Part shown: positions 1-61,611 of the stretch, piece after piece
Layout of the letters: every line of letters begins with the position of its first letter
How positions within the stretch are numbered: the first letter of the stretch is position 1
Source: Collimonas silvisoli
GTDB taxonomy: Bacteria; Pseudomonadota; Gammaproteobacteria; Burkholderiales; Burkholderiaceae_D
Direction of reading: 5' to 3'
DNA: 61,611 nt
Assembly: GCF_018305005.1 (NCBI RefSeq)
Contig: NZ_JAGQEG010000025.1
Location: forward strand, 1-61,611
Translations under genes and position numbers: made by a program
Notes under the pieces: generated by a model
What the model was told of the DNA's origin: nothing
The model's input: only the letters and a program-made list of their open reading frames with translations
Database searches by the model: none

Positions 1-77
1 CGCTCGGTGATTTTGGCTGCAGCGCCGGCGCTTGAGGGCAGCGCTGCGGCCAGCATGAGCGCCAATAGCCATGCCAT
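1..77 (-). CDS. N-terminus of a secreted protein, probable EnvC-like murein hydrolase activator (partial)
   Basis: Only the first ~25 codons are inside the window. From the ATG at 77 the product reads M-A-W-L-L-A-L-M-L-A-A-A-L followed by S-S-A-G-A, a classic Sec signal peptide. The frame is open further upstream to the end of gpmA, so a longer start is possible. It lies directly downstream of gpmA on the same strand. In many betaproteobacteria that position holds an M23-peptidase/EnvC-type protein that activates septal amidases. The family call rests on that remembered neighbourhood only; the visible residues show an exported protein and nothing more. Confidence 0.45.
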   Translation of the reverse strand, partial: MAWLLALMLAAALPSSAGAAAKITE

Positions 78-148
78 GGGCGCCGCTGCGCGGCGGCCAA
101 TGGCATGACGGGGTTTGTTGCTGTCGAGGAGCTTGTCCAGCGAGATAT

Positions 149-895
149 TTATTTCGCTTTCCCCTGGCTGGCGACGGCGTTCATCGCCGCTGCGATCGCC
201 TCCTGGTCGCCCAGATAATAGCTCTTGATCGGCTTCAGGTCGGCGTCCAGTTCATAGACCAGCGGCTGGCCGTTGGGGATGTTGAGGCCGACGATATCCT
301 GGTCGCTGATGCCGTCCAGCATCTTGATCAGGGCGCGCAAGCTGTTGCCGTGGGCCGAGATGATGATGCGCTTGCCGCTGCGGATGGCCGGTGCGATGTC
401 ATCGTTCCAGAATGGCAATACGCGCGCTACCGTGTCTTTCAGGCATTCGGTCAGCGGGATTTCTTCGCGTTTCAGGCCGGCGTAGCGCGGATCGTTGTAA
501 GAGGTGCGCGGATCGTCTGCATCCAGCGGCATCGGCGGCGTATCGTAGCTGCGGCGCCAGACCATGACCTGCTCGTCGCCGTATTTGGCTGCGGTTTCCG
601 CCTTGTTCAAGCCTTGCAGGGCGCCATAGTGACGTTCGTTCAGGCGCCAGGCATGCCTGACCGGCAGCCACATCAGGTCCATCTCGTCGAGCGTGCCCCA
701 CAGGGTGCGGATGGCGCGCTTGAGCACCGAGGTGTAGGCCAGGTCGAAAGTGAAACCGGCTTGTTTCAGCAGCTGCCCAGCCTGTTTGGCTTCGGCCACG
801 CCTTTTTCGGTGAGATCGACATCGACCCAGCCGGTGAAGCGGTTAGCCAGATTCCAGGTGGATTCGCCGTGGCGCATCAATACGATTTTATACAT
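149..895 (-). CDS. gpmA: 2,3-bisphosphoglycerate-dependent phosphoglycerate mutase
   Basis: This cytoplasmic glycolytic/gluconeogenic enzyme interconverts 3- and 2-phosphoglycerate through a phosphohistidine. The 248-residue length is normal for the family. The phosphoacceptor motif R-H-G-E is at residues 8-11 (His9), E-R-H-Y-G-A-L-Q is near 87-94, and the second catalytic histidine is in S-A-H-G-N-S near residue 182. The start ATG at 895 begins [11 protein letters not shown], as in homologues. It is divergent from the rhodanese-grxC-secB group across a 250-bp intergenic region and followed on the same strand by a secreted-protein gene. Confidence 0.97.
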
Positions 896-1084
896 AGTAA
901 ATTGCGGGACAGAGTTTAAGAGCCACCGCAGCGTGGCGAATTACTCTGTCCTCAACTGATCAGATAAAAGGTTAAATTACAAAGAAAACATGAGATACAA
1001 ACTGCGAAACTGCAAAATCCATGCTTGTTGGCCGTGATGCAAGAGCGACAATGCGCCAAACTTTTTCACGGGACCTGACACGAA

Positions 1085-1115
1085 TTGAATGGCGCCTCAG
1101 CTTCTATTTTATAAT
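1085..1115 (+). promoter_or_regulatory. Putative sigma70 promoter for the rhodanese-grxC-secB group
   Basis: A TTGAAT at 1085-1090 and a perfect TATAAT at 1110-1115 are separated by 19 bp, longer than the ideal 17. The -10 lies about 30 bp before the GTG start at 1146. The -10 match is strong, the -35 assignment is weak. Confidence 0.4.
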
Positions 1116-1145
1116 GACGGGATTAACTAATACCATTGGATCACC

Positions 1146-1556
1146 GTGAAATTCTTGATTGATAACATTTTTCTGTTCGTAGCAGCCGCAGCAGCAATTT
1201 TGTCGGGCGGCGCGCTGTTGCTGCCTTTGTTGCAAAAGCGCGGTAACCGGGTCTCGACTTTACAGGCTACCCAGCTGATCAACCAGGGTAAAACACTGGT
1301 GCTGGATGTGCGCGACAGCAATGCATTTGCCGCCGCCCACCTGATCGACGCCAAAAATATTCCCTTGAAGGATTTGCCGCAGCGCATGGCCGAACTGGAC
1401 AAGTTTAAAGCAAAGAACGTGTTGGTGGTTTGCCAGGCTGGCAACCTGTCGGCCAAAGCCGTTGCGCAACTGAGCCAGGCCGGCTTTGCCCAGGCCTATA
1501 ACCTGGAGGGCGGTATCGCCGCCTGGCAGACTCAGGGTTTGCCTACCGTCAAATAA
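1146..1556 (+). CDS. Membrane-anchored rhodanese-like sulfurtransferase
   Basis: A 136-residue protein with an N-terminal hydrophobic segment (about residues 5-29) and one rhodanese domain. The domain contains L-V-L-D-V-R-D near 51-57 and an active-site loop C-Q-A-G-N-L-S starting at Cys96, which would carry the persulfide. The domain probably transfers sulfane sulfur, but the physiological acceptor is unknown. The start is a GTG at 1146. It is 55 bp upstream of grxC and followed by secB. The rhodanese-grxC-secB order recurs in betaproteobacteria, and suggests a link to thiol or export physiology. Confidence 0.88.
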   Translation: MKFLIDNIFLFVAAAAAILSGGALLLPLLQKRGNRVSTLQATQLINQGKTLVLDVRDSNAFAAAHLIDAKNIPLKDLPQRMAELDKFKAKNVLVVCQAGNLSAKAVAQLSQAGFAQAYNLEGGIAAWQTQGLPTVK

Positions 1557-1611
1557 CGCAACCGGAACCGATAACGGTATCCGGCTCAGCTAGCTAGTCC
1601 AAGGAACAATA

Positions 1612-1875
1612 ATGACCGCCCATGTAGTAATGTATAGCACCGCTGTATGCCCGTATTGCATCCGCGCCGAGCAATTGCTGAAGGCAAAAGGCGTGGCCAC
1701 TATCGAAAAGATCCGGATTGATCTCGATCCGGCACAGCGCGACACGATGATGCAGAAGACCGGACGCCGCACGGTGCCGCAAATTTATATCGGCGCGACC
1801 CATGTCGGCGGTTTTGACGACTTGCATGCGCTTGATCGCGATGGCAAGCTGGAGCCCCTGCTGCAAAGCGCCTGA
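1612..1875 (+). CDS. grxC: Glutaredoxin 3
   Basis: An 87-residue dithiol glutaredoxin that uses glutathione to reduce disulfides in the cytoplasm. The redox motif C-P-Y-C occupies residues 13-16, and the cis-proline segment T-V-P-Q-I-Y-I and glycine-rich H-V-G-G-F-D-D glutathione-binding loop follow at the expected distance. The start ATG has an AAGGAAC ribosome binding site. It lies between the rhodanese gene and secB, probably in one transcript. Confidence 0.96.
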   Translation: MTAHVVMYSTAVCPYCIRAEQLLKAKGVATIEKIRIDLDPAQRDTMMQKTGRRTVPQIYIGATHVGGFDDLHALDRDGKLEPLLQSA

Positions 1876-2009
1876 TTTTCTGCCACGAATTTTTGGCAAC
1901 TGATTTTCGTCAATTTGCCGGCGATTCAGGTATCGTTGCAGACTGTACTGAGACCCGGCCAGATGGCATCGCTGTCATCCGGCTAATTTAAATTAACTGA
2001 AAGAGTGTC

Positions 2010-2519
2010 ATGGCTGAAGAGAACCAACAAGCTGAGCAACCACAACCGGTGTTCCAGATTCAACGCGTCTACCTGAAAGATTTGTCGCTTGAACAACCGA
2101 ATTCGCCGGCCATTTTCCTTGAACAAGACGCTCCGCAAATCGAAGTTGCGGTAGATGTCGGCGCCGAAGCGCTGGCCGAAGGCATTTTCGAGTCGACTGT
2201 CACGGTTACCGTCACCGCCAAGGTGAAAGACAAGGTAGCGTTCCTGGTTGAAGGCAAGCAAGCCGGTATTTTCGAGTTGCGCAACATCCCGACCGAACAG
2301 CTGGACCCTTTGCTCGGCATCGGCTGCCCCAACATCGTCTACCCCTATTTGCGCGCCAATCTGGCAGACGCCATCACCCGCGCCGGTTTCCCGCCTATCC
2401 ACCTGGCCGAAATCAATTTTGAAGTGTTCTATCAGCAACGTCTGCAAGCACTGGCCGAGCAAGCGCAAAAGGGCAGCGGCGACAGCATCGCAGTTGATGG
2501 CAGCTCTGCGATCAATTAA
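2010..2519 (+). CDS. secB: Protein-export chaperone SecB
   Basis: SecB keeps preproteins unfolded and hands them to SecA for Sec translocation, acting as a cytosolic homotetramer. The 169-residue product contains the conserved stretches [10 protein letters not shown] near the N-terminus, L-L-G-I-G-C-P near residue 100 and P-Y-L-R-A-N-L with G-F-P-P after it. Those regions form the dimer interface and peptide-binding groove in known SecB. The acidic/Gln-rich N-terminus and the Ser/Gly tail are ordinary for the family. It follows grxC by 134 bp. Confidence 0.96.
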
Positions 2520-2640
2520 TTTCGCGCAGCAAGCAGGGGCGGATCAGCGTAGTTTTGTCCTGTCCGGCGCCAGACCGGCGGCGGCAGGCATGAACATGGC
2601 GGTCCACCCTGGGAGTTTTACCGCAACTGGAGAGCAATAG

Positions 2641-3099
2641 ATGAATTTTGCACGCGTAGCCGGTGTCACCGCGTTGTTGCTGGCAAGCTTGCTTGGCGTT
2701 GCCGGTTCTGCCCATGCGCTGGACTTCAAGGCGGTCGGTGCGGCGCCGGTAGTGCTGTACGACGCGCCATCCGAAAAAGGCCGGCGGGTAGCGGTTGCTC
2801 CGCGCGGCATGCCGGTAGAAGTGGTGCTGACTTACGGCGAATGGACCAAGGTGCGCGACGCCAGCGGCGATTTGTCATGGCTGCAGTCCAAGGGGCTGGT
2901 CGCCAAGCGCAATCTGCAGGTCAGTGTCGCCAATGCCAAGATCCGGGCTAATCCGGACGATGCTGCAGCTGTCGTGTTTTCTGCCGACAAGGGCGTGTTG
3001 CTGGAGTTGCTTGATCCGGTGGCGTCCGGCTGGGTCAAGGTGCGCCATCGCGACGGCCAGACCGGCTATGTGAAGGCAACTGAGGTTTGGGGCGATTGA
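2641..3099 (+). CDS. Secreted SH3-like domain protein
   Basis: A 152-residue exported protein. An Ala/Leu signal peptide ends near the A-H-A at residues 24-26. Two SH3-like stretches follow: A-P-V-V-L-Y-D-A-P-S-E-K with W-T-K-V-R-D near residues 35-75, and A-K-I-R-A-N-P-D-D with G-W-V-K-V-R-H near 98-140. Such SH3_3/SH3_4 proteins are usually periplasmic and thought to bind cell wall, but the ligand here is unknown. It sits between secB and gpsA. The start ATG is preceded by GGAGAGCAAT. Confidence 0.85.
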   Translation: MNFARVAGVTALLLASLLGVAGSAHALDFKAVGAAPVVLYDAPSEKGRRVAVAPRGMPVEVVLTYGEWTKVRDASGDLSWLQSKGLVAKRNLQVSVANAKIRANPDDAAAVVFSADKGVLLELLDPVASGWVKVRHRDGQTGYVKATEVWGD

Positions 3100-3172
3100 G
3101 CATTGCTTTCGCCGATTTCTTGTTTGACATCTTTGATGCCCGCTCGTGTCCTCTGAACCCACCATCCCATCC

Positions 3173-4189
3173 ATGAATATCACCGTACTGGGCGCCGGCG
3201 CATGGGGCACCGCCCTGGCGATCGCATTGGCGCAGCGCCACAATGTGCTGCTGTGGGGGCGTAATCCGGACACCATGGCGGCGACCGCGGCGCAGCGCGA
3301 AAACACCGCCTATCTGCCTGGCTTCGCCTTGCCCGACACGCTGACTGTCAGCGCCGATTTTTCTCAGGCGATAGCGCATGTGACCAGTGCTGCGTTGGCG
3401 AACCAGAACGAAGCATTGCTGATCGTCGCTTCTTCAGTCGCCGGCTTGCGTGAGCTGGCGCAGCAACTGCTGCTTTTCCCCATCCCCAATATCGTCTGGC
3501 TGTGCAAGGGCTTCGAAGAAAGCACGCGCTTGCTGCCGCATCAGATTGTGCGCCAGGTGCTGGGCGATACGATCCCGGCTGCAGCGCTGTCCGGCCCGTC
3601 TTTTGCGCAGGAAGTCGCACGCGGCCTGCCTTGCGCCTTGTCGGTCGCCAGCGCTCATGCCGGCTTGTGCGAACAAGTGGTGGCCGCCGTTCATGGCGGC
3701 AATATCCGCGTCTATTCGACCGACGACCTGGTCGGCGTCGAAGTCGGCGGTGCGGTAAAGAATATCCTGGCGATCGCCACCGGGGTTGCCGATGGTCTTG
3801 GCCTCGGCCTGAATGCGCGAGCGGCCTTGATCACCCGCGGCCTGGCAGAAATTACCCGGCTCGGCGTCGCCCTCGGCGGCCGCAGCGAAACCTTCATGGG
3901 CTTATCCGGGGTCGGCGATCTGATCCTGACCTGTACCGGCGATCTGTCGCGCAACCGCCGGGTAGGGCTGGGCCTGGCGCAAGGCAAGCCGCTGGCGTCC
4001 ATCGTGACCGAACTTGGCCATGTCGCCGAGGGTGTGCGCTGCGCCGCCGCAGTGCGCGCCTTGGCGCAGGAATGCGGAGTCGATATGCCGATCAGCAATG
4101 CGGTGGCGGGCGTTTTATTCGATGGCGATTCGCTGCAGGCTGTGATGGAACTGCTGCTGTCGCGCAATCCGCGTGAAGAGGCTGCTTGA
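3173..4189 (+). CDS. gpsA: NAD(P)H-dependent glycerol-3-phosphate dehydrogenase
   Basis: Reduces dihydroxyacetone phosphate to sn-glycerol-3-phosphate for phospholipid synthesis. From the ATG at 3173 the protein is 338 residues and begins [16 protein letters not shown], the Rossmann dinucleotide motif at the usual distance from the N-terminus. A GTG at 3146 would add nine residues and is less likely; neither has a clear ribosome binding site. G-P-S-F-A-Q-E-V and the catalytic-lysine motif G-G-A-V-K-N-I-L are present in order. The secB-gpsA proximity is common in proteobacteria. Confidence 0.95.
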
Positions 4190-4321
4190 GCCGGCGTAGT
4201 CCGAGCCTGGTCCAAGTCGAGCCGCGCTTATTTCTGCGTATTGAGCAACGCGATGCAATGTCATCGTGTGCGTTTCAAGTAGTATCATTTCTTTGTGTCA
4301 AAGCAGTGACAAGACCAGGAT

Positions 4322-4384
4322 AGATGCACTGCATAGAATTATGTGCATCTCTGATGCTTCTCGGCAACGATTGCGGCATATAAT
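4322..4384 (+). promoter_or_regulatory. Putative promoter/operator of the type II secretion operon
   Basis: A perfect inverted repeat AGATGCAC (4322-4329) / GTGCATCT (4343-4350) has half-site centres 21 bp apart, two helical turns, on one face of the DNA. It lies just upstream of a perfect TATAAT at 4379-4384. The gspG start follows 45 bp later. No convincing -35 hexamer is visible, consistent with an activator-dependent promoter, but that is inference. Confidence 0.45.
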
Positions 4385-4428
4385 CGCCCATTCCAAACAT
4401 GTCAGTGGCCTTTTTGATAAGGAAAGAA

Positions 4429-4893
4429 ATGCATAACACAATGTTCCCCGCCGTTCGACGTCGCTCTACGCTGGCCATCCAGCGTGGATTCACGCTGATT
4501 GAAATCATGGTGGTGGTGGTGATCATGGGGATTCTGGCGGCATTGGTGGTGCCCAAGCTGATGGGGCGCACCGATGATGCGCGGATTCAGGCGGCGCGCC
4601 AGGACATCGGTACCCTGATGCAAGCGCTCAAGCTGTACAAGCTGGATAACCAACGTTATCCGACCACGGAACAAGGTTTGCAAGCGCTGGTCACCAAACC
4701 TACCAGCGGTCCAGCGGCCAATGGCTGGAAAAGCGGCGGCTATATCGACAAGCTGCCAAAAGATCCCTGGGGCAATCCCTATCAATTCCTGTCGCCCGGC
4801 ATCAAGGGCGAGGTGGACGTATTTTCGTACGGCGCCGACGGTCAGCCGGGCGGCGAAGGTAATGACGCCGATATCGGCTCGTGGGATCTGTAA
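4429..4893 (+). CDS. gspG: Type II secretion major pseudopilin GspG
   Basis: Forms the body of the T2SS pseudopilus in the inner membrane and periplasm. From the ATG at 4429 (AAGGAAAGAA in front) the protein is 154 residues. A longer start at 4399 exists but has no ribosome binding site. The prepilin leader ends R-G and cleavage would fall before F-T-L-I-E at residues 21-25, with the conserved Glu5 of the mature protein. The hydrophobic helix and the major-pseudopilin signature T-T-E-Q-G-L-Q-A-L, then D-P-W-G-N-P-Y and the C-terminal calcium-loop region follow. It is the first gene of the G-to-C operon. Confidence 0.96.
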   Translation: MHNTMFPAVRRRSTLAIQRGFTLIEIMVVVVIMGILAALVVPKLMGRTDDARIQAARQDIGTLMQALKLYKLDNQRYPTTEQGLQALVTKPTSGPAANGWKSGGYIDKLPKDPWGNPYQFLSPGIKGEVDVFSYGADGQPGGEGNDADIGSWDL

Positions 4894-5399
4894 TGTCCAT
4901 GATGGCGCATCGCAGTCTGCGCCAGACCAATCCCGTTGCGCGCAATGGCTTCACCTTGCTGGAGCTGCTGGTAGTGGTGGTAATTGCCGGCATCACGCTG
5001 GGCGTTGTCTCGCTTAACGCTTTCCGCAGCGACCAACAGGTATTGCAGAACGACGCACAACGGATCGCCTTGTTGCTGCAATTGACGCGCGAAGAAGCCA
5101 TCTTGCGTAATCGCCCCACCGCTTTCGAAGCCGACGCCAATAGCTACCGTTTTCTGGTGCGTGAAGAAAACGGCTGGCAGGCATTGACCCAGGATGACAT
5201 GCTGCGCCAGCGCGATTTCAAGCGGACACCCGTGCAGCTGTCCATGAATCCGCCGCCGACCGAAGCCGCGGCGCCGAATACGCTGCGGATTACATTCGGC
5301 CGCGAGCCGGTCGACAAGCCGTTTGCGCTGACCATGGCCAGCGGCGACAGCAGCGTCGTGATCCGGGCCGACGGCGTCGGCCATTTTTCGGTCGAATAA
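4893..5399 (+). CDS. gspH: Type II secretion minor pseudopilin GspH
   Basis: Start ATG overlaps the gspG stop as TAATG, favouring 4893 over the GTG at 4881. The 168-residue product has a leader ending N-G followed by F-T-L-L-E-L-L-V-V-V-V at residue 20 on, the prepilin peptidase site and membrane helix with mature Glu5. The rest is a small beta-rich GspH domain. It is a minor pseudopilin thought to sit near the tip of the pseudopilus with I, J and K. Confidence 0.92.
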   Translation: MSMMAHRSLRQTNPVARNGFTLLELLVVVVIAGITLGVVSLNAFRSDQQVLQNDAQRIALLLQLTREEAILRNRPTAFEADANSYRFLVREENGWQALTQDDMLRQRDFKRTPVQLSMNPPPTEAAAPNTLRITFGREPVDKPFALTMASGDSSVVIRADGVGHFSVE

Positions 5400-5840
5400 A
5401 TGTCTATCCTGCGTGCGCTTCTTCATCGCCCTGATTGCCGTCCTCATTGTCGTCTTCATCGTCGTCTTCATCGTCGTCATTACGCTGGTTTTACCCTGCT
5501 GGAAGTGCTGGTGGCCTTGGTCATCGTCGGCACTGCGCTGGGCGCCAGCTTGCGCGCGGTCGGCAGCCTGACGCAAAACAGCAGCGGCTTGCGCGCCGCC
5601 ATGATGGCCACCTGGTCAGCGGAAAACCGGCTGACGCAAATCCGTCTCGGCCATGAATGGCCGGCCATCGGCAGCCGTTCCTTCGCATGCCCGCAAGGCG
5701 ACTTGCCCTTGCATTGCGAAGAAAAGGTAGCCGGCACGCCGAACCCGTATTTCAGACGGGTTGAGGTAGCCGTGTTCGCCAGCGCTAATTCGGAACGGCG
5801 CATCGTCAATTTGTCGCAGGTGGTGCCGAATGCACGTTAG
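5400..5840 (+). CDS. gspI: Type II secretion minor pseudopilin GspI
   Basis: The 146-residue product starts at the ATG directly abutting the gspH stop. Its prepilin leader is unusually long (30 residues) and rich in Arg and His. It ends Y-A-G before F-T-L-L-E-V-L-V-A-L at residue 31 on, with Glu at mature position 5. GspI nucleates the tip complex I-J-K in known systems. Part of the leader is encoded by a 12-bp tandem repeat (see the repeat entry), so leader length could vary in whole codons. The stop overlaps gspJ. Confidence 0.93.
   Translation: MSILRALLHRPDCRPHCRLHRRLHRRHYAGFTLLEVLVALVIVGTALGASLRAVGSLTQNSSGLRAAMMATWSAENRLTQIRLGHEWPAIGSRSFACPQGDLPLHCEEKVAGTPNPYFRRVEVAVFASANSERRIVNLSQVVPNAR
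5448..5483 (+). repeat. 12-bp imperfect tandem repeat inside the gspI leader
   Basis: About three copies of a CGTCGTCTTCAT-type unit (5448-5459, 5460-5471, 5472-5483, the last degenerate) encode the Leu-His-Arg-Arg repeats of the GspI leader. The unit is a multiple of three, so copy-number change would keep the frame. Confidence 0.75.
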
Positions 5841-6483
5841 CCGCATCTCGAACAGCGCTTCATCCGGTTTTACGCTGGTGGAAATGATTATTGCGATCAC
5901 CATACTGGCGATGGTGGCGATACTCGGCTGGCGCGGGCTGGACGGAATTGTGCGCTCGCGGGTTGCGCTGACCACCGAAATGGAACAAACGCGCGGCATG
6001 CAACTGACGTTTGCGCAACTGCAAAGCGATTGCGCGCAAATCGCTCCGGTCAGCCTGATGTCGGCGCGGCCCACCTTGCTGGCGGCGCCGGGCCGTCTGC
6101 TGATGGTGCGGCTGGTGTTTGCCGACCAGCAGCCGACCCGCGTCCAGATCGTCGATTACCGCTTGCGCGACGGCCAGCTGACGCGCCTGGAGTCGGCGCC
6201 GACCCGCGACCTGAATCTTCTCGACACCATGTGGCAGAGCGCTCTCAACGACGCTGGCGACCGCAGCCAGGCCGTGCTGTTGCAATCCGATATCGCCAGC
6301 ATGCAGATGCAGTTGTGGGGCAGCGATGGCCAGGGCTGGCGGCCGCCGGCCGCGGCCAATACCGGCAGCCAGGATGCGAATGTCAACCTCAATGCCAATC
6401 ACTGGACCGGCTTGCAAATCGCCTTGCAACTGCGCGGCCACGACAGCACCATGGCCAAGACTTTCCTGCTGGGGGCGTCATGA
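5830..6483 (+). CDS. gspJ: Type II secretion minor pseudopilin GspJ
   Basis: A 217-residue pseudopilin beginning inside the end of gspI. The short leader ends S-S-G and is followed by F-T-L-V-E-M-I-I-A-I-T-I-L at residue 14 on, with mature Glu5. The length and the D-G-I-V-R-S-R-V-A region after the helix fit GspJ, which forms the tip complex with I and K. The stop overlaps gspK (ATGA-type). Confidence 0.93.
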   Translation: MHVSRISNSASSGFTLVEMIIAITILAMVAILGWRGLDGIVRSRVALTTEMEQTRGMQLTFAQLQSDCAQIAPVSLMSARPTLLAAPGRLLMVRLVFADQQPTRVQIVDYRLRDGQLTRLESAPTRDLNLLDTMWQSALNDAGDRSQAVLLQSDIASMQMQLWGSDGQGWRPPAAANTGSQDANVNLNANHWTGLQIALQLRGHDSTMAKTFLLGAS

Positions 6484-7457
6484 GCAAACCGTTACGGGCT
6501 CACGCTGCACAACGCGGCGTCGCGGTGGTGACCGCCTTGCTGTTGACCACCCTGGCGGTGACCATCGTCGCCAGCTTGTTCTGGCAGCAGCAAGTGCAGG
6601 TCCGTTCGATCGAGAACCAGCGCCTGCAACTGCAGAAAGACTGGATCATGCGCGGCGCATTGGATTGGGCCAGCATGATTTTGCGGGCAAGCGGCCGGCA
6701 ATTCGACTACGATCATCTGGGGCAGCCGTGGGCCGCGCCCCTGGCCGACACCCGCCTGGATCAATATGTGGAAGACGGGCAGCCGGCCGACGACGCTGGC
6801 GACGCCATACTGTCCGGCAGCATTGTCGACGCGCAGTCGCGCTACAACCTGAATAACCTGAGCCAGAATGGCCTCCCGGTTCCGGCCGAGGTGGCAGCGT
6901 TTAAACGCCTGCTGGGTTTTTTGCGCCTGCCTGCCAGCCTGGCTAATCCGACCGCGCAAGCTATCGCCAACAGCCAGCCCGTCACTACGCCTGCGGGCCA
7001 GCAGAGCGCTGCCAAGTCAGACAGCGGCACGTTGCCTATGCTGCAGGTCAACGATCTGTTGTCGGTGCCCGGTTATACGCCGGCCATGGTGCGGCAATTG
7101 CAAGATTTTGTAGTGGTGTTGCCTTTGGCCGGCGCCGCTACCCCGATCAATGCGAATACCGCGCCGGCGGAGGTGCTGGCCGCCCGCTTCGCAGATTTAT
7201 CGTTGTCGGAAGCTAATACATTGGTAGCCGCGCGTCGCACAGCGCCATTCCGGAGTACGACCGAATTGTTTGCACAAATGACAAATTTATTCGGAAAAAC
7301 ATTTTCAGCCGCCAAGAATGTAGCGACCGACAGTAATTTTTTTTTGGTGTACGGCAAGATTCGCATGGGGCGCGCCGCCCTCAATACCGTATCCTTGATA
7401 CAGCGCCCTGCCGGTAATCGGACCAAGAGCGATATCGTGTGGATCAGAGAACAATAA
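6480..7457 (+). CDS. gspK: Type II secretion minor pseudopilin GspK
   Basis: The 325-residue product starts at ATG 6480, overlapping the gspJ stop. The leader ends Q-R-G at residue 13 and the mature protein starts V-A-V-V-T-A-L-L-L. It lacks Glu at position 5, as is typical for GspK, the large tip pseudopilin. A large helical insertion domain and a C-terminal helix-hairpin-helix-like region (T-P-I-N-A-N-T-A-P-A near residue 221) match the family. An upstream open stretch from 6030 is in gspJ and is not part of this gene. Confidence 0.94.
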   Translation: MSKPLRAHAAQRGVAVVTALLLTTLAVTIVASLFWQQQVQVRSIENQRLQLQKDWIMRGALDWASMILRASGRQFDYDHLGQPWAAPLADTRLDQYVEDGQPADDAGDAILSGSIVDAQSRYNLNNLSQNGLPVPAEVAAFKRLLGFLRLPASLANPTAQAIANSQPVTTPAGQQSAAKSDSGTLPMLQVNDLLSVPGYTPAMVRQLQDFVVVLPLAGAATPINANTAPAEVLAARFADLSLSEANTLVAARRTAPFRSTTELFAQMTNLFGKTFSAAKNVATDSNFFLVYGKIRMGRAALNTVSLIQRPAGNRTKSDIVWIREQ

Positions 7458-7471
7458 ATGGAAGATTCGTT

Positions 7472-8743
7472 GTGAGTACCTTATATATCCGCTTGCCCGC
7501 CAGGGCCACGCTCGACAGCGCGGCAGCGGTGGCCATGCCCGATTGCTTCTATGCGCTGGTGGCCGATAGCGGCCGCATCGAACGCCAGGGCGCTGAACAG
7601 CTGTCCGGCCTGGGCGAAACTATCGCCGCCGCCGCGCGCGTAGTGCTGATATTGGCCGCCGCCGACGTCAACTTGCTGCAATTGCAGGTGCCGCCGCTAT
7701 CCGACGCCAAATTGAAAATGGCGTTGCCGAATCTGGTGGAAGAGCAATTGCTGGTCGATCCTTTCGACTGCGTGATCGTTACCGGCCGCAAGCGCAATAG
7801 TGCGGCAGACAAGCTACGCCTGATCGCCGTGGTGCAAAGAGACTGGCTGGAGTTGCTGGTCAAAACCTTGCTGGCGCTCGGCGCCCACAATCTGCAAGCC
7901 TGGCCGGCCCAGCTTTGCCTGCCTCTGCAAGATCCTGACACGGCAGTCGCCGCCATCACCGATCACGGCGGCGATATCGATGTCGCATTACGCATGTCCG
8001 CAGAGCAGGGCATAGGCTGGTCCTTGTCGCCGGCCTCGGGGCAGTCGGTCGCACAGGAAGTGCTGGACGGCATGACGGCCATTTTGCCGCAGCGGCCGAT
8101 TACCTTGTATGTACCGCAATCCAGCCTGGCGCTGTATCAGGAACTGGAGCAAGGGCAAGTCACGGTGCTGGCCGACGAATGGTCGCACTGGATAAGCGGT
8201 GCACAGGAACTGGCGCGCAGCGGCGTGGATTTGATGAGCGGCTTGACGGCAAGCGCGGCCGGCACCGAATTCAGCTGGCGCCGCTGGCGTTGGCCGCTAG
8301 GCTTGGCGGCAGCCTTGCTGCTGGTGAATATCGTCAGCCTGAATTACGACTGGCTGCGCATGCGGCGTGAAGCCGCCAGCCTGCGTACCGGCATGATGCA
8401 GAACTATCGCGCGGCTTTTCCGAAAGAAACCGTGATCGTCGATCCGGTCGCCCAAGCCAAACAGAAAATCGCTACCGCGCAACGCGATGGCGGCCAGCTT
8501 GCGGCAGACGATTTTCTGACGCTGGCAGCCGTGTTCGGCGCGGTCTGGGCCGGCTCGCCGCAGAGCGCGGACAGCACGGCCATCAGCAGCCTGGAATATC
8601 GCGACCACCATTTGCTGGTGCGTTTGAAAAATGCGGCAGATGCGGATGCCGCAGAAGCGCAAATCAAGGGCGCTCTGGAGAGCAGTCGATTAACCTTGAG
8701 CAAGCCGGCTACCGGCGTATGGCAGATCGGGAGCCGCAAGTAA
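7472..8743 (+). CDS. gspL: Type II secretion inner-membrane platform protein GspL
   Basis: GspL couples the GspE ATPase to the inner-membrane platform. The GTG at 7472 with GGAAGA in front gives 423 residues starting M-S-T-L-Y-I-R-L-P. A GTG at 7439 overlapping gspK is an alternative. The N-terminal two thirds is the actin-like cytoplasmic domain. One transmembrane helix lies near residues 270-290 (W-P-L-G-L-A-A-A-L-L-L), and a periplasmic ferredoxin-like domain follows. The stop overlaps gspM as TAATG. Confidence 0.92.
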   Translation: MSTLYIRLPARATLDSAAAVAMPDCFYALVADSGRIERQGAEQLSGLGETIAAAARVVLILAAADVNLLQLQVPPLSDAKLKMALPNLVEEQLLVDPFDCVIVTGRKRNSAADKLRLIAVVQRDWLELLVKTLLALGAHNLQAWPAQLCLPLQDPDTAVAAITDHGGDIDVALRMSAEQGIGWSLSPASGQSVAQEVLDGMTAILPQRPITLYVPQSSLALYQELEQGQVTVLADEWSHWISGAQELARSGVDLMSGLTASAAGTEFSWRRWRWPLGLAAALLLVNIVSLNYDWLRMRREAASLRTGMMQNYRAAFPKETVIVDPVAQAKQKIATAQRDGGQLAADDFLTLAAVFGAVWAGSPQSADSTAISSLEYRDHHLLVRLKNAADADAAEAQIKGALESSRLTLSKPATGVWQIGSRK

Positions 8744-9282
8744 TGTCTACACGCAATCCGCTCCAGCAAACCTGGGAAAAAATCGCTACTCCCGCCAGCC
8801 AATACTGGGCGCAGAGAAACCAGCGCGAACGACGCTTGCTGGCTGCCGCTGCGGCACTGATGCTGATCGCGGTGATTTATCTGCTGTTGCTGAATCCGGC
8901 GCTGAGCGGGCGCGCCCGCCTGCAAAAAAACTTGCCGGCGCTACGCCAGCAAGCCGCCGAATTGCAATCGTTGACAGCCAAGGCCGCGTCTCTGTCGAAC
9001 CAGTCAGCTGAGCGGCCCGCCGCGCCGCTGAGCAAAGAGGCAGTTGAGACCGCATTGAAAAGCAAGGGCTTGAATCCGCAAAGCGTGGTGCTCAGCGGCG
9101 ACATGGCCAAGGTGCAGTTATCGGCGGTGGCGTTTGCCGGCTTGCTCGACTGGCTCGACGACGCACAGAAAAACGCGCATTGGCAAGTGGTGGACGCCAA
9201 TGTCAGTGCGCCGGGCGGGGCGAATGCGCAGCCGGGCATCGTCAACGCCACGGTCACCTTGTGGCAGCAAAAGCATGAGTAA
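8743..9282 (+). CDS. gspM: Type II secretion protein GspM
   Basis: A 179-residue bitopic protein starting at the TAATG overlap with gspL. A basic cytoplasmic N-terminus (R-N-Q-R-E-R-R) precedes one transmembrane helix around residues 28-48. The periplasmic remainder has the coiled-coil plus ferredoxin-like fold expected for GspM, which binds GspL. An alternative start at 8719 lies inside gspL. Confidence 0.9.
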   Translation: MSTRNPLQQTWEKIATPASQYWAQRNQRERRLLAAAAALMLIAVIYLLLLNPALSGRARLQKNLPALRQQAAELQSLTAKAASLSNQSAERPAAPLSKEAVETALKSKGLNPQSVVLSGDMAKVQLSAVAFAGLLDWLDDAQKNAHWQVVDANVSAPGGANAQPGIVNATVTLWQQKHE

Positions 9283-9327
9283 TGATCGTGTGTGCCGGGT
9301 ACTCTCGGCTCAGTTGCAGGAAGTTTG

Positions 9328-10116
9328 ATGCGCGGCCCGGGCAGAGTATTGATGTGGTCGGCAGCGGCGCTCCTGAGTGCGCTGATCACGGTGTCGGCTT
9401 TTTTGCCGGCGGCCTGGCTGGCGCCGCTGCTGGAAAGCCGCACCGGCGGCCGACTCACGCTGGGCGATGCGCAAGGTTCCTTGTGGCATGGTTCGGCCTT
9501 TATCGGCGCCGCGCCGAGCGGCAAGGATGCGGTCACGGCGCTATTGCCGGGGCGTTTTGTGTGGCGCCTGTCGCCGCTGGTTGTGCTGGGGCGGGTCGAG
9601 GCGACGTTGGAGAATGCGCAAGTGCTGTCGAGCGCGGTCAGCATTCGCGGCAGCTGGAGCGCATGGTCCATCAGCCCGGCCAGCATGGTTTTGCCGGCCG
9701 AGCGTTTGGCGGCGCTGGGTGCGCCCTTGAACACTTTGCAGCCGTCGGGCAAGATGCAGCTGGGCTGGCAACCGCTGACGCTGGCGCGCAGCAGCGCCGG
9801 CGGCCTCGATATCAACGGTGTCATGACACTGGATATGCTGGCAATGGCGTCGCGCTTGTCGCCGGTCAAGCCGCTGGGCAGTTATCGTTTGCGGTTTGAT
9901 TGGCGGGGGCGGCAGGCCGGCCTGACGCTGATGACATTAGGCGGAGCGATGCTGTTGAACGGCAGCGGCAAATTGCAAGACGGTCATTTACAGTTTTCGG
10001 GGACCGCGGAAGCGGCGGCAGGACAAGAGGAAAAGTTGGCGACTTTGCTGAGTCTGCTAGGTCAGCGGCGCCAGATGAATGGCAGAAATGTTATCGGACT
10101 AGAGTTCAAATCATGA
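9328..10116 (+). CDS. gspN: Type II secretion protein GspN
   Basis: The ATG at 9328 is preceded by AGGAAG and gives 262 residues; a GTG at 9292 is unlikely. A single N-terminal transmembrane segment is followed by the periplasmic GspN region (W-L-A-P-L-L-E, G-R-L-T-L-G-D-A-Q-G-S-L-W-H-G-S near residues 27-60). That G-S-L-W-H-G motif is typical of the family. GspN is a non-universal T2SS component of unclear role. The stop overlaps the gspD start. Confidence 0.9.
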   Translation: MRGPGRVLMWSAAALLSALITVSAFLPAAWLAPLLESRTGGRLTLGDAQGSLWHGSAFIGAAPSGKDAVTALLPGRFVWRLSPLVVLGRVEATLENAQVLSSAVSIRGSWSAWSISPASMVLPAERLAALGAPLNTLQPSGKMQLGWQPLTLARSSAGGLDINGVMTLDMLAMASRLSPVKPLGSYRLRFDWRGRQAGLTLMTLGGAMLLNGSGKLQDGHLQFSGTAEAAAGQEEKLATLLSLLGQRRQMNGRNVIGLEFKS

Positions 10117-12389
10117 AAGATAAAATGTATTTCGCACCACTTTCAAACACAAGCAACTGGCGCAGCGCCGCTGCCATCGTCCTGCTGACCTGCGTCACTG
10201 CCGCTGCGGCGCAGCCGGTGCTGGGAAACTCGGCAAGCAATGCCACTGACGGCGTGAGCGGCCAGGCCGTGATGAATTTTGTCGGCGCCGACATCGAATC
10301 GGTGATCAAGGCAGTCGGCCAGTACACCAATACCACTTTCATCGTCGATCCGCGCGTCAAGGGCAGCATCAACCTGGTGTCGGAAAAGCCGTTGAGCAAG
10401 ACCCAGGCTTTCGATTTGCTGGCCTCGACCCTGCGCTTGCAAGGTTATGCAGTGGTGCGCGGCGACGGTTTTGTCAAAGTAGTGCCGGAAGCGGACGCCA
10501 AGTTGCAGGTGGCGCCAACGCGGCCGGCCAGCGTCAGGGGCGATCAGATTGCCACCCAGATTTTTTCGCTGAACTATGAATCGGCAACCAATATCCTGCC
10601 GGTATTGCGGCCGCTGATCTCACCCAACAACACCATCAACGCCAACCCAGGCAACAACACGCTGGTGGTGACCGATTACGCGGAAAACCTGCAGCGTCTG
10701 GGGAAAATGATCGCCGCCCTCGATGTGCCGGCAGTCAACGATCTGGATGTGATCCCGGTACGTTATGCGGTGGCCAGCGATATTGCCGTGATGGCGAGCA
10801 AGCTACTGGATTCCGGTTCTGCCGCGCCTGGCGCCGGCGACAGTTCCCGCACCATGATCATGGCCGATTCCAGAACAAATTCGGTGGTGATCCGGGCGCC
10901 GTCCGCGGGCCGCGCAAACCTGGCCAAATCGCTGATCGCCAAACTCGACCAGCCGACTGCCAACGCCGGCAACGTGCATGTGGTTTATCTGAAAAACGCC
11001 GATGCCGGCAAACTGGCTAGAACCTTGCGCGCGATTGTTTCGCAGGATCCTTCGGCGTCGGTCAGCAGTCAATCCAGCAAGAGTTCCAGCGGCGGTTCCG
11101 GCAGCATGTTGCAAGGTTCGAGTACCGGCAGCGCGCTGAATTCCGGCAATTCCACATCGCCGTCGTCGCCATCGTCCTCCTCCGATGCATCGTCCCAATC
11201 TTCCGGCGGCAGCGGCAGCAGCGCTGCCGGCTTTATCCAGGCGGATGAATCCACCAATACCCTGATCATTACCGCCAGTGAGCCGATCTATCGCAATATC
11301 CGCGGCGTGATTGACCAGCTCGATACCCGCCGCGCCCAGGTTTATGTGGAGGCCTTGATTGTCGAGGTCACGGATACTGCGGCGAGCGAGATCGGCGTGC
11401 AATGGCTGGCGTTGAGCGGCGACAAGAATAGTGCTTACCGCGTAGGCGGCGGTACCGGATTCACCGGCACCAACTCCGGTCTCGGGACCACCAATCTGTT
11501 CAACGCGGCAATTGGCCAGGCTGAGAATAGCACCACCGTACCTACGGTCGGAAGCGGCTTGCAGCTTGGCGTATTCCGCCAGATTGCCGGAAAAATCGGT
11601 TTAGGCGCTTTAGCCAGCGCCTTGAATTCCACTACCGGCAGTAACGTGCTGTCGATGCCGAATTTGCTGACGCTGGATAATGAAGAGGCCAAGATTATCG
11701 TTGGTCAGAACGTGCCTTTTGTCACGGGCTCAACCTTGACCACCGGCGCCGGCACCAGCAGTCCATTCACCACCATCGATCGCAAGGACGTTGGTACTGC
11801 ACTGAAGATAAAGCCGCATATTTCAGAAGGCGGCACGGTGCGCCTGGAAATTTCGCAAGAAGTCTCGGCGGTGATTGCGAACACGGCAAATGCTGCCAAC
11901 GGGCCGACCACCACCAAGCGATCTTTGGATACGAATGTCGTGATCGATGATGGCGAGATCATTGCGTTGGGCGGCTTGATTGGCGATAACAACCAGAACG
12001 GCGTGCAAAAAGTACCGCTGCTGGGCGATTTGCCGTTTATTGGTAATTTCTTCAAGTACCAGTCCGGTTCACGCGAGAAAACCAATCTGATGATATTTTT
12101 GCGCCCGGTTATTGTGCGCGACAAAGACACCAGCAATCTGTTAGCCGTAGATCGCTACGACTACATGCGCAAACAACAGATCAAGGTACAGCCGGGCAAG
12201 AGCCTCCTGACCGATTTCGGCTCGTCGGTGACCTCCAGGCTGGAAGACGGCGGCCCGTTCATCGATCTGCGCAAGCAGCAGGATATGCCCGACGGACAAC
12301 ATCAGCCTACGCCCGAGCAGCCTCAACTGCAGATGCCGAAACCGGCGACTGCACCCGCACCGGGCCTCTTGAATGACAGAACGCCATGA
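10113..12389 (+). CDS. gspD: Type II secretion outer-membrane secretin GspD
   Basis: Forms the outer-membrane secretin channel. The ATG at 10113 overlaps the gspN stop and gives 758 residues with a signal peptide ending near the A-A-A-A-Q at 30-35. N0 (F-V-G-A-D-I-E-S-V-I-K-A-V), N1 and N2 domains follow. A Ser/Gly-rich low-complexity insertion occupies about residues 315-375 within N3, then comes the secretin core with V-P-L-L-G-D-L-P-F-I-G-N-F-F near 632-645. The C-terminus is Pro/Gln-rich and may be the S-domain. No lipidation site is seen on the protein and no pilotin gene is nearby. Confidence 0.96.
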   Translation: MKDKMYFAPLSNTSNWRSAAAIVLLTCVTAAAAQPVLGNSASNATDGVSGQAVMNFVGADIESVIKAVGQYTNTTFIVDPRVKGSINLVSEKPLSKTQAFDLLASTLRLQGYAVVRGDGFVKVVPEADAKLQVAPTRPASVRGDQIATQIFSLNYESATNILPVLRPLISPNNTINANPGNNTLVVTDYAENLQRLGKMIAALDVPAVNDLDVIPVRYAVASDIAVMASKLLDSGSAAPGAGDSSRTMIMADSRTNSVVIRAPSAGRANLAKSLIAKLDQPTANAGNVHVVYLKNADAGKLARTLRAIVSQDPSASVSSQSSKSSSGGSGSMLQGSSTGSALNSGNSTSPSSPSSSSDASSQSSGGSGSSAAGFIQADESTNTLIITASEPIYRNIRGVIDQLDTRRAQVYVEALIVEVTDTAASEIGVQWLALSGDKNSAYRVGGGTGFTGTNSGLGTTNLFNAAIGQAENSTTVPTVGSGLQLGVFRQIAGKIGLGALASALNSTTGSNVLSMPNLLTLDNEEAKIIVGQNVPFVTGSTLTTGAGTSSPFTTIDRKDVGTALKIKPHISEGGTVRLEISQEVSAVIANTANAANGPTTTKRSLDTNVVIDDGEIIALGGLIGDNNQNGVQKVPLLGDLPFIGNFFKYQSGSREKTNLMIFLRPVIVRDKDTSNLLAVDRYDYMRKQQIKVQPGKSLLTDFGSSVTSRLEDGGPFIDLRKQQDMPDGQHQPTPEQPQLQMPKPATAPAPGLLNDRTP

Positions 12390-13837
12390 ACGATCCCAGA
12401 ATGACCGACACGCGTCTGCTGCCCTACGCTTTTGCCCGCAATTTCTCCTTGCTGGCGCAGCGTACGGAGGACGCTAACGGCGCTGACAATGCGGTGGAGC
12501 TGTGGATTTCCGACGCCACCCAGCCCAGCGCCATCGCCGAAGCCAGCCGCCGCTTTGGCCGCGTCAAATTCCGCAAGCTGTCGCGGGATGAACTGGACGA
12601 AGCGATCGCCAAGGCCTATGCCGGCGCCGGCGGCGATGCCGCGCAAGTGGTGGATGAGTTTGAATCCGATCTCGATCTCGCCAAGCTGATGCAAGACATG
12701 CCGGCGATCGAGGATTTGCTGGAATCGTCCGACGATGCGCCGGTGATCCGCATGATCAATGTTTTGCTGACCCAGGCTTTGCGGGAAGGTGCATCGGATA
12801 TCCATATCGAACCGTTCGAGCAGATTTCGGTAGTGCGTTTCCGCATCGACGGCAGTTTGCGCGATGTGGTGCGGCCCAAGAAAGCGGTCCATGCTTCGCT
12901 GATTTCCCGTATCAAGATCATGGCGCAACTGGATATCGCCGAAAAACGCCTGCCGCAGGATGGCCGCATCACTTTGCGTGTCGGCGGCAAGCCGGTGGAC
13001 GTGCGGGTGTCGACCTTGCCTACCGGGCACGGCGAACGTGCGGTGCTGCGTTTGCTGGACAAGGAAGCCGGCCGGCTCGACCTGCAACATCTCGGCATGA
13101 GCCCGGCGGTGCTGCCGCAATTCGATCGCCTGATCGCACAACCGCACGGCATCGTGCTGGTCACCGGGCCGACCGGTTCCGGCAAGACCACCACGCTGTA
13201 CGCCGCGCTGTCGCGCCTGAATACCAGCAGCACCAATATCCTGACGGTGGAAGATCCGATCGAGTACGAACTGGCCGGCGTCGGCCAGACCCAGGTCAAT
13301 GCGCGCATCGAGATGACCTTCGCCAAAGCCTTGCGGGCGATTTTGCGGCAGGATCCGGACGTCATCATGATCGGTGAAATCCGCGATCTGGAAACCGCAC
13401 AGATTGCGGTGCAGGCTTCGCTGACCGGCCATCTGGTGCTGGCAACCTTGCACACCAACGACTCCGCCGCAGCGGTGACGCGTTTGCTGGATATGGGGAT
13501 CGAACCGTTCCTGTTGTCGTCTTCATTGCTGGGGGTGGTGGCGCAGCGCCTGGTCCGGAAACTATGCACTCATTGCCGCCGTCACGACGGTCAGCTATGG
13601 CATGCGGTAGGTTGCGAGCAATGCGGCCACACCGGCTATCACGGCCGGGTCGGCGTCTATGAATTGTTGCTGACCACCGACGAGATTACGGCGCAGATCC
13701 ACAACCGGGCGTCGGAAGCGGAGATACAGCAAGTGGCGTTACGCAATGGCATGCAGACCATGCGCCAGGATGGCGAACGCTGGCTGACCGAGGGCGTCAC
13801 GACTCAGGCCGAGCTGTTGCGTGTCACTAAAGAGTAA
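12386..13837 (+). CDS. gspE: Type II secretion ATPase GspE
   Basis: Cytoplasmic hexameric ATPase driving pseudopilus assembly. The 483-residue product has the N1E/N2E region and Walker A G-P-T-G-S-G-K-T-T-T near residue 260. The Asp box and Walker B (D-P-D-V-I-M-I-G-E-I-R-D near 323), His box T-L-H-T-N-D, and a tetracysteine zinc motif C-T-H-C ... C-E-Q-C near 394-413 follow. The start overlaps the gspD stop (ATGA). All catalytic elements are present. Confidence 0.97.
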   Translation: MNDPRMTDTRLLPYAFARNFSLLAQRTEDANGADNAVELWISDATQPSAIAEASRRFGRVKFRKLSRDELDEAIAKAYAGAGGDAAQVVDEFESDLDLAKLMQDMPAIEDLLESSDDAPVIRMINVLLTQALREGASDIHIEPFEQISVVRFRIDGSLRDVVRPKKAVHASLISRIKIMAQLDIAEKRLPQDGRITLRVGGKPVDVRVSTLPTGHGERAVLRLLDKEAGRLDLQHLGMSPAVLPQFDRLIAQPHGIVLVTGPTGSGKTTTLYAALSRLNTSSTNILTVEDPIEYELAGVGQTQVNARIEMTFAKALRAILRQDPDVIMIGEIRDLETAQIAVQASLTGHLVLATLHTNDSAAAVTRLLDMGIEPFLLSSSLLGVVAQRLVRKLCTHCRRHDGQLWHAVGCEQCGHTGYHGRVGVYELLLTTDEITAQIHNRASEAEIQQVALRNGMQTMRQDGERWLTEGVTTQAELLRVTKE

Positions 13838-13860
13838 CTGAGGAATAAGCGAGGAGCAGA

Positions 13861-15081
13861 GTGCCAGCATTTCGTTACGAAGCGGTAGATACCGCCGGCA
13901 GCACCACCAAGGGCGTGGTGAATGCGGATAGCGCCAAGATGGCGCGCGCCGATCTGCGCGCTCAAGGTTTGCTGCCGTTGACGGTGGAGGCGATTGCGCA
14001 GCAGGTGGATGCTGCCGGCAATCTGAAACGGCGCGGTTTTGGCGAGCATCTGTCGACCGTGGAGATCGCGTTGTTTACGCGCCAGCTGGCCAGTCTGCTG
14101 GAAGCCAGCCTGCCGTTGGAGCAGGCCTTGACGGCATTGCTGGAACAATCCGAGCGCAGCTATCAGCGCGATCTGATCGCATCGATCCGCTCCGACGTCA
14201 TGGGCGGCGCCGCCTTATCTACCGCACTAGCCGGGCACCCACGCGATTTCGCCGAAATCTACCGGGCGCTGGTAGCTTCTGGCGAGCAGATCGGTCAGTT
14301 ATCACGCGTGTTGTCGCGGCTGGCCGATTACATCGAACGGCGCAATGCACTGGTGCAGAAAGTCAAGCTGGCGTTCACTTATCCGGCGATCGTGACGGTG
14401 GTGGCTTTTGTGATCGTGATTTTCCTGCTGACCTACGTGGTGCCGCAGATCGTTTCGGTGTTCGCCAACACCAAGCAGAAATTGCCGATGCTGACGGTAA
14501 TGATGCTGGCGACTTCCGACTTTGTCCGCAACTACGGCTGGATGGTTTTGATCGTGGTGATCGCACTGTTCTATAGCTGGCGCACGGCGCTGAAAAATCC
14601 TGCCACCAAGATGCGCTGGCATACCTGGCTGCTGAGCGCGCCGCTGTATGGGAAATTCGAGCGCAGCTTGAATACCGCCCGTTTCGCCAGCACGCTGGCG
14701 ATTACCACCGGCTCCGGCGTACCGATTTTGAAAGCGCTGCAAACCAGCCGCGATACGCTGTCCAACGTCGCCATGCGGCAGCAGGTCGATACTGCCGCCA
14801 CCAGCGTGCGCGAGGGGGTCGGCCTGGCGCGCGCGCTGGCGGCGCACAAGCATTTTCCGCCGATGCTGATTCACATGATACGGGCCGGTGAAGTGACCGG
14901 GGAATTGCCTGCCATGCTGGAGCGCGCCGCCAGCGCCCAGGAGCAGGATCTGGAGCGGCGCGCCATGACCATCGCCGGCTTGCTGGAACCGGCCTTGATT
15001 CTGGCGATGGGGGTGGTGGTATTGCTGATCGTGCTGGCAGTGCTGATGCCGATTATTGAAATCAACCAGTTGGTACGCTAG
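13861..15081 (+). CDS. gspF: Type II secretion inner-membrane protein GspF
   Basis: Polytopic platform protein of the T2SS. It is 406 residues from a GTG with GAGGAG in front. It begins P-A-F-R-Y-E-A-V-D-T-A-G, standard for GspF, and has two homologous T2SSF domains. The transmembrane helices are at about residues 170-200, 218-240 and 375-400. F-T-R-Q-L-A-S-L-L-E-A-S-L-P-L-E-Q-A-L in the first domain is the family signature. It is 23 bp after gspE and 8 bp before gspC. Confidence 0.95.
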   Translation: MPAFRYEAVDTAGSTTKGVVNADSAKMARADLRAQGLLPLTVEAIAQQVDAAGNLKRRGFGEHLSTVEIALFTRQLASLLEASLPLEQALTALLEQSERSYQRDLIASIRSDVMGGAALSTALAGHPRDFAEIYRALVASGEQIGQLSRVLSRLADYIERRNALVQKVKLAFTYPAIVTVVAFVIVIFLLTYVVPQIVSVFANTKQKLPMLTVMMLATSDFVRNYGWMVLIVVIALFYSWRTALKNPATKMRWHTWLLSAPLYGKFERSLNTARFASTLAITTGSGVPILKALQTSRDTLSNVAMRQQVDTAATSVREGVGLARALAAHKHFPPMLIHMIRAGEVTGELPAMLERAASAQEQDLERRAMTIAGLLEPALILAMGVVVLLIVLAVLMPIIEINQLVR

Positions 15082-15089
15082 GACAAAAC

Positions 15090-15641
15090 GTGAATCTACA
15101 AATAAGCAAAAAACTGGGGCGGAAAAGCAAACGGCTGCCGGAGTTTCTCAGCCTGCTGCTATTCATGCTGCTCTGTGCTTGCACCGCATACTGGGTCATG
15201 CAGCTGATCAAACCGCCGTTGCGTGCGGTGACCGCGCCGCCGCAAGAGGAGCAGGCGCAGATCGATGTCTCTCTGGCCGCAGGTTTGTTCGGTGGCCGCG
15301 GCACGGTGACGGTTGCCAGCAACTACCAGTTATTGGGCGTGGTAGCGGCAAAGAAAGAGGGTGAGAGCGTGGCGATCCTGAGCGCAGACGGCAAGCCGGC
15401 GCAGGCGGTGCGGCAGGGTAAGGAATTGCTGCCCGGGACCAGCGTCAAGGAAGTGCATGCCACTTATGTCTTGTTGTCTGAAGGCGGCGTTTTGAAGCGT
15501 GTGATGCTGCCGGAGGATGCGCGCTCCAAATCGGGATTGGGCGGAACCTCGCCGATACTCGCTCCAGCGCAGATGGCGCCAGCTTCTCCTAATCAGGATT
15601 TGCCGCCCGAACAGCCACCGGTCCAAGTACAGGATAAATAA
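15090..15641 (+). CDS. gspC: Type II secretion protein GspC
   Basis: A 183-residue bitopic protein from a GTG start. A basic N-terminus and a transmembrane helix at about 18-40 precede a linker and the HR domain (A-S-N-Y-Q-L-L-G-V-V-A near residues 73-83). The HR domain contacts GspD N0 in known systems. The C-terminus is Pro/Gln-rich with no PDZ domain, so this is the short form of GspC. It is last in the operon, after gspF, rather than first. It ends 63 bp from the convergent hslU stop. Confidence 0.88.
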   Translation: MNLQISKKLGRKSKRLPEFLSLLLFMLLCACTAYWVMQLIKPPLRAVTAPPQEEQAQIDVSLAAGLFGGRGTVTVASNYQLLGVVAAKKEGESVAILSADGKPAQAVRQGKELLPGTSVKEVHATYVLLSEGGVLKRVMLPEDARSKSGLGGTSPILAPAQMAPASPNQDLPPEQPPVQVQDK

Positions 15642-15704
15642 GCGGAAAATCTGAAGCGCCGGCTCAAGAGCCTATATTTGCAATAGACTCCTGGCCGGTT
15701 TTTC

Positions 15705-17053
<1,349 letters not shown>

Positions 17054-17057
<4 letters not shown>

Positions 17058-17605
17058 GATGTTGGGTCTTGGTCGAGAGTTTCGATAATGTGCGACTGAT
17101 TGGTGTAGATGCAGAGATCACCTGCAATCACCAGCGACTTCTTGACGATATCGGCTGGCGACAATTCTGTATTTTCCTGCAGCGCCTTGGCGGCCGACTG
17201 GGCGAAGGTGCCGCCCGAGCCGATCGCGCCAATGCCGTCGGTAGGCTCCAGCACATCGCCGTTGCCGGTGATTACCAGGGTGGTTTCGCGGTCGGCGGTC
17301 AACAGCATGGCTTCCAGCCGGCGCAGCATGCGATCGGTGCGCCATTCCTTGGCGAGGTCGACCGAGGCCCGCATCAGATTGCCCTGATGCTTTTCCAGTT
17401 TTGCTTCGAACAGATCGAGCAAGGTGAAAGCGTCGGCAGTGCCGCCAGCAAAACCGACCAGCACTTTGCCTTGGTATAACTTGCGGACTTTGCGGGCAGT
17501 GCCCTTCATGACGACATTGCCGAGTGTTACCTGGCCATCGCCGCCGAGCGCGACGCTGTTGCCGCGCCGCACTGAAAGAATGGTGGTGCCGTGAAATTGT
17601 TCCAT
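17054..17605 (-). CDS. hslV: ATP-dependent protease peptidase subunit HslV
   Basis: Threonine peptidase ring of HslUV. The ATG at 17605, with GAGGCT upstream, gives [15 protein letters not shown]. Propeptide removal after G6 exposes the catalytic Thr. G-D-G-Q-V-T-L-G and G-F-A-G-G-T-A-D are present, and the product is 183 residues, the normal length. The frame is open upstream to 17674 but that extension lacks homology. It overlaps hslU. Confidence 0.97.
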
Positions 17606-17838
17606 TTTGCTAGCCTCAGAAAATGCGGCCCGGATTGCATAGCGGGGCCGCTCATGCAGGGCACAGGCGCCCATGTTGCATGATGTGATTCGCTATCGAA
17701 TGATAAATCGATACTGTTCCGAAAAAATGGGGACGGCCGGCTTGATTACAAGCGCTGATTTATGTGGATTTGGCGTTGTTATTTTACTACTGCAGAGATT
17801 TGATTTTGTTGAAGCTTTAATTTCTTAATTCTTATTCT

Positions 17839-19218
17839 TCAATTCTTGCGCGGCACTACGCGCACGATTTCCTGTATGCCTATCACCTTGAACAAGGCTG
17901 TCACCAGATGGTTGACGTTGTGAAATTCAATCGCATTGCCGCTGGCGGCAAGCAGCGACAGACCGTTCAGCAGTTCGCCGGCGGCGCTGAAATCGACCCT
18001 GACCAAACGCGAGCAATCGATGATCGCGGGGCTGTGGACAAGCGCATGGGTTTGGATTTTGGTCAGCAACTCTTCGGTTCGCCCTTCGATCAGTGTCGGC
18101 ATCAGCAAACTGGTGCTGCCGATATTGGCGCTCTGGCTGTCGTCCTCGGCAGCCGTGATGATCTTTGCGTGCGGCGCTACAAACGGCGGTGGCGAAACTT
18201 CAAAAGTGATCGAATAATCTATGCTGGCGTCTTCGTAGGCTTGTTCGAGATTGAGCAGATGCAGGATTTCCAGCAGCAGCAGCCATGGCGCAGCGGTTTC
18301 GTCGCGCCGCCCGACCTGCAGGATCTGGCGGATCTTGTCGGCCAGTTCGTCGGCGTCGACCAGTGTCAAGTCCAGCCCTGATTTTTGCAGTTTTTTCAAC
18401 ATGCGCAGCAACAGGCCGCAGCCGATCGGATCTACCGAGCTGACCCGGGTAAACTCCAGGCGCATCGCCGGATGGATGGCGCTCAGTTTTTGCGCGCGTT
18501 CCAGCTGTTTGCCGATGTTGGCGTCGAGTTTGCCGGAGAATGCCACCGCTGGCGTAGCGCCTATTTTTTCCTGGCTTTTTGCCTGCGGATCGAGCGTCAT
18601 GATATCGATCCAGGTCGGCGGCGAAGTTTCAAATTTGTTGGCAAAGTCGACCGACAGATTGTCGAACTCCTGTTGCTTGCCGGTGATTTGATACAGATCC
18701 AGCAGCATTGACCAGACGACGTGGGTGGATGAACCGAGATTGTTTTCGGTAATCGCATGCAACAGCAGTTGCTCGGCGATGTCGCTCTGATTGCTGGCAA
18801 ATAATACCGCCGCTTCTTCAATCACTTCCGGCGTGTCGGACACCGCCACTTCGATGCTGCCGCTGCGCGATTGATCGTCCAGATATTCTGTGGCCCGGCT
18901 CATCACCGGCAACGTCAGCTGGGTGGTGAGTGGGCCCAGGGTAGTCGTGATCGGCGCGCTGTCGGCGTCGGCCGACGCTTTGGGGGAGGGCGGCAGATGG
19001 ACGAATTCGGACGACATCTCCGATTCGATCGCATCGATCTTCATGGTCGTTGTGCTGCGTGCAGCACCATCGCGCTGCGTGGTCGAGTTGGCGTGTCGCT
19101 CAGGACTTTCACCAAACAGAACCGGCGCTTGATTGTCTGCTGCGGCTGGTACCTTGTCATCCGCCGGCGGTGTGCCGCTTGGACGATTATTTTTGCCGAA
19201 GAGCGAGAAAATCCCCAC
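17839..19218 (-). CDS. Protein with two STAS domains and an internal duplication
   Basis: A 459-residue, Ser/Thr/Pro-rich N-terminus precedes two STAS-like segments. One is around residues 215-285 (R-L-E-F-T-R-V-S-S-V-D-P-I-G-C-G), the other is C-terminal (I-I-D-C-S-R-L-V-R-V-D-F-S-A-A-G-E-L). Each is preceded by a related helical module ending F-E-T-S-P-P or F-E-V-S-P-P, so the protein seems built from two tandem copies. STAS domains act as anti-sigma antagonists or partner switches, and no kinase or phosphatase partner is adjacent. It has a GTG start and lies upstream of hslV on the same strand, 233 bp away. Function unknown. Confidence 0.75.
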   Translation of the reverse strand: MGIFSLFGKNNRPSGTPPADDKVPAAADNQAPVLFGESPERHANSTTQRDGAARSTTTMKIDAIESEMSSEFVHLPPSPKASADADSAPITTTLGPLTTQLTLPVMSRATEYLDDQSRSGSIEVAVSDTPEVIEEAAVLFASNQSDIAEQLLLHAITENNLGSSTHVVWSMLLDLYQITGKQQEFDNLSVDFANKFETSPPTWIDIMTLDPQAKSQEKIGATPAVAFSGKLDANIGKQLERAQKLSAIHPAMRLEFTRVSSVDPIGCGLLLRMLKKLQKSGLDLTLVDADELADKIRQILQVGRRDETAAPWLLLLEILHLLNLEQAYEDASIDYSITFEVSPPPFVAPHAKIITAAEDDSQSANIGSTSLLMPTLIEGRTEELLTKIQTHALVHSPAIIDCSRLVRVDFSAAGELLNGLSLLAASGNAIEFHNVNHLVTALFKVIGIQEIVRVVPRKN

Positions 19219-19637
19219 TTGTTAATCCCGAAAGTAAGTTGCTGTTAAAGCTGTATGAATAGCTGCGACATTTATTGAAAATCGCGTTGTCGAATGCGTT
19301 TTCCGTGATCCATTCAGACCCTGCGAATTACGTTTTTATCATCGCTTTTGCCAATATTTTTGCTATGTTCATGGCGTCATTTTTGTTTTGCGACTGCTCT
19401 TGCTTTCGCTCATTCCTGGGTAAAAAAGCACGATCAATCGATACCGCTAAAGGTAACACAAAGCAACTCAGGAAGTATGTCTAGAACGCCATAAGTGATG
19501 ACATAAATATGTTGTGAATTTTGCATATCAGATGCCGAAAATGGTCATCTTGAATACAGATATAGATTCAAACGGGGGATTGCGCAGCAGCTTCCGGCAT
19601 GGATTATTTGCCTGCTTTGCAATCCCTTTTTTCTGGT
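19219..19637. other. Intergenic region of 419 bp, AT-rich
   Basis: No convincing gene. A 69-codon frame with a TTG start at 19275 contains one hydrophobic stretch but has no ribosome binding site and no recognised family. The right end holds a terminator-like hairpin on the plus strand. The region is clearly more AT-rich than its neighbours and includes the upstream region of the STAS gene. Confidence 0.6.
19576..19632 (+). terminator. Terminator-like hairpin facing the 3' end of the ZnuD gene
   Basis: GGGATTGC at 19576-19583 pairs with GCAATCCC at 19619-19626, extended by AGCAG/CTGCT across two mismatches, and is followed by TTTTTT at 19627-19632 on the plus strand. For the ZnuD transcript (minus strand) the U-tract is on the wrong side. 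It may stop a plus-strand transcript from the 419-bp gap or act on both strands. Confidence 0.45.
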
Positions 19638-21659
19638 TTAAAACTTGGTGCGTACGCCAAGAATCAAGCTGCGCCCCGGTTGTGGCGCGACATCTTTCAA
19701 CACGGAAGTCGCCAGACGGATATCCTGATTCAACAGGTTCTTGGCCAGGGCAAACCAGGTGAGCTGCAGCGCGCCCAGCGTCTGGGTATAAGAGATATTG
19801 GCGTCGATCTTGGTGTATGCCGGCGTCACGCTGCTTTCAAAGGTCGCCAGCCGATCTTGTTGCTGGGCGCGCAGGATGGTGACGCCGCTACGCCATGCGC
19901 CGCGTACGTAGCCGAGATCGACGCCGTAGCGGCTGGCCGGTTGCAATGGCAGATTGCCCATCTGATCCAGCCTGCCGCGTGAGGTATCGGCAAAGCCGCG
20001 TATCGAAAAACCTTCGCCGCGCAGGTTGTAACTTATTTCCGCTTCGGCGCCGCGGATGGTGGCGTCGGCCTGCGACCAGAAGCGCTCGGTGAACTCGCCG
20101 TCCGGCTCTGGCGTCCCGCTTCCGTCAACGCGGCCGGCGTTGCGGCCAAATACATAATTGCTGACATGATTCTGGAACAGATTGGCTTTCCAGCGGATCA
20201 GCCCGCTGGTTTTTTGCAAGGTCAGCTCGATATTGCGGGAGGTTTCTTTTTTCAAGCTCGGATCGCCGATATCGAAAGTGGCGGTGGATTCGTGCGGGCC
20301 ATTGGAATACAGTTCTTCCGCCGCCGGCGCGCGCTGGGCAATCGAGACGGTGGGGCCGAAGCCATATCCTGGCACGAAGCTCCACAAGGCGCCAACCGAA
20401 TAGGATGCCAGGCTGAATTTGCGGTCAGCGAAACCGGACTCCGCATCGGGTCGCCGTTTGACAGATTCAATGCGCAAACCGGCACTGGTCAGCACCGGGC
20501 TAAAATTGCGTTCTTCCACCAGGAATGCGGCGATCGAAGTTGATTTGGTACGCGGTATGGTATCCGGCAGGCCGCTTTCGGCAGCCAGGGCCGAGAAGCG
20601 CGTGTCTTCGGTTTGCATGCCGAAAGTGCCGTGCCAGCCGGCCAATGGTTTGTGCGCGAGTTCCCATCGGCTCTCGGTCGACTGGTTGGAGAAAATCGTG
20701 TTCGGTGTGCCGTTTTCCTGTTTCTCGGTATGGGTGTAGTCGGTGCGGCCCAGCTTGCACGTCAGTTTTTCGAAACCGGCCAGCGGGTCGTCGATCTGGC
20801 CGGCGATATCGTAACGGGTTTGATGCAGATCGATGAAGGATTTTTCCGCAGTGGGGATGCCGTAGTGGTCATCCAGGGTTGCCACCGATGCGCCGACATA
20901 GCCCCAGGAAGCCAGATAGGAGGCGCCAGCGCCGACCCCGGTTTCGTGGGTAAAGGAGTTAGGCAGGCGGCCTGACGCTGAACTGGGATCGTTCTGGATG
21001 GCATGGCCGGGGATTTTGTAATTGCCGGTATCGCGCCAGTTGCCGTCCAGGTGCATGCCTATCGGTCCGGCGGAACCGTCCAGAGTCAGGGAAGTGCTTC
21101 TGCCGTTGTCGGCGCTGCTATAGCGGGCCTCGGCTTCGCCGCTGATCTCCTTTTGCAGCTGGGTCGGGATGCGGTCGTTGACGACGTTGACCAAGCCGCC
21201 GATTGCACCGGAACCGTACAACAGAGCGGCAGGGCCGCGCAGGATTTCGATTTGACGCGCGGTTGCAGCTTCGGTGGCTACCGCGTGATCGTTGGACAGA
21301 CTAGAGACATCGGCCACCGACATGCCGTTTTGCAGGATCTTGACGCGCGGACCTTCCATGCCGCGGATGATGGGGCGTGAAGCGCCGGCGCCGAAACCGG
21401 ATGCCGATACGCCCAGTTCTTGCGACAGGGTGTCGCCCAGCGAGGCGCCGGTCTTGTTGCGCAATTCCGCGCCGGACAATACTTTGGCCGGCGTCAGGAT
21501 CTGGGTATCGACATCGGCGTTCAGCGGGCTGGCGCTGACCACGATGGGCGGCAAGGTTTTAGTTGGTTCGATAGTGTCGGTTTGAGCCGATGCAGTAGAC
21601 GACAGAACGGATAGCGCGGATAGAACCGCACTGGATAACAGTGTGCGTTGGGCAGACAT
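19638..21659 (-). CDS. znuD: TonB-dependent outer-membrane receptor, ZnuD-like (probable zinc uptake)
   Basis: A 673-residue TonB-dependent receptor with a signal peptide ending A-S-A-Q. A TonB-box-like P-P-I-V-V-S-A-S is near residue 37, the plug domain carries R-P-I-I-R-G-M-E-G-P-R-V-K-I-L near 95-110 and I-E-I-L-R-G-P-A-A-L-L-Y-G-S-G, and a beta-barrel ends in phenylalanine. The strand Q-R-A-P-A-A-E-E-L-Y-S-N-G-P-H is typical of the ZnuD branch, zinc or haem receptors. The zinc assignment is supported by neighbours: a DUF2946 protein, DksA, a CobW GTPase and Zur. No Zur-like site was recognised directly upstream, so regulation is unproven. Confidence 0.8.
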   Translation of the reverse strand: MSAQRTLLSSAVLSALSVLSSTASAQTDTIEPTKTLPPIVVSASPLNADVDTQILTPAKVLSGAELRNKTGASLGDTLSQELGVSASGFGAGASRPIIRGMEGPRVKILQNGMSVADVSSLSNDHAVATEAATARQIEILRGPAALLYGSGAIGGLVNVVNDRIPTQLQKEISGEAEARYSSADNGRSTSLTLDGSAGPIGMHLDGNWRDTGNYKIPGHAIQNDPSSASGRLPNSFTHETGVGAGASYLASWGYVGASVATLDDHYGIPTAEKSFIDLHQTRYDIAGQIDDPLAGFEKLTCKLGRTDYTHTEKQENGTPNTIFSNQSTESRWELAHKPLAGWHGTFGMQTEDTRFSALAAESGLPDTIPRTKSTSIAAFLVEERNFSPVLTSAGLRIESVKRRPDAESGFADRKFSLASYSVGALWSFVPGYGFGPTVSIAQRAPAAEELYSNGPHESTATFDIGDPSLKKETSRNIELTLQKTSGLIRWKANLFQNHVSNYVFGRNAGRVDGSGTPEPDGEFTERFWSQADATIRGAEAEISYNLRGEGFSIRGFADTSRGRLDQMGNLPLQPASRYGVDLGYVRGAWRSGVTILRAQQQDRLATFESSVTPAYTKIDANISYTQTLGALQLTWFALAKNLLNQDIRLATSVLKDVAPQPGRSLILGVRTKF

Positions 21660-21773
21660 GATGATTCCTAGACAGGTGATGGCCGTTGCGGCTCATATCG
21701 ACACGGAGGCGATACGGCGACGGCAATAAATAGTTTGATGCTTCGGGATGAGCGAAGCGCGTGAAGCGTCCTG

Positions 21774-22160
21774 TCAGGAACGGGGCGGTGCGCGTGGTGA
21801 AAAATGGCAGGTAAACGGCGCATCCCAGGAGGCAAATGCCTGCCACAAGGCCAGCAGGTGCTTGCCGGGCACTGGCGGTAGCGTCACAGGCGCCGAGTAA
21901 ATCGCCGCCGCCAGGGTGGCGTCATCGAACGCTGCGCAAGAGTGGTGCGCTTTGCGGCCGCCTTCGATGACGCGTTCAATCACCGACGTCATGTGCGTCA
22001 GGCGGGTCGGCTGTTTGTTTTCCCAGGCCGCATGGACGATGCTATGCGTCAATCCCAGCCATTGGGCGAACAGGATCGTACATATCAACACAAGCGCCAG
22101 CACCGGCGCCGAGGCGGCGTGCTGGAGGCGTCTTGGACGGAATGCCTGGGCTGACATCAA
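21774..22160 (-). CDS. DUF2946-like small membrane/periplasmic protein
   Basis: A 128-residue protein with one N-terminal hydrophobic segment (A-P-V-L-A-L-V-L-I-C-T-I-L-F-A). H-S-I-V-H-A follows shortly, then a H-H-S-C-A-A-F-D-D segment near residue 71 and a C-terminal C-H-F-S-P-R-A-P-P. Proteins of this type often sit beside metal-responsive TonB receptors. The Cys/His content suggests metal binding, but no function is established. It is 114 bp upstream of the ZnuD-like gene on the same strand, likely co-transcribed. The second ATG (22157) is an equal start candidate. Confidence 0.7.
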   Translation of the reverse strand: MMSAQAFRPRRLQHAASAPVLALVLICTILFAQWLGLTHSIVHAAWENKQPTRLTHMTSVIERVIEGGRKAHHSCAAFDDATLAAAIYSAPVTLPPVPGKHLLALWQAFASWDAPFTCHFSPRAPPRS

Positions 22161-22281
22161 GGAGTCTGGATAACGTGAAAGCGACGGCAGAGAAAGCGCT
22201 AGCGATCAGGCCGTGGGGAAGCTACGCGCCGCTAAGCTGCTCCGGCTTGTGTTTTCCCCAAGATCCGACCGCTATCGAGAA

Positions 22282-23241
22282 TCAATCGCCGTAAAGCTTT
22301 TGTTTCAGTTCGCGACGTTGTTGTGCTTCCAGCGAGAGGGTTGCAGTCGGGCGTGCCAGCAAACGTGGAATGCCGATAGGCTCGCCGGTTTCTTCGCACC
22401 AGCCGTATTCGCCGGCGTCAATCGATGCGATCGATTGCTGTACTTTCTTCAGCAATTTGCGTTCACGATCGCGGGTACGCAACTCCAGGGCATGTTCTTC
22501 TTCGATGGTGGCGCGGTCTGCGGGATCCGGTACCAGGACGGTTTCACGCAAATGTTCAGTGGTTTCTCCGGCATTCTTGAGCAGGTCGATTTCTAACTGC
22601 TGCAAACGCGCTTTGAAGAAAGCCAGTTGTGCCTCATTCATGTAGTCCTTTTCGCTCATCTTGAGGATTTGCTCTTCGGTCAACAGAATGGATTCAGATG
22701 TTGGTTTGGTTGTTTTAGTAGCCACTTCGCTTGCTTTCGATACGACGTTTTTTTCAATTTTATCCGTTGATCCGGCACTTACGGGCTTGTTGCTGGTGCT
22801 GCTAGCGCCGGATCTGGCCGTTGGGGAATTCAGTTTCTTTGTAGCAGAACTACTGGTTTTCACCACTGTATTACGCGTTACCTTGTTGCGCGTTGCCTTC
22901 TCTGCCGCCGGAGCGGATCTGGTAACCGAGTTGGCCGTCGCCGTTTTCTTGGCTAAGGATTTTACAACAGGTTTGGGACTGGGTTTGGCAACTTTGGACA
23001 CAGCCTTGTTTGCGGTTGCAGTAGGGGGCTCGCTCTTCCGCGGCACCTTGGCGGAGAGTTTCGGTGTTTTTTCAGTTACTTTTGCGCTGCGGCTTGTACG
23101 GCTCGTGCTGCTGATTGCGCTTTTAGCCGGGCTCTTAATTTTTTCACTGGCGGGAGCGGTAGCCTGGCGGGCTTTGGGCGTCGATTTGCCTAGCGAGGCC
23201 GCCGCCTTCTTGGCAACGGTCTTTTTAACGGTCAGGTTCAT
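22282..23241 (-). CDS. dksA: DksA-family RNA polymerase regulator with a long basic N-terminal tail
   Basis: DksA binds the RNA polymerase secondary channel and acts with ppGpp. The ATG at 23241 has GGGAGAGG in front and gives 319 residues. Residues 185-319 are the DksA core, with the coiled-coil tip motif D-P-A-D at 239-242 intact. The zinc-finger equivalent keeps only the first cysteine (W-C-E-E-T-G-E, then L-S-L-E-A where C-x-x-C would be), so it should not need zinc. Residues 1-184 are Lys/Ala/Ser/Thr/Pro-rich with A-K-K-A-A type repeats like histone H1, several times longer than expected for a DksA N-terminus. It lies in the zinc locus downstream of cobW. Confidence 0.9.
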   Translation of the reverse strand: MNLTVKKTVAKKAAASLGKSTPKARQATAPASEKIKSPAKSAISSTSRTSRSAKVTEKTPKLSAKVPRKSEPPTATANKAVSKVAKPSPKPVVKSLAKKTATANSVTRSAPAAEKATRNKVTRNTVVKTSSSATKKLNSPTARSGASSTSNKPVSAGSTDKIEKNVVSKASEVATKTTKPTSESILLTEEQILKMSEKDYMNEAQLAFFKARLQQLEIDLLKNAGETTEHLRETVLVPDPADRATIEEEHALELRTRDRERKLLKKVQQSIASIDAGEYGWCEETGEPIGIPRLLARPTATLSLEAQQRRELKQKLYGD

Positions 23242-23324
23242 GGTCCTCTCCCTTAAATCAGCAGCCAAGCGACGATGCGATTGGCCCGCTATCCAGTGAT
23301 TTCCCAGTGCAAAACTGCCATAGT

Positions 23325-24377
23325 TTATACCAAACATTGCTCCAAACCGCGAATAAAAATGTCTTTCGGCAGATTCTTGCCAATGAAGACCATTTTGCTG
23401 CCGCGTGTCTCATTTGCATCCCATTTGCCACCGACATCGCTGCCCATGATCTGATGCACTCCTTGAAACACTACCTTGCGGTCGGCGCCATCCATCAACA
23501 ATACGCCTTTGTAGCGCAACATGCGCGGTCCGTAGACTTGTACCAGGCCGCCGAGAAACTCGTCCAGGCGTGCGGTATCGAACGGTCTTTCACTTTTGAA
23601 CACAAAAGCGGAAATTTCGTCGTTGTGATGCGCGTGATGATGGTCGTGATGAGCGTGTCCCTCATGTTGATGGGACGGGTGGTCGCAATCGTCGCCGCTA
23701 TGCTCATGGGCGTGTTCTTCCGTTGCCAAAAAGTCAGGGTCGATTTCCAGTTTGGCGTTCAGGTTGAAACCTCGGATATCCAGGATTTCGTCGATCGGCG
23801 TGTGCTGCGGGTCGAGAGTAATGACGGGTGCACGCGGATTGATGCGTTTCAGGCGACTCGTTAATGCGGCCACTTCTTCTGTACTGACCAGATCGGTTTT
23901 GGAAAGCAGTAATTTATCGGCAAAACCTACCTGGCGTTGCGCTTCTTCTTGTTGGTCGAGTTGCGCCATCGCATGTTTTGCATCGACCACGGTGACGATG
24001 GCGTCCAGCATGAAGTGCATCGCCACTTCGTCGTCGACAAAGAAGGTCTGCGCTACCGGCCCCGGATTGGCCATGCCGGTGGTTTCGATAATCACCCGGT
24101 CAAAGTTCAATTCGCCGGCAGCACGGCGGCGCGCCAGCGTGGTCAGGGCAACGATCAGGTCGCCGCGCACGGTGCAGCAGATGCAACCGTTGTTCATCTC
24201 GACGATTTGTTCGGTGCTGTCCTGCACCAGGATTTCATTGTCGATATTTTCCTGGCCGAATTCATTTTCAATCACGGCGATTTTATGGCCGTGCGGCTGT
24301 TGCAGGATGCGGTTCAGCAAAGTGGTTTTGCCGGCGCCGAGAAAGCCGGTCAGGATGGTGGTCGGAATAAGTGCCAT
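23325..24377 (-). CDS. CobW/COG0523-family GTPase, probable zinc metallochaperone
   Basis: A 350-residue G3E GTPase. Walker A G-F-L-G-A-G-K-T is at 11-18, the metal-binding C-I-C-C is at 65-68, and a guanine-specificity S-K-T-D is near 159. A His-rich loop at 222-251 contains about a dozen histidines and precedes the CobW C-terminal domain. COG0523 proteins of this kind deliver zinc to client enzymes during zinc limitation. The neighbours Zur and ZnuD and the absence of cobalamin genes support zinc rather than cobalt. A candidate Zur operator lies at 24443-24457 upstream. Confidence 0.88.
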   Translation of the reverse strand: MALIPTTILTGFLGAGKTTLLNRILQQPHGHKIAVIENEFGQENIDNEILVQDSTEQIVEMNNGCICCTVRGDLIVALTTLARRRAAGELNFDRVIIETTGMANPGPVAQTFFVDDEVAMHFMLDAIVTVVDAKHAMAQLDQQEEAQRQVGFADKLLLSKTDLVSTEEVAALTSRLKRINPRAPVITLDPQHTPIDEILDIRGFNLNAKLEIDPDFLATEEHAHEHSGDDCDHPSHQHEGHAHHDHHHAHHNDEISAFVFKSERPFDTARLDEFLGGLVQVYGPRMLRYKGVLLMDGADRKVVFQGVHQIMGSDVGGKWDANETRGSKMVFIGKNLPKDIFIRGLEQCLV

Positions 24378-24442
24378 GGTCAGATTCGGAAAAGTAAAAA
24401 ACGATAAAAGGCTGAAGAGGATTCAGATGAGTCACGCGCTGC

Positions 24443-24457
24443 TGCAGCGCTGTTGCA
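24443..24457. promoter_or_regulatory. Candidate Zur operator upstream of cobW
   Basis: TGCAGCGCTGTTGCA is a TGCA-N7-TGCA element 66 bp upstream of the cobW start. It matches the element upstream of zur (25124-25138) at 11 of 15 positions. Assignment to Zur is inference from context. Confidence 0.45.
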
Positions 24458-24489
24458 ACAATGCCGTTACACAACGCTGTTAAAACAAA

Positions 24490-25083
24490 TCAATGGGCGC
24501 AATCGGCGCACCAGCCCTTGATGGTGAGTTCGATTTCATGACCTTGAAAACCCTTGCCCAGCGTGTCTTGCAAAGCTTGTTGCAACTGCTTGCGCAGCTT
24601 GGCCGGGGTGCTGCCGGCATGATTGTCGCCGAGCGCCAGTATGCTATCCAGGAAACCGGCGTCGCCGCTGCCGTCCAGGCAAAATACCTTGCCGCAGCGA
24701 GTGCATTTGAAATGTCCGTGCTGATGCTGGGTCTGGTGCGCTGCGCCGCCGTGATGGCTTGAGTCGCTGTGTTCGGTGCCGGCGCTATAGCGGAATACGC
24801 GGTCGTCGCCGGCAATCTTGTGCGCCAGGCCGGCGTCGGTCAGGCAATCGAGGGCGCGATACAAGGTCACCCGGTCCATCTCGACAAACTGGTCCTGCAT
24901 GTCTTGATGCGAAAAAGCGCAACGTGCTTCCAGCAAGGCGGCCAAGACTTTGATGCGAGCAGGGGTGATGCGCAACGCGACTTCGCGCAACTGGGTCTCG
25001 GCCAATGCTGCCGCATGCGGATGGGAGTTGTCCTTGGCGCCTGCGGTGGTTGCGACAGATTTGGATTTTGGGCCTGGATTCAT
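24490..25083 (-). CDS. zur: Fur-family regulator, probable zinc uptake regulator Zur
   Basis: A 197-residue Fur-family repressor with an N-terminal winged helix. The recognition-helix stretch R-V-T-L-Y-R-A-L-D is at 71-79. The dimerisation domain carries a His-rich segment (residues 105-124), C-T-R-C at 127-130 and a second pair C-A-D-C at 192-195 that would form the structural zinc site. The N-terminal extension of ~30 residues is longer than usual. Location next to cobW and ZnuD favours Zur over Fur. A palindrome 40 bp upstream suggests autoregulation. Confidence 0.85.
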   Translation of the reverse strand: MNPGPKSKSVATTAGAKDNSHPHAAALAETQLREVALRITPARIKVLAALLEARCAFSHQDMQDQFVEMDRVTLYRALDCLTDAGLAHKIAGDDRVFRYSAGTEHSDSSHHGGAAHQTQHQHGHFKCTRCGKVFCLDGSGDAGFLDSILALGDNHAGSTPAKLRKQLQQALQDTLGKGFQGHEIELTIKGWCADCAH

Positions 25084-25123
25084 AATGCAATGTGGGTAGG
25101 TGAGACTTCAATTATGCCTGAAA

Positions 25124-25138
25124 TGCAATTCAGTTGCA
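25124..25138. promoter_or_regulatory. Candidate Zur operator upstream of zur
   Basis: TGCAA-TTCAG-TTGCA, a 5-bp perfect inverted repeat extended to 6 bp (ATGCAA/TTGCAT at 25123-25139). It lies 40 bp upstream of the zur start. The same pattern occurs upstream of cobW. Confidence 0.5.
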
Positions 25139-25192
25139 TATTTGATGTGGTGTAGCGCAAACCAGGCAGTTAAAACGGTTGCTGTCTGCTGA

Positions 25193-26167
25193 TCATTTAT
25201 CGGAGATTTTTTTCGCACGCGGGTGGGCCGCGTCATAGACCTGCGCCAGGCGCTGGAAATCAAGCGAGGTGTAGACCTGGGTGGCGGCAATCGATGCATG
25301 TCCCAGCAGCTCTTGTACTGCGCGCAAATCGCCGGAACCCTGCAGCATGTGCGAGGCGAATGAATGGCGTAGCACATGGGGGTGGACATTGCTGGCGATG
25401 CCGAGTGACTGCGCATGATGTTTCAAGCGCAGTTGGATCACGCGCGGCGACACGCGGCTGCCGCGTTCGGTCAGGAATAAAGCCGCAGCATGCTGCGCCT
25501 GATCGCTTTTGAGCAGCGCTTCGCGTTGCGGCAGCCACGCCGCGACGGCTTGTATTGCCGGCTTGCCTACCGGCACGCTGCGTTTCTTGCCGCCTTTGCC
25601 GGTGACCGTCACTTCCGCCGCATCCAGATCGATCCAGCCGGCCGATTCATAGTCAGCTTGCCGGCTGTAACGCAGGTCCAGCCCCGCCAGTTCCGAGACC
25701 CGCAGCCCGCTGGAATACAGCAATTCAAACATCGCTTGATTGCATAGCGCCATGCTGGATCCTGCATCGGCCAGCGGGTTGGGGCTGGCAACCAGGTGTA
25801 TCGCATCATCTGCAGCCATTGCTTTCGGCAGCGGTTTGGCGCGTTTTGGCGCTTTGACGCCCTCGACAGGATTGCTGGCAAGTGTGGTCTGTTCCGCCAG
25901 CCATTCGAAAAACCCGCGCCAGGCCGATAACTTGCGCGCAATTGAACTTGGATTCAGGCCGCGGGAGTGCAATTGCGCGGCAAATTTACGGATATGGAAG
26001 TGGGTGACGGCGGCGAATTTCCAATGCTCGCCCAGCGCTTGTGTCAGGCTCGCCAGTTCTTTCAGATCACGGGCGTAGTTGCTGATGGTATGCGCTGACA
26101 ACTGGCGTTGGCCCGCCAGACTATCCAGATAGCCGCTCAGGTAGGTCTGGTTGGTATCGCCGCTCAC
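25193..26167 (-). CDS. xerC: Tyrosine recombinase XerC
   Basis: Site-specific recombinase that resolves chromosome dimers at dif together with XerD. The 324-residue product has an N-terminal SAM-like core-binding domain. The catalytic set is complete: Arg156 (S-S-G-L-R-V-S-E), a lysine in G-K-G-G-K-K-R near 191-196, H-V-L-R at 264-267, His290 (L-L-G-H-A) and nucleophile Tyr299. The DUF484 gene precedes it by 33 bp on the same strand, a pairing commonly seen with xerC. Confidence 0.94.
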   Translation of the reverse strand: MSGDTNQTYLSGYLDSLAGQRQLSAHTISNYARDLKELASLTQALGEHWKFAAVTHFHIRKFAAQLHSRGLNPSSIARKLSAWRGFFEWLAEQTTLASNPVEGVKAPKRAKPLPKAMAADDAIHLVASPNPLADAGSSMALCNQAMFELLYSSGLRVSELAGLDLRYSRQADYESAGWIDLDAAEVTVTGKGGKKRSVPVGKPAIQAVAAWLPQREALLKSDQAQHAAALFLTERGSRVSPRVIQLRLKHHAQSLGIASNVHPHVLRHSFASHMLQGSGDLRAVQELLGHASIAATQVYTSLDFQRLAQVYDAAHPRAKKISDK

Positions 26168-26200
26168 GATGTCAGGAGATGAGGATGCTTCAGAGTCTGG

Positions 26201-26866
26201 CTATGCGAGCAAGCAGGCCAGTGCCGCGCTGGTCGTTTCGCCAATCTGCACCAGGAAATCGGTCGCCATGTCGGCGCTAAAGCGTTGCGGATCGGGGGAA
26301 CCCAGCACCAGCAGGCCGAAGGTTGCCGAGGCAGTGGCAGTGCTGCGTAGCGGCAGCATGGCAACCGACTGAACGTCCTGCTCAAGCCAGGCGGCAGCTT
26401 CGAAATCATTATTACTGCCGCAAAACGGCAGGCTCAAGCCATTGGCGAAAAGTCTGACATCCTCGGAAGCCGCCGCCGCAAACCAGGTGTGCGAATAATC
26501 CTCGGCGACACCCCACAAGCGCAAGGTGGCCTGAGGCACTGCAAAGCTGGTGCGCAGACCATCAACCAGTGTGTGCGGCAAGTCAACGTCATTACGCGCC
26601 AACAGCAAGCTGCGGCTCCAGGCATGCAGTTTATGCGAGCTGGCGTCATTTTCCTGGGCGTTGCGCATCATGTCGGCGAGTCGCAAATCCTGCAATTTGA
26701 TTTTCTCGCGCAGCACTTCCATTTGCCGCTCCTGCAGCGATACAGCGCGGCCTAACAGAGGGCTGGTGAGACGGATCTTTGCCAGCAGTTCGGCGTGTTC
26801 TTCGAAAAAATGGGGAGAGTCGATCAGATATTGGGCGACAGTATCGGGATCAAGTTGGGAGGTCAT
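26201..26866 (-). CDS. DUF484 family protein
   Basis: A GAF-like domain protein of 221 residues from the ATG at 26866; a TTG at 26881 would add five residues, and neither has a clear ribosome binding site. It has L-D-P-D-T-V-A-Q-Y-L-I-D-S-P-H-F-F near the start, a coiled-coil segment (V-S-L-Q-E-R-Q-M-E-V-L-R-E-K-I) and a C-terminal GAF-like fold. The family is usually linked to dapF and xerC. Here it is next to xerC but separated from dapF by the porin region. Role unknown. Confidence 0.9.
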   Translation of the reverse strand: MTSQLDPDTVAQYLIDSPHFFEEHAELLAKIRLTSPLLGRAVSLQERQMEVLREKIKLQDLRLADMMRNAQENDASSHKLHAWSRSLLLARNDVDLPHTLVDGLRTSFAVPQATLRLWGVAEDYSHTWFAAAASEDVRLFANGLSLPFCGSNNDFEAAAWLEQDVQSVAMLPLRSTATASATFGLLVLGSPDPQRFSADMATDFLVQIGETTSAALACLLA

Positions 26867-26997
26867 GAGGTGTGTGGACAAGGTCGGCGATGAAGAGAAG
26901 AAAAAGAATGATCAAGAGTACACCGCTATCCGGGTGCATGACAACCCGGCAGGCCGAGGGGCTTTGTGCGGAGTTCAGTAGCGATGCGTACTGCACA

Positions 26998-27031
26998 ATA
27001 AAAAAGGCCCACATGGCAAGCCATGTGGGCC
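26998..27031 (-). terminator. Rho-independent terminator of the first porin gene
   Basis: On the minus strand an 11-bp perfect stem (27006-27016 with 27021-27031, loop CTTG) is followed by a run of T. It separates the porin from DUF484. Confidence 0.9.
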
Positions 27032-27091
27032 TCTTACATCTCTGATCAAGCAACCTGGCCCGCTTGCTGCTGCGGGTTCGGTCAGCTTAAA

Positions 27092-28288
27092 TTAGAACTT
27101 GTGACGGATACCAACAGCAACTGCTGTTTGGTTGTTGTCGGAACCGGTGCTGTCGCCGAACACGCCTGGATTGACAGCATCTTTAGCGCGCAGGTTCGAA
27201 ACGAATGCATACAGGTCAGTACGCTTCGACAGGAAGTAGTCAGTACCCAGGTTGATTTGGGTCAGCTTGCCCTTAGCGGAGCCTGCATCAGCAAATGTCA
27301 ACTTGTTGTATTGAACGCTAGCCAACAGGTGCAGAGGTGCTGTAACAGCGTAGTTTACGCCCAGTTCGAAGATGTCAGCCTTGGTGTTGTTGAAGCTGCC
27401 AACAGTGAAGCTGCCTGGTTGGATAACGCCTGTAGTAGCCGCTGTCGAGCTGAATGCCAGAGGTTGCTTAGTACGCGACCAGTTGCCGTACAGACGTGCA
27501 GGACCGACTTGGTAGCTAGCACCGAGGCTGAATGTCTTCAGAGCTGTGTCACCAGCGCTGCCGTGACCAGCGAACGCAGTGCTGCCGAGGATCGAAGTGT
27601 CGCTGGCAGTAGTACCCAGTTTCGATTGGTAGTAAGCAGCGAACAGACCCAGTGGGCCGTTAGCGTATTGACCGCCCAGACCGAACGATTGGCCAGCAGA
27701 AGTCTTACCAGCAGTTTCGCCGAAGCCATAGATCAGGCTACCAGTGAAGCCGGACAGATCTGGTGTGTTATAACGGATCGAATTGTTGGTACGTGTACCT
27801 TCCAAACGGTCCAGATTGTGACCGACGGTACCAGTTACGCCACCGAAATCTTGAACCGAAGTCCATTGGCTGACGTCGTCCAGGATGTCAGTTTGACGAC
27901 CCAGCAAAACGGAACCGAAGTTGCCGCCCAGACCGACTACCGATTTACGACGGAACAGGTTAACAGTGCCGGAAGGAGCTTTGTCTTGGCCGTTCAACGC
28001 GCCAGTGTCGTTGTTGAAGCCAGCTTCCAATTGGAACAGAGCCTTCAGACCGCCGCCCAGATCTTCAACGCCTTTGAAACCCAGACGCGAACCTTGGATA
28101 ACGCCGGAGTTGACGCTGAATTTGCTGCCGTTGTTCGAGGACAGGCCATTTGCGCCAGTTGCAGTCGAAACCTTGCTTGTGTAAACGATGCCAGTATCAA
28201 CGATACCGTAGATGGTGACGGAACTTTGAGCTTGTGCTGCACCTGCGATTGCGCCGAGTACGGCCAGTGCGATTAGTGATTTCTTCAT
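27092..28288 (-). CDS. Trimeric outer-membrane porin, Burkholderiales type (copy 1)
   Basis: A 398-residue general-diffusion porin. The signal peptide M-K-K-S-L-I-A-L-A-V-L-G ends A-A-Q-A-Q and the mature protein starts S-S-V-T-I-Y-G-I-V-D, the family signature. G-S-R-L-G-F-K-G-V-E-D-L-G-G-G-L-K-A is near 60, and the protein ends with R-H-K-F, a terminal phenylalanine for BAM recognition. It is a close paralogue of the porin at 28771-29892 with the same leader. It has its own strong terminator. A 417-codon open frame on the opposite strand is a codon-bias artefact. Confidence 0.95.
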   Translation of the reverse strand: MKKSLIALAVLGAIAGAAQAQSSVTIYGIVDTGIVYTSKVSTATGANGLSSNNGSKFSVNSGVIQGSRLGFKGVEDLGGGLKALFQLEAGFNNDTGALNGQDKAPSGTVNLFRRKSVVGLGGNFGSVLLGRQTDILDDVSQWTSVQDFGGVTGTVGHNLDRLEGTRTNNSIRYNTPDLSGFTGSLIYGFGETAGKTSAGQSFGLGGQYANGPLGLFAAYYQSKLGTTASDTSILGSTAFAGHGSAGDTALKTFSLGASYQVGPARLYGNWSRTKQPLAFSSTAATTGVIQPGSFTVGSFNNTKADIFELGVNYAVTAPLHLLASVQYNKLTFADAGSAKGKLTQINLGTDYFLSKRTDLYAFVSNLRAKDAVNPGVFGDSTGSDNNQTAVAVGIRHKF

Positions 28289-28444
28289 TTGACGTCCTTT
28301 ATTTAGAAAACTGTCTTAAGGATCCGTACATCTTGCCGGATGGATGAACATTAAGGTGTCTCGCTGGCTATGCTGGCGGTTTGGTTTCCTGTGACGCTAT
28401 AAATTGGTCGAAATTGGAGAAGATTGTTAATTGTGTTGTATTTT
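28289..28444 (-). promoter_or_regulatory. Upstream region of porin copy 1 with conserved leader
   Basis: About 70 bp next to the start codon is nearly the same as in front of porin copy 2 (shared blocks ACGTCCTT, GGATC, TTGCCGGA, GAACATTAA, plus-strand reading). Upstream, the block TGTGTTGTATTTT at 28432-28444 recurs at the same distance (144 versus 143 bp) in copy 2. It probably contains the promoter and a regulator site. Confidence 0.6.
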
Positions 28445-28770
28445 TGTGACATGAGACGGGGCGGGCCTGGCTGTCCGTTTCAAATGACTTGGCGGGATGT
28501 GCTGAGAAGCGGGGGCGGCGGTGCTATTTACTGTCCGGCCTGTTAAAGATGCATGGCGCATCAGAGCGGGTAGAGAACGATGTTCCCAGTCTGTTTAAAG
28601 TAAGCCTTGGCGACAAACTGCGTCAAAATCTTTTATTTCTAAGTAATCTCGGGTTACGTGCTGTTAATTCCTCTTCTCAGTCGCGGCGGTTGAGGTGCCG
28701 GACTGAGAAGAGAGGGCATGTAGCCCCCGTAACGCAATCGAATTTAGTGTCAGATGACAATAAAATTTGA
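28445..28770. other. Intergenic region between the two porins
   Basis: 326 bp without a gene. It contains a 12-bp perfect inverted repeat at 28671-28712 but no U-tract terminator for porin copy 2. The short frames here lack ribosome binding sites. Confidence 0.6.
28671..28712. repeat. 12-bp perfect inverted repeat downstream of porin copy 2
   Basis: CTCTTCTCAGTC (28671-28682) and GACTGAGAAGAG (28701-28712) enclose an 18-nt loop. The hairpin lies 59 bp after the porin stop. There is no T-run on either side, so it is either a processing/stability element or a weak terminator. Confidence 0.6.
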
Positions 28771-29892
28771 TTAGAACTTGTGACGGATACCGACTGCAAG
28801 CTTGGTCTGGCTGCTGTTACCGTTGCTACCCTGTACTGCTGGGGCTGTAATGTCGCCAACCAGCGCGCCATTGCGACCCTTTGCGAAGGAAGCCAGAGTA
28901 TACAGATCGGTACGCTTGGACAGGTAATAGTCCAGGCCCAGGTTGAACTGGGTCACCGATGGCTTGGAGCCTTGGAGGCCGTCTATCGATGTCTTTGTAT
29001 GTTGAACCGCCGTCAGCAAGTGGATCGGTGCTGTTACAGCATAGTCTGCGCCGAGTTCGAAAATATTTTGCTTGAGCACGTCAGGCACGTTGACGCGCGA
29101 CCAGTTGCCGTACAGGCGTGCAGGGCCGGCTTGATAGCTGGCGCCCAGGCTGAATGTCTTGTTAACTGTTTTTCCATCAAGGTTGGCGGCCGCCAGCTGG
29201 GCTGGAGTCAGGCCAGTCAAGGCGGTGATGCCGGAAATCAGAGTGTCGCTAGGGCTGGAGCCAAACTTCGATTGATAGTAGCCAGCATACAGTCCCAATG
29301 GGCCGTTAGCGTAAGTGCCGCCAGCACCGAAGGATTGACCGGCAGTCGTTTTGCCTGCTTGTTCGCCGAAGCCGTAAATCACGCTACCAGTGAAGCCGCT
29401 CAGATTCATGCTGTCATAGCGAATCGAATTTTGAGTGCGAATGCCTTCGAGGCGATCAAAAGCGTGCGGGCTGCCTACGAAATTACCGAAATCTTTAACG
29501 GACGTGAATGCATGGCCAGCGTCGTCCAGGATGTCGGATTGACGACCTAGCGTAACAGTACCGAAGTTGCCAGCCAGGCCAACCACCGATTTGCGAGCAA
29601 AGCCGCCGCCTTCTGAGGCGCCAGTATCGTTTTTGAAGCCTGCTTCCAGTTGGAACAAAGCTTTCAGGCCGCCGCCCAGATCTTCCGTGCCCTTGAAGCC
29701 GAGACGGGATGTATCGATATTGCCGGAGTCGATGCCGAACTTGCTGCCGTTGCTGGCAGTGCCGGTTCTGACGTTGTGATTCGAGAAAGTAATGCCGGTA
29801 TCAACGGTACCGTAGATGGTGACGGAGCTTTGAGCTTGTGCTGCGCTGGCGATTGTGCCGAGTGCGGCCAATGCGATGAGTGATTTTTTCAT
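28771..29892 (-). CDS. Trimeric outer-membrane porin, Burkholderiales type (copy 2)
   Basis: A 373-residue porin with the same signal peptide (M-K-K-S-L-I-A-L-A), mature start S-S-V-T-I-Y-G-T-V-D, L-G-F-K-G-T-E-D-L-G-G-G and C-terminal R-H-K-F as copy 1. It differs by shorter and divergent surface loops (for instance the stretch after D-T-L-I-S-G near residue 210). The pair looks like a tandem duplication. Copy 2 is divergent from the Sel1-repeat gene. Confidence 0.95.
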   Translation of the reverse strand: MKKSLIALAALGTIASAAQAQSSVTIYGTVDTGITFSNHNVRTGTASNGSKFGIDSGNIDTSRLGFKGTEDLGGGLKALFQLEAGFKNDTGASEGGGFARKSVVGLAGNFGTVTLGRQSDILDDAGHAFTSVKDFGNFVGSPHAFDRLEGIRTQNSIRYDSMNLSGFTGSVIYGFGEQAGKTTAGQSFGAGGTYANGPLGLYAGYYQSKFGSSPSDTLISGITALTGLTPAQLAAANLDGKTVNKTFSLGASYQAGPARLYGNWSRVNVPDVLKQNIFELGADYAVTAPIHLLTAVQHTKTSIDGLQGSKPSVTQFNLGLDYYLSKRTDLYTLASFAKGRNGALVGDITAPAVQGSNGNSSQTKLAVGIRHKF

Positions 29893-30237
29893 TTAACGTC
29901 CTTGATTTGAAAATCGGCTTTAGGATCTGAGCTTTTTGCCGGAGGCGCGAACATTAAATGGGCTTGGCATAAAAGCATATTATTTTGCTTGTTGATCAAT
30001 TGTTTTTTTGTAAAAAATGATGTTATTTGTGAAATGTGTTGTATTTTGGCCACCGATTTTGTGCGCTTTCTGGTTTTTTTAAAAAAACTATTGATGGGAG
30101 ATTCGCGATAGCTCGCAGCCGAGTGATTGATTTGAATATTTGTGTAGCGTAAAAGACGCGTAGATTGTAAAAATCTGCCTAAAATAAAACTGAATCGATT
30201 TATCAAGCATAATTTAGGCTTTTGCAACGAAGGCTTT
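29893..30237. promoter_or_regulatory. Divergent intergenic region between porin copy 2 and the Sel1-repeat gene
   Basis: 345 bp, very AT-rich. The first 70 bp is the conserved porin leader, and TGTGTTGTATTTT recurs at 30035-30047, 143 bp from the porin start. Read toward the porin it gives several ACA half-sites, reminiscent of OmpR-type sites, but this is speculative. A GAAGG ribosome binding site precedes the Sel1 gene at the right end. Confidence 0.5.
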
Positions 30238-31857
30238 ATGGCTAAACGTGAGGACCTAGCGATTATTCGCGCCGCTCGTGCAGGGCAGGGGGCGGCACAA
30301 CTGGCTTTAGGCAGCCGTTATCTGTTTGGCGGCAACGGCTTGCCACAAAGCTTGTCGACCGCGCTGCACTGGCTGGATCGTGCCGCGCAACAACAGGAAT
30401 CCGAAGCCTGGATGTTGATCGGCAGCCATATCCCACTGGAGGTAGCGCGTGCCGCTGCTGATCCTTTGGCTCTTTGCGTCTGGTACGAACGGGCTTTTGA
30501 TGCCGGCTTGATGCAAGCGGGCCTGGTGCTGGCGCAACTGGTATTGACCGGCAACGGCCAGCTTGGCGGTGAGCAGGTATTGCCGGGACTACGCAGCAAG
30601 GTGATTAAGGTATTGGAAACCGCTGCCAACGCTGGTGTCGCCGAAGCTCAATGGCTGTTGGCGCAACATGCCGACAGCGTGCCGGCAATTGCGGCCGGCC
30701 GGAAATTGCCGGCCGTACCTGCTAACGATACCCTGGCTGAAAGCAAGACGGGGCAGGACGCCACCTTGAAGTGGACCGCGCGCGCCGCAGATGCCGGCGT
30801 GATGCAGGCGCAGCAATCGCTGGCGCAACTGGCCTGGGAACAAGCCGATTGGCCGGTCTTTCTGGAGCGGGCGTTGCCGCTGGCCAGGGCGTTGTCAGAG
30901 CAATATGTCGAGATCCTGGCGCAATTGAATGTGCCGTCGGAAACCTTGGCGCGCCAGCTGGGCGAAGAAAACCTGTCCTTGCTGCTGCGCTGCGCCCAGG
31001 TGTTGCAGGCCAGCGCCAGCTTCGATGCCGGTGAGGTGCAACAGTTTCTCGAACTGGCCGCATATGGCGACGATAAGGCTGCGCAATTGGCGCTGGGCCT
31101 ATGGTATGCCCGCATGAATAGCGATGGCGAGCGGGTACTGGTAGGAACCGGCTCGGCCAATTATAAAAAGGCAATCCGCTGGCTGACGCTGGCGGGCGAG
31201 GCTGGTTTGGCGGATGCCTGGTACGCCCTGTCGCGGATATATCTGAAGTCGGAATTTTCCCAGCGCAATCTGGTGGATATGCAGCGCCATCTGGAACACG
31301 CTGCCGAAATGGGGCATTGTGCGGCGCAACTGGAATGCGGGCTCAGCGCCTGGCGCAATCGGCGTGAAAAGCTCGCCAACGATGTACGCGCCGTCTACTG
31401 GCTGCAAAAAGCGGCGGCACAGGGCAGCAGCGAGGCGGCGAATCTGCTGGCAAAGATTGCCGACAGCGCGCAGCCGGCAGCCTGGGCGGAAGCGGCCAAA
31501 CAACAGCTGACGCGCGAGCAAGTCAAGGCGCACCCGTTTCTTGCCGCGCGGATTGAACTGGCGATCTTATTTGGCTTGAGCCGGCCAGAGGCTTTGTTGC
31601 TGGATTTGAATCAGGCCGATTGCGGCCATTGCCTGGTGATCGACATCCGGGCCCACTATGCGCGCAGCAAACGTCGTTTGATATTGATCCAGACCGGCGA
31701 TGAGCGCCAGACCCTGAGCCGGATTGCACGCCTGTTTGAAGATGTGGATTGCGGGCCGAATGGACCGGAAGGCAACTATCGGCAGCGCCTGTATCGCTTC
31801 AAGACTGCCATGCCTGCGTCTGAGTTCGAAGCCGACGAAACGGCCATTGACAGCTAA
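30238..31857 (+). CDS. Sel1/TPR-repeat protein
   Basis: A 539-residue protein without signal peptide, made of Sel1-like repeats. Repeat cores such as [30 protein letters not shown] and [12 protein letters not shown] are spread over residues 15-410. The C-terminal ~120 residues ([14 protein letters not shown]) are not obviously repeats and form a separate domain. Sel1 proteins are scaffolds; no partner can be named. Its stop overlaps the convergent dapF stop. Confidence 0.8.
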
Positions 31858-32717
31858 TCTGCCGTAGTCATTTCGATTTCACCCTCGAATACCGATACCG
31901 CGGGACCGGTCATCATGACCGCATGCTGATCGCCAGCCCATGCAATTGACAGTTCGCCGCCACGGGTTTGCACGGTGACCGGCGAATCCAGCAAGCCGCG
32001 CCGGATGCCGGCTACCACCGCTGCGCAAGCCCCTGTGCCGCAGGCCAGGGTTTCGCCGGCGCCGCGCTCAAAGACGCGCAGCTTGATGTGATGGCGATCG
32101 ACAACTTGCATGAAGCCGGCGTTGACTCGCCGCGGAAAGCGTGGGTGATGCTCTATCAGCGGGCCGTCGATCAAGACCGGCGCTGCCTCGCTGTCTTCAA
32201 CCACTTGCACCGCGTGCGGATTGCCCATCGACACCACCGAGATCCAGGTTTGTTTGCCCTGAATCTCCAGCGGCCAAAGCACATCCTCGGCCATCGCCCG
32301 GCTGCTCAGATTGCTGGCGTCAAACGGCACCGCGGCGGGCGTCAGGATCGGCGCGCCCATATCGACGGTTATACGGCCGTCGTCTTCCAGTTTCGGCTCA
32401 ATGATGCCGGACATGGTTTCCACCCGGATTGCGCGCTTGCTGGTCAGGCCCTTGTCGGTGACAAACTTGACGAACGCACGGGCGCCGTTGCCGCATTGCT
32501 CGACCTCGCCGCCGTCGGCGTTGTAAATCCGATAGCGAAAATCTACACCGTCCGCCTGTGATTTTTCCACCACCAGCATCTGATCCGCGCCCACCCCAAA
32601 GCGGCGATCGCCCAGTTGCTGCCATTGCGCTGCGGTGAAATCGACATGCTGGTGAATCGCGTCAATCACGACGAAATCATTACCCGCACCGTGCATTTTT
32701 GTGAATTTGAGTTTCAT
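31854..32717 (-). CDS. dapF: Diaminopimelate epimerase
   Basis: Interconverts LL- and meso-diaminopimelate for lysine and peptidoglycan synthesis. The 287-residue product begins [15 protein letters not shown]. It has the first catalytic cysteine in E-Q-C-G-N-G-A-R (Cys75) and the second in L-A-C-G-T-G-A-C-A near residue 230. The acyltransferase genes precede it on the same strand by 24 bp, probably one transcript. Confidence 0.97.
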
Positions 32718-32741
32718 ACGCGCATTATGATGGAAACGACG

Positions 32742-33650
32742 CTAGTACGCAGCACTGTCAGTCTGCTCCGGCGTTGAGGAGGAATAGACATCGGCCTGTC
32801 CCGGCGGCCGCGTCTTGAAGCGTTTGTGAGCCCAGAAATATTCGGCCGGCGCTTCCAGGATGCGGGCCTCGATAAAGGCGTTCATGCGACGGGTAGCTTC
32901 CGTCATATCGTCGCCCGGATAATTTTCCCAGGCGGGGTAAAAAGTCACTTTCCAACCTTTGTAGCCCGGCAAGAACGTAGCGATCATCGGCACCACATTG
33001 GCTTTGGTGGCGGCGGCAATCCGCGCGGTGGCGGTAAGGGTTGCCGTCGGGATGCCAAAAAACGGCACAAACTCAGCGTCCTTCATGCCGAAATCCATAT
33101 CCGGCAGCATGATGAAGGGAAAACCTTCGCGCATTGCCCGGATGATCGGCTTGACGCCTTGCTCACGGTTAAACAGCTTGACCGGACGGAAGCGCGAACG
33201 CCCCTGTAGCAGCGCTGCGTCGATCACCGCGTCTTGCTGGCGTGTATAGATGGTGCAGATCGATAGCGAGGAATTCAGCACCAGCGCGATGCCAGGAATT
33301 TCCAGGCAGACGAAATGCGGGCAGAGCAGAATGGTCGGACCGGCTTGCAAGGTGCTGAGCGGCAGATCCGATTCAATCTTGATCAGGCGGCGCAAGCGGT
33401 TTTCCGATGCCCACCACAGCACGCTACGCTCAAGCACGCTGCGCGAGTAAGCCTGGAAGTGGCGGCGCGCCAGCACCACGCGCTCAGCTTCGGGCATGTC
33501 CGGAAAGCACAGCCGTAGATTGGTCAGCGTAATATGCCGGCGCGGTTTCATGATGATAAACAGCAATGAGCCCAAGGCTTCGCCAACCGGGCCCAGGATC
33601 CACAGCGGTAAAAAATGCGCTAGCCACAACAGGCCGAGCAAGGCCCTCAT
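32742..33650 (-). CDS. LpxL/HtrB-family lysophospholipid acyltransferase (downstream copy)
   Basis: Inner-membrane acyltransferase of the lipid A late-acyltransferase family. The 302 residues start with a hydrophobic N-terminal anchor. The H-x4-E catalytic motif is H-F-V-C-L-E at residues 112-117, and M-L-P-D-M-D-F-G near 190 and W-A-H-K-R-F-K-T-R-P-P near the C-terminus are typical. It presumably adds a secondary acyl chain to Kdo2-lipid IVA. Its start overlaps the stop of the upstream paralogue (ATGA). Confidence 0.9.
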   Translation of the reverse strand: MRALLGLLWLAHFLPLWILGPVGEALGSLLFIIMKPRRHITLTNLRLCFPDMPEAERVVLARRHFQAYSRSVLERSVLWWASENRLRRLIKIESDLPLSTLQAGPTILLCPHFVCLEIPGIALVLNSSLSICTIYTRQQDAVIDAALLQGRSRFRPVKLFNREQGVKPIIRAMREGFPFIMLPDMDFGMKDAEFVPFFGIPTATLTATARIAAATKANVVPMIATFLPGYKGWKVTFYPAWENYPGDDMTEATRRMNAFIEARILEAPAEYFWAHKRFKTRPPGQADVYSSSTPEQTDSAAY

Positions 33651-34510
33651 GCCTGCGGCCCCTGTGCTGCCGGGGTCGGCGGCGCCTCCACTCCCGGGGG
33701 GGTCTTGTAGCGGTTATAGCTCCAGATATATTGCGCCGGGCAACGTGCGATCAGTCTTTCCATGGCCAGGTTGATGGCCAGCGTACGTTGTTCGGGGCTG
33801 TCGCCCATGGTTTCTTCGAAAGGCACAAAGCGGATCACATAACCGCGGCCGAACGGCAAACGTTCGGCGTAAGACAGGATGATCGGTGCGCCGCTCATTT
33901 GCTGCAGCTTGGCCGGCAAGATCATGGTGTAGGCCGGACGCCCGAAAAAGTCGGCCCATATTCCTTCGCCGTTCTGCGGCACCTGATCCGGCAGCAAACC
34001 GATCGCCTGCCCCTTTTTGAGCGCCTTGAACAGGGTGCGCACACCCGCCAGATTGGCCGGCGCCAGCAACAGATTGTGGCGGCTGCGCGCGCCCTCGATC
34101 AATGGTTTGAGGGCGGCTTTGCGGGGTGGCCGATAGAGCGCGGTAAGCGCGGTCTTGGTCGCGATGGCCTGGGCAATGATTTCAAAGCAGCCCAGGTGCG
34201 GAGTCAGGAAGATCACGCCGGTTTTGGCGTCCAGCGCCGCTTGCGCCAGTTCCCAGTTTTCGATGGTGGCGGTACGCAGCACACGTTGCGGCGCGGCGCA
34301 CCAGATAAACGGCAGTTCGAACATGCTCTTGCCGGATTCACTGATGGCTTGCGGCAAAGCCGCTGGATAGCCGGCCCGGAACAGATTGTCTTTTAACTTG
34401 CTGCGATACGAAGCAGAGGCCAGGTACACCAGCCAGCCGCCCAGCGTTCCTATTGCGTGCAGGAAAAATAGAGGTAGTGTCGAGAGCAGGCGAAAGAGCG
34501 TTACAAGCAT
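33647..34510 (-). CDS. LpxL/HtrB-family lysophospholipid acyltransferase (upstream copy)
   Basis: A 287-residue paralogue of the following gene. It has an N-terminal membrane segment (T-L-P-L-F-F-L-H-A-I-G), H-x4-E motif H-L-G-C-F-E at 105-110, L-L-P-D-Q-V-P near 193 and W-S-Y-N-R-Y-K at the C-terminus. The two copies may act at different lipid A positions; which is which cannot be told from sequence alone. It is the first gene of a run ending with dapF and is divergent from metK. Confidence 0.9.
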   Translation of the reverse strand: MLVTLFRLLSTLPLFFLHAIGTLGGWLVYLASASYRSKLKDNLFRAGYPAALPQAISESGKSMFELPFIWCAAPQRVLRTATIENWELAQAALDAKTGVIFLTPHLGCFEIIAQAIATKTALTALYRPPRKAALKPLIEGARSRHNLLLAPANLAGVRTLFKALKKGQAIGLLPDQVPQNGEGIWADFFGRPAYTMILPAKLQQMSGAPIILSYAERLPFGRGYVIRFVPFEETMGDSPEQRTLAINLAMERLIARCPAQYIWSYNRYKTPPGVEAPPTPAAQGPQA

Positions 34511-34585
34511 TAGCAGAGCTCAATGAGAGCCAAAAGAGGTTGGATTTTGCCGAAATTTTTCAAGAGGCGTAAAATAGCACATTAG

Positions 34586-34610
34586 TTTGCAAACCGAATG
34601 GCGTTGCAAA
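34586..34610. promoter_or_regulatory. Inverted repeat between the acyltransferase and metK genes
   Basis: TTTGCAA (34586-34592) and TTGCAAA (34604-34610) form a perfect 7-bp inverted repeat with 11 bp between. It is 177 bp upstream of metK and 76 bp upstream of the acyltransferase start. It is a candidate operator with no regulator assigned. Confidence 0.35.
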
Positions 34611-34725
34611 GCGTTTTGGGGAAACAGACAGATTGCTTTTGAGAATTATCTTAATATATAGTAATTAGCATCATCCGCCGAGTTAATAGACAACTTGCGA
34701 GGCGGCATACAAATTTCGCTAAAGC

Positions 34726-34754
34726 GTCGCAGGCTCAACAGGTTTGACTGCGAC
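34726..34754 (+). promoter_or_regulatory. Stable hairpin in the metK leader
   Basis: GTCGCAG (34726-34732) pairs with CTGCGAC (34748-34754), with an inner TCAA/TTGA helix at 34735-34738 and 34744-34747. A run of eight T starts 11 nt later (34765) and the AGGAG ribosome binding site follows. It resembles an attenuator or leader structure; no known riboswitch class was recognised. Confidence 0.45.
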
Positions 34755-34786
34755 ATGGTCACCACTGTTTTTTTTAGGAGCCTGCT

Positions 34787-35947
34787 ATGGCGCATGAATA
34801 CCTCTTTACTTCCGAATCCGTTTCCGAAGGTCATCCTGACAAAGTCTCAGATCAAATCTCTGACGCGATTCTCGATGCAATTCTTACCCAGGACCCGCAA
34901 GCCCGGGTTGCTGCCGAAACTCTGTGCAACACCGGTCTGGTAGTATTGGCTGGCGAAGTCACCACCTTTGCCAATGTCGATTACATCGCGGTTGCACGCG
35001 AAACCATCAAGCGTATCGGCTACGACAATGCCGACTACGGCATCGACTACAAGAGCTGCTCGGTGCTGGTCGGTTACGACAAGCAATCGCCGGATATCGC
35101 TCAAGGCGTGGACGAAGGCAAGGGGCTTGATCTCGATCAAGGCGCCGGCGACCAGGGCCTGATGTTCGGTTATGCCTGCGACGAAACGCCGGAACTGATG
35201 CCGGCCGCGATTTATTACGCCCACCGAATCGTCGAGCGCCAGTCGCAATTGCGCAAGGACGGCCGCCTGCCTTGGCTGCGTCCGGACGCCAAATCGCAAG
35301 TTACGTTGAAATACGTCGATGGCGTGCCAGTGGCGATAGACACCGTGGTGTTGTCGACTCAGCATGCGCCGGAAATGCAGCACAAGGCGATTGAAGAAGC
35401 GGCGATCGAAGAAATCATCAAGCCGGTGGTGCCGAAGGAATGGCTGCAAAATACCCGTTACCTGATCAATCCGACCGGCCGTTTCGTCATCGGCGGTCCG
35501 CAAGGCGATTGCGGCCTGACCGGGCGCAAGATCATTGTCGACACTTACGGCGGTGCCGCACCTCACGGCGGCGGCGCATTCTCCGGCAAGGATCCATCCA
35601 AGGTCGACCGCTCGGCTGCTTACGCTGGCCGTTATGTGGCAAAGAATATCGTTGCGGCGGGTCTCGCAACCCGTTGCCAGATCCAGGTGTCGTACGCAAT
35701 CGGCATTGCCAAGCCGACTTCGGTGATGGTGACGACCTTTGGCACCGGCAAGATCAGCGACGAAAAGCTGGCGCAGCTGGTGCTGGAACATTTCGACCTG
35801 CGTCCTAAAGGCATTGTGCAAATGCTCGACTTGCTGCGCCCGATTTATCAAAAGACCGCAGCCTATGGTCATTTCGGCCGGGAAGAGCCGGAATTCACCT
35901 GGGAGCGTACCGACAAGGCTGCCGCACTGAAAGCCGCCGCGCTGTAA
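34787..35947 (+). CDS. metK: S-adenosylmethionine synthetase
   Basis: Makes S-adenosylmethionine from methionine and ATP. The 386-residue product has [11 protein letters not shown] near 13-23 (catalytic His16). [12 protein letters not shown] is the methionine-binding loop, and [16 protein letters not shown] near 260 is the P-loop-like motif. The ribosome binding site AGGAG precedes the ATG. It opens the activated methyl cycle block with ahcY and metF. Confidence 0.98.
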
Positions 35948-35957
35948 TTGCTGTGCA

Positions 35958-35989
35958 GGCATGGCGGGGATGTTTTTCCTCGCCATGCC
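35958..35989. terminator. Hairpin after metK
   Basis: GGCATGGCG (35958-35966) pairs with CGCCATGCC (35981-35989), extended inward by GGGA/TTCC pairs. No U-tract follows on either strand, so it is a weak or factor-assisted terminator at best. Confidence 0.35.
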
Positions 35990-36129
35990 GAACCACACAT
36001 CGGCGACGCCAGAATCGTGCTTTGCACGATGGTAACGACTTGTTACACTGATCACTTCAGCGACTACTCTAAAAGAAAGATCCGGCTGCAGTATTTAGCG
36101 TATCGCACCTGGTCTAACCAAGTCTCCAT

Positions 36130-37200
36130 ATGGTCTCCGTCCTCAAATCTGCTTCAGAAGAATCGCCGTCCGACCCGCCTCAACTGCGGCCAGTGGTCAC
36201 CGCCTTGCCGCGCTTTCGCCTGGCGGCCTGGCTGGTGGCGCTAGCGGCGTTGTTTTTGGTAATGACCTTGCATATGTTGACAGCCTTGATGGCCGGCTTG
36301 CTGGTGTATGAACTGGTCCGCACACTGACGCCATTTGTGCAGCGCCGGCTGACCAGCGAGCGCGCCCACCTGATTTCCGTGGTGTTTTTATCTGCCGTCA
36401 TTATCGGGCTGTTGACGCTGGCTATTTTTGGATTGGTGGCGTTTTTTCACGGCGGTCCTGACCGCATGGAAGTGCTGCAATCGAAATTGATATTGGTGCT
36501 GGACCAGGCGCGCACCCAATTGCCGGCCTGGTTGCAACAGTACCTGCCGGACGATATCGACGATATCCGGCAAACCATCAGCGACTGGTTGCAATCCCAC
36601 AGCAGCGAAGTGCAACTGGCCGGCAAGGAAGCGGTGCAGGTATTCGTGCATGTACTGATTGGCATGGTGCTGGGCGCCATGATAGCGTTGAATGCGGCGC
36701 ATCCGATGCCTTTGCTGCAACCGCTGGCCGGCGAATTGCTGGGACGGGCGAATTTGCTGGCGGACGCTTTTCACCGCGTGGTGTTCGCCCAGATCAAGAT
36801 TTCCTTGCTGAATACGACATTGACCGCGATCTTTCTGTTGGTGGTGCTGCGGATGGGCGGCGTCCATTTGCCGCTGACCAAAACCATGATCATCGTCACT
36901 TTCCTGGCGGGTTTGCTGCCGGTGATCGGCAACCTGATTTCCAACACCCTGATCGTATTGGTCGCCTTGTCGGTATCGGTCTATGTGGCCTTGGCGGCAC
37001 TGGTGTTTCTGGTGGTGATACACAAGCTCGAATATTTCCTCAACGCGCGGATTGTCGGATCGCAAATCAATGCACGCAGCTGGGAGTTGCTGCTGGTGAT
37101 GGTGCTGGCCGAGGCTGCATTCGGTTTGCCGGGGCTGGTAGCCGCGCCGATTTACTATGCTTATATCAAGAGCGAGTTGCATGAAATGGGCTGGGTCTGA
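36130..37200 (+). CDS. AI-2E family transporter (multi-pass permease)
   Basis: A 356-residue integral membrane protein with about eight predicted helices: L-V-A-L-A-A-L-F-L-V-M-T-L near 35, A-V-I-I-G-L-L-T-L-A-I-F-G near 95, and clusters between 170 and 340. F-L-A-G-L-L-P-V-I-G-N-L-I-S-N near 258 and the C-terminal G-L-P-G-L-V-A-A-P-I-Y are family features. Substrates of this family are mostly unknown and the name does not prove autoinducer export. Placement between metK and the SAH riboswitch recalls the SAH-to-AI-2 route, but the link is inference. Confidence 0.85.
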   Translation: MVSVLKSASEESPSDPPQLRPVVTALPRFRLAAWLVALAALFLVMTLHMLTALMAGLLVYELVRTLTPFVQRRLTSERAHLISVVFLSAVIIGLLTLAIFGLVAFFHGGPDRMEVLQSKLILVLDQARTQLPAWLQQYLPDDIDDIRQTISDWLQSHSSEVQLAGKEAVQVFVHVLIGMVLGAMIALNAAHPMPLLQPLAGELLGRANLLADAFHRVVFAQIKISLLNTTLTAIFLLVVLRMGGVHLPLTKTMIIVTFLAGLLPVIGNLISNTLIVLVALSVSVYVALAALVFLVVIHKLEYFLNARIVGSQINARSWELLLVMVLAEAAFGLPGLVAAPIYYAYIKSELHEMGWV

Positions 37201-37267
37201 GGGCCGGCCGGCTATTCGCCAACCCGGATAGCCGGAATATGTACTTTGCTTTAGAATAGCGGCTCGT

Positions 37268-37336
37268 ATCCAAGGAGCGTTGCGACAGACATGGTCTGCC
37301 AGGCTTGGTACAGTCATTTTGCAACTGCGCTCACGT
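37268..37336 (+). promoter_or_regulatory. S-adenosylhomocysteine (SAH) riboswitch
   Basis: The leader of ahcY shows the SAH-riboswitch layout. Helix P1 is CCAAG (37270-37274) with CTTGG (37304-37308). An internal hairpin AGAC-ATG-GTCT follows, then GCCAGG before the P1 return strand. A pseudoknot pairs GAGCG (37275-37279) with CGCTC (37328-37332) and is followed by ACG. The AAAGGAGGG ribosome binding site lies about 20 nt after it. SAH binding is expected to raise ahcY expression. Confidence 0.85.
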
Positions 37337-37365
37337 TACTTTTTTTCTAACGAAAGGAGGGCGTG

Positions 37366-38814
37366 ATGAACGCCGCAGTCATGAACGCATCTATACATTC
37401 CTCGACACATTCCACATCTTCAACCCAGGACTACGTGGTTGCCGATATCAGCTTGTCAGCCTGGGGCGACAAGGAAATCAAGATCGCCGAAACCGAGATG
37501 CCGGGCCTGATGGCAATTCGCGAAGAATTCGCCGCCGCACAGCCGCTCAAGGGCGCGCGCATCACCGGTTCGATCCACATGACGATCCAGACCGCGGTAC
37601 TGATCCAGACCTTGGAAGCATTGGGCGCCAAGGTACGCTGGGCATCCTGCAATATCTATTCGACCCAGGATCATGCCGCCGCAGCGATTGCCGCTGCCGG
37701 CACGCCGGTATTCGCCTTCAAGGGCGAATCGCTGGACGACTACTGGGAATTCACGCACCGCATTTTCGAATGGCCAGGCGAACAGCAGGCCAACATGATC
37801 CTCGACGACGGCGGCGATGCAACGCTGTTGCTGCATCTCGGCACCCGTGCCGAGAAAGACGCTTCGGTCTTGAACAATCCAGGCTCGGAAGAAGAGATCT
37901 GCCTGTTCAATGCGATCAAGAAAAAGCTGGCCGTGCAATCGAACTGGTATTCCACACGCCTGGCTCAGATCAAAGGCGTGACGGAAGAAACCACCACCGG
38001 CGTGCATCGCCTGTACCAGATGCACAAAGAGGGCAAGCTGGCGTTCCCGGCGATTAACGTCAATGACTCGGTCACCAAATCCAAGTTCGACAATCTGTAC
38101 GGTTGCCGCGAATCGCTGGTCGACGGCATCAAGCGCGCCACCGACGTCATGATCGCCGGCAAGGTTGCCGTGATCGCTGGTTATGGCGATGTCGGCAAGG
38201 GCTCGGCGCAAGCCATGCGCGCCTTGTCGGCGCAAGTCTGGGTGACGGAAGTCGATCCGATTTGCGCCTTGCAGGCAGCGATGGAGGGTTATCGCGTAGT
38301 GACCATGGAATACGCCGCCGAGCATGGCGACATCTTCGTTACCTGCACCGGCAACTATCATGTGATCACCCACGCTCACATGCAAAAGATGAAAGACCAG
38401 GCGATCGTTTGCAACATCGGTCACTTCGACAACGAAATCGAAGTCGCCGCGTTGAAGCAATACACTTGGGAAAACATCAAGCCGCAAGTCGACCACATCA
38501 TTTTCCCGGATGGCAAGCGCATCATCCTGCTGGCAGAAGGCCGCCTGGTGAACCTTGGTTGCGGTACCGGCCATCCGTCGTATGTGATGAGCTCCTCGTT
38601 CGCCAACCAGACCATCGCTCAGATCGAATTGTTCGTGAACACCAAGGCCTATCCGGTCGGCGTGTACACCTTGCCAAAACACCTGGACGAAAAAGTCGCG
38701 CGCCTGCAGTTGAAAAAACTGAATGCGCAGCTGTCTGTATTGACCGAAGAGCAAGCCGCCTATATCGGCGTCAAGCAAACCGGCCCTTACAAACCGGAAC
38801 ACTACCGCTACTAA
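37366..38814 (+). CDS. ahcY: Adenosylhomocysteinase (SAH hydrolase)
   Basis: Cleaves SAH to adenosine and homocysteine, relieving product inhibition of methyltransferases. The ATG at 37366 sits downstream of AAAGGAGGG; a GTG at 37363 is in frame too. The 482 residues include the NAD motif [10 protein letters not shown] near 270, the Rossmann region and the C-terminal K-P-E-H-Y-R-Y that binds NAD of the neighbouring subunit. A long N-terminal extension is typical of proteobacterial members. Expression appears controlled by the SAH riboswitch. Confidence 0.98.
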
Positions 38815-38882
38815 CGCCAGGCTGCGCATCGGCAGGCAAATCTGCCGATGCGCAAACCTTGTCATACCAAGAGGAACACACG

Positions 38883-39227
38883 ATGCGCTTACTGATTACC
38901 TGGCTGATTAATACTCTGGCCTTGCTGGCGGTGCCGTATTTGATGCACTCGGTGCAGTTCGCCAGCTTCGGTGCGGCGTTGATCGCGGCACTGGTGCTGG
39001 GTTTCGTCAACACCCTGATCCGCCCGATCCTGCTATTGCTGACCTTGCCGGCGACGTTGCTGACGCTGGGCCTGTTCATCTTCATCATCAACGGCTTGAT
39101 GTTCTGGCTGGTGTCGCACCTGGTGAGTGGATTTTACGTGGCCAGCTTCTGGTCGGCGGTTGGCGGCGCTATCTTGTACAGCATCGTTTCGTGGGCGCTT
39201 TCCACTTTGCTATTGAAGAAGAATTAG
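38883..39227 (+). CDS. Small four-helix membrane protein, phage-holin-like (PF04020 type)
   Basis: A 114-residue, highly hydrophobic protein with four transmembrane helices: residues about 3-20, 28-50, 52-74 and 87-110. The conserved F-V-N-T-L-I-R-P-I-L segment is near 41-50. The family name comes from resemblance to mycobacterial phage holins, and there is no phage context here. It is 68 bp after ahcY and abuts metF exactly, so it is in the methyl-cycle operon. Function unknown. Confidence 0.85.
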   Translation: MRLLITWLINTLALLAVPYLMHSVQFASFGAALIAALVLGFVNTLIRPILLLLTLPATLLTLGLFIFIINGLMFWLVSHLVSGFYVASFWSAVGGAILYSIVSWALSTLLLKKN

Positions 39228-40082
39228 ATGGTACAGAAAAACGCACAAAAGAATTTCAGCATTGAGTTCTTCCCGCCGAAGACACCTGAAGGGGCGGAAA
39301 AATTACGGGTGACGCGCGCCAAGCTGGCTGAGCTGCATCCACGCTATTTTTCGGTCACCTTCGGCGCCGGCGGATCGACCCAGAAGGGCACGCTGGACAC
39401 CGTACTCGACATCCGTAGCGAAGGCCACGAGGCGGCGCCGCATCTGTCTTGCCTGGGCAGTTCGCGCGAAGCGCTGCGGGCCATCCTGACGCAATACAAG
39501 GATCACGGCATCAAGCGCCTGGTGGCGCTGCGCGGCGATTTGCCTAGCGGTTACGGGGCGATGGATATTTCTTCCGGCGAATTCCGTTACGCCAACGAGC
39601 TGGTGGAATTCATCCGCGCTGAAACTGGCGACTGGTTTCATATCGAAGTCGCGGCCTATCCCGAAATGCATCCGCAAGCGAAGTCGCCGCAAGACGACGT
39701 GCAGCGTTACGTCAACAAGGTAAAGGCGGGCGCCAGCGGCGCCATTACGCAGTATTTCTACAATGCCGACGCTTATTTCCGCTTTGTCGATGAAGCGCAA
39801 AAACTGGGTGCGACGATCCCGGTGATTGCCGGCATCATGCCGATCACCAATTACTCGCAGCTGATGCGTTTTTCGGACATGTGCGGCACCGAGATTCCGC
39901 GCTGGATCCGCCTCAAGCTCGCCAGCTACGGCGACGACACGGATTCGATCCGGGCTTTCGGCCTGGACGTGGTGACCCAGCTTTGCGAACGCTTGCTGGC
40001 AGGCGGTGCGCCCGGTTTGCATTTTTACACGCTGAATCAATCGGCGGCGACTATCGCTATCTGGCAGCGCCTCAAGCTTTAA
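39228..40082 (+). CDS. metF: 5,10-methylenetetrahydrofolate reductase
   Basis: An FAD enzyme producing 5-methyl-THF for methionine synthesis. The 284-residue product has S-I-E-F-F-P-P-K near 11-18 with the catalytic glutamate, Y-F-S-V-T-F-G-A-G-G-S-T near 40 and A-L-R-G-D-L-P near 103. Q-Y-F-Y-N-A-D and G-I-M-P-I-T-N-Y follow in the C-terminal half. It starts directly at the stop of the preceding membrane-protein gene, so it depends on translation coupling or readthrough from ahcY. Confidence 0.97.
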   Translation: MVQKNAQKNFSIEFFPPKTPEGAEKLRVTRAKLAELHPRYFSVTFGAGGSTQKGTLDTVLDIRSEGHEAAPHLSCLGSSREALRAILTQYKDHGIKRLVALRGDLPSGYGAMDISSGEFRYANELVEFIRAETGDWFHIEVAAYPEMHPQAKSPQDDVQRYVNKVKAGASGAITQYFYNADAYFRFVDEAQKLGATIPVIAGIMPITNYSQLMRFSDMCGTEIPRWIRLKLASYGDDTDSIRAFGLDVVTQLCERLLAGGAPGLHFYTLNQSAATIAIWQRLKL

Positions 40083-40103
40083 ATCAAGCCATCAATAAGC
40101 AAA

Positions 40104-40709
40104 CTATAAATTTGCGGCTTCAGTGATGACGGCGTCCAGCGCGATATCGTGCGCTGCGCCGTCAAATTCCACCAGTGCGCAAGAATAGGCAATGCCGATT
40201 GCCTGCGGGCGCGGCAGCGGCGCCAGCGTCCGGTCATAAAATCCGCCACCGTAGCCCAGCCGTATCTTGTGCCGGTTGAAGCCTACGCAGGGAATCAATA
40301 GGGCCTGCGGTGCGGTTGCCACGTCGCTGGCGGGTATGGCTACGCCGAATCCGTCCTTGGCCATGGCTTCGCCCGGACGCCAGCTGACAAACCGCAGTGG
40401 GCTGTGGTTGTCCACCACTACCGGCAACGCCAGTTGCATGCCGCGCGCCGCCAGTTCAGCATAGGCTGGGCGCAGATCCGGTTCACCGCGGATCGGCCAA
40501 TATACGCCCAGCACGCCATCCGGATGCGTTTCTGCCCAAAGCGCGGCCCAGGCGATGACCCGCCGCCCAAGCTCCGCATCCCAATCCTGGCGGCAGGCCG
40601 GGCTGATCGACCGCCGGGTTGCCAGCAAGGCACGCCGCAGCAGCGTTTTGTCCGCGCCGGGCGTTGCATCGCTGGCATCACATGCTATGCTAGACGTCAT
40701 CATTCGCAT
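40104..40709 (-). CDS. 5-formyltetrahydrofolate cyclo-ligase
   Basis: Converts 5-formyl-THF to 5,10-methenyl-THF with ATP. The 201-residue product has L-L-R-R-A-L-L-A-T-R-R near the start, I-R-G-E-P-D-L-R-P and the signature R-L-G-Y-G-G-G-F-Y-D-R-T-L near 150-162. It is convergent with metF and divergent from the lytic transglycosylase gene, with only a 27-bp gap to that start. The N-terminal start could also be one of the two ATG codons a few residues downstream. Confidence 0.93.
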   Translation of the reverse strand: MRMMTSSIACDASDATPGADKTLLRRALLATRRSISPACRQDWDAELGRRVIAWAALWAETHPDGVLGVYWPIRGEPDLRPAYAELAARGMQLALPVVVDNHSPLRFVSWRPGEAMAKDGFGVAIPASDVATAPQALLIPCVGFNRHKIRLGYGGGFYDRTLAPLPRPQAIGIAYSCALVEFDGAAHDIALDAVITEAANL

Positions 40710-40736
40710 CCGTAAAAATTAAGGTTGGCTAGTAAT

Positions 40737-42719
40737 ATGTTCAAAAAAAAATGGCTTGCTGTCATCGCTGTCGCCATGGCTTCCTCCGCCGTGATGGCAA
40801 GCGCAGCTTATGCCCAAAAACGCTCCGCAAATAACGCCTCTGCTGCCAGTTATGCCAGTCAGGACGACGCCTTCCTGGCCCTGCGCGACGCCGCCCGTGC
40901 GAACAATGCCGATAAGGCGGAGCTGCTGGCTTCGACGTTAAGTGATTATGACATTCCTTCCTATGTCGATTATTACCGCTTAAAACCGTTGATCAAAGAT
41001 CTGCTTGCTCCGCAATCACAGATTCGTGACTACCTGGCGCGCTACGACGGCAGCGCGATTGCCGACCGCTTGCGCAACGACTGGCTGCTGGAGTTGGGTA
41101 AGGCCGGCGACTGGACCACTTTCGATGAACAATATCCGAAATTCGTACTCGACGACGATACTCAGTTGAAATGCTACGCGCTGACCTCGGCGGCGTTGAA
41201 AGGCACGAATGTCGCCGCAGAGGCGCGCACCTTGCTGACTACGCCGAAGGAATACGGTCAGGGCTGTACCGGCTTGATCGGCACGCTGGCGCAAAGCGAC
41301 CAGTTTTCCGCGGCCGATGTCTGGTTCCAGATCCGGCAGGCGGTAGAGGCCGGGTATGGCGTCGTTGCACGTCGCATGACGCCGTATATCGACGCTGACG
41401 ACGCGCAAGTGGCGCAGGCTATCGACAAGTCGGCGCTGGTGGTTGCGCGCGGCCCTGGAGCCACGCGCAGCGGCCACGAATTATTCATTATCGCCTTAGG
41501 ACGGGTTGCCAAGAACGACAGCGGCCGGGCAGCCGCAGCGCTGAACGCCGCTTCCGATCAGCTGACTTCATCCGAACGCTCGCAGGCGTGGGCGCAGATA
41601 GCGCTGCAGTCCGCGCTCAAACTGGAGCCGCAGGCCATCGATTATTGGCGGCAGGTAAAGGGCAATGTCCCGTTGTCGATGGACGCTTATCAATGGCGCG
41701 TCCGGTCCGCCTTGCGCGGCGGCGACTGGAAGCTGGTCCGTAGCGGTATCGAGGCGATGCCGGCAGCTTTACGTAACGGTAGCGATCCGGCCTGGATTTA
41801 CTGGCTGGCCCGGGCCGATCAAGCCGACGGCAAGCTTGATCAGGCACAGCAGCAATTCCAGTCGATTGCCGACCAAACCAATTTCTACGGCCAGCTGGCG
41901 CTGGAAGAACTGGGCCAGAAAATTATTGCCGTTTCCTCCACCCAGGAATTCAGTCCGGCCGAAATGGCGCCGATGACAAATAACCAAGGCTTCCGTCGTG
42001 CGCTGCGTTTTTTTGACATGAATCTGCGCTTTGAAGGCGTGCGTGAATGGAACTGGGAATTGCGCAAGATGACTGACCGTCAATTGCTGACGGCGGCCGA
42101 GTTCGCCCGTCAAAACAATGTCCTGGATCGCATGGTGAACACTTCTGACCGCACCAAGGTCGAAGTCGATTTCAACCAGCGCTTCCCATCGCCCCATCGC
42201 GATATCATGGCGACAAATACACAAAACCTGGGGCTCGACATGGCATGGGTGTATGGCTTGATCCGGCAAGAATCGCGCTTTGTCAGAAGCGCGCGCTCGA
42301 ATGTCGGCGCCAGCGGCCTGATGCAGGTGATGCCGGCGACGGCGCGTTATGTGGCAAAGAAAATCGGCTTGAGCGATTTTACCAATGACCAGATTTCCGA
42401 CGTGAATACCAATATCCTGCTAGGGACGAATTATCTGAGCATGGTGCTGGCCGATCTGGACGGCTCGCAAGCGCTGGCGTCTGCCGCCTACAATGCCGGC
42501 CCGGGGCGGCCGCGGGCATGGCGGTCAACTTTGCCCGGTACGGTCGAAGGCGCGGTTTTTGCGGAAACGATCCCGTTCAATGAAACCCGTGGCTACGTAA
42601 AGAATGTGCTGTCCAATGCGACTTATTACGCGGCCTTATTCGAAGGCAAACCGCAATCCTTGAAAGCACGGCTGGGTACTGTCGCGCCCAAGGGATTTGT
42701 CGAATCGGCCCTGCCTTGA
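40737..42719 (+). CDS. Soluble lytic murein transglycosylase, Slt70 family
   Basis: Periplasmic peptidoglycan-cleaving enzyme of 660 residues from the ATG at 40737; a TTG at 40725 is less likely. The signal peptide ends A-A-Y-A-Q near residue 27. A long alpha-superhelical U/L domain is followed by the SLT catalytic domain: L-I-R-Q-E-S-R-F with the catalytic Glu at about 511, G-A-S-G-L-M-Q-V-M-P-A-T-A, and A-Y-N-A-G-P-G-R. It is the full-length Slt70 layout. No membrane-anchor or lipobox is visible. Confidence 0.94.
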   Translation: MFKKKWLAVIAVAMASSAVMASAAYAQKRSANNASAASYASQDDAFLALRDAARANNADKAELLASTLSDYDIPSYVDYYRLKPLIKDLLAPQSQIRDYLARYDGSAIADRLRNDWLLELGKAGDWTTFDEQYPKFVLDDDTQLKCYALTSAALKGTNVAAEARTLLTTPKEYGQGCTGLIGTLAQSDQFSAADVWFQIRQAVEAGYGVVARRMTPYIDADDAQVAQAIDKSALVVARGPGATRSGHELFIIALGRVAKNDSGRAAAALNAASDQLTSSERSQAWAQIALQSALKLEPQAIDYWRQVKGNVPLSMDAYQWRVRSALRGGDWKLVRSGIEAMPAALRNGSDPAWIYWLARADQADGKLDQAQQQFQSIADQTNFYGQLALEELGQKIIAVSSTQEFSPAEMAPMTNNQGFRRALRFFDMNLRFEGVREWNWELRKMTDRQLLTAAEFARQNNVLDRMVNTSDRTKVEVDFNQRFPSPHRDIMATNTQNLGLDMAWVYGLIRQESRFVRSARSNVGASGLMQVMPATARYVAKKIGLSDFTNDQISDVNTNILLGTNYLSMVLADLDGSQALASAAYNAGPGRPRAWRSTLPGTVEGAVFAETIPFNETRGYVKNVLSNATYYAALFEGKPQSLKARLGTVAPKGFVESALP

Positions 42720-42787
42720 TATTGTTTTCCCCTCGCTCATGCGTATTGCACAGAATGTCGAAATCCGGAATCGAATAGGTAAAACAC

Positions 42788-43483
42788 ATGCAAACCACAG
42801 AGCTTGATCCCAGCCTTTCCGCCGCTTTGCAAAAAGCCGGAGCAGATGGCTTGATACTGGTTATCGCCAACAAGAATTATTCTTCATGGTCGATGCGGCC
42901 GTGGGTGGCGATGACCGCGTTCGGAATTCCGTTCAAAGAGCACAAGATCCTGCTGCGGCAAGCCGACACAGCGAACCAGATAGGGCGCTATTGCGCCAGC
43001 GGCCGGGTGCCGATTCTGATGGTGGGCGACACCCCGATCTGGGATTCCCTGGCAATTTGCGAATACCTGGCGGAACAGTTTCCCGACCTGGGCATGTGGC
43101 CGCAAGATTCTCTGGCGCGCGCCACCGCCCGTTCAATCTGCGCCGAAATGCATTCCGGTTTCGCCGCTCTGCGCTCAGACATGCCGATGGACATCCGCGC
43201 GCATAAGCCCGGGCAGGGCCGCACTCCAGGTTCCCAGGCCGACATCGCCCGCGTGATTGAAATCTGGGAAACCTGCTTATCCGATTTCGGCCATCATCAA
43301 TTCCTGTTTGGCGCATTCTCGATTGCCGACGCTTATTTTGCCCCGGTGGTAATGCGTTTCCACAGTTACGGCGTATCGCTGGCGCCGGCCTTGCAAGCCT
43401 ACGCCGAGCGGGTGCAGGCGCATCCCGCCGTGGCCCGCTGGATGCGCGAGGCGCTGGCGGAAACCGAGATATTGCCAGATTAG
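42788..43483 (+). CDS. Glutathione S-transferase family protein
   Basis: A 231-residue GST. The N-terminal thioredoxin-like domain has N-Y-S-S-W-S-M-R-P-W near 31-40, where the catalytic Ser/Tyr would lie. The cis-proline R-V-P-I-L motif is near 73, and D-S-L-A-I-C-E-Y-L-A binds the glutathione gamma-glutamyl group. The helical C-terminal domain follows. The first ~22 residues are an extra tail. Substrate unknown. It lies upstream of cca. Confidence 0.9.
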   Translation: MQTTELDPSLSAALQKAGADGLILVIANKNYSSWSMRPWVAMTAFGIPFKEHKILLRQADTANQIGRYCASGRVPILMVGDTPIWDSLAICEYLAEQFPDLGMWPQDSLARATARSICAEMHSGFAALRSDMPMDIRAHKPGQGRTPGSQADIARVIEIWETCLSDFGHHQFLFGAFSIADAYFAPVVMRFHSYGVSLAPALQAYAERVQAHPAVARWMREALAETEILPD

Positions 43484-43529
43484 CATTGCCAGATTTATAT
43501 TTTCAGATTAACCAGGTGCCATCATAACC

Positions 43530-44756
43530 ATGAAAGTTTTTGCGGTGGGCGGCGCAGTACGCGACGAGTTGCTTGGTTTGCCGGTAAAAGATCGTGATTA
43601 CGTGGTGGTCGGCGCTACGCCGGAAGATATGCTGGCTAAGGGGTTTCGGCCGGTCGGCAAGGATTTCCCGGTGTTTCTGCATCCGCGCACGCATGAAGAA
43701 TATGCGCTGGCGCGCACCGAGCGCAAGACTGCGCCCGGCTATAAGGGTTTTGTGTTCCATACCGATCCCGATGTCACGCTGGAGCAAGATCTGGTGCGCC
43801 GCGATTTGACCATCAACGCCATCGCGCGCGCCGCCGACGGCACTCTGGCCGATCCGTTCAACGGCCAGCAGGATTTGCAGGACCGGGTATTCCGCCATGT
43901 ATCCGATGCTTTCGCCGAAGACCCGGTGCGTATCTTGCGCGTTGCCAGGTTTGCCGCGCGCTTTACCGACTTCACGGTAGCGCCGCAGACCAATGCGCTG
44001 ATGCAGCGCATGGTCGCCGCCGGCGAAGTCGATGCGCTGGTGGCGGAGCGGGTATGGCAAGAGCTGGCGCGCGGCTTGATGGAAAAGCAGCCGTCGCGCA
44101 TGTTCGAGGTCTTGCGCGCCTGCGGTGCGCTGGCGCGCATCCTGCCGGAACTGGATGTCTTGTGGGGCATCCCGCAGCCGGAAAAATATCATCCGGAAAT
44201 CGATACCGGCGTGCACGTGATGATGGTGGTGGATACCGCCGCACACGAAGATTATGCACTGCCGGTGCGCTTCGCCGCACTCGTGCACGATCTCGGCAAA
44301 GGCGCGACACCGGCCGCCGGCTGGCCCAGTCATCACGGTCACGAAGGGTTGGGCGTGGAGCTGGTGGAGCGGGTTTGCCAGCGCCTCAAAGTGCCGGGCG
44401 AGGCACGTGACCTGGCCCTCATGACAGCGCGTGAACACGGCAATGTCGGGCGCGCATTCGAGCTGCGCGCAAACACCATCGTGAACTTGCTGGGACGTTG
44501 CGATGCGTTTCGCAAACCGCATCGTTTTATCGATATGCTGCGCGCCACCGAATGCGATTATCGCGGCAGGACCGGGTACGCCGGACGCCCCTTTCCGCAA
44601 CTCGCTTATCTGCAAGCCGCGTTGAAAGCGGCGCGCTCGGTCAACGCCGGCGTGATCGCCGGCATGTTCCAGCAACAACCGCAACGGATACCTGAAGCCA
44701 TCTATGCGGCTCGGGTCGAAATGGTCGAGCAAGTGGTGCAAGCACAACGGCCTTGA
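43530..44756 (+). CDS. cca: Multifunctional CCA protein (tRNA nucleotidyltransferase)
   Basis: Adds or repairs the tRNA 3' CCA without a template. The 408-residue product starts M-K-V-F-A-V-G-G-A-V-R-D-E-L-L-G, with the catalytic D-R-D-Y at about residues 20-23. Y-A-L-A-R-T-E-R-K is near 60, and R-R-D-L-T-I-N-A is the motif C region. An HD domain (A-A-L-V-H-D-L-G-K near 248-256) marks the class with phosphatase and 2',3'-cyclic phosphodiesterase activity. Confidence 0.97.
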   Translation: MKVFAVGGAVRDELLGLPVKDRDYVVVGATPEDMLAKGFRPVGKDFPVFLHPRTHEEYALARTERKTAPGYKGFVFHTDPDVTLEQDLVRRDLTINAIARAADGTLADPFNGQQDLQDRVFRHVSDAFAEDPVRILRVARFAARFTDFTVAPQTNALMQRMVAAGEVDALVAERVWQELARGLMEKQPSRMFEVLRACGALARILPELDVLWGIPQPEKYHPEIDTGVHVMMVVDTAAHEDYALPVRFAALVHDLGKGATPAAGWPSHHGHEGLGVELVERVCQRLKVPGEARDLALMTAREHGNVGRAFELRANTIVNLLGRCDAFRKPHRFIDMLRATECDYRGRTGYAGRPFPQLAYLQAALKAARSVNAGVIAGMFQQQPQRIPEAIYAARVEMVEQVVQAQRP

Positions 44757-44789
44757 TCCGAGGTAAGCTTATCCAATCGGAGAGCTAGG

Positions 44790-45500
44790 ATGACGACTAC
44801 AGATGCCAGGGCAGGTTCCGCAAGCCAGGCGCCGGGGAAAACCGGCGGCGCCGGCTCGGACAAAACCAAGGCGTCGCGGCCGACCATTTTCGTCAAGGAG
44901 TTGTCGCGCCGCGCCCGCAAGCGGTTGCTGCGCCATTTCCTGGCGCTGGATAGCGGTGATCGCCTGTTGCGCTTCGGTTCGGTATTGTCGGACGATCTGC
45001 TGAGCCGCTACGTCGAAAATATCGATTTTTCGCGCGATACGGTGTTTGGTGTCTACGATCGTAAATTGCGCTTGCTCGGTGTCGGTCATCTGGCGTTTGC
45101 GCCGCGCGAAGCGCTGCCGTCGGTGAGCGCTTCCACCACCAAGGAGCGGGTCGCCGAATTCGGCGTCTCGGTCGCCGCCTCGGCGCGCGGCATGGGCGTC
45201 GGCAGTCGTTTGTTCGAGCGCGCCGCCATACGATGCCGCAATGTCGATATCGATACCTTGTACATGCATTGCCTGTCCTCGAACAAGGTGATGATGCACA
45301 TCGCCAAGAAAGCCGGCATGGCCATCCACCGCGATTATGGCGAAGCCGACGCCTATCTGAAACTGCCGCCCGCCAATCCGGCCAGCATGCTGCAAGAAGC
45401 CGTCCAGGAACAGGTGGCGACGCTCGACTACACCGTCAAGGCGAATCTGCGCGCCGCGCTGAAATGGCTGAGCAGCCTGCCGGGCATCAAACGCGATTAA
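44790..45500 (+). CDS. GNAT-family N-acetyltransferase
   Basis: A 236-residue GNAT protein. After a ~35-residue disordered Ala/Gly/Lys N-terminus come R-R-A-R-K-R-L-L-R-H-F, a beta-strand/helix core and the acetyl-CoA motif V-S-V-A-A-S-A-R-G-M-G-V-G-S-R-L-F near 125-141. N-K-V-M-M-H-I-A-K-K-A-G-M follows. Substrate unknown. The gene follows cca by 33 bp and may share its transcript. Confidence 0.88.
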   Translation: MTTTDARAGSASQAPGKTGGAGSDKTKASRPTIFVKELSRRARKRLLRHFLALDSGDRLLRFGSVLSDDLLSRYVENIDFSRDTVFGVYDRKLRLLGVGHLAFAPREALPSVSASTTKERVAEFGVSVAASARGMGVGSRLFERAAIRCRNVDIDTLYMHCLSSNKVMMHIAKKAGMAIHRDYGEADAYLKLPPANPASMLQEAVQEQVATLDYTVKANLRAALKWLSSLPGIKRD

Positions 45501-45533
45501 AAGGAGCGGCGGCAGCGGCGGCCAAGCTGGCGC

Positions 45534-46052
45534 TTACAGCAAGGGCAGCGCCGTCGTATCCTTAATCCGTTGCAGGGCAAAACTCGATTTGACATCCAGC
45601 ACCGCCGGATGGCGCAGCAAGGTCTCCATCATGAAGCGCGAAAAGTGCGCCATGTCTTCCACATGCACTCGTAGCAGAAAATCCATTTCGCCCGTCATCG
45701 CATAACAGGCGACCACCTCCGGCCATTGTTCGACCGCCGCCGAAAAGGAGGCGCGCGGCGACATGGCCTGGTGTTGTGCTGCCGCTTTGGTGCCGCTCAG
45801 GTACTGCGGGTCGCTGTGTTTCTCCAGACGGACGTTGATGTACGCCAGCAAGCCAAGACCGATTTTGTCCGGTTCCAGCAGCGCCACGTATTGCCGTATC
45901 ACGCCCGCCTGCTCCAGTTGCTTGATGCGGCGCAGGCATGGCGATGGCGACAGATTGACCCTTTCCGCCACTTCCTGGTTACTCAGGCGGCCATCTTCCT
46001 GCAAGATCGCCAGAATTTTACGATCTGTTGCATCCATTGCAATCGTTGGCAT
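45534..46052 (-). CDS. Lrp/AsnC-family transcriptional regulator, divergent from phhA
   Basis: From the ATG at 46052 the product is 172 residues; a TTG at 46064 is possible. The helix-turn-helix is D-G-R-L-S-N-Q-E-V-A-E-R-V-N-L-S-P-S-P, followed by R-R-I-K-Q-L-E-Q-A-G. The C-terminal RAM domain (V-A-C-Y-A-M-T-G-E-M-D-F-L-L-R-V) has an extra ~15-20-residue stretch rich in Ala, Gln and Ser after I-N-V-R-L-E-K-H. Divergence from phhA and the shared inverted repeat suggest it controls phenylalanine catabolism. Confidence 0.9.
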   Translation of the reverse strand: MPTIAMDATDRKILAILQEDGRLSNQEVAERVNLSPSPCLRRIKQLEQAGVIRQYVALLEPDKIGLGLLAYINVRLEKHSDPQYLSGTKAAAQHQAMSPRASFSAAVEQWPEVVACYAMTGEMDFLLRVHVEDMAHFSRFMMETLLRHPAVLDVKSSFALQRIKDTTALPLL

Positions 46053-46086
46053 AAATGACCCCAAAGAGAATAGTTTTTATAAGATT

Positions 46087-46151
46087 ATTGCGTAAATTTT
46101 TCTGTGCTGGGCGAATTTTGCAATTAACTGCCGCCAACTCAGATCTATACT
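46087..46151 (+). promoter_or_regulatory. phhA promoter with an Lrp-like inverted repeat
   Basis: An imperfect 12-bp inverted repeat ATTGCGTAAATT (46087-46098) / GAATTTTGCAAT (46113-46124) is placed between the divergent starts. It is followed by a sigma70-type promoter toward phhA: TTAACT (46124-46129), 16-bp spacer, TATACT (46146-46151). The repeat abuts the -35, a location suited to activation or repression by the divergent regulator. Confidence 0.55.
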
Positions 46152-46195
46152 GTAGGCACGAAAGCAGCAAACGCGTTTAGTTTAGGGAAGCGAAA

Positions 46196-47089
46196 ATGGA
46201 TGCAAAAGTAGCGAATGTCAGCGTCAATACTGACGATTTTTTTGCCACCGTTGCCGAGAAATCGGACGGCGCTGCATTGCGTGGCGATTACAGCAAGATC
46301 GACGCGCAATACGTGGTCAAGCAAGACTGGGATGCTTACACGCCGGAGCAGCACGCCCTGTGGCGTCGGCTGTATCAACGGCAAGCCAAGCTGATCCCGG
46401 GACGGGCTTGCGATGTGTTCATCGAAAGCCTGGAGCAGCTGAACATCGGCGACGGCATACCTCGCTTCGAAGATAGTTCAGCCTTGCTGTCCAAGGCTAC
46501 GGGCTGGACCCTGGTGGCGGTGCCTGGCCTGGTGCCGGACCAGATTTTCTTCGAGCATCTGGCCAGCCGCCGCTTCCCGGTCACCGTCTGGCTGCGCGAT
46601 CCGGAAGAGTTCGACTACATTGTCGAGCCTGACGTGTTCCATGATTTTTTCGGTCATGTCCCGCTGCTGTTCAATCCGATTTTTGCCGATCATTTGCAAG
46701 AATACGGCAAGGGCGCCTTGAAGGCGATGAAACTGGACGGCTTGGCCATGCTGGCGCGCTTGTACTGGTACACCGTCGAATTCGGCCTGATCCAGAGCCC
46801 CGAAGGTTTGCGCGTGTATGGCGCCGGGATCTTGTCCTCTGGCGGTGAAATCGAACATTGCCTGACCAGTCCAGCGTCGTTGCGGCTGCCGTTCGATGTC
46901 GAGCGCGTGATGCGGACCTTGTACAAGATCGACTCCTACCAGGAGACTTATTTCGTAATCGACGATTTCCAGCAGTTGTTCAATGACACGGCGCCGGATT
47001 TCGCGCCGATGTATGAGCGGCTGAAGGTGCTTGAACCGTTGCCGGCGAACACGCTGTTGCCTGGCGAAACAAACTTGCCGCTGAAATAA
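46196..47089 (+). CDS. phhA: Phenylalanine-4-hydroxylase
   Basis: An iron- and pterin-dependent aromatic hydroxylase converting phenylalanine to tyrosine. The 297-residue product has the pterin region and the iron ligands in P-D-V-F-H-D-F-F-G-H-V-P (His at about 148 and 153) plus Glu near 194 in Y-T-V-E-F-G-L. This is the bacterial single-domain form without an ACT regulatory domain. The divergent Lrp-type gene and the ferredoxin oxidoreductase downstream fit aromatic amino-acid breakdown. The start has GGGAAG in front. Confidence 0.97.
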   Translation: MDAKVANVSVNTDDFFATVAEKSDGAALRGDYSKIDAQYVVKQDWDAYTPEQHALWRRLYQRQAKLIPGRACDVFIESLEQLNIGDGIPRFEDSSALLSKATGWTLVAVPGLVPDQIFFEHLASRRFPVTVWLRDPEEFDYIVEPDVFHDFFGHVPLLFNPIFADHLQEYGKGALKAMKLDGLAMLARLYWYTVEFGLIQSPEGLRVYGAGILSSGGEIEHCLTSPASLRLPFDVERVMRTLYKIDSYQETYFVIDDFQQLFNDTAPDFAPMYERLKVLEPLPANTLLPGETNLPLK

Positions 47090-47093
47090 AAAA

Positions 47094-47123
47094 GCGGATT
47101 CTGCTGTGGAGAGCAGAATCCGC
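47094..47123 (-). terminator. Hairpin after phhA with the U-tract on the minus strand
   Basis: GCGGATTCTGCT (47094-47105) pairs perfectly with AGCAGAATCCGC (47112-47123). Upstream is an A-run (47088-47093), which on the minus strand reads as a T-run, whereas no T follows on the plus strand. As drawn it would stop a minus-strand transcript; it may still slow or stabilise the phhA mRNA. Confidence 0.55.
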
Positions 47124-47451
47124 AAACTAGTGATAATGGGAACACTAGAGGGAGGAATGCCCGACATGGCTGGTCCAGGGGAGGTATTCAGCCACATCAG
47201 ACAAGTTGTCATTACACGCCTAGTTGATTCCCATTCCTATCCGATTTACCAGTTGTTACAGTTGTTACGCCTGCTACACCGAGGCCGATTGCTGCGGCGT
47301 GCATTGAGTCGCACCACCGCTTGTGATAGTCTGGGCGCCGCAGCAGATAGGAAAAAACAGGACGATTTGCCCAAAAGGCGAAGACGTTTTACCGCGTAGG
47401 ATAACCTCCACGCAGTGCAATCAAAAACATAATTTTTGGCACGGAGACTGA
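47124..47451 (+). promoter_or_regulatory. Upstream region of the indolepyruvate ferredoxin oxidoreductase gene
   Basis: 328 bp with no credible gene. A tandem direct repeat AGTTGTTAC x2 (47251-47259, 47260-47268) lies upstream of a possible promoter: TTGAGT (47305-47310), 17-bp spacer, TAGTCT (47328-47333). The hexamers match weakly, as for an activator-dependent promoter. A CGGAGA ribosome binding site precedes the start codon at 47452. Confidence 0.4.
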
Positions 47452-50400
47452 ATGAACGCACCACTCAAATCGGCGCAAGCCTTGTTGCCCACACAATCGG
47501 CGCAAGCGTCTGAAGCTGATGGCATTTCCCTAGATGACAAATTTACCCTGGAGCGTGGCCGTGCTTTCATGACGGGCACACAGGCGATTATTCGCTTGCC
47601 GATGCTGCAACGGCAACGCGATGTCCTGGCAGGCTTGAATACCGCCGGGTTTGTTACCGGCTATCGCGGTTCGCCGCTTGGCAGTGTCGATATGACCGCT
47701 GCCAAGGCAAAAAAATATCTGGACGCGCATCACGTCAAGTTTCACCCCGGCATGAACGAAGATCTGGCCGCGACCAGCGTCTGGGGTACGCAGCAAGTGA
47801 ACCTGTTTCCTGGCGCTCAATACGATGGCGTATTCGGCCTGTGGTACGGCAAAGGCCCCGGTGTTGACCGCTGCGGCGACGTCTTCAAGCACGCCAACAT
47901 GGCCGGCACTTCCCAGCATGGCGGAGTGCTGGTGCTGGCCGGCGACGATCATGCGGCAAAATCTTCGACTACCGCCCATCAAAGCGAACATATCCTGAAA
48001 GCATGCGGCATCCCGGTGCTGTATCCGTCCTCGGTGCAGGAATATCTCGACTACGGCATGCACGGCTGGGCCATGAGCCGGTACACCGGTCTCTGGGTTT
48101 CGATGAAATGCGTCACCGACCTGGTCGAGTCCGGCGCCTCGGTCGATCTCGATCCGGATCGCGTCAAGATCGTGTTGCCGACCGATTTCGAACTGCCGCC
48201 GGATGGCTTGAACATCCGCTTGCCCGATACCGTGCTGGGGCAAGAGGCGCGGATGAACAATTACAAATGGTACGCGGCGCTTGCGTATGCGCGCGTGAAC
48301 AAGCTGAATCAGATCATCTGGGACAGCCCGCGCGCCAAGATCGGCATCATCACCGCCGGCAAATCGTATCTGGATACCCGTCAGGCCTTGGCCGATCTGG
48401 GCATCGACGAAAATGTGGCGCGCGATATCGGCATCCGCCTGTACAAGATCGGCATGACCTGGCCGCTGGAAGCGGAAGGCGTGCGCGAGTTTGCCCAAGG
48501 CCTGGAAGAAATCCTGGTGGTCGAAGAGAAGCGCCAGATCCTGGAATACCAGGTCAAGGAAGAGCTGTACAACTGGCGCGATGACGTGCGGCCACGCGTG
48601 GTCGGCAAATTCGACGACACCGGTGAATGGAGCAACCGCAGCGGCGAAGGCCATGGCGACTGGCTGCTGCCGGCTACCTATGAGTTGAATCCGGCGCAAA
48701 TCGCCAGAGCGATCGCGACCCGCGTTTCGAAATACTTTGCCGGCCATCCGGTGGCAGAGCGAGTGCAGCAACGCGTCGCCTATCTGGAAGCCAAGGAAGC
48801 GCTGTTGAATATCAGCAGCAAGCCCGATCCAAACAAAGATCGCGTTCCCCATTTCTGCTCCGGCTGTCCGCACAATACCTCGACCAAGCTGCCGGACGGC
48901 AGCCGTGGTCTGGCCGGCATCGGCTGCCATTACATGGTGCTGTGGATGGATCGGGAATCGTCGACGTTCACCCATATGGGCGGCGAAGGCGTGACCTGGG
49001 TCGGCCAGGCGCCATTCACTTCGGAAAAGCACGTGTTTGCCAATCTGGGCGACGGTACTTATTTCCATTCCGGCCTGCTGGCGATTCGCGCTTCAGTCGC
49101 GGCCAAAGTGAACATCACCTACAAGATCCTGTTCAACGATGCGGTCGCCATGACCGGTGGCCAGGCTTTCGACGGCCCGCTTGATCCCGCCATGATTTCA
49201 CGCCAGATCGCGGCTGAAGGCGTGACGCCGATTATCGTGGTCACTGACGAGCCGGACAAATATGCCGCCGGCACCAACTGGGCTCCTGGCGTGACGATCC
49301 GTCATCGCAGCGAGCTTGACGCCGTGCAGCGCGAACTGCGCGAGATCAGCGGTACTTCCGCGATGATTTACGATCAGACCTGTGCTTCCGAAAAACGTCG
49401 CCGCCGGAAACGCAATGAATATCCGGATCCAGCCAAACGCGCCGTGATTAACGAAGCGGTGTGCGAAGGTTGCGGCGATTGCAGCGTGCAATCGAATTGT
49501 CTGTCGGTAGAACCGCTGGAAACCGAATTCGGCCGCAAACGCCAGATCAACCAGTCCTCGTGCAACAAGGACTTTTCTTGCGTGACCGGTTTTTGCCCGA
49601 GTTTCGTCACGGTCGAAGGCGGCAACCTGAAGAAGCCGGCGAAAGTGGCGGCGACACCCGCTACCGCCGCCGCTCCGGTGACCAGTCTGCCGTCGCCGGT
49701 CTTGCCAGACACGGTAAAACCTTTCGGCATCCTGGTGACCGGTATCGGCGGCACCGGCGTGGTGACTATCGGTCAGATCCTGGCGATGGCGGCCCACGTC
49801 GAAGGCAAAGGTTGCTCGGTGCTGGACATGAGCGGCCTGGCGCAAAAGGGCGGGCCGGTGATGTCGCACGTGCGGCTGGCCGATCATCCCGACGATATCT
49901 ATTCGACCCGCGTCGGCACCGGCGACGCCGATCTGGTGATCGGCTGCGACGCGATCGTCAGCGCCAACCGCGATGCCTTGTCGCGCATGGGCGAGGGGCG
50001 GACTTACGCCGCGATCAACTCAACCCGCACGCCTACCGCCGCGTTTGTGAAAAATCCGGACTGGCAGTTCCCCGATGCAGCAGCCGAACAGGATATACGC
50101 ACGGCTTGCGGCAGCGACCGGGTGGAATTCATCGATGCCAGCCGTATCGCTACCGCCTTGATGGGCGACGCTATCGCGACCAATATGTTCATGCTCGGCT
50201 ATGCATGGCAAAAGGGCTGGGTGCCGTTGCAAGAGGCGTCGCTGATGCGGGCGATAGAATTGAACGCCTTGCAGGTCGCCTTCAACAAGCAGGCTTTTGT
50301 CTGGGGCCGGACCGCAGCCTGCGATTTGGCAGGATTGGAACAACGCACGCGTCTCAGCGATACGCCGGCGCAGGTAATCGAATTCAAGCGCGCCCCCAAT

Positions 50401-51087
50401 CTGGATGAGTTGATCAAGCGCCGGGTCGCGGCCCTGACGTCTTATCAGGATGCGGCATATGCCGAGCAATATCGCGCCTTTGTCGAACAGGTACAGGCAA
50501 CAGAAGCCAAATTGCCTCATGCAGAAACCGGGCGAGCAGCACAACGCCTGAGCATGGCAGTTGCCACCTATCTGTTCAAACTGATGGCCTACAAGGACGA
50601 GTACGAAGTCGCGCGCTTATATACCGACGGCGCTTTCAAGGCCAAGATCGCGGGCATGTTCGAAGGCGGCTACAAACTCAAATTCCATCTGGCGCCGCCG
50701 CTGCTAGCCAAGCACGACGCGCACGGCCATCTGATCAAGCAGGAATTCGGTCCGTGGATGATGCGTGCTTTTGGCGTGTTGGCGAAAATGAAATTCCTGC
50801 GCGGCAGCGCCTTGGATATTTTCGGCTATACCGCGGAACGCAAGGAAGAGCGTGGCTTGATCGTGCACTACAAGGAAATCATTGCATCCTTGTTACCGCG
50901 ACTGACTGCCGATAATCTGGCGGCTGCCGTGGCAATTGCCAGCATCCCTGAAGAAATTCGCGGTTATGGCCATGTCAAGGAGCGGCATCTGCTTGCAGCA
51001 CGCACCAAGGAAACGCAGTTGCTCAATCAGTTCAACCACCCCGCGCCGGAACTCAAAGCGGAGTTGTCGCGATCGATCGCAGCTTAA
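47452..51087 (+). CDS. Indolepyruvate ferredoxin oxidoreductase family protein (fused)
   Basis: A 1211-residue single-chain enzyme of the 2-oxoacid:ferredoxin oxidoreductase superfamily that oxidatively decarboxylates aryl- or branched-chain pyruvates. It has an N-terminal pyrimidine-binding region (T-G-Y-R-G-S-P-L-G near 62), an iron-sulfur/cysteine motif C-S-G-C-P-H-N near 469, the TPP-binding region and a second cysteine cluster C-E-G-C-G-D-C near 671. The gamma domain (G-I-G-G-T-G-V-V-T-I-G-Q near 765) precedes a long C-terminal domain. The exact substrate is unproven; proximity to phhA supports aromatic keto acids. Confidence 0.92.
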   Translation: MNAPLKSAQALLPTQSAQASEADGISLDDKFTLERGRAFMTGTQAIIRLPMLQRQRDVLAGLNTAGFVTGYRGSPLGSVDMTAAKAKKYLDAHHVKFHPGMNEDLAATSVWGTQQVNLFPGAQYDGVFGLWYGKGPGVDRCGDVFKHANMAGTSQHGGVLVLAGDDHAAKSSTTAHQSEHILKACGIPVLYPSSVQEYLDYGMHGWAMSRYTGLWVSMKCVTDLVESGASVDLDPDRVKIVLPTDFELPPDGLNIRLPDTVLGQEARMNNYKWYAALAYARVNKLNQIIWDSPRAKIGIITAGKSYLDTRQALADLGIDENVARDIGIRLYKIGMTWPLEAEGVREFAQGLEEILVVEEKRQILEYQVKEELYNWRDDVRPRVVGKFDDTGEWSNRSGEGHGDWLLPATYELNPAQIARAIATRVSKYFAGHPVAERVQQRVAYLEAKEALLNISSKPDPNKDRVPHFCSGCPHNTSTKLPDGSRGLAGIGCHYMVLWMDRESSTFTHMGGEGVTWVGQAPFTSEKHVFANLGDGTYFHSGLLAIRASVAAKVNITYKILFNDAVAMTGGQAFDGPLDPAMISRQIAAEGVTPIIVVTDEPDKYAAGTNWAPGVTIRHRSELDAVQRELREISGTSAMIYDQTCASEKRRRRKRNEYPDPAKRAVINEAVCEGCGDCSVQSNCLSVEPLETEFGRKRQINQSSCNKDFSCVTGFCPSFVTVEGGNLKKPAKVAATPATAAAPVTSLPSPVLPDTVKPFGILVTGIGGTGVVTIGQILAMAAHVEGKGCSVLDMSGLAQKGGPVMSHVRLADHPDDIYSTRVGTGDADLVIGCDAIVSANRDALSRMGEGRTYAAINSTRTPTAAFVKNPDWQFPDAAAEQDIRTACGSDRVEFIDASRIATALMGDAIATNMFMLGYAWQKGWVPLQEASLMRAIELNALQVAFNKQAFVWGRTAACDLAGLEQRTRLSDTPAQVIEFKRAPNLDELIKRRVAALTSYQDAAYAEQYRAFVEQVQATEAKLPHAETGRAAQRLSMAVATYLFKLMAYKDEYEVARLYTDGAFKAKIAGMFEGGYKLKFHLAPPLLAKHDAHGHLIKQEFGPWMMRAFGVLAKMKFLRGSALDIFGYTAERKEERGLIVHYKEIIASLLPRLTADNLAAAVAIASIPEEIRGYGHVKERHLLAARTKETQLLNQFNHPAPELKAELSRSIAA

Positions 51088-51099
51088 TCGATCACAAAA

Positions 51100-51133
51100 A
51101 AACGGCCGGTAGATGAATCTCTACCGGCCGTTT
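51100..51133. terminator. Bidirectional terminator between the oxidoreductase and queC
   Basis: A 14-bp stem (51100-51113 with 51120-51133, loop TGAATC) is flanked by an A-run before and T-rich sequence after. It can end both convergent transcripts. Confidence 0.85.
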
Positions 51134-51185
51134 CTATTTACACGTGCGATTTGCATGCCGCTTTTAGAATGCGATTAAGCTTTGA

Positions 51186-51896
51186 TCAGGCGCCAGCAGC
51201 TTGCTTGAATTGCTGATACCCGCGCGCGCGCAAGGCACAGGCTGGACAAGTGCCGCAGCCATAACCCCAGTCGTGCAGTGCGCCGCGTTGACCCAGATAG
51301 CAGGTATGGGTATCGGTCCGGATCAGGTCGACCAAGGCGTCGCCGCCCAGATCTTGCGCCAGTTTCCAGGTCTCGGACTTGTCTATCCACATCAGCGGCG
51401 TTTCCAGTTTGAGCTGGGTTGCCATGCCCAGGTTCAGCGCGACCTGCAAGGCTTTCATCGTGTCGTCGCGGCAATCCGGATAGCCGGAAAAATCGGTTTC
51501 GCACATCCCGCCCACCAGCACATTCAAGCCGCGCCGATGGGCGACCGTGGCCGCTACCGTCATGAACAGCAGGTTACGTCCTGGCACAAAGGTGTTCGGC
51601 AAGCCGTTTTCCTGCATCACGATTTCAACGTCTTCGGTCATCGCGGTCGACGATATTTTCGAAATCAGCGACAGGTCTATCATGTGGTCTTCGCCCAGCT
51701 TATCGGCCCACTGCGGAAACTGGGCGCGGATTTTCTGCAGCAAGACCGGACGCACCGTCAGTTCAATCGCATGCCGCTGGCCGTAATCAAAGCCAATCGT
51801 TTCGACCCGTTCGTAGCGTGATAAAGCCCAAGCCAGGCAGGTAGTGGAGTCCTGGCCGCCGCTGAACAAGACGACGGCGCCGTTTGGTGTAGTCAT
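51186..51896 (-). CDS. queC: 7-cyano-7-deazaguanine synthase
   Basis: Makes preQ0 in queuosine synthesis. The 236-residue product has the PP-loop S-G-G-Q-D-S-T at residues 10-16. The zinc-binding cysteines are in the C-terminal [14 protein letters not shown] (residues 217-230) with an earlier one in the W-G-Y-G run. [15 protein letters not shown] is near 128-142. No other queuosine gene is adjacent. Confidence 0.97.
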
Positions 51897-51947
51897 ATGA
51901 TTTACTGTTCGAGTAATGAAAAGAGATTGTATGCCTTGTTTGCAATC

Positions 51948-52709
51948 TTATTTGCCGGCTTTATTGCTCACCTGCTGCAGGGTTTGCTCGACAAAATCCT
52001 TGTTCGGATCGGTAAACCGCAAGCGCACCGGATACCATTCCAGCGACGGCGCCAGCCAGATATCCAACTGCTGGTCCTTGGCGTCCGGCGGCGGCGCTTT
52101 GAAAATGTGGATGGCGTCCAGCTCGCCCATCGGTGTCTTGATTTTCTCGGTATTGATAACCTTGAACGTCCAAGCTTCCGCATCGCGCATACCGGCCACA
52201 AAGAATGTCCAGTCCGACCCCGGCTTGAATTGGTGCGGCGCTGCCCGTGCTACTGAAATCAACTGCCAGATGATACTGGTGCGATCCTGCTCGCCGCCTT
52301 TCAAGCGATAACTCTCGTTGGACTCGGAAAAACTGATAGTACCGTTGTCGCGATGAAAAGTCGTGGTGGTGGCTTCCTTGCGAAAACGCTTGTTGATGAA
52401 TTGCGCCGGCGCCAGGCCGTAGCTGTCGATTGCACCTTCGCTGGAGGATTCGAGAATTTTGCCAAACAGCATGGCGCGGGTTTCCGAGTTGACGCTGAAG
52501 TGTTTATCGTCCACCTGCCATTTGACGCTGCCTTCGCCACCCAGCGTAATGCCGCTTTGTTTGGCTTGAATCGCATAGTTCAGATCGGCCGACGGCGGCA
52601 GATCTGTTTTGTATTTGGTGGCAGGATGATCGGTGCCGGCTGCCGAAGCTGTCAGCATGCTGCAGCAAAGTGCGGCGGCCATGGATAGGCGGAGTAAAGA
52701 TAATGTCAT
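51948..52709 (-). CDS. DUF3108 protein, exported (downstream copy)
   Basis: A 253-residue exported protein whose signal peptide ends A-S-A-A-G near residue 24. The DUF3108 domain carries P-P-S-A-D-L-N-Y-A-I-Q-A-K near 36, G-G-E-Q-D-R-T-S-I-I-W-Q-L near 138, and L-D-I-W-L-A-P-S-L-E-W-Y-P-V near 218. It is likely periplasmic. It is a paralogue of the next upstream gene with the same domain order; molecular function unknown. Confidence 0.85.
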   Translation of the reverse strand: MTLSLLRLSMAAALCCSMLTASAAGTDHPATKYKTDLPPSADLNYAIQAKQSGITLGGEGSVKWQVDDKHFSVNSETRAMLFGKILESSSEGAIDSYGLAPAQFINKRFRKEATTTTFHRDNGTISFSESNESYRLKGGEQDRTSIIWQLISVARAAPHQFKPGSDWTFFVAGMRDAEAWTFKVINTEKIKTPMGELDAIHIFKAPPPDAKDQQLDIWLAPSLEWYPVRLRFTDPNKDFVEQTLQQVSNKAGK

Positions 52710-52777
52710 GGTTTTCCAAAAAAATGCTGCTGCTGTTCAAAATACTTTAAAACACTTGATCCGGTGATCCGGGACGC

Positions 52778-53863
52778 TCAATTTGCCGATGCCGTATCCA
52801 GTAGCTTCATCTTGGACAGCGACATGTCCAGGTAGTCGCCGTCAGTTTCGGTGAAACGCAGTTTGACCGGATACCATTCCTGTTGCGGCGCCAGCCAGAT
52901 GTCCAGCCGCTGCTCGTGCGAGCCGGCTTGTGGAATGCGAATCACATGCCAGGCATCAAGATCGCCGCTGCCAACCGTAATCTTTTCCTGGCCGACCACT
53001 TGCATGCGCCAGGTTTCCGCATCCAGCGGGCCGGCAACAAACATATCGATCACCGCGCCCGGGGAAAATTGCGCGCTGTCGCCGCGGCCGATGCTGGCCA
53101 GTTGCCAGACCACGCTGGCGCGGTCTTGTTCGCCGCCGCTGCGCGGATAATTATTCTGCGACGAGGAAAAGACGATAGTGTTGCGCTCGCGCTGAAAAAT
53201 CGTCTGGGTTGCCGGCTTGCGGAAACGCTTTTGCGAATAGGTCACCGGCGCCACGCCAAAACCGTTGATTTCGCCTTCGCTCTTGAAGTCGAGAACGGTA
53301 ATGAACAGGGCGCCGGCTTCGCCGTTGATGGTGTAACTGCCGCCATTGGATTGCCAGGTGATTTTGCCGCTGCCGTGATAGTTCTGGCCTTTTTGCAAAG
53401 CTTCCACATCGTATTTCAGCTCGGCCGACGGCGGCGGATCGGTCTGGTAATGTTTGCCGGCCGCTTCAGCTGTGCTGGCTACCGCATCAGGTGGCGTCGG
53501 AGCGGCCGGGGCCGCATCGGCAATGGGTGTGACGGTTTCTCTGATAGGCGTATCCGGTACTTCGACCTGCGGTGTTGGTGTTGGCCGCGGCGCCGCTTTG
53601 GGGCGCGCCTGGACGCTGGGTTTCGGCTTGGGCGCTTGCGGCAACAGCACCGGCTTTTCAACCGGCGGCAACGGCGTGAGATTGGCCATCACCACGCGTT
53701 CAGGCCGATTGACTGGTGTCGGCGTATTGAACTGGCGGCTGCCCCAGCCGATTAGCAGCAAATGTAACAACACTGTGAGCAGCAATGCCCACAGCCAGCG
53801 GCTGCGGCTGGCAAAGGTGTAACTCGGAGTTGAGGGGGATGCAGGAGAAGACGACATCCGCAT
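52778..53863 (-). CDS. DUF3108 protein with TonB-like N-terminus (upstream copy)
   Basis: A 361-residue protein. Residues ~23-42 form a transmembrane anchor (L-W-A-L-L-L-T-V-L-L-H-L-L-L-I-G-W), residues 55-140 are Pro/Lys/Ala-rich with K-P-K-P and P-R-P-T-P-T-P repeats, and the DUF3108 domain follows (P-P-S-A-E-L-K-Y-D-V-E-A near 148). The anchor-plus-proline-arm layout matches TonB proteins, but the C-terminal domain is not TonB. The downstream gene is its shorter paralogue, 68 bp away. Confidence 0.85.
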   Translation of the reverse strand: MRMSSSPASPSTPSYTFASRSRWLWALLLTVLLHLLLIGWGSRQFNTPTPVNRPERVVMANLTPLPPVEKPVLLPQAPKPKPSVQARPKAAPRPTPTPQVEVPDTPIRETVTPIADAAPAAPTPPDAVASTAEAAGKHYQTDPPPSAELKYDVEALQKGQNYHGSGKITWQSNGGSYTINGEAGALFITVLDFKSEGEINGFGVAPVTYSQKRFRKPATQTIFQRERNTIVFSSSQNNYPRSGGEQDRASVVWQLASIGRGDSAQFSPGAVIDMFVAGPLDAETWRMQVVGQEKITVGSGDLDAWHVIRIPQAGSHEQRLDIWLAPQQEWYPVKLRFTETDGDYLDMSLSKMKLLDTASAN

Positions 53864-53960
53864 AGTGTAAACGTATCCGCCGAGATTAAGCTCGGCAAGA
53901 GTGGGGTAAGCGATAAACCACGTAAAATATTGCCTTTACATCAAACAAGAATAGTCGCCG

Positions 53961-55268
53961 ATGCAGCATCGCATACATCACGCCGTCAGCCTTGCGCTGG
54001 CCTTCACTCTTACTCTGGGCATGGGCGCCATGACGCCAGCGGTATTTGCCGCACCGGCCGCACCGGCTGGTTCGCTGCCGCCGATTCGGCTCGGCATGAT
54101 CGAAGGCATGTCGGGACCCTTCGCCAATGCGGGTGAAGCGGTAGAACGCAATATCCGGTTTGCAGTGGAGCAGGTCAATGCCCGTGGCGGCGTACGCTTG
54201 CCGGATGGTAGGCATCTCTTGAGCCTGACGGTGTTTGATAACAAACAGGGCGTAGAAGATGCCTTATTGCAGCTAAAGCAATTGACCGACCAGAAAATTC
54301 CGTTTGTGCTGGAAGGTAACAGCTCCGCGGTGGCTGGGGCGCTGGTGGAAGCGATCAACAAGCATAACGCCCGGACTCCGGATAATCGCGTGTTGTTCCT
54401 GAACTATTCGGCGGTCGACCCGGTATTGACCAATGAAAAATGCAGTTTCTGGCACTTTCGTTTTGACGCCAACGCCGACATGCGGATGCGCGCACTGGTT
54501 GATGTCATCAAAAGTGACAGCAAGGCAAAAAGCGTTTACCTGATCGGCCAGGACTACAGTTTCGGGCAGCAGGTTGCCAGGGCTGCGCGCCGGCAACTGC
54601 AGGTGGCGCGACCAGATATCAGGATTGTCGGGGACGAGTTGCACCCCATCGGCAAGGTCAAGGATTTCGCACCCTACATCGCTAAAATCCGCGCCAGCGG
54701 CGCCGATACGGTCATTACCGGCAACTGGGGCAACGATCTGACCTTGCTGGTGAAAGCCGCCAAAGAGGCGAGTCTGCATCTCAAGTTCTACACCTTTTAT
54801 GCAAATAGCCTGGGGGCGCCCGCGGCGATTGGCGATGCAGGCGTAGGCTCGGTGCGCGCAGTCGCTGAGTGGCATCCGAATGCCGTCGACGGCAACGCCG
54901 CCAGCGATGCGTTTTATCGCAGCTTTCGTCAGCGTTATCCGCAACCGAAAGATGACTATCTGTTTTTGCGGATGGATGTCATGATCGACATGTTGGCGGC
55001 AGCCATCGAGAAAGCCCAAAGCACGGACGCGGTAGCGGTTGCGCGGGCGTTGGAAGGAGCGCAATACAAGAGCAAATTCCATGAAGCCAGCATGCGTGCC
55101 AGCGATCATCAACTGATACAGCCTTTGTACGTGGCCGTGATGCAAAAGCTTGCCGATGGCGGTATCCGGTTTGATAATGAAGGCAGCGGTTACGGTTTCA
55201 AAACCGAACGTTATCTGGCGCCGGCGGCAACGCTGGTGCCCAGCACTTGCAAGATGCAGCGTCACTGA
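53961..55268 (+). CDS. ABC transporter substrate-binding protein, branched-chain amino acid type
   Basis: A 435-residue periplasmic binding protein with a signal peptide ending V-F-A-A near 31. The type 1 fold (Peripla_BP_6) starts I-R-L-G-M-I-E-G-M-S-G-P-F-A-N near 42. V-F-D-N-K-Q-G is near 94-100, and Y-L-I-G-Q-D-Y-S-F-G-Q-Q near 195 and the second lobe follow. No permease or ATPase gene is adjacent, so it is an orphan; ligand unknown. The start lacks a clear ribosome binding site. Confidence 0.88.
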   Translation: MQHRIHHAVSLALAFTLTLGMGAMTPAVFAAPAAPAGSLPPIRLGMIEGMSGPFANAGEAVERNIRFAVEQVNARGGVRLPDGRHLLSLTVFDNKQGVEDALLQLKQLTDQKIPFVLEGNSSAVAGALVEAINKHNARTPDNRVLFLNYSAVDPVLTNEKCSFWHFRFDANADMRMRALVDVIKSDSKAKSVYLIGQDYSFGQQVARAARRQLQVARPDIRIVGDELHPIGKVKDFAPYIAKIRASGADTVITGNWGNDLTLLVKAAKEASLHLKFYTFYANSLGAPAAIGDAGVGSVRAVAEWHPNAVDGNAASDAFYRSFRQRYPQPKDDYLFLRMDVMIDMLAAAIEKAQSTDAVAVARALEGAQYKSKFHEASMRASDHQLIQPLYVAVMQKLADGGIRFDNEGSGYGFKTERYLAPAATLVPSTCKMQRH

Positions 55269-55335
55269 GGGCCGCAGCCGCGGCGCCCGGCGCAAGTTGA
55301 TAGCCGTTATAGATTTTCTCTGAAGGAGATGTGTG

Positions 55336-56109
55336 ATGAGCAGTTCTAGTATTCCAGGAGCCGACGTAATGCAGGATAGTCTCGAATTCATCAAGAAAAT
55401 GTGGGGCGGCATGGGTGTGCCGGGCATGGTTGTTCCTACCTTGTCGGTGGAAGAAATCAATAAGAAGATCAGAGATCTGAAAGCGGTAGAGTCGTGGCTG
55501 AATCTTAATTTGAATATGCTGCGCACCACGATACAGGCGCTTGAGGTGCAAAGCGCGACCATTTCCGCGCTGGAGGCAATGGCTGCAGTTAATCAAATGG
55601 GTGCGCAAATGGGTACGCAAGTGGGTGCGCAAGCGGCAGGGGATCGGCAAGAGGGCAGCGACAGCGAGTCCGGCACGAGCCCATGGGCGATACCTGCGGG
55701 TTTCCCGTTTTCATTTATGAATCCGGCAAAAAAGGCCGATGTTGCTCCGGCTCCGGCTCCGGCTCCGGCGCCCGCTGCACAGCCTGCGGCGGAAGCTGAA
55801 AATCCGCCAAGCGCAAGCGGCGCGACGGATAACTCAGCAGGAACTTCAGGTGCTTGGTGGGATTTATTGCAAAATCAGTTCAAGCAAGCGGTTAATAGCG
55901 TGGTCGCGGCAGAAAAAATGGTCATGCCGACTAAAGCGGTGGCGGACGACGAGGCTAAGCCAACAGTTAAACCCCGTAGCAAAGCAAATAATGGTACCGC
56001 GTCAAAGCCTGGTACAGCGTCAAAGTCTGCCGGGAAGAAAGGCAGCACTGCCGCCGGTGGCAAGACAGCCGCGCGCTCAAGCAAAGCCAAGGTTGTTCCA
56101 AAAGAATAA
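55336..56109 (+). CDS. phaM: PhaM-like polyhydroxyalkanoate granule protein
   Basis: From the ATG at 55336 (AAGGAG in front; GTG at 55333 is also in frame) the protein is 257 residues. The N-terminal phasin-like part has S-L-E-F-I-K-K-M-W-G-G near 17 and L-S-V-E-E-I-N-K-K-I-R-D-L-K-A-V-E near 41. An A-P-A-P repeat linker follows and the C-terminal ~55 residues are Lys/Ala/Gly-rich like histone tails. PhaM in Cupriavidus binds PHA synthase and the nucleoid. No phaCAB genes are in the window; the call rests on this remembered family. Confidence 0.75.
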   Translation: MSSSSIPGADVMQDSLEFIKKMWGGMGVPGMVVPTLSVEEINKKIRDLKAVESWLNLNLNMLRTTIQALEVQSATISALEAMAAVNQMGAQMGTQVGAQAAGDRQEGSDSESGTSPWAIPAGFPFSFMNPAKKADVAPAPAPAPAPAAQPAAEAENPPSASGATDNSAGTSGAWWDLLQNQFKQAVNSVVAAEKMVMPTKAVADDEAKPTVKPRSKANNGTASKPGTASKSAGKKGSTAAGGKTAARSSKAKVVPKE

Positions 56110-56176
56110 CAACATTGGTTTTATCCATAGCCGGAAGTGTCAGCCAGTCAAGCCCGGGTTTCCGGTCAGCTTGACT

Positions 56177-56212
56177 AGCGCCGGATAAGTGCGATGATTA
56201 AAGTCCGGCGCT
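56177..56212. repeat. Inverted repeat downstream of phaM
   Basis: AGCGCCGGA (56177-56185) / TCCGGCGCT (56204-56212), perfect over 9 bp, with an 18-nt loop. No U-tract follows, so it is at most a weak terminator or processing signal. The 250 bp between phaM and the next gene holds nothing else recognisable. Confidence 0.5.
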
Positions 56213-56359
56213 TGGACGGAAAACTCTAAGTGATATCTTGACTTTGTTGTGATTTAGGCAGGGTTTTTGGCAAAAACTCGACTCTCAACCGGTTTATAAA
56301 CGGCCTTGTAACAAATTCTTGGTAAAATCGAGCAGTTAACTCACTTGCTTAAGGTATGT

Positions 56360-57214
56360 ATGCTGTATCCAGAACTGTTTAAATCGCTTGAACAAGTCCG
56401 CTGGAACATGGAGACCGATATTCCATGGGACAAGTTCGACGCCACCCAATTGTCCGACGAACAAGCTCAAACTATTCGTATGAATGCGATTACGGAATGG
56501 TCGGCGCTGCCTGCAACCGAGATGTTCTTGCGTGATAACCACGGCGACAGCGATTTTTGCGCTTTCATGTCGGTATGGTTTTTTGAAGAGCAAAAGCATT
56601 CGCTGGTGCTGATGGAATATCTGCGTCGTTTCCGGCCTGAACTGGTGCCTACCGAAGCTGAGCTGGACAAGGTGCGTTTCGAATTCGATCCGGCGCCGCC
56701 GCTGGAAACCCTGATGATGCATTTCTGCGGCGAGATCCGTCTCAACCACTGGTACCGTTGTGCCTCCGATTGGCACACCGAACCTGTGATCAAGCAAATT
56801 TACAAGATCATCAGCCAGGACGAAGCGCGTCATGGCGGCGCTTATCTGCGCTATATGAAGAAGGCGTTGTCCGAGGTTGGCGATAGCGCTTCTGCCGCAT
56901 TCGCCAAGATCGGCGTCTTGATGGCATCGGCCCGCCGCACCGAAAAACCATTGCATCCGACCAATCTGCACGTGAATCAATCGCTGTTCCCGAACGACAC
57001 GGTGCAAAGCCGTCTGCCGGATCCAGAGTGGCTGGAGCGCTGGCTGGACGAGCAAATCAAATTCGACGGCGTCTGGGAAAAGAAGGTGGTCGATCGCATC
57101 CTGCACAATATGTCTTTGCTGTTTGAACGTACCTTTGATACGGTGCAAGAACTGAACCGCTATCGCAAGGAAGTTGTCGCCCGTCTGGCTTTGACGCCGG
57201 CTCAAGCAGTCTGA
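56360..57214 (+). CDS. Ferritin-like diiron protein
   Basis: A 284-residue helical protein from the ATG at 56360 (AAGG in front); a TTG at 56345 is also open. It has the diiron set of a four-helix bundle: E near the first helix (I-T-E-W-S-A-L-P-A-T-E), E-E-Q-K-H near 73-77, a Glu in F-C-G-E-I-R-L-N and D-E-A-R-H-G-G near 150-156. The E-E-x-x-H / D-E-A-R-H pairing is that of acyl-ACP desaturase-like or ferritin-like oxygenases. Substrate unknown. It precedes the heptose adenylyltransferase gene. Confidence 0.8.
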   Translation: MLYPELFKSLEQVRWNMETDIPWDKFDATQLSDEQAQTIRMNAITEWSALPATEMFLRDNHGDSDFCAFMSVWFFEEQKHSLVLMEYLRRFRPELVPTEAELDKVRFEFDPAPPLETLMMHFCGEIRLNHWYRCASDWHTEPVIKQIYKIISQDEARHGGAYLRYMKKALSEVGDSASAAFAKIGVLMASARRTEKPLHPTNLHVNQSLFPNDTVQSRLPDPEWLERWLDEQIKFDGVWEKKVVDRILHNMSLLFERTFDTVQELNRYRKEVVARLALTPAQAV

Positions 57215-57280
57215 TAATCTGATGTGGGCGGCGCTAAGCATTTAGCGTTGCCGGCGATTGCCGACAAATTGATTGAATCC

Positions 57281-57309
57281 AAGCCGCACGTTTTGCGGCT
57301 TTTTTTTTG
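57281..57309 (+). terminator. Rho-independent terminator just before the heptose adenylyltransferase start
   Basis: AAGCCGCA (57281-57288) pairs with TGCGGCTT (57294-57301), closed by a short CGTT-type loop, and is followed by at least seven T. It ends the ferritin-like gene and lies only about 9-18 bp upstream of the next start codon. Confidence 0.9.
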
Positions 57310-57317
57310 CGGCTTTT

Positions 57318-57806
57318 ATGTTCACCATGCCTAAATTTGAAACCAAGCTTTGCACCCGCGCTGATTTGAAAGCCCGTGTTGCGGCTCTGCCGCAGCCGGT
57401 AGTGTTGACCAACGGCGTATTCGATATCCTGCATCGCGGCCACGTCACTTATCTGGCGCAGGCGCGTGAACAAGGCGCATCGCTGGTGGTGGCGGTGAAT
57501 ACCGATGCTTCGGTCAAGCGTCTGGGTAAGGGCGATGACCGGCCGATCAATACGTGTGCCGACCGCATGGCCGTATTGGCGGCGCTGGAAGCGGTCAACC
57601 TGGTAGTCGAGTTTGATGAAGATACGGCGCTGGAAGTGGTGCAGGAAGCGCAGCCCGGAGTGTACGTCAAAGGCGGCGATTATAAGATGGACGCGATTCC
57701 GGAAGGCCAGGCAGTGCTGGCGTATGGCGGCCAGGTTGTCGCGATTGCATTCGAGCATGACCGCTCAACCAGCAAATTGTTGAGCAAGGTGCGGCAAGGT
57801 TCCTGA
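57318..57806 (+). CDS. D-glycero-beta-D-manno-heptose 1-phosphate adenylyltransferase (HldE C-domain type, standalone)
   Basis: Activates heptose-1-phosphate to ADP-heptose for LPS inner core. The 162-residue product (alternative ATG at 57327 giving M-P-K-F-E-T-K-L) has the nucleotidyltransferase signature T-N-G-V-F-D-I-L-H-R-G-H-V near 31-43. P-I-N-T-C-A-D-R-M-A follows, and V-K-G-G-D-Y binds the nucleotide. It is only the adenylyltransferase half, not the fused HldE. There is no ribosome binding site for either start. The start sits directly behind a terminator. Confidence 0.9.
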   Translation: MFTMPKFETKLCTRADLKARVAALPQPVVLTNGVFDILHRGHVTYLAQAREQGASLVVAVNTDASVKRLGKGDDRPINTCADRMAVLAALEAVNLVVEFDEDTALEVVQEAQPGVYVKGGDYKMDAIPEGQAVLAYGGQVVAIAFEHDRSTSKLLSKVRQGS

Positions 57807-57825
57807 TCCATACAAACAGCGAGAC

Positions 57826-57855
57826 GAAAAAAAGCGCGGATTCCGCGCTTTTTTT
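57826..57855. terminator. Bidirectional terminator between the adenylyltransferase and copper chaperone genes
   Basis: A-run, GCGCGG / CCGCGC stem with ATT loop, T-run, palindromic on both strands; it serves both convergent transcripts. Confidence 0.9.
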
Positions 57856-57874
57856 ATGCAGGCGCCGTTTATTT

Positions 57875-58351
57875 TTAGTGTTGATGCGCCGTGTCGGCTG
57901 ATTTACCGGTCAGATCGGTGACGTATACCGACACTTCTATCTTGCCGGCTTTCTGGAAAGTCAGTGTCAGCGGGAATTTGTCGCCGGCTTTTAACGGCTG
58001 GGTCAGACCGATCAGCATGATGTGATAACCGTGCCCCGGAATCATGTCAACTTTGCTTGCCGGCAGCAGCTCAATCTCGCCGACTTCGCGCATTTTCATG
58101 ACATTGCCCTCCATGGACATGGTGTGGATCTCCGTGCTTTTTGCGATTAATGCGCTGACGCCTATCAGTTTATCGGCTTCTTTACCGCTATTCTCGATAC
58201 TCAAGAACGCACCGCCGGCAGGCTGACCGGGAACGGTGGCGCGTGCGTAGGGATGGTCGATGTGCAGGCTGCCGAGCTGGTACTCGTGTGCATAGGCGGA
58301 AACGCTGACGGCGAGAGCGCAGAAAAACAGGGAAACGGAACGTAAAGACAT
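57875..58351 (-). CDS. Copper chaperone PCu(A)C
   Basis: A periplasmic Cu(I) chaperone for cytochrome oxidase assembly. The 158-residue product has a signal peptide ending S-A-Y-A-H near 22. The copper ligands are arranged as in the family: H-T-M-S-M-E-G-N-V-M-K-M near 96-107 and P-G-H-G-Y-H-I-M-L near 124-132. The C-terminal H-Q-H may add sites. Its gene follows a DUF2946 gene by 13 bp on the same strand. Confidence 0.93.
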   Translation of the reverse strand: MSLRSVSLFFCALAVSVSAYAHEYQLGSLHIDHPYARATVPGQPAGGAFLSIENSGKEADKLIGVSALIAKSTEIHTMSMEGNVMKMREVGEIELLPASKVDMIPGHGYHIMLIGLTQPLKAGDKFPLTLTFQKAGKIEVSVYVTDLTGKSADTAHQH

Positions 58352-58364
58352 GATGATCCTTTGC

Positions 58365-58781
58365 TTAAATTGGGGAAATACCGACAGCGAATAGTGAGGT
58401 GTTTTCGTTCAATGGCGAGATAGCGGATGGCAGCGGCGGTGCACGCGCCTGAAAATTACTGCCAGCCGGGTTTGCCGCGACTGTTGATGCGACTTGTATA
58501 TTGTGAGTCTCGCCTGCTCGCGCGCAAAACAAACTCTGCATCTGCGTTGCCGGTAGCGCCGGACTGTGGGAGGCAGTGCAGCAATGTGCGCATGACCGAT
58601 GATCCCTGACGTGTAGCGGGGTTTGTTTGCTCTCTGCATCCGTGCGTGTCGTGTAAGCACTGCAAATTTCCATCGCCGGACCATTTGCCGCCTGCACAGG
58701 CTGCATCGCGCCATTCAGCAAGAAGCTGAAAATGGCGAACCAGGCGAAAAAGAGGCGGAGATTAGGAGGCATAATGCTCAT
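58365..58781 (-). CDS. DUF2946-like protein
   Basis: A 138-residue protein with an N-terminal hydrophobic segment (F-F-A-W-F-A-I-F-S-F-L-L-N-G-A). An R-D-H-R-S-C-A-H-C-C segment is near residue 61 and the C-terminus is A-R-A-P-P-L-P. The His/Cys run resembles the DUF2946 protein beside the ZnuD-like receptor. Location upstream of the PCu(A)C gene suggests copper handling. The ATG at 58781 is chosen over a TTG at 58787. Function unknown. Confidence 0.7.
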   Translation of the reverse strand: MSIMPPNLRLFFAWFAIFSFLLNGAMQPVQAANGPAMEICSAYTTRTDAESKQTPLHVRDHRSCAHCCTASHSPALPATQMQSLFCARAGETHNIQVASTVAANPAGSNFQARAPPLPSAISPLNENTSLFAVGISPI

Positions 58782-58842
58782 TTGCAAGATGGCGGATTAT
58801 AACAACCGCGGCTTGATTGTTCTTTTACTAAGATAAACTTGT

Positions 58843-59325
58843 TCAGGCACCGCCGCTAAAGCCATTCTGGCGCCAGGCTTCATACACCACGACTGCGACC
58901 GTATTAGATAGATTCAAGCTGCGATTGTCCGGCCGCATCGGCAGGCGGATACGTTGCGAAGGCGCAAATGATTCACGCAACGCCGGATCGAGGCCGCGGG
59001 TTTCCGAGCCAAACACAAATACGTCGCCGGCCTGGAATTTGAGATTGGCAAACGGCGTTGAGCCGTGGGTAGTCATGGCAAACATGCGGCTGGGGTCGTA
59101 GCTGCCGGCCGCGCGCATGCTGGCGAGGAAGGCGTCCCAGTTGGCATGCACCTGCATGGTGGCGTAGTCGTGATAGTCCAGGCCGGCCCTGCGCATTTTG
59201 CTGTCATCGAGGGGAAAGCCAAGCGGTTCAATCAAGTGCAATTGCGCACCGGTATTGGCGCACAGGCGGATGATGTTGCCGGTATTCGGCGGAATTTCCG
59301 GTTCAACCAGTACGACGTGGAACAA
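58843..59325 (-). CDS. trmL: tRNA (cytidine(34)-2'-O)-methyltransferase
   Basis: A SPOUT-class methyltransferase modifying the wobble base. The correct start is TTG at 59325: AAGGAGA lies 7 bp in front and translation from it gives L-F-H-V-V-L-V-E-P-E-I-P-P-N-T-G-N, the usual TrmL beginning, for a 160-residue product. A frame upstream to an ATG at 59442 would add 39 residues without homology. The trefoil-knot motifs F-V-F-G-S-E-T-R-G-L and I-R-L-P-M-R-P-D-N-R-S-L-N-L-S-N are at the C-terminal end. comF precedes it on the same strand. Confidence 0.94.
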   Translation of the reverse strand: MFHVVLVEPEIPPNTGNIIRLCANTGAQLHLIEPLGFPLDDSKMRRAGLDYHDYATMQVHANWDAFLASMRAAGSYDPSRMFAMTTHGSTPFANLKFQAGDVFVFGSETRGLDPALRESFAPSQRIRLPMRPDNRSLNLSNTVAVVVYEAWRQNGFSGGA

Positions 59326-59368
59326 CGTGATTCTCCTTATGTATATAGACGGTAGGCCGCAAGGATGC

Positions 59369-60157
59369 TCAGGGAGTCCTTGCGAACACGAAATTGGTGA
59401 TGCGGCGGGCGCCATGCCGGCGTAGCGTTTTCGCCAGCGCATGCAGCGTCTCGCCAGTAGTCATGACATCGTCGACCACGCCTATGTGGCGACCGCGTAT
59501 TTGGGCTACGGCCGCCGGCGGCACGGCAAACGCCTGGCGCAGGTTGCGACGCCGTTGCTCCAGGTCCGGCACTTGCGACTGCGGCAGAGTGTCGCGTTGC
59601 CGCAGCAGCAGGCCATGTTGCAAGCCAAGCCCAAGCATGCGCGCAAAGGGTTTGGCTATCTCCAGGGCCTGATTGAAGCCGCGCTGTCGCAAGCGCTGGG
59701 CGCTGAGCGGTACCACAGTCAGGATATCTGGTAAAAACGCCGCCAAATCGGCCGGTAGTTCAGGATGAACGCTAACGCGGCTTACCTGGCGCAGCCTTGC
59801 CTCACACAACATTTGCGCAAACACAGGCGCCAATGCCAGTTGCCCGCCGAATTTTAGCGCCAGAATCAGTTGGTCGGCTGGCGCCGTATAGTCGCATGCC
59901 ACGATGGTGGCATCGAAGGCTCTGGGTTGTTTCAGGCAGTTGCCGCATAGCGCTGGGCCGGAACCATCGAGCTGCGGCAGCAGGTTCGCACATTGTTGAC
60001 AGCGCGCCGGGTGATCGGAAAAATAACATTTGCTGCAACCGTCGCAAATAACGCGCTTGCCGCTTTGTCCGCACAGCGCGCAGCAGGACGGCATGGCCGC
60101 CAGGATGCGGGCAAGTTGCTGTTGCGGCCAGTGGCGTCGTAGCAGGGAAAATAGCAA
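59369..60157 (-). CDS. ComF family protein (amidophosphoribosyltransferase-like)
   Basis: A 262-residue ComF/GntX-type protein. The N-terminal zinc-finger region carries C-A-L-C-G, C-D-G-C, C-Q-Q-C and C-G-N-C pairs over residues 25-75. A phosphoribosyltransferase domain follows, with V-V-P-L-S-A-Q-R-L-R-Q-R-G-F-N-Q near 150 and the PRPP loop I-G-V-V-D-D-V-M-T-T-G-E-T near 227-239. The TTG start at 60157 is tentative; ATG at 60094 (residue 22) is the alternative. ComF is linked to DNA uptake in Gram-positives; the role here is not defined. Confidence 0.9.
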   Translation of the reverse strand: MLFSLLRRHWPQQQLARILAAMPSCCALCGQSGKRVICDGCSKCYFSDHPARCQQCANLLPQLDGSGPALCGNCLKQPRAFDATIVACDYTAPADQLILALKFGGQLALAPVFAQMLCEARLRQVSRVSVHPELPADLAAFLPDILTVVPLSAQRLRQRGFNQALEIAKPFARMLGLGLQHGLLLRQRDTLPQSQVPDLEQRRRNLRQAFAVPPAAVAQIRGRHIGVVDDVMTTGETLHALAKTLRRHGARRITNFVFARTP

Positions 60158-60265
60158 AGGCGGGTCCCGTTCTTACTAGGTGGTTGTCGATGCACTCAGC
60201 CTACAAGCAATCAAGCGTGTAAACTACTGGCGATTATCGCATTTCATCTCACCTGCCGGATTTTG

Positions 60266-61210
60266 ATGTCTACCTCACTCCCTCCTTTTGAAACTAGTCA
60301 AAGCGCGCCTATCGACTTGCGCCGGGTGCGCCGGCTGTTTTCCATGCCTGCGCTGGTACGCGAATCCGAGTTCATGCGTCGCGAAATCTCAAGCCGCATG
60401 CACGAGCGTCTTGCACTGGTGAAACTAGCGCCGCAGCGCGTGCTGGATGCCGGTTGCGGCGCCGGTTCGGATATATATACATTGCGGCAGCGGTTTAGCG
60501 ATGCTGCCATTATCGGCCTGGACGCGTCTGCCCCCATGCTGTCCATGGCAAAAGAGCAACGCCAGACAGCGCAACTGTCGGTCAATCGCCTGTTAAAGAA
60601 GTGGCTGCCGTTTACCGGCAACAGCGACGAGTTGGCATCCGCTCTGGTGTGCGGTGATTTCGCCCAATTGCCGCTAGCGCCAAACACGGTAGATCTGGTC
60701 TGGTCCAACCTGGCCTTGCACTGGCATCCGCAGCCGGACCGTGTGTTTGCCGAATGGCGCCGCATATTGCGGGTGGATGGCTTGCTGATGTTCTCTTGCT
60801 TCGGTCCTGACACCTTCAAAGAATTGCGTAATGCGTTTGCTGGCATCGATGACAGCACGCACGTATTGCCTTTCGTCGATATGCATGATTTCGGCGATAT
60901 GCTGGTGAATGCCGGTTTCTCGACGCCGGTCATGGATATGGAAACCATTACGGTGACCTATGACACAGTGGATAAGTTGCTGGCGGATGTACGCGCCTGG
61001 GGCGGCAATCCATTAACGACTCGGAGCCGGGGTCTATTGGGGCGCACCGCCGGCAGTCGTCTCAAGGCGGCGCTGGAAGCCAAGCGCCGGCCGGATGGTA
61101 AATTACCGCTCACCTTTGAAATTATCTATGGTCATGCGTTCCGGCCAGTGCCCAAGACCACCAGCAGCGGCGAGTCTATCGTGCAGTGGGATTTGGGTAA
61201 AAAGAGGTAA
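60266..61210 (+). CDS. Class I methyltransferase, BioC-like
   Basis: From the ATG at 60266 the protein is 314 residues, and the N-terminus I-D-L-R-R-V-R-R-L-F resembles BioC. SAM-binding motif I is V-L-D-A-G-C-G-A-G-S-D near 62-72, motif II I-I-G-L-D-A-S-A-P-M near 86, then L-P-L-A-P-N-T-V-D-L-V-W-S-N-L-A-L-H-W near 132-150. BioC methylates malonyl-ACP in biotin synthesis. The family match is good but no other bio genes are here. It lies just before the rRNA operon promoters. Confidence 0.85.
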   Translation: MSTSLPPFETSQSAPIDLRRVRRLFSMPALVRESEFMRREISSRMHERLALVKLAPQRVLDAGCGAGSDIYTLRQRFSDAAIIGLDASAPMLSMAKEQRQTAQLSVNRLLKKWLPFTGNSDELASALVCGDFAQLPLAPNTVDLVWSNLALHWHPQPDRVFAEWRRILRVDGLLMFSCFGPDTFKELRNAFAGIDDSTHVLPFVDMHDFGDMLVNAGFSTPVMDMETITVTYDTVDKLLADVRAWGGNPLTTRSRGLLGRTAGSRLKAALEAKRRPDGKLPLTFEIIYGHAFRPVPKTTSSGESIVQWDLGKKR

Positions 61211-61234
61211 ATCGAAATATATTTAACAAAGTAC

Positions 61235-61263
61235 TTGCTGGGTTTTAAAAGGGTTGCTATAGT
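61235..61263 (+). promoter_or_regulatory. rRNA operon promoter P1
   Basis: TTGCTG (61235-61240), a 17-bp spacer and TATAGT (61258-61263). The spacing and the GTTCGCCTC after it are typical of strong stable-RNA promoters. Confidence 0.65.
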
Positions 61264-61407
61264 TCGCCTCCCGTTGAGAGCGACGCGAGATAAGCGAAGC
61301 AGCTGAAGAGAAGTTGGGGCTGATTTGGCGCGGAGTTTGAGGTGGGGAGGCGGGGCTGATGGTGGTGTGGGTAGTAAAAAGTTTTTCGGTGAGTGGTAAA
61401 AAAGTAG

Positions 61408-61436
61408 TTGACGAAAAACTGGAAACGCCACATAAT
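61408..61436 (+). promoter_or_regulatory. rRNA operon promoter P2
   Basis: TTGACG (61408-61413), exact 17-bp spacer and CATAAT (61431-61436), with A/T-rich sequence upstream (61376-61405) that could act as an UP element. Confidence 0.75.
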
Positions 61437-61611
61437 CTCATCTCTCTGCTGCTGACAAACAAAACGATTTGACAGCGACGCGACCCGGGTTTTTGGTGGC
61501 GCGAAGTGGAAGGTTCTTTAACAATTAACAGTCGATAAGTGTGGGCGTTTGATGGAAGTGCAGCGCTGCTGATGTAAGTCAGGAGCGTATAACTTAAAAC
61601 ATTAAATGTTC
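61437..61611 (+). other. Pre-16S rRNA leader with boxA, truncated at window end
   Basis: The leader contains the boxA-like GGTTCTTTAACA at 61512-61523 and the pre-16S stretch AACAGTCGATAAGTGTGGGC after it, characteristic of betaproteobacterial rRNA operons. The 16S gene itself begins beyond 61611. boxA recruits Nus factors for antitermination. Confidence 0.85.

Follow-up and report, generated by a model that had tools for sequence, protein, structure and literature searches.

The dksA locus and its single-cysteine core

The window, by which we mean the whole analysed stretch of 61,611 nucleotides from Collimonas silvisoli, contains a locus in which xerC, a Fur-family gene, cobW, dksA, a small ORF and a ZnuD-like receptor gene follow one another. 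From the second gene onward these are, all on the minus strand, a Fur-family regulator that is zur by context (24490..25083), a CobW/COG0523-type GTPase as the upstream neighbour of dksA (23325..24377), dksA itself (22282..23241), the small ORF (21774..22160) and a TonB-dependent, ZnuD-like receptor (19638..21659). The cobW, zur and receptor genes are present as the initial annotation had described them, with names given by homology only: the Fur-family protein reaches 24.7 bits against the 167 required by the NCBIfam Zur model, and the ZnuD-like protein 386.9 bits against the 950 required by NCBIfam ZnuD. The small ORF gave no match in Pfam or NCBIfam; the relatives in which it was detected mostly carry it immediately 5' of the gene for the ZnuD-like receptor. 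Elsewhere in the window, two similar adjoining minus-strand ORFs (27092-28288 and 28771-29892) were named by eye as tandem general porins.

The long dksA reading frame encodes 319 residues, an H1-like tail followed by a DksA core, as seen from the ORF list and from Pfam and NCBIfam. It starts with the ATG at 23241, and the ribosome-binding site GGGAGAGG (23245..23252, minus strand) is found 3 bases 5' of this codon. This upstream ATG with its Shine-Dalgarno sequence is present in 15/15 genomes of the genus, a count that, like all counts for the genus given here, includes the window's own genome. In the 319-residue product, Pfam assigns DksA_N to residues 205-274 and zf-dskA_traR to residues 277-311, while the NCBIfam DksA model TIGR02420 matches residues 201-308 with 136.3 bits, above its curated cut-off of 115.5. 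The coiled-coil tip D-P-A-D occupies residues 239-242 (22516..22527, minus strand), and D239, P240 and D242 are invariant across 36 aligned sequences. These data confirm the reading frame and the DksA-like core with its D-P-A-D tip that had been proposed initially.

The former zinc finger contains C282 (22396..22398, minus strand) as its sole cysteine, just as had been noticed before, while the classical subtype has four; the protein thus lacks the classical four-Cys zinc site. The finger reads YGWCEETGEPIG, which is near the zinc-free finger of DksA2, YGWCQETGEPIG. In the AlphaFold model (mean pLDDT 63, high in the core only, with the tail sequence in just two alignment rows), residues 1-188 are without secondary structure. 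They are followed by a predicted DksA architecture: two long helices that the D-P-A-D tip connects, a small globular domain and a helix at the C-terminus. The nearest solved fold is DksA2 of Pseudomonas aeruginosa, 4IJJ, with a target-normalised TM of 0.91. The one-Cys finger together with this predicted fold supports the earlier proposal that the core is of the zinc-free DksA type, in which cysteines would have been lost while the fold stayed the same.

Exactly one cysteine after the tip was found in 154/154 relatives, tailed or tail-less; this set covers the family and neighbouring families and contains some duplicates (L012 is the window itself, and L032 equals L018). A PF01258 profile search of the whole genome (E <= 0.001) gave one match, this dksA, and no second DksA copy beside a four-Cys DksA, the arrangement that defines a DksA2 paralog. 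The single cysteine in all relatives and the sole PF01258 gene both argue for the organism's housekeeping DksA and not for a zinc-starvation spare. As a single-Cys protein it is expected to need no zinc.

The H1-like tail and the question of zinc

The tail is encoded by codons 1-172 (22726..23241, minus strand), so that it measures 172 residues to an internal GTG discussed below, or about 188 to the first predicted helix. Residues 1-172 consist of 17% Lys, 17% Ser, 16% Ala and 12% Thr, with 38 K/R facing 7 D/E and a pI of 11.3; the residues after the tail, from 173 on, have a pI of 5.25. Low pLDDT in the AlphaFold model completes the picture of a long, disordered, Lys/Ala-rich basic tail. The Lys/Ala/Thr-rich, H1-like N-terminus described initially is thus borne out by composition, pI and predicted disorder. 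KPAA-type repeats of the AlgP kind are absent from the tail sequence. Because the tail is basic and predicted to be disordered, nucleic-acid binding is plausible, and the tailed form, to judge from its composition, is probably nucleic-acid-binding.

The tail is under weak purifying selection at the protein level. Among the 13 genomes of the genus that hold it in frame, its pN/pS is 0.486 (bootstrap 0.40-0.60, taken over 40 of 78 sequence pairs) versus 0.021 for the core. The two other reading frames of the tail gave 1.15 and 0.85, 60 neutral simulations gave 0.68-1.05 (mean 0.85), and removal of the two frozen elements described below left a value of 0.514. In a second tailed group the tail value is 0.643, computed from 5 of 8 sequences, the other three being without the start motif searched for; the neutral simulations cover the genus set only. 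Tail and core are held in one frame in 13/15 genomes of the genus despite many indels. The low in-frame pN/pS together with the conserved ATG and Shine-Dalgarno sequence indicates that the tail evolves as a weakly constrained protein, like low-complexity tails do.

How widespread is such a tail? The DksA core is present in 243/245 genomes drawn from the family and in 15/15 of the genus, and the in-frame tail in 13/15 of the latter. Its length, which the initial annotation had taken as unusual, is therefore the normal one within the genus. An H1-like tail of at least 40 residues was found in 15/43 other genera of the family and none such in 28/43. This is the looser rule, with two tails of just 40 and 44 residues; a stricter rule gives 13/41 genera (2 of the 43 loci were unparsed), and one locus (G023) is tailed under the stricter rule only. 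Among the 30 best loci of the class, which are the best-scoring among 369 genomes and hence a non-random draw, 14 carry H1-like tails of 42-118 residues on a DksA with all four cysteines. The tail is thus independent of the loss of the zinc finger, and from this distribution H1-like tails on DksA likely have several separate origins.

Several loci have the tail frame interrupted. In G197 (locus L004) the tail ORF runs from 944 to 1459, encodes 171 residues in a frame that differs from that of the core, and ends 46 nt inside the short dksA. Such an ORF could encode a stand-alone H1-like protein. The tail frame is also interrupted in G102, a genome of 1.7 Mb from the same genus, whose core is 96% identical to that of the window. 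This genome (loci L142 and L233; 99% completeness) keeps the order zur-cobW-dksA-orf128-znuD and looks like a host-restricted reduced genome. Some Herbaspirillum-type loci have apparent tail remnants in broken frames in front of a full core. The lack of an in-frame tail in G197, in G102 and in 28/43 other genera leads us to regard the tail, by its distribution, as a recurrent and dispensable feature. One may ask whether it was originally a separate H1-like protein whose frame ran into dksA by chance, so that the fusion is incidental. The out-of-frame tail ORF of G197, overlapping the short dksA by 46 nt, is what such an origin would predict, but the shift, which falls within a run of A, could reflect either a recent event or an error in sequencing, and tail and core share one frame in 13/15 genomes of the genus and in several other genera. 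We therefore consider an incidental fusion improbable.

The neighbourhood had suggested a special adaptation to scarce zinc, namely a zinc-free, DNA-tethered DksA that is induced by Zur when zinc runs short. The DksA2-type finger and the Fur-family, cobW and ZnuD-like neighbours speak for this idea. The named loci are the 80 best out of 563, and contig ends cut some of them, so that an absent neighbour is not always a true absence; in this set cobW lies just 5' of dksA in 68/80, a Fur-family gene is near it in 16/80 and a ZnuD-like gene in 24/80. The tail is indeed commoner beside zur in these loci (10/18 tailed versus 6/62 tail-less, Fisher p 0.0001), which are not independent of each other. 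With one locus per genus the association is 6/15 versus 5/28 (Fisher p 0.15, kinship ignored), and 9/15 tailed genera have no zur neighbour. Three loci (L107, L110, L091), one from Pandoraea and two from Cupriavidus, combine a tail without the start block described below with the order zur-cobW-dksA-znuD; the Burkholderia and Caballeronia loci examined are unlike them in this combination. These three hint at a tail-zur association and leave the zinc idea weakened rather than dead.

The search for operators gave little in its favour. The Zur-type motif TGTTATAWTATAACA has no match with up to 3 mismatches within the window. When five Zur-type patterns were scanned on the plus strand (<=3 mismatches), three were without a match and one matched outside the locus only. 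The fifth has a single match with 3 mismatches of 15; it lies at 24478, in the interval that separates cobW from the Fur-family gene, and chance alone would be expected to yield about one such match in the window. A perfect inverted repeat, ATGCAA-N5-TTGCAT, is found at 25123-25139, about 40 nt before the Fur-family gene; we dropped it as a zinc operator, since the genome has just one further perfect copy, which is not at a recognised zinc gene. Taken together with the universal single cysteine, the sole PF01258 gene and the tails on four-Cys DksA, this leaves a coupling of the tail to zinc unsupported. The same holds for the scarce-zinc adaptation, and we rate a zinc-limitation specialist as clearly unlikely.

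A frozen block and probable start region inside the gene

Codon 173 of the long frame is a GTG (22723..22725, minus strand). It is GTG in 13/13 in-frame genomes of the genus and in 5/5 of the second tailed group, and we infer that it is the start of a short, ordinary DksA of 147 residues (22282..22725). Two stretches of the tail-coding DNA vary least, silent sites included, and the stronger of them is the frozen DNA around this GTG. Nowhere else in the gene is a nucleotide-invariant run as long as in this block B (ACGGATAAAATTG...GAAGTGGC..., 22702..22767, minus strand): in the 13 genomes the run spans 17 codons at 22702-22752, a length that was reached by 0/20,000 codon-column permutations (maximum 14). 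Synonymous change is zero at codon columns 180-197 of the 13-genome alignment, compared with means of 0.27 in the tail and 0.29 in the core, and the second tailed group has the same trough in silent divergence. The initial annotation did not contain this internal start, which is a new point.

The second-longest invariant run, with 7 codons, is element A (CCCAAACCTGTTGTAAAATCC, 22957..22977, minus strand). It includes a -10-box-like TAAAAT and may be part of an internal promoter, although a consensus scan of 21500-25300 found no sigma-70-like promoter and gives this role no support. Its 15-base part CCTGTTGTAAAATCC is kept with at most one mismatch in four tail-less Glaciimonas-type loci and is absent from most other loci, and a TAnAAT hexamer also occurs in Herbaspirillum-type and Glaciimonas-type loci without a constant -35. 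An Rfam search of 22000-25300 returned no RNA family.

Block B extends beyond the tailed genes. Applying a threshold of at least 16 of 21 bases (in shuffles the 99th percentile was 13 and the maximum 17), we found it in 47/47 tailed loci, chosen by hand, and in 67/103 other loci. These 103 "tail-less" rows take in G197, G102 and loci outside the family, and they hold at least 8 loci whose tails are unrelated in sequence (L088, L091, L096, L101, L107, L110, L181, L183); L028, L161 and L185 were skipped and L032 was dropped as a duplicate of L018. The 36/103 that miss the threshold include some family members whose block contains indels. Among these 67 other loci with block B, 30 have an in-frame stop codon at most 60 nt upstream of it, so that initiation in those loci must come after the stop, and in 29 a GTN is directly followed by ATG. 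In tail-less loci of this kind, block B is where dksA starts, with an N-terminus of about E. coli length. Where the tail frame is broken, as in G197, G102 and the Herbaspirillum-type loci, the core, if it is expressed, would likewise have to be initiated in block B or close to it. Read most simply, these findings mean that the tailed genes retain a functional start region for the ordinary short DksA.

Two opposite explanations have to be weighed here. The first is that the long form alone is made, the GTG is unused, and the frozen block persists because it is a regulatory site in DNA or RNA, or because it encodes an important tail segment. Indeed, the upstream ATG has a far better ribosome-binding site than the GTG, which is preceded by GAAAGCAAGCGAA only and is a modest start, and the promoter scan detected no promoter-like site. 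But selection on the peptide alone would not yield zero synonymous change, and in tail-less genera the block sits directly at the dksA start, where in the stop-bearing loci the GTG or the adjoining ATG gives the N-terminus of about E. coli length. We regard exclusive use of the ATG as rather doubtful. The second explanation is that only the short form is made, with the tail ORF as a leader that escapes translation and stays open because of its composition. This would fit the frozen internal start, the absence of the tail in 28/43 other genera and its being out of frame in 2/15 genomes of the genus; it leaves the frame-specific protein-level constraint on the tail and the conserved ATG and Shine-Dalgarno sequence without a cause and is very improbable. 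The initial annotation had itself raised the case of a true start at the core with an untranslated tail. Half of this holds: a conserved start region does lie close to the core, yet the tail shows protein-like evolution as well.

The gene thus combines a DksA core, a frozen block with a GTG, and an ATG with a strong ribosome-binding site that opens a protein-like tail. The explanation that we favour, with a probability of roughly 0.55, is a housekeeping single-Cys DksA with nested in-frame starts, which would furnish a short ordinary and a tailed form. The short form of 147 residues would be made from the GTG, perhaps partly via an internal promoter at element A, and would have the usual action of DksA on RNA polymerase. 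The long form would be made from the ATG by read-through from cobW, and its tail, basic and disordered, would bind nucleic acid or another polyanion, for example polyphosphate. By analogy to AlgP, the long form may anchor DksA to the nucleoid or to polyphosphate. Binding by the tail would concentrate DksA locally at the nucleoid, and through the upstream operon the cell could change the proportion of DksA that is tethered rather than free; zinc need not take part. Against nested starts stand the modest quality of the GTG as a start, the lack of a consistent -35 at element A, the 36/103 "tail-less" loci below the block threshold and the pN/pS of 0.64 in the second group, and the frozen block could serve another purpose.

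DksA is among the central partners of ppGpp and is regarded as a single small, diffusible protein. If a second, tailed DksA is made in many bacteria, the annotation of dksA with respect to start site and size is often incomplete, and the stringent response would, if this is true, have a spatial layer. One may speculate further that DksA exists as a free proteoform and as a second one that an H1-like tail tethers to the nucleoid or polyphosphate, that such tails have arisen several times in beta- and gammaproteobacteria, and that the location of DksA is, within the stringent response, both regulated and evolvable; we offer this wider idea as a tentative possibility only. The result argues against the tempting story of the tail as a zinc-starvation device.

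Comparison with known systems

E. coli DksA, whose action on RNA polymerase is established, has the same coiled coil with a D-P-x-D tip, the same globular domain and the same C-terminal helix (1TJL; with RNA polymerase 5VSW and 7KHI). It was matched with a phmmer value of 8e-28 and target-normalised TM values of 0.77-0.81 (0.77 for 1TJL), but it has 151 residues, no basic tail and a four-Cys zinc site. The DksA2 of Pseudomonas aeruginosa (4IJJ) shares the zinc-free GWC-x-ETGEPIG-type finger and gives the best fold match. It differs in keeping two cysteines, whereas the protein of the window has one cysteine, a tail and the position of sole PF01258 gene, and the tip reads DPADRA, of the housekeeping type, instead of DEADLA. 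Pseudomonas DksA2 is reported to be a second copy, Zur-repressed, beside a four-Cys DksA1; it keeps a second cysteine, and the fold does not need the four-Cys site (PMC9213440). DksA paralogs behind putative Zur sites and without the four-Cys motif were reported in 2009 (PMC2770081).

The closest counterparts of the tail on a DksA are the 14 tailed proteins of the gammaproteobacterial class (L112-L114, L121, L124-L127, L132, L133, L137-L140). They likewise bear an H1-like N-terminal tail, of 42-118 residues, and differ in having four cysteines in all 14 cases and tails that are mostly KKA/KKT-like. Among the open-licence papers listed by our literature search, none dealt with a tailed DksA or with two DksA proteoforms. 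Outside the DksA family, AlgP (AlgR3) and PhaF of Pseudomonas carry a long, disordered, H1-like tail rich in Lys, Ala and Pro, and that of PhaF is thought to bind DNA. For AlgP, it is reported that a tail fragment and KPAA peptides bind DNA and that the H1-like tail is required for the spacing of polyphosphate granules (PMC9239181). The tail of the window's protein is, in contrast, N-terminal, richer in Ser and Thr, free of KPAA repeats and attached to an RNA polymerase factor. Bacterial N-terminal proteoforms that arise from two in-frame starts of one gene are exemplified by IF2. Its nested starts follow the same scheme as we propose for dksA, and there they are known to furnish two proteins.
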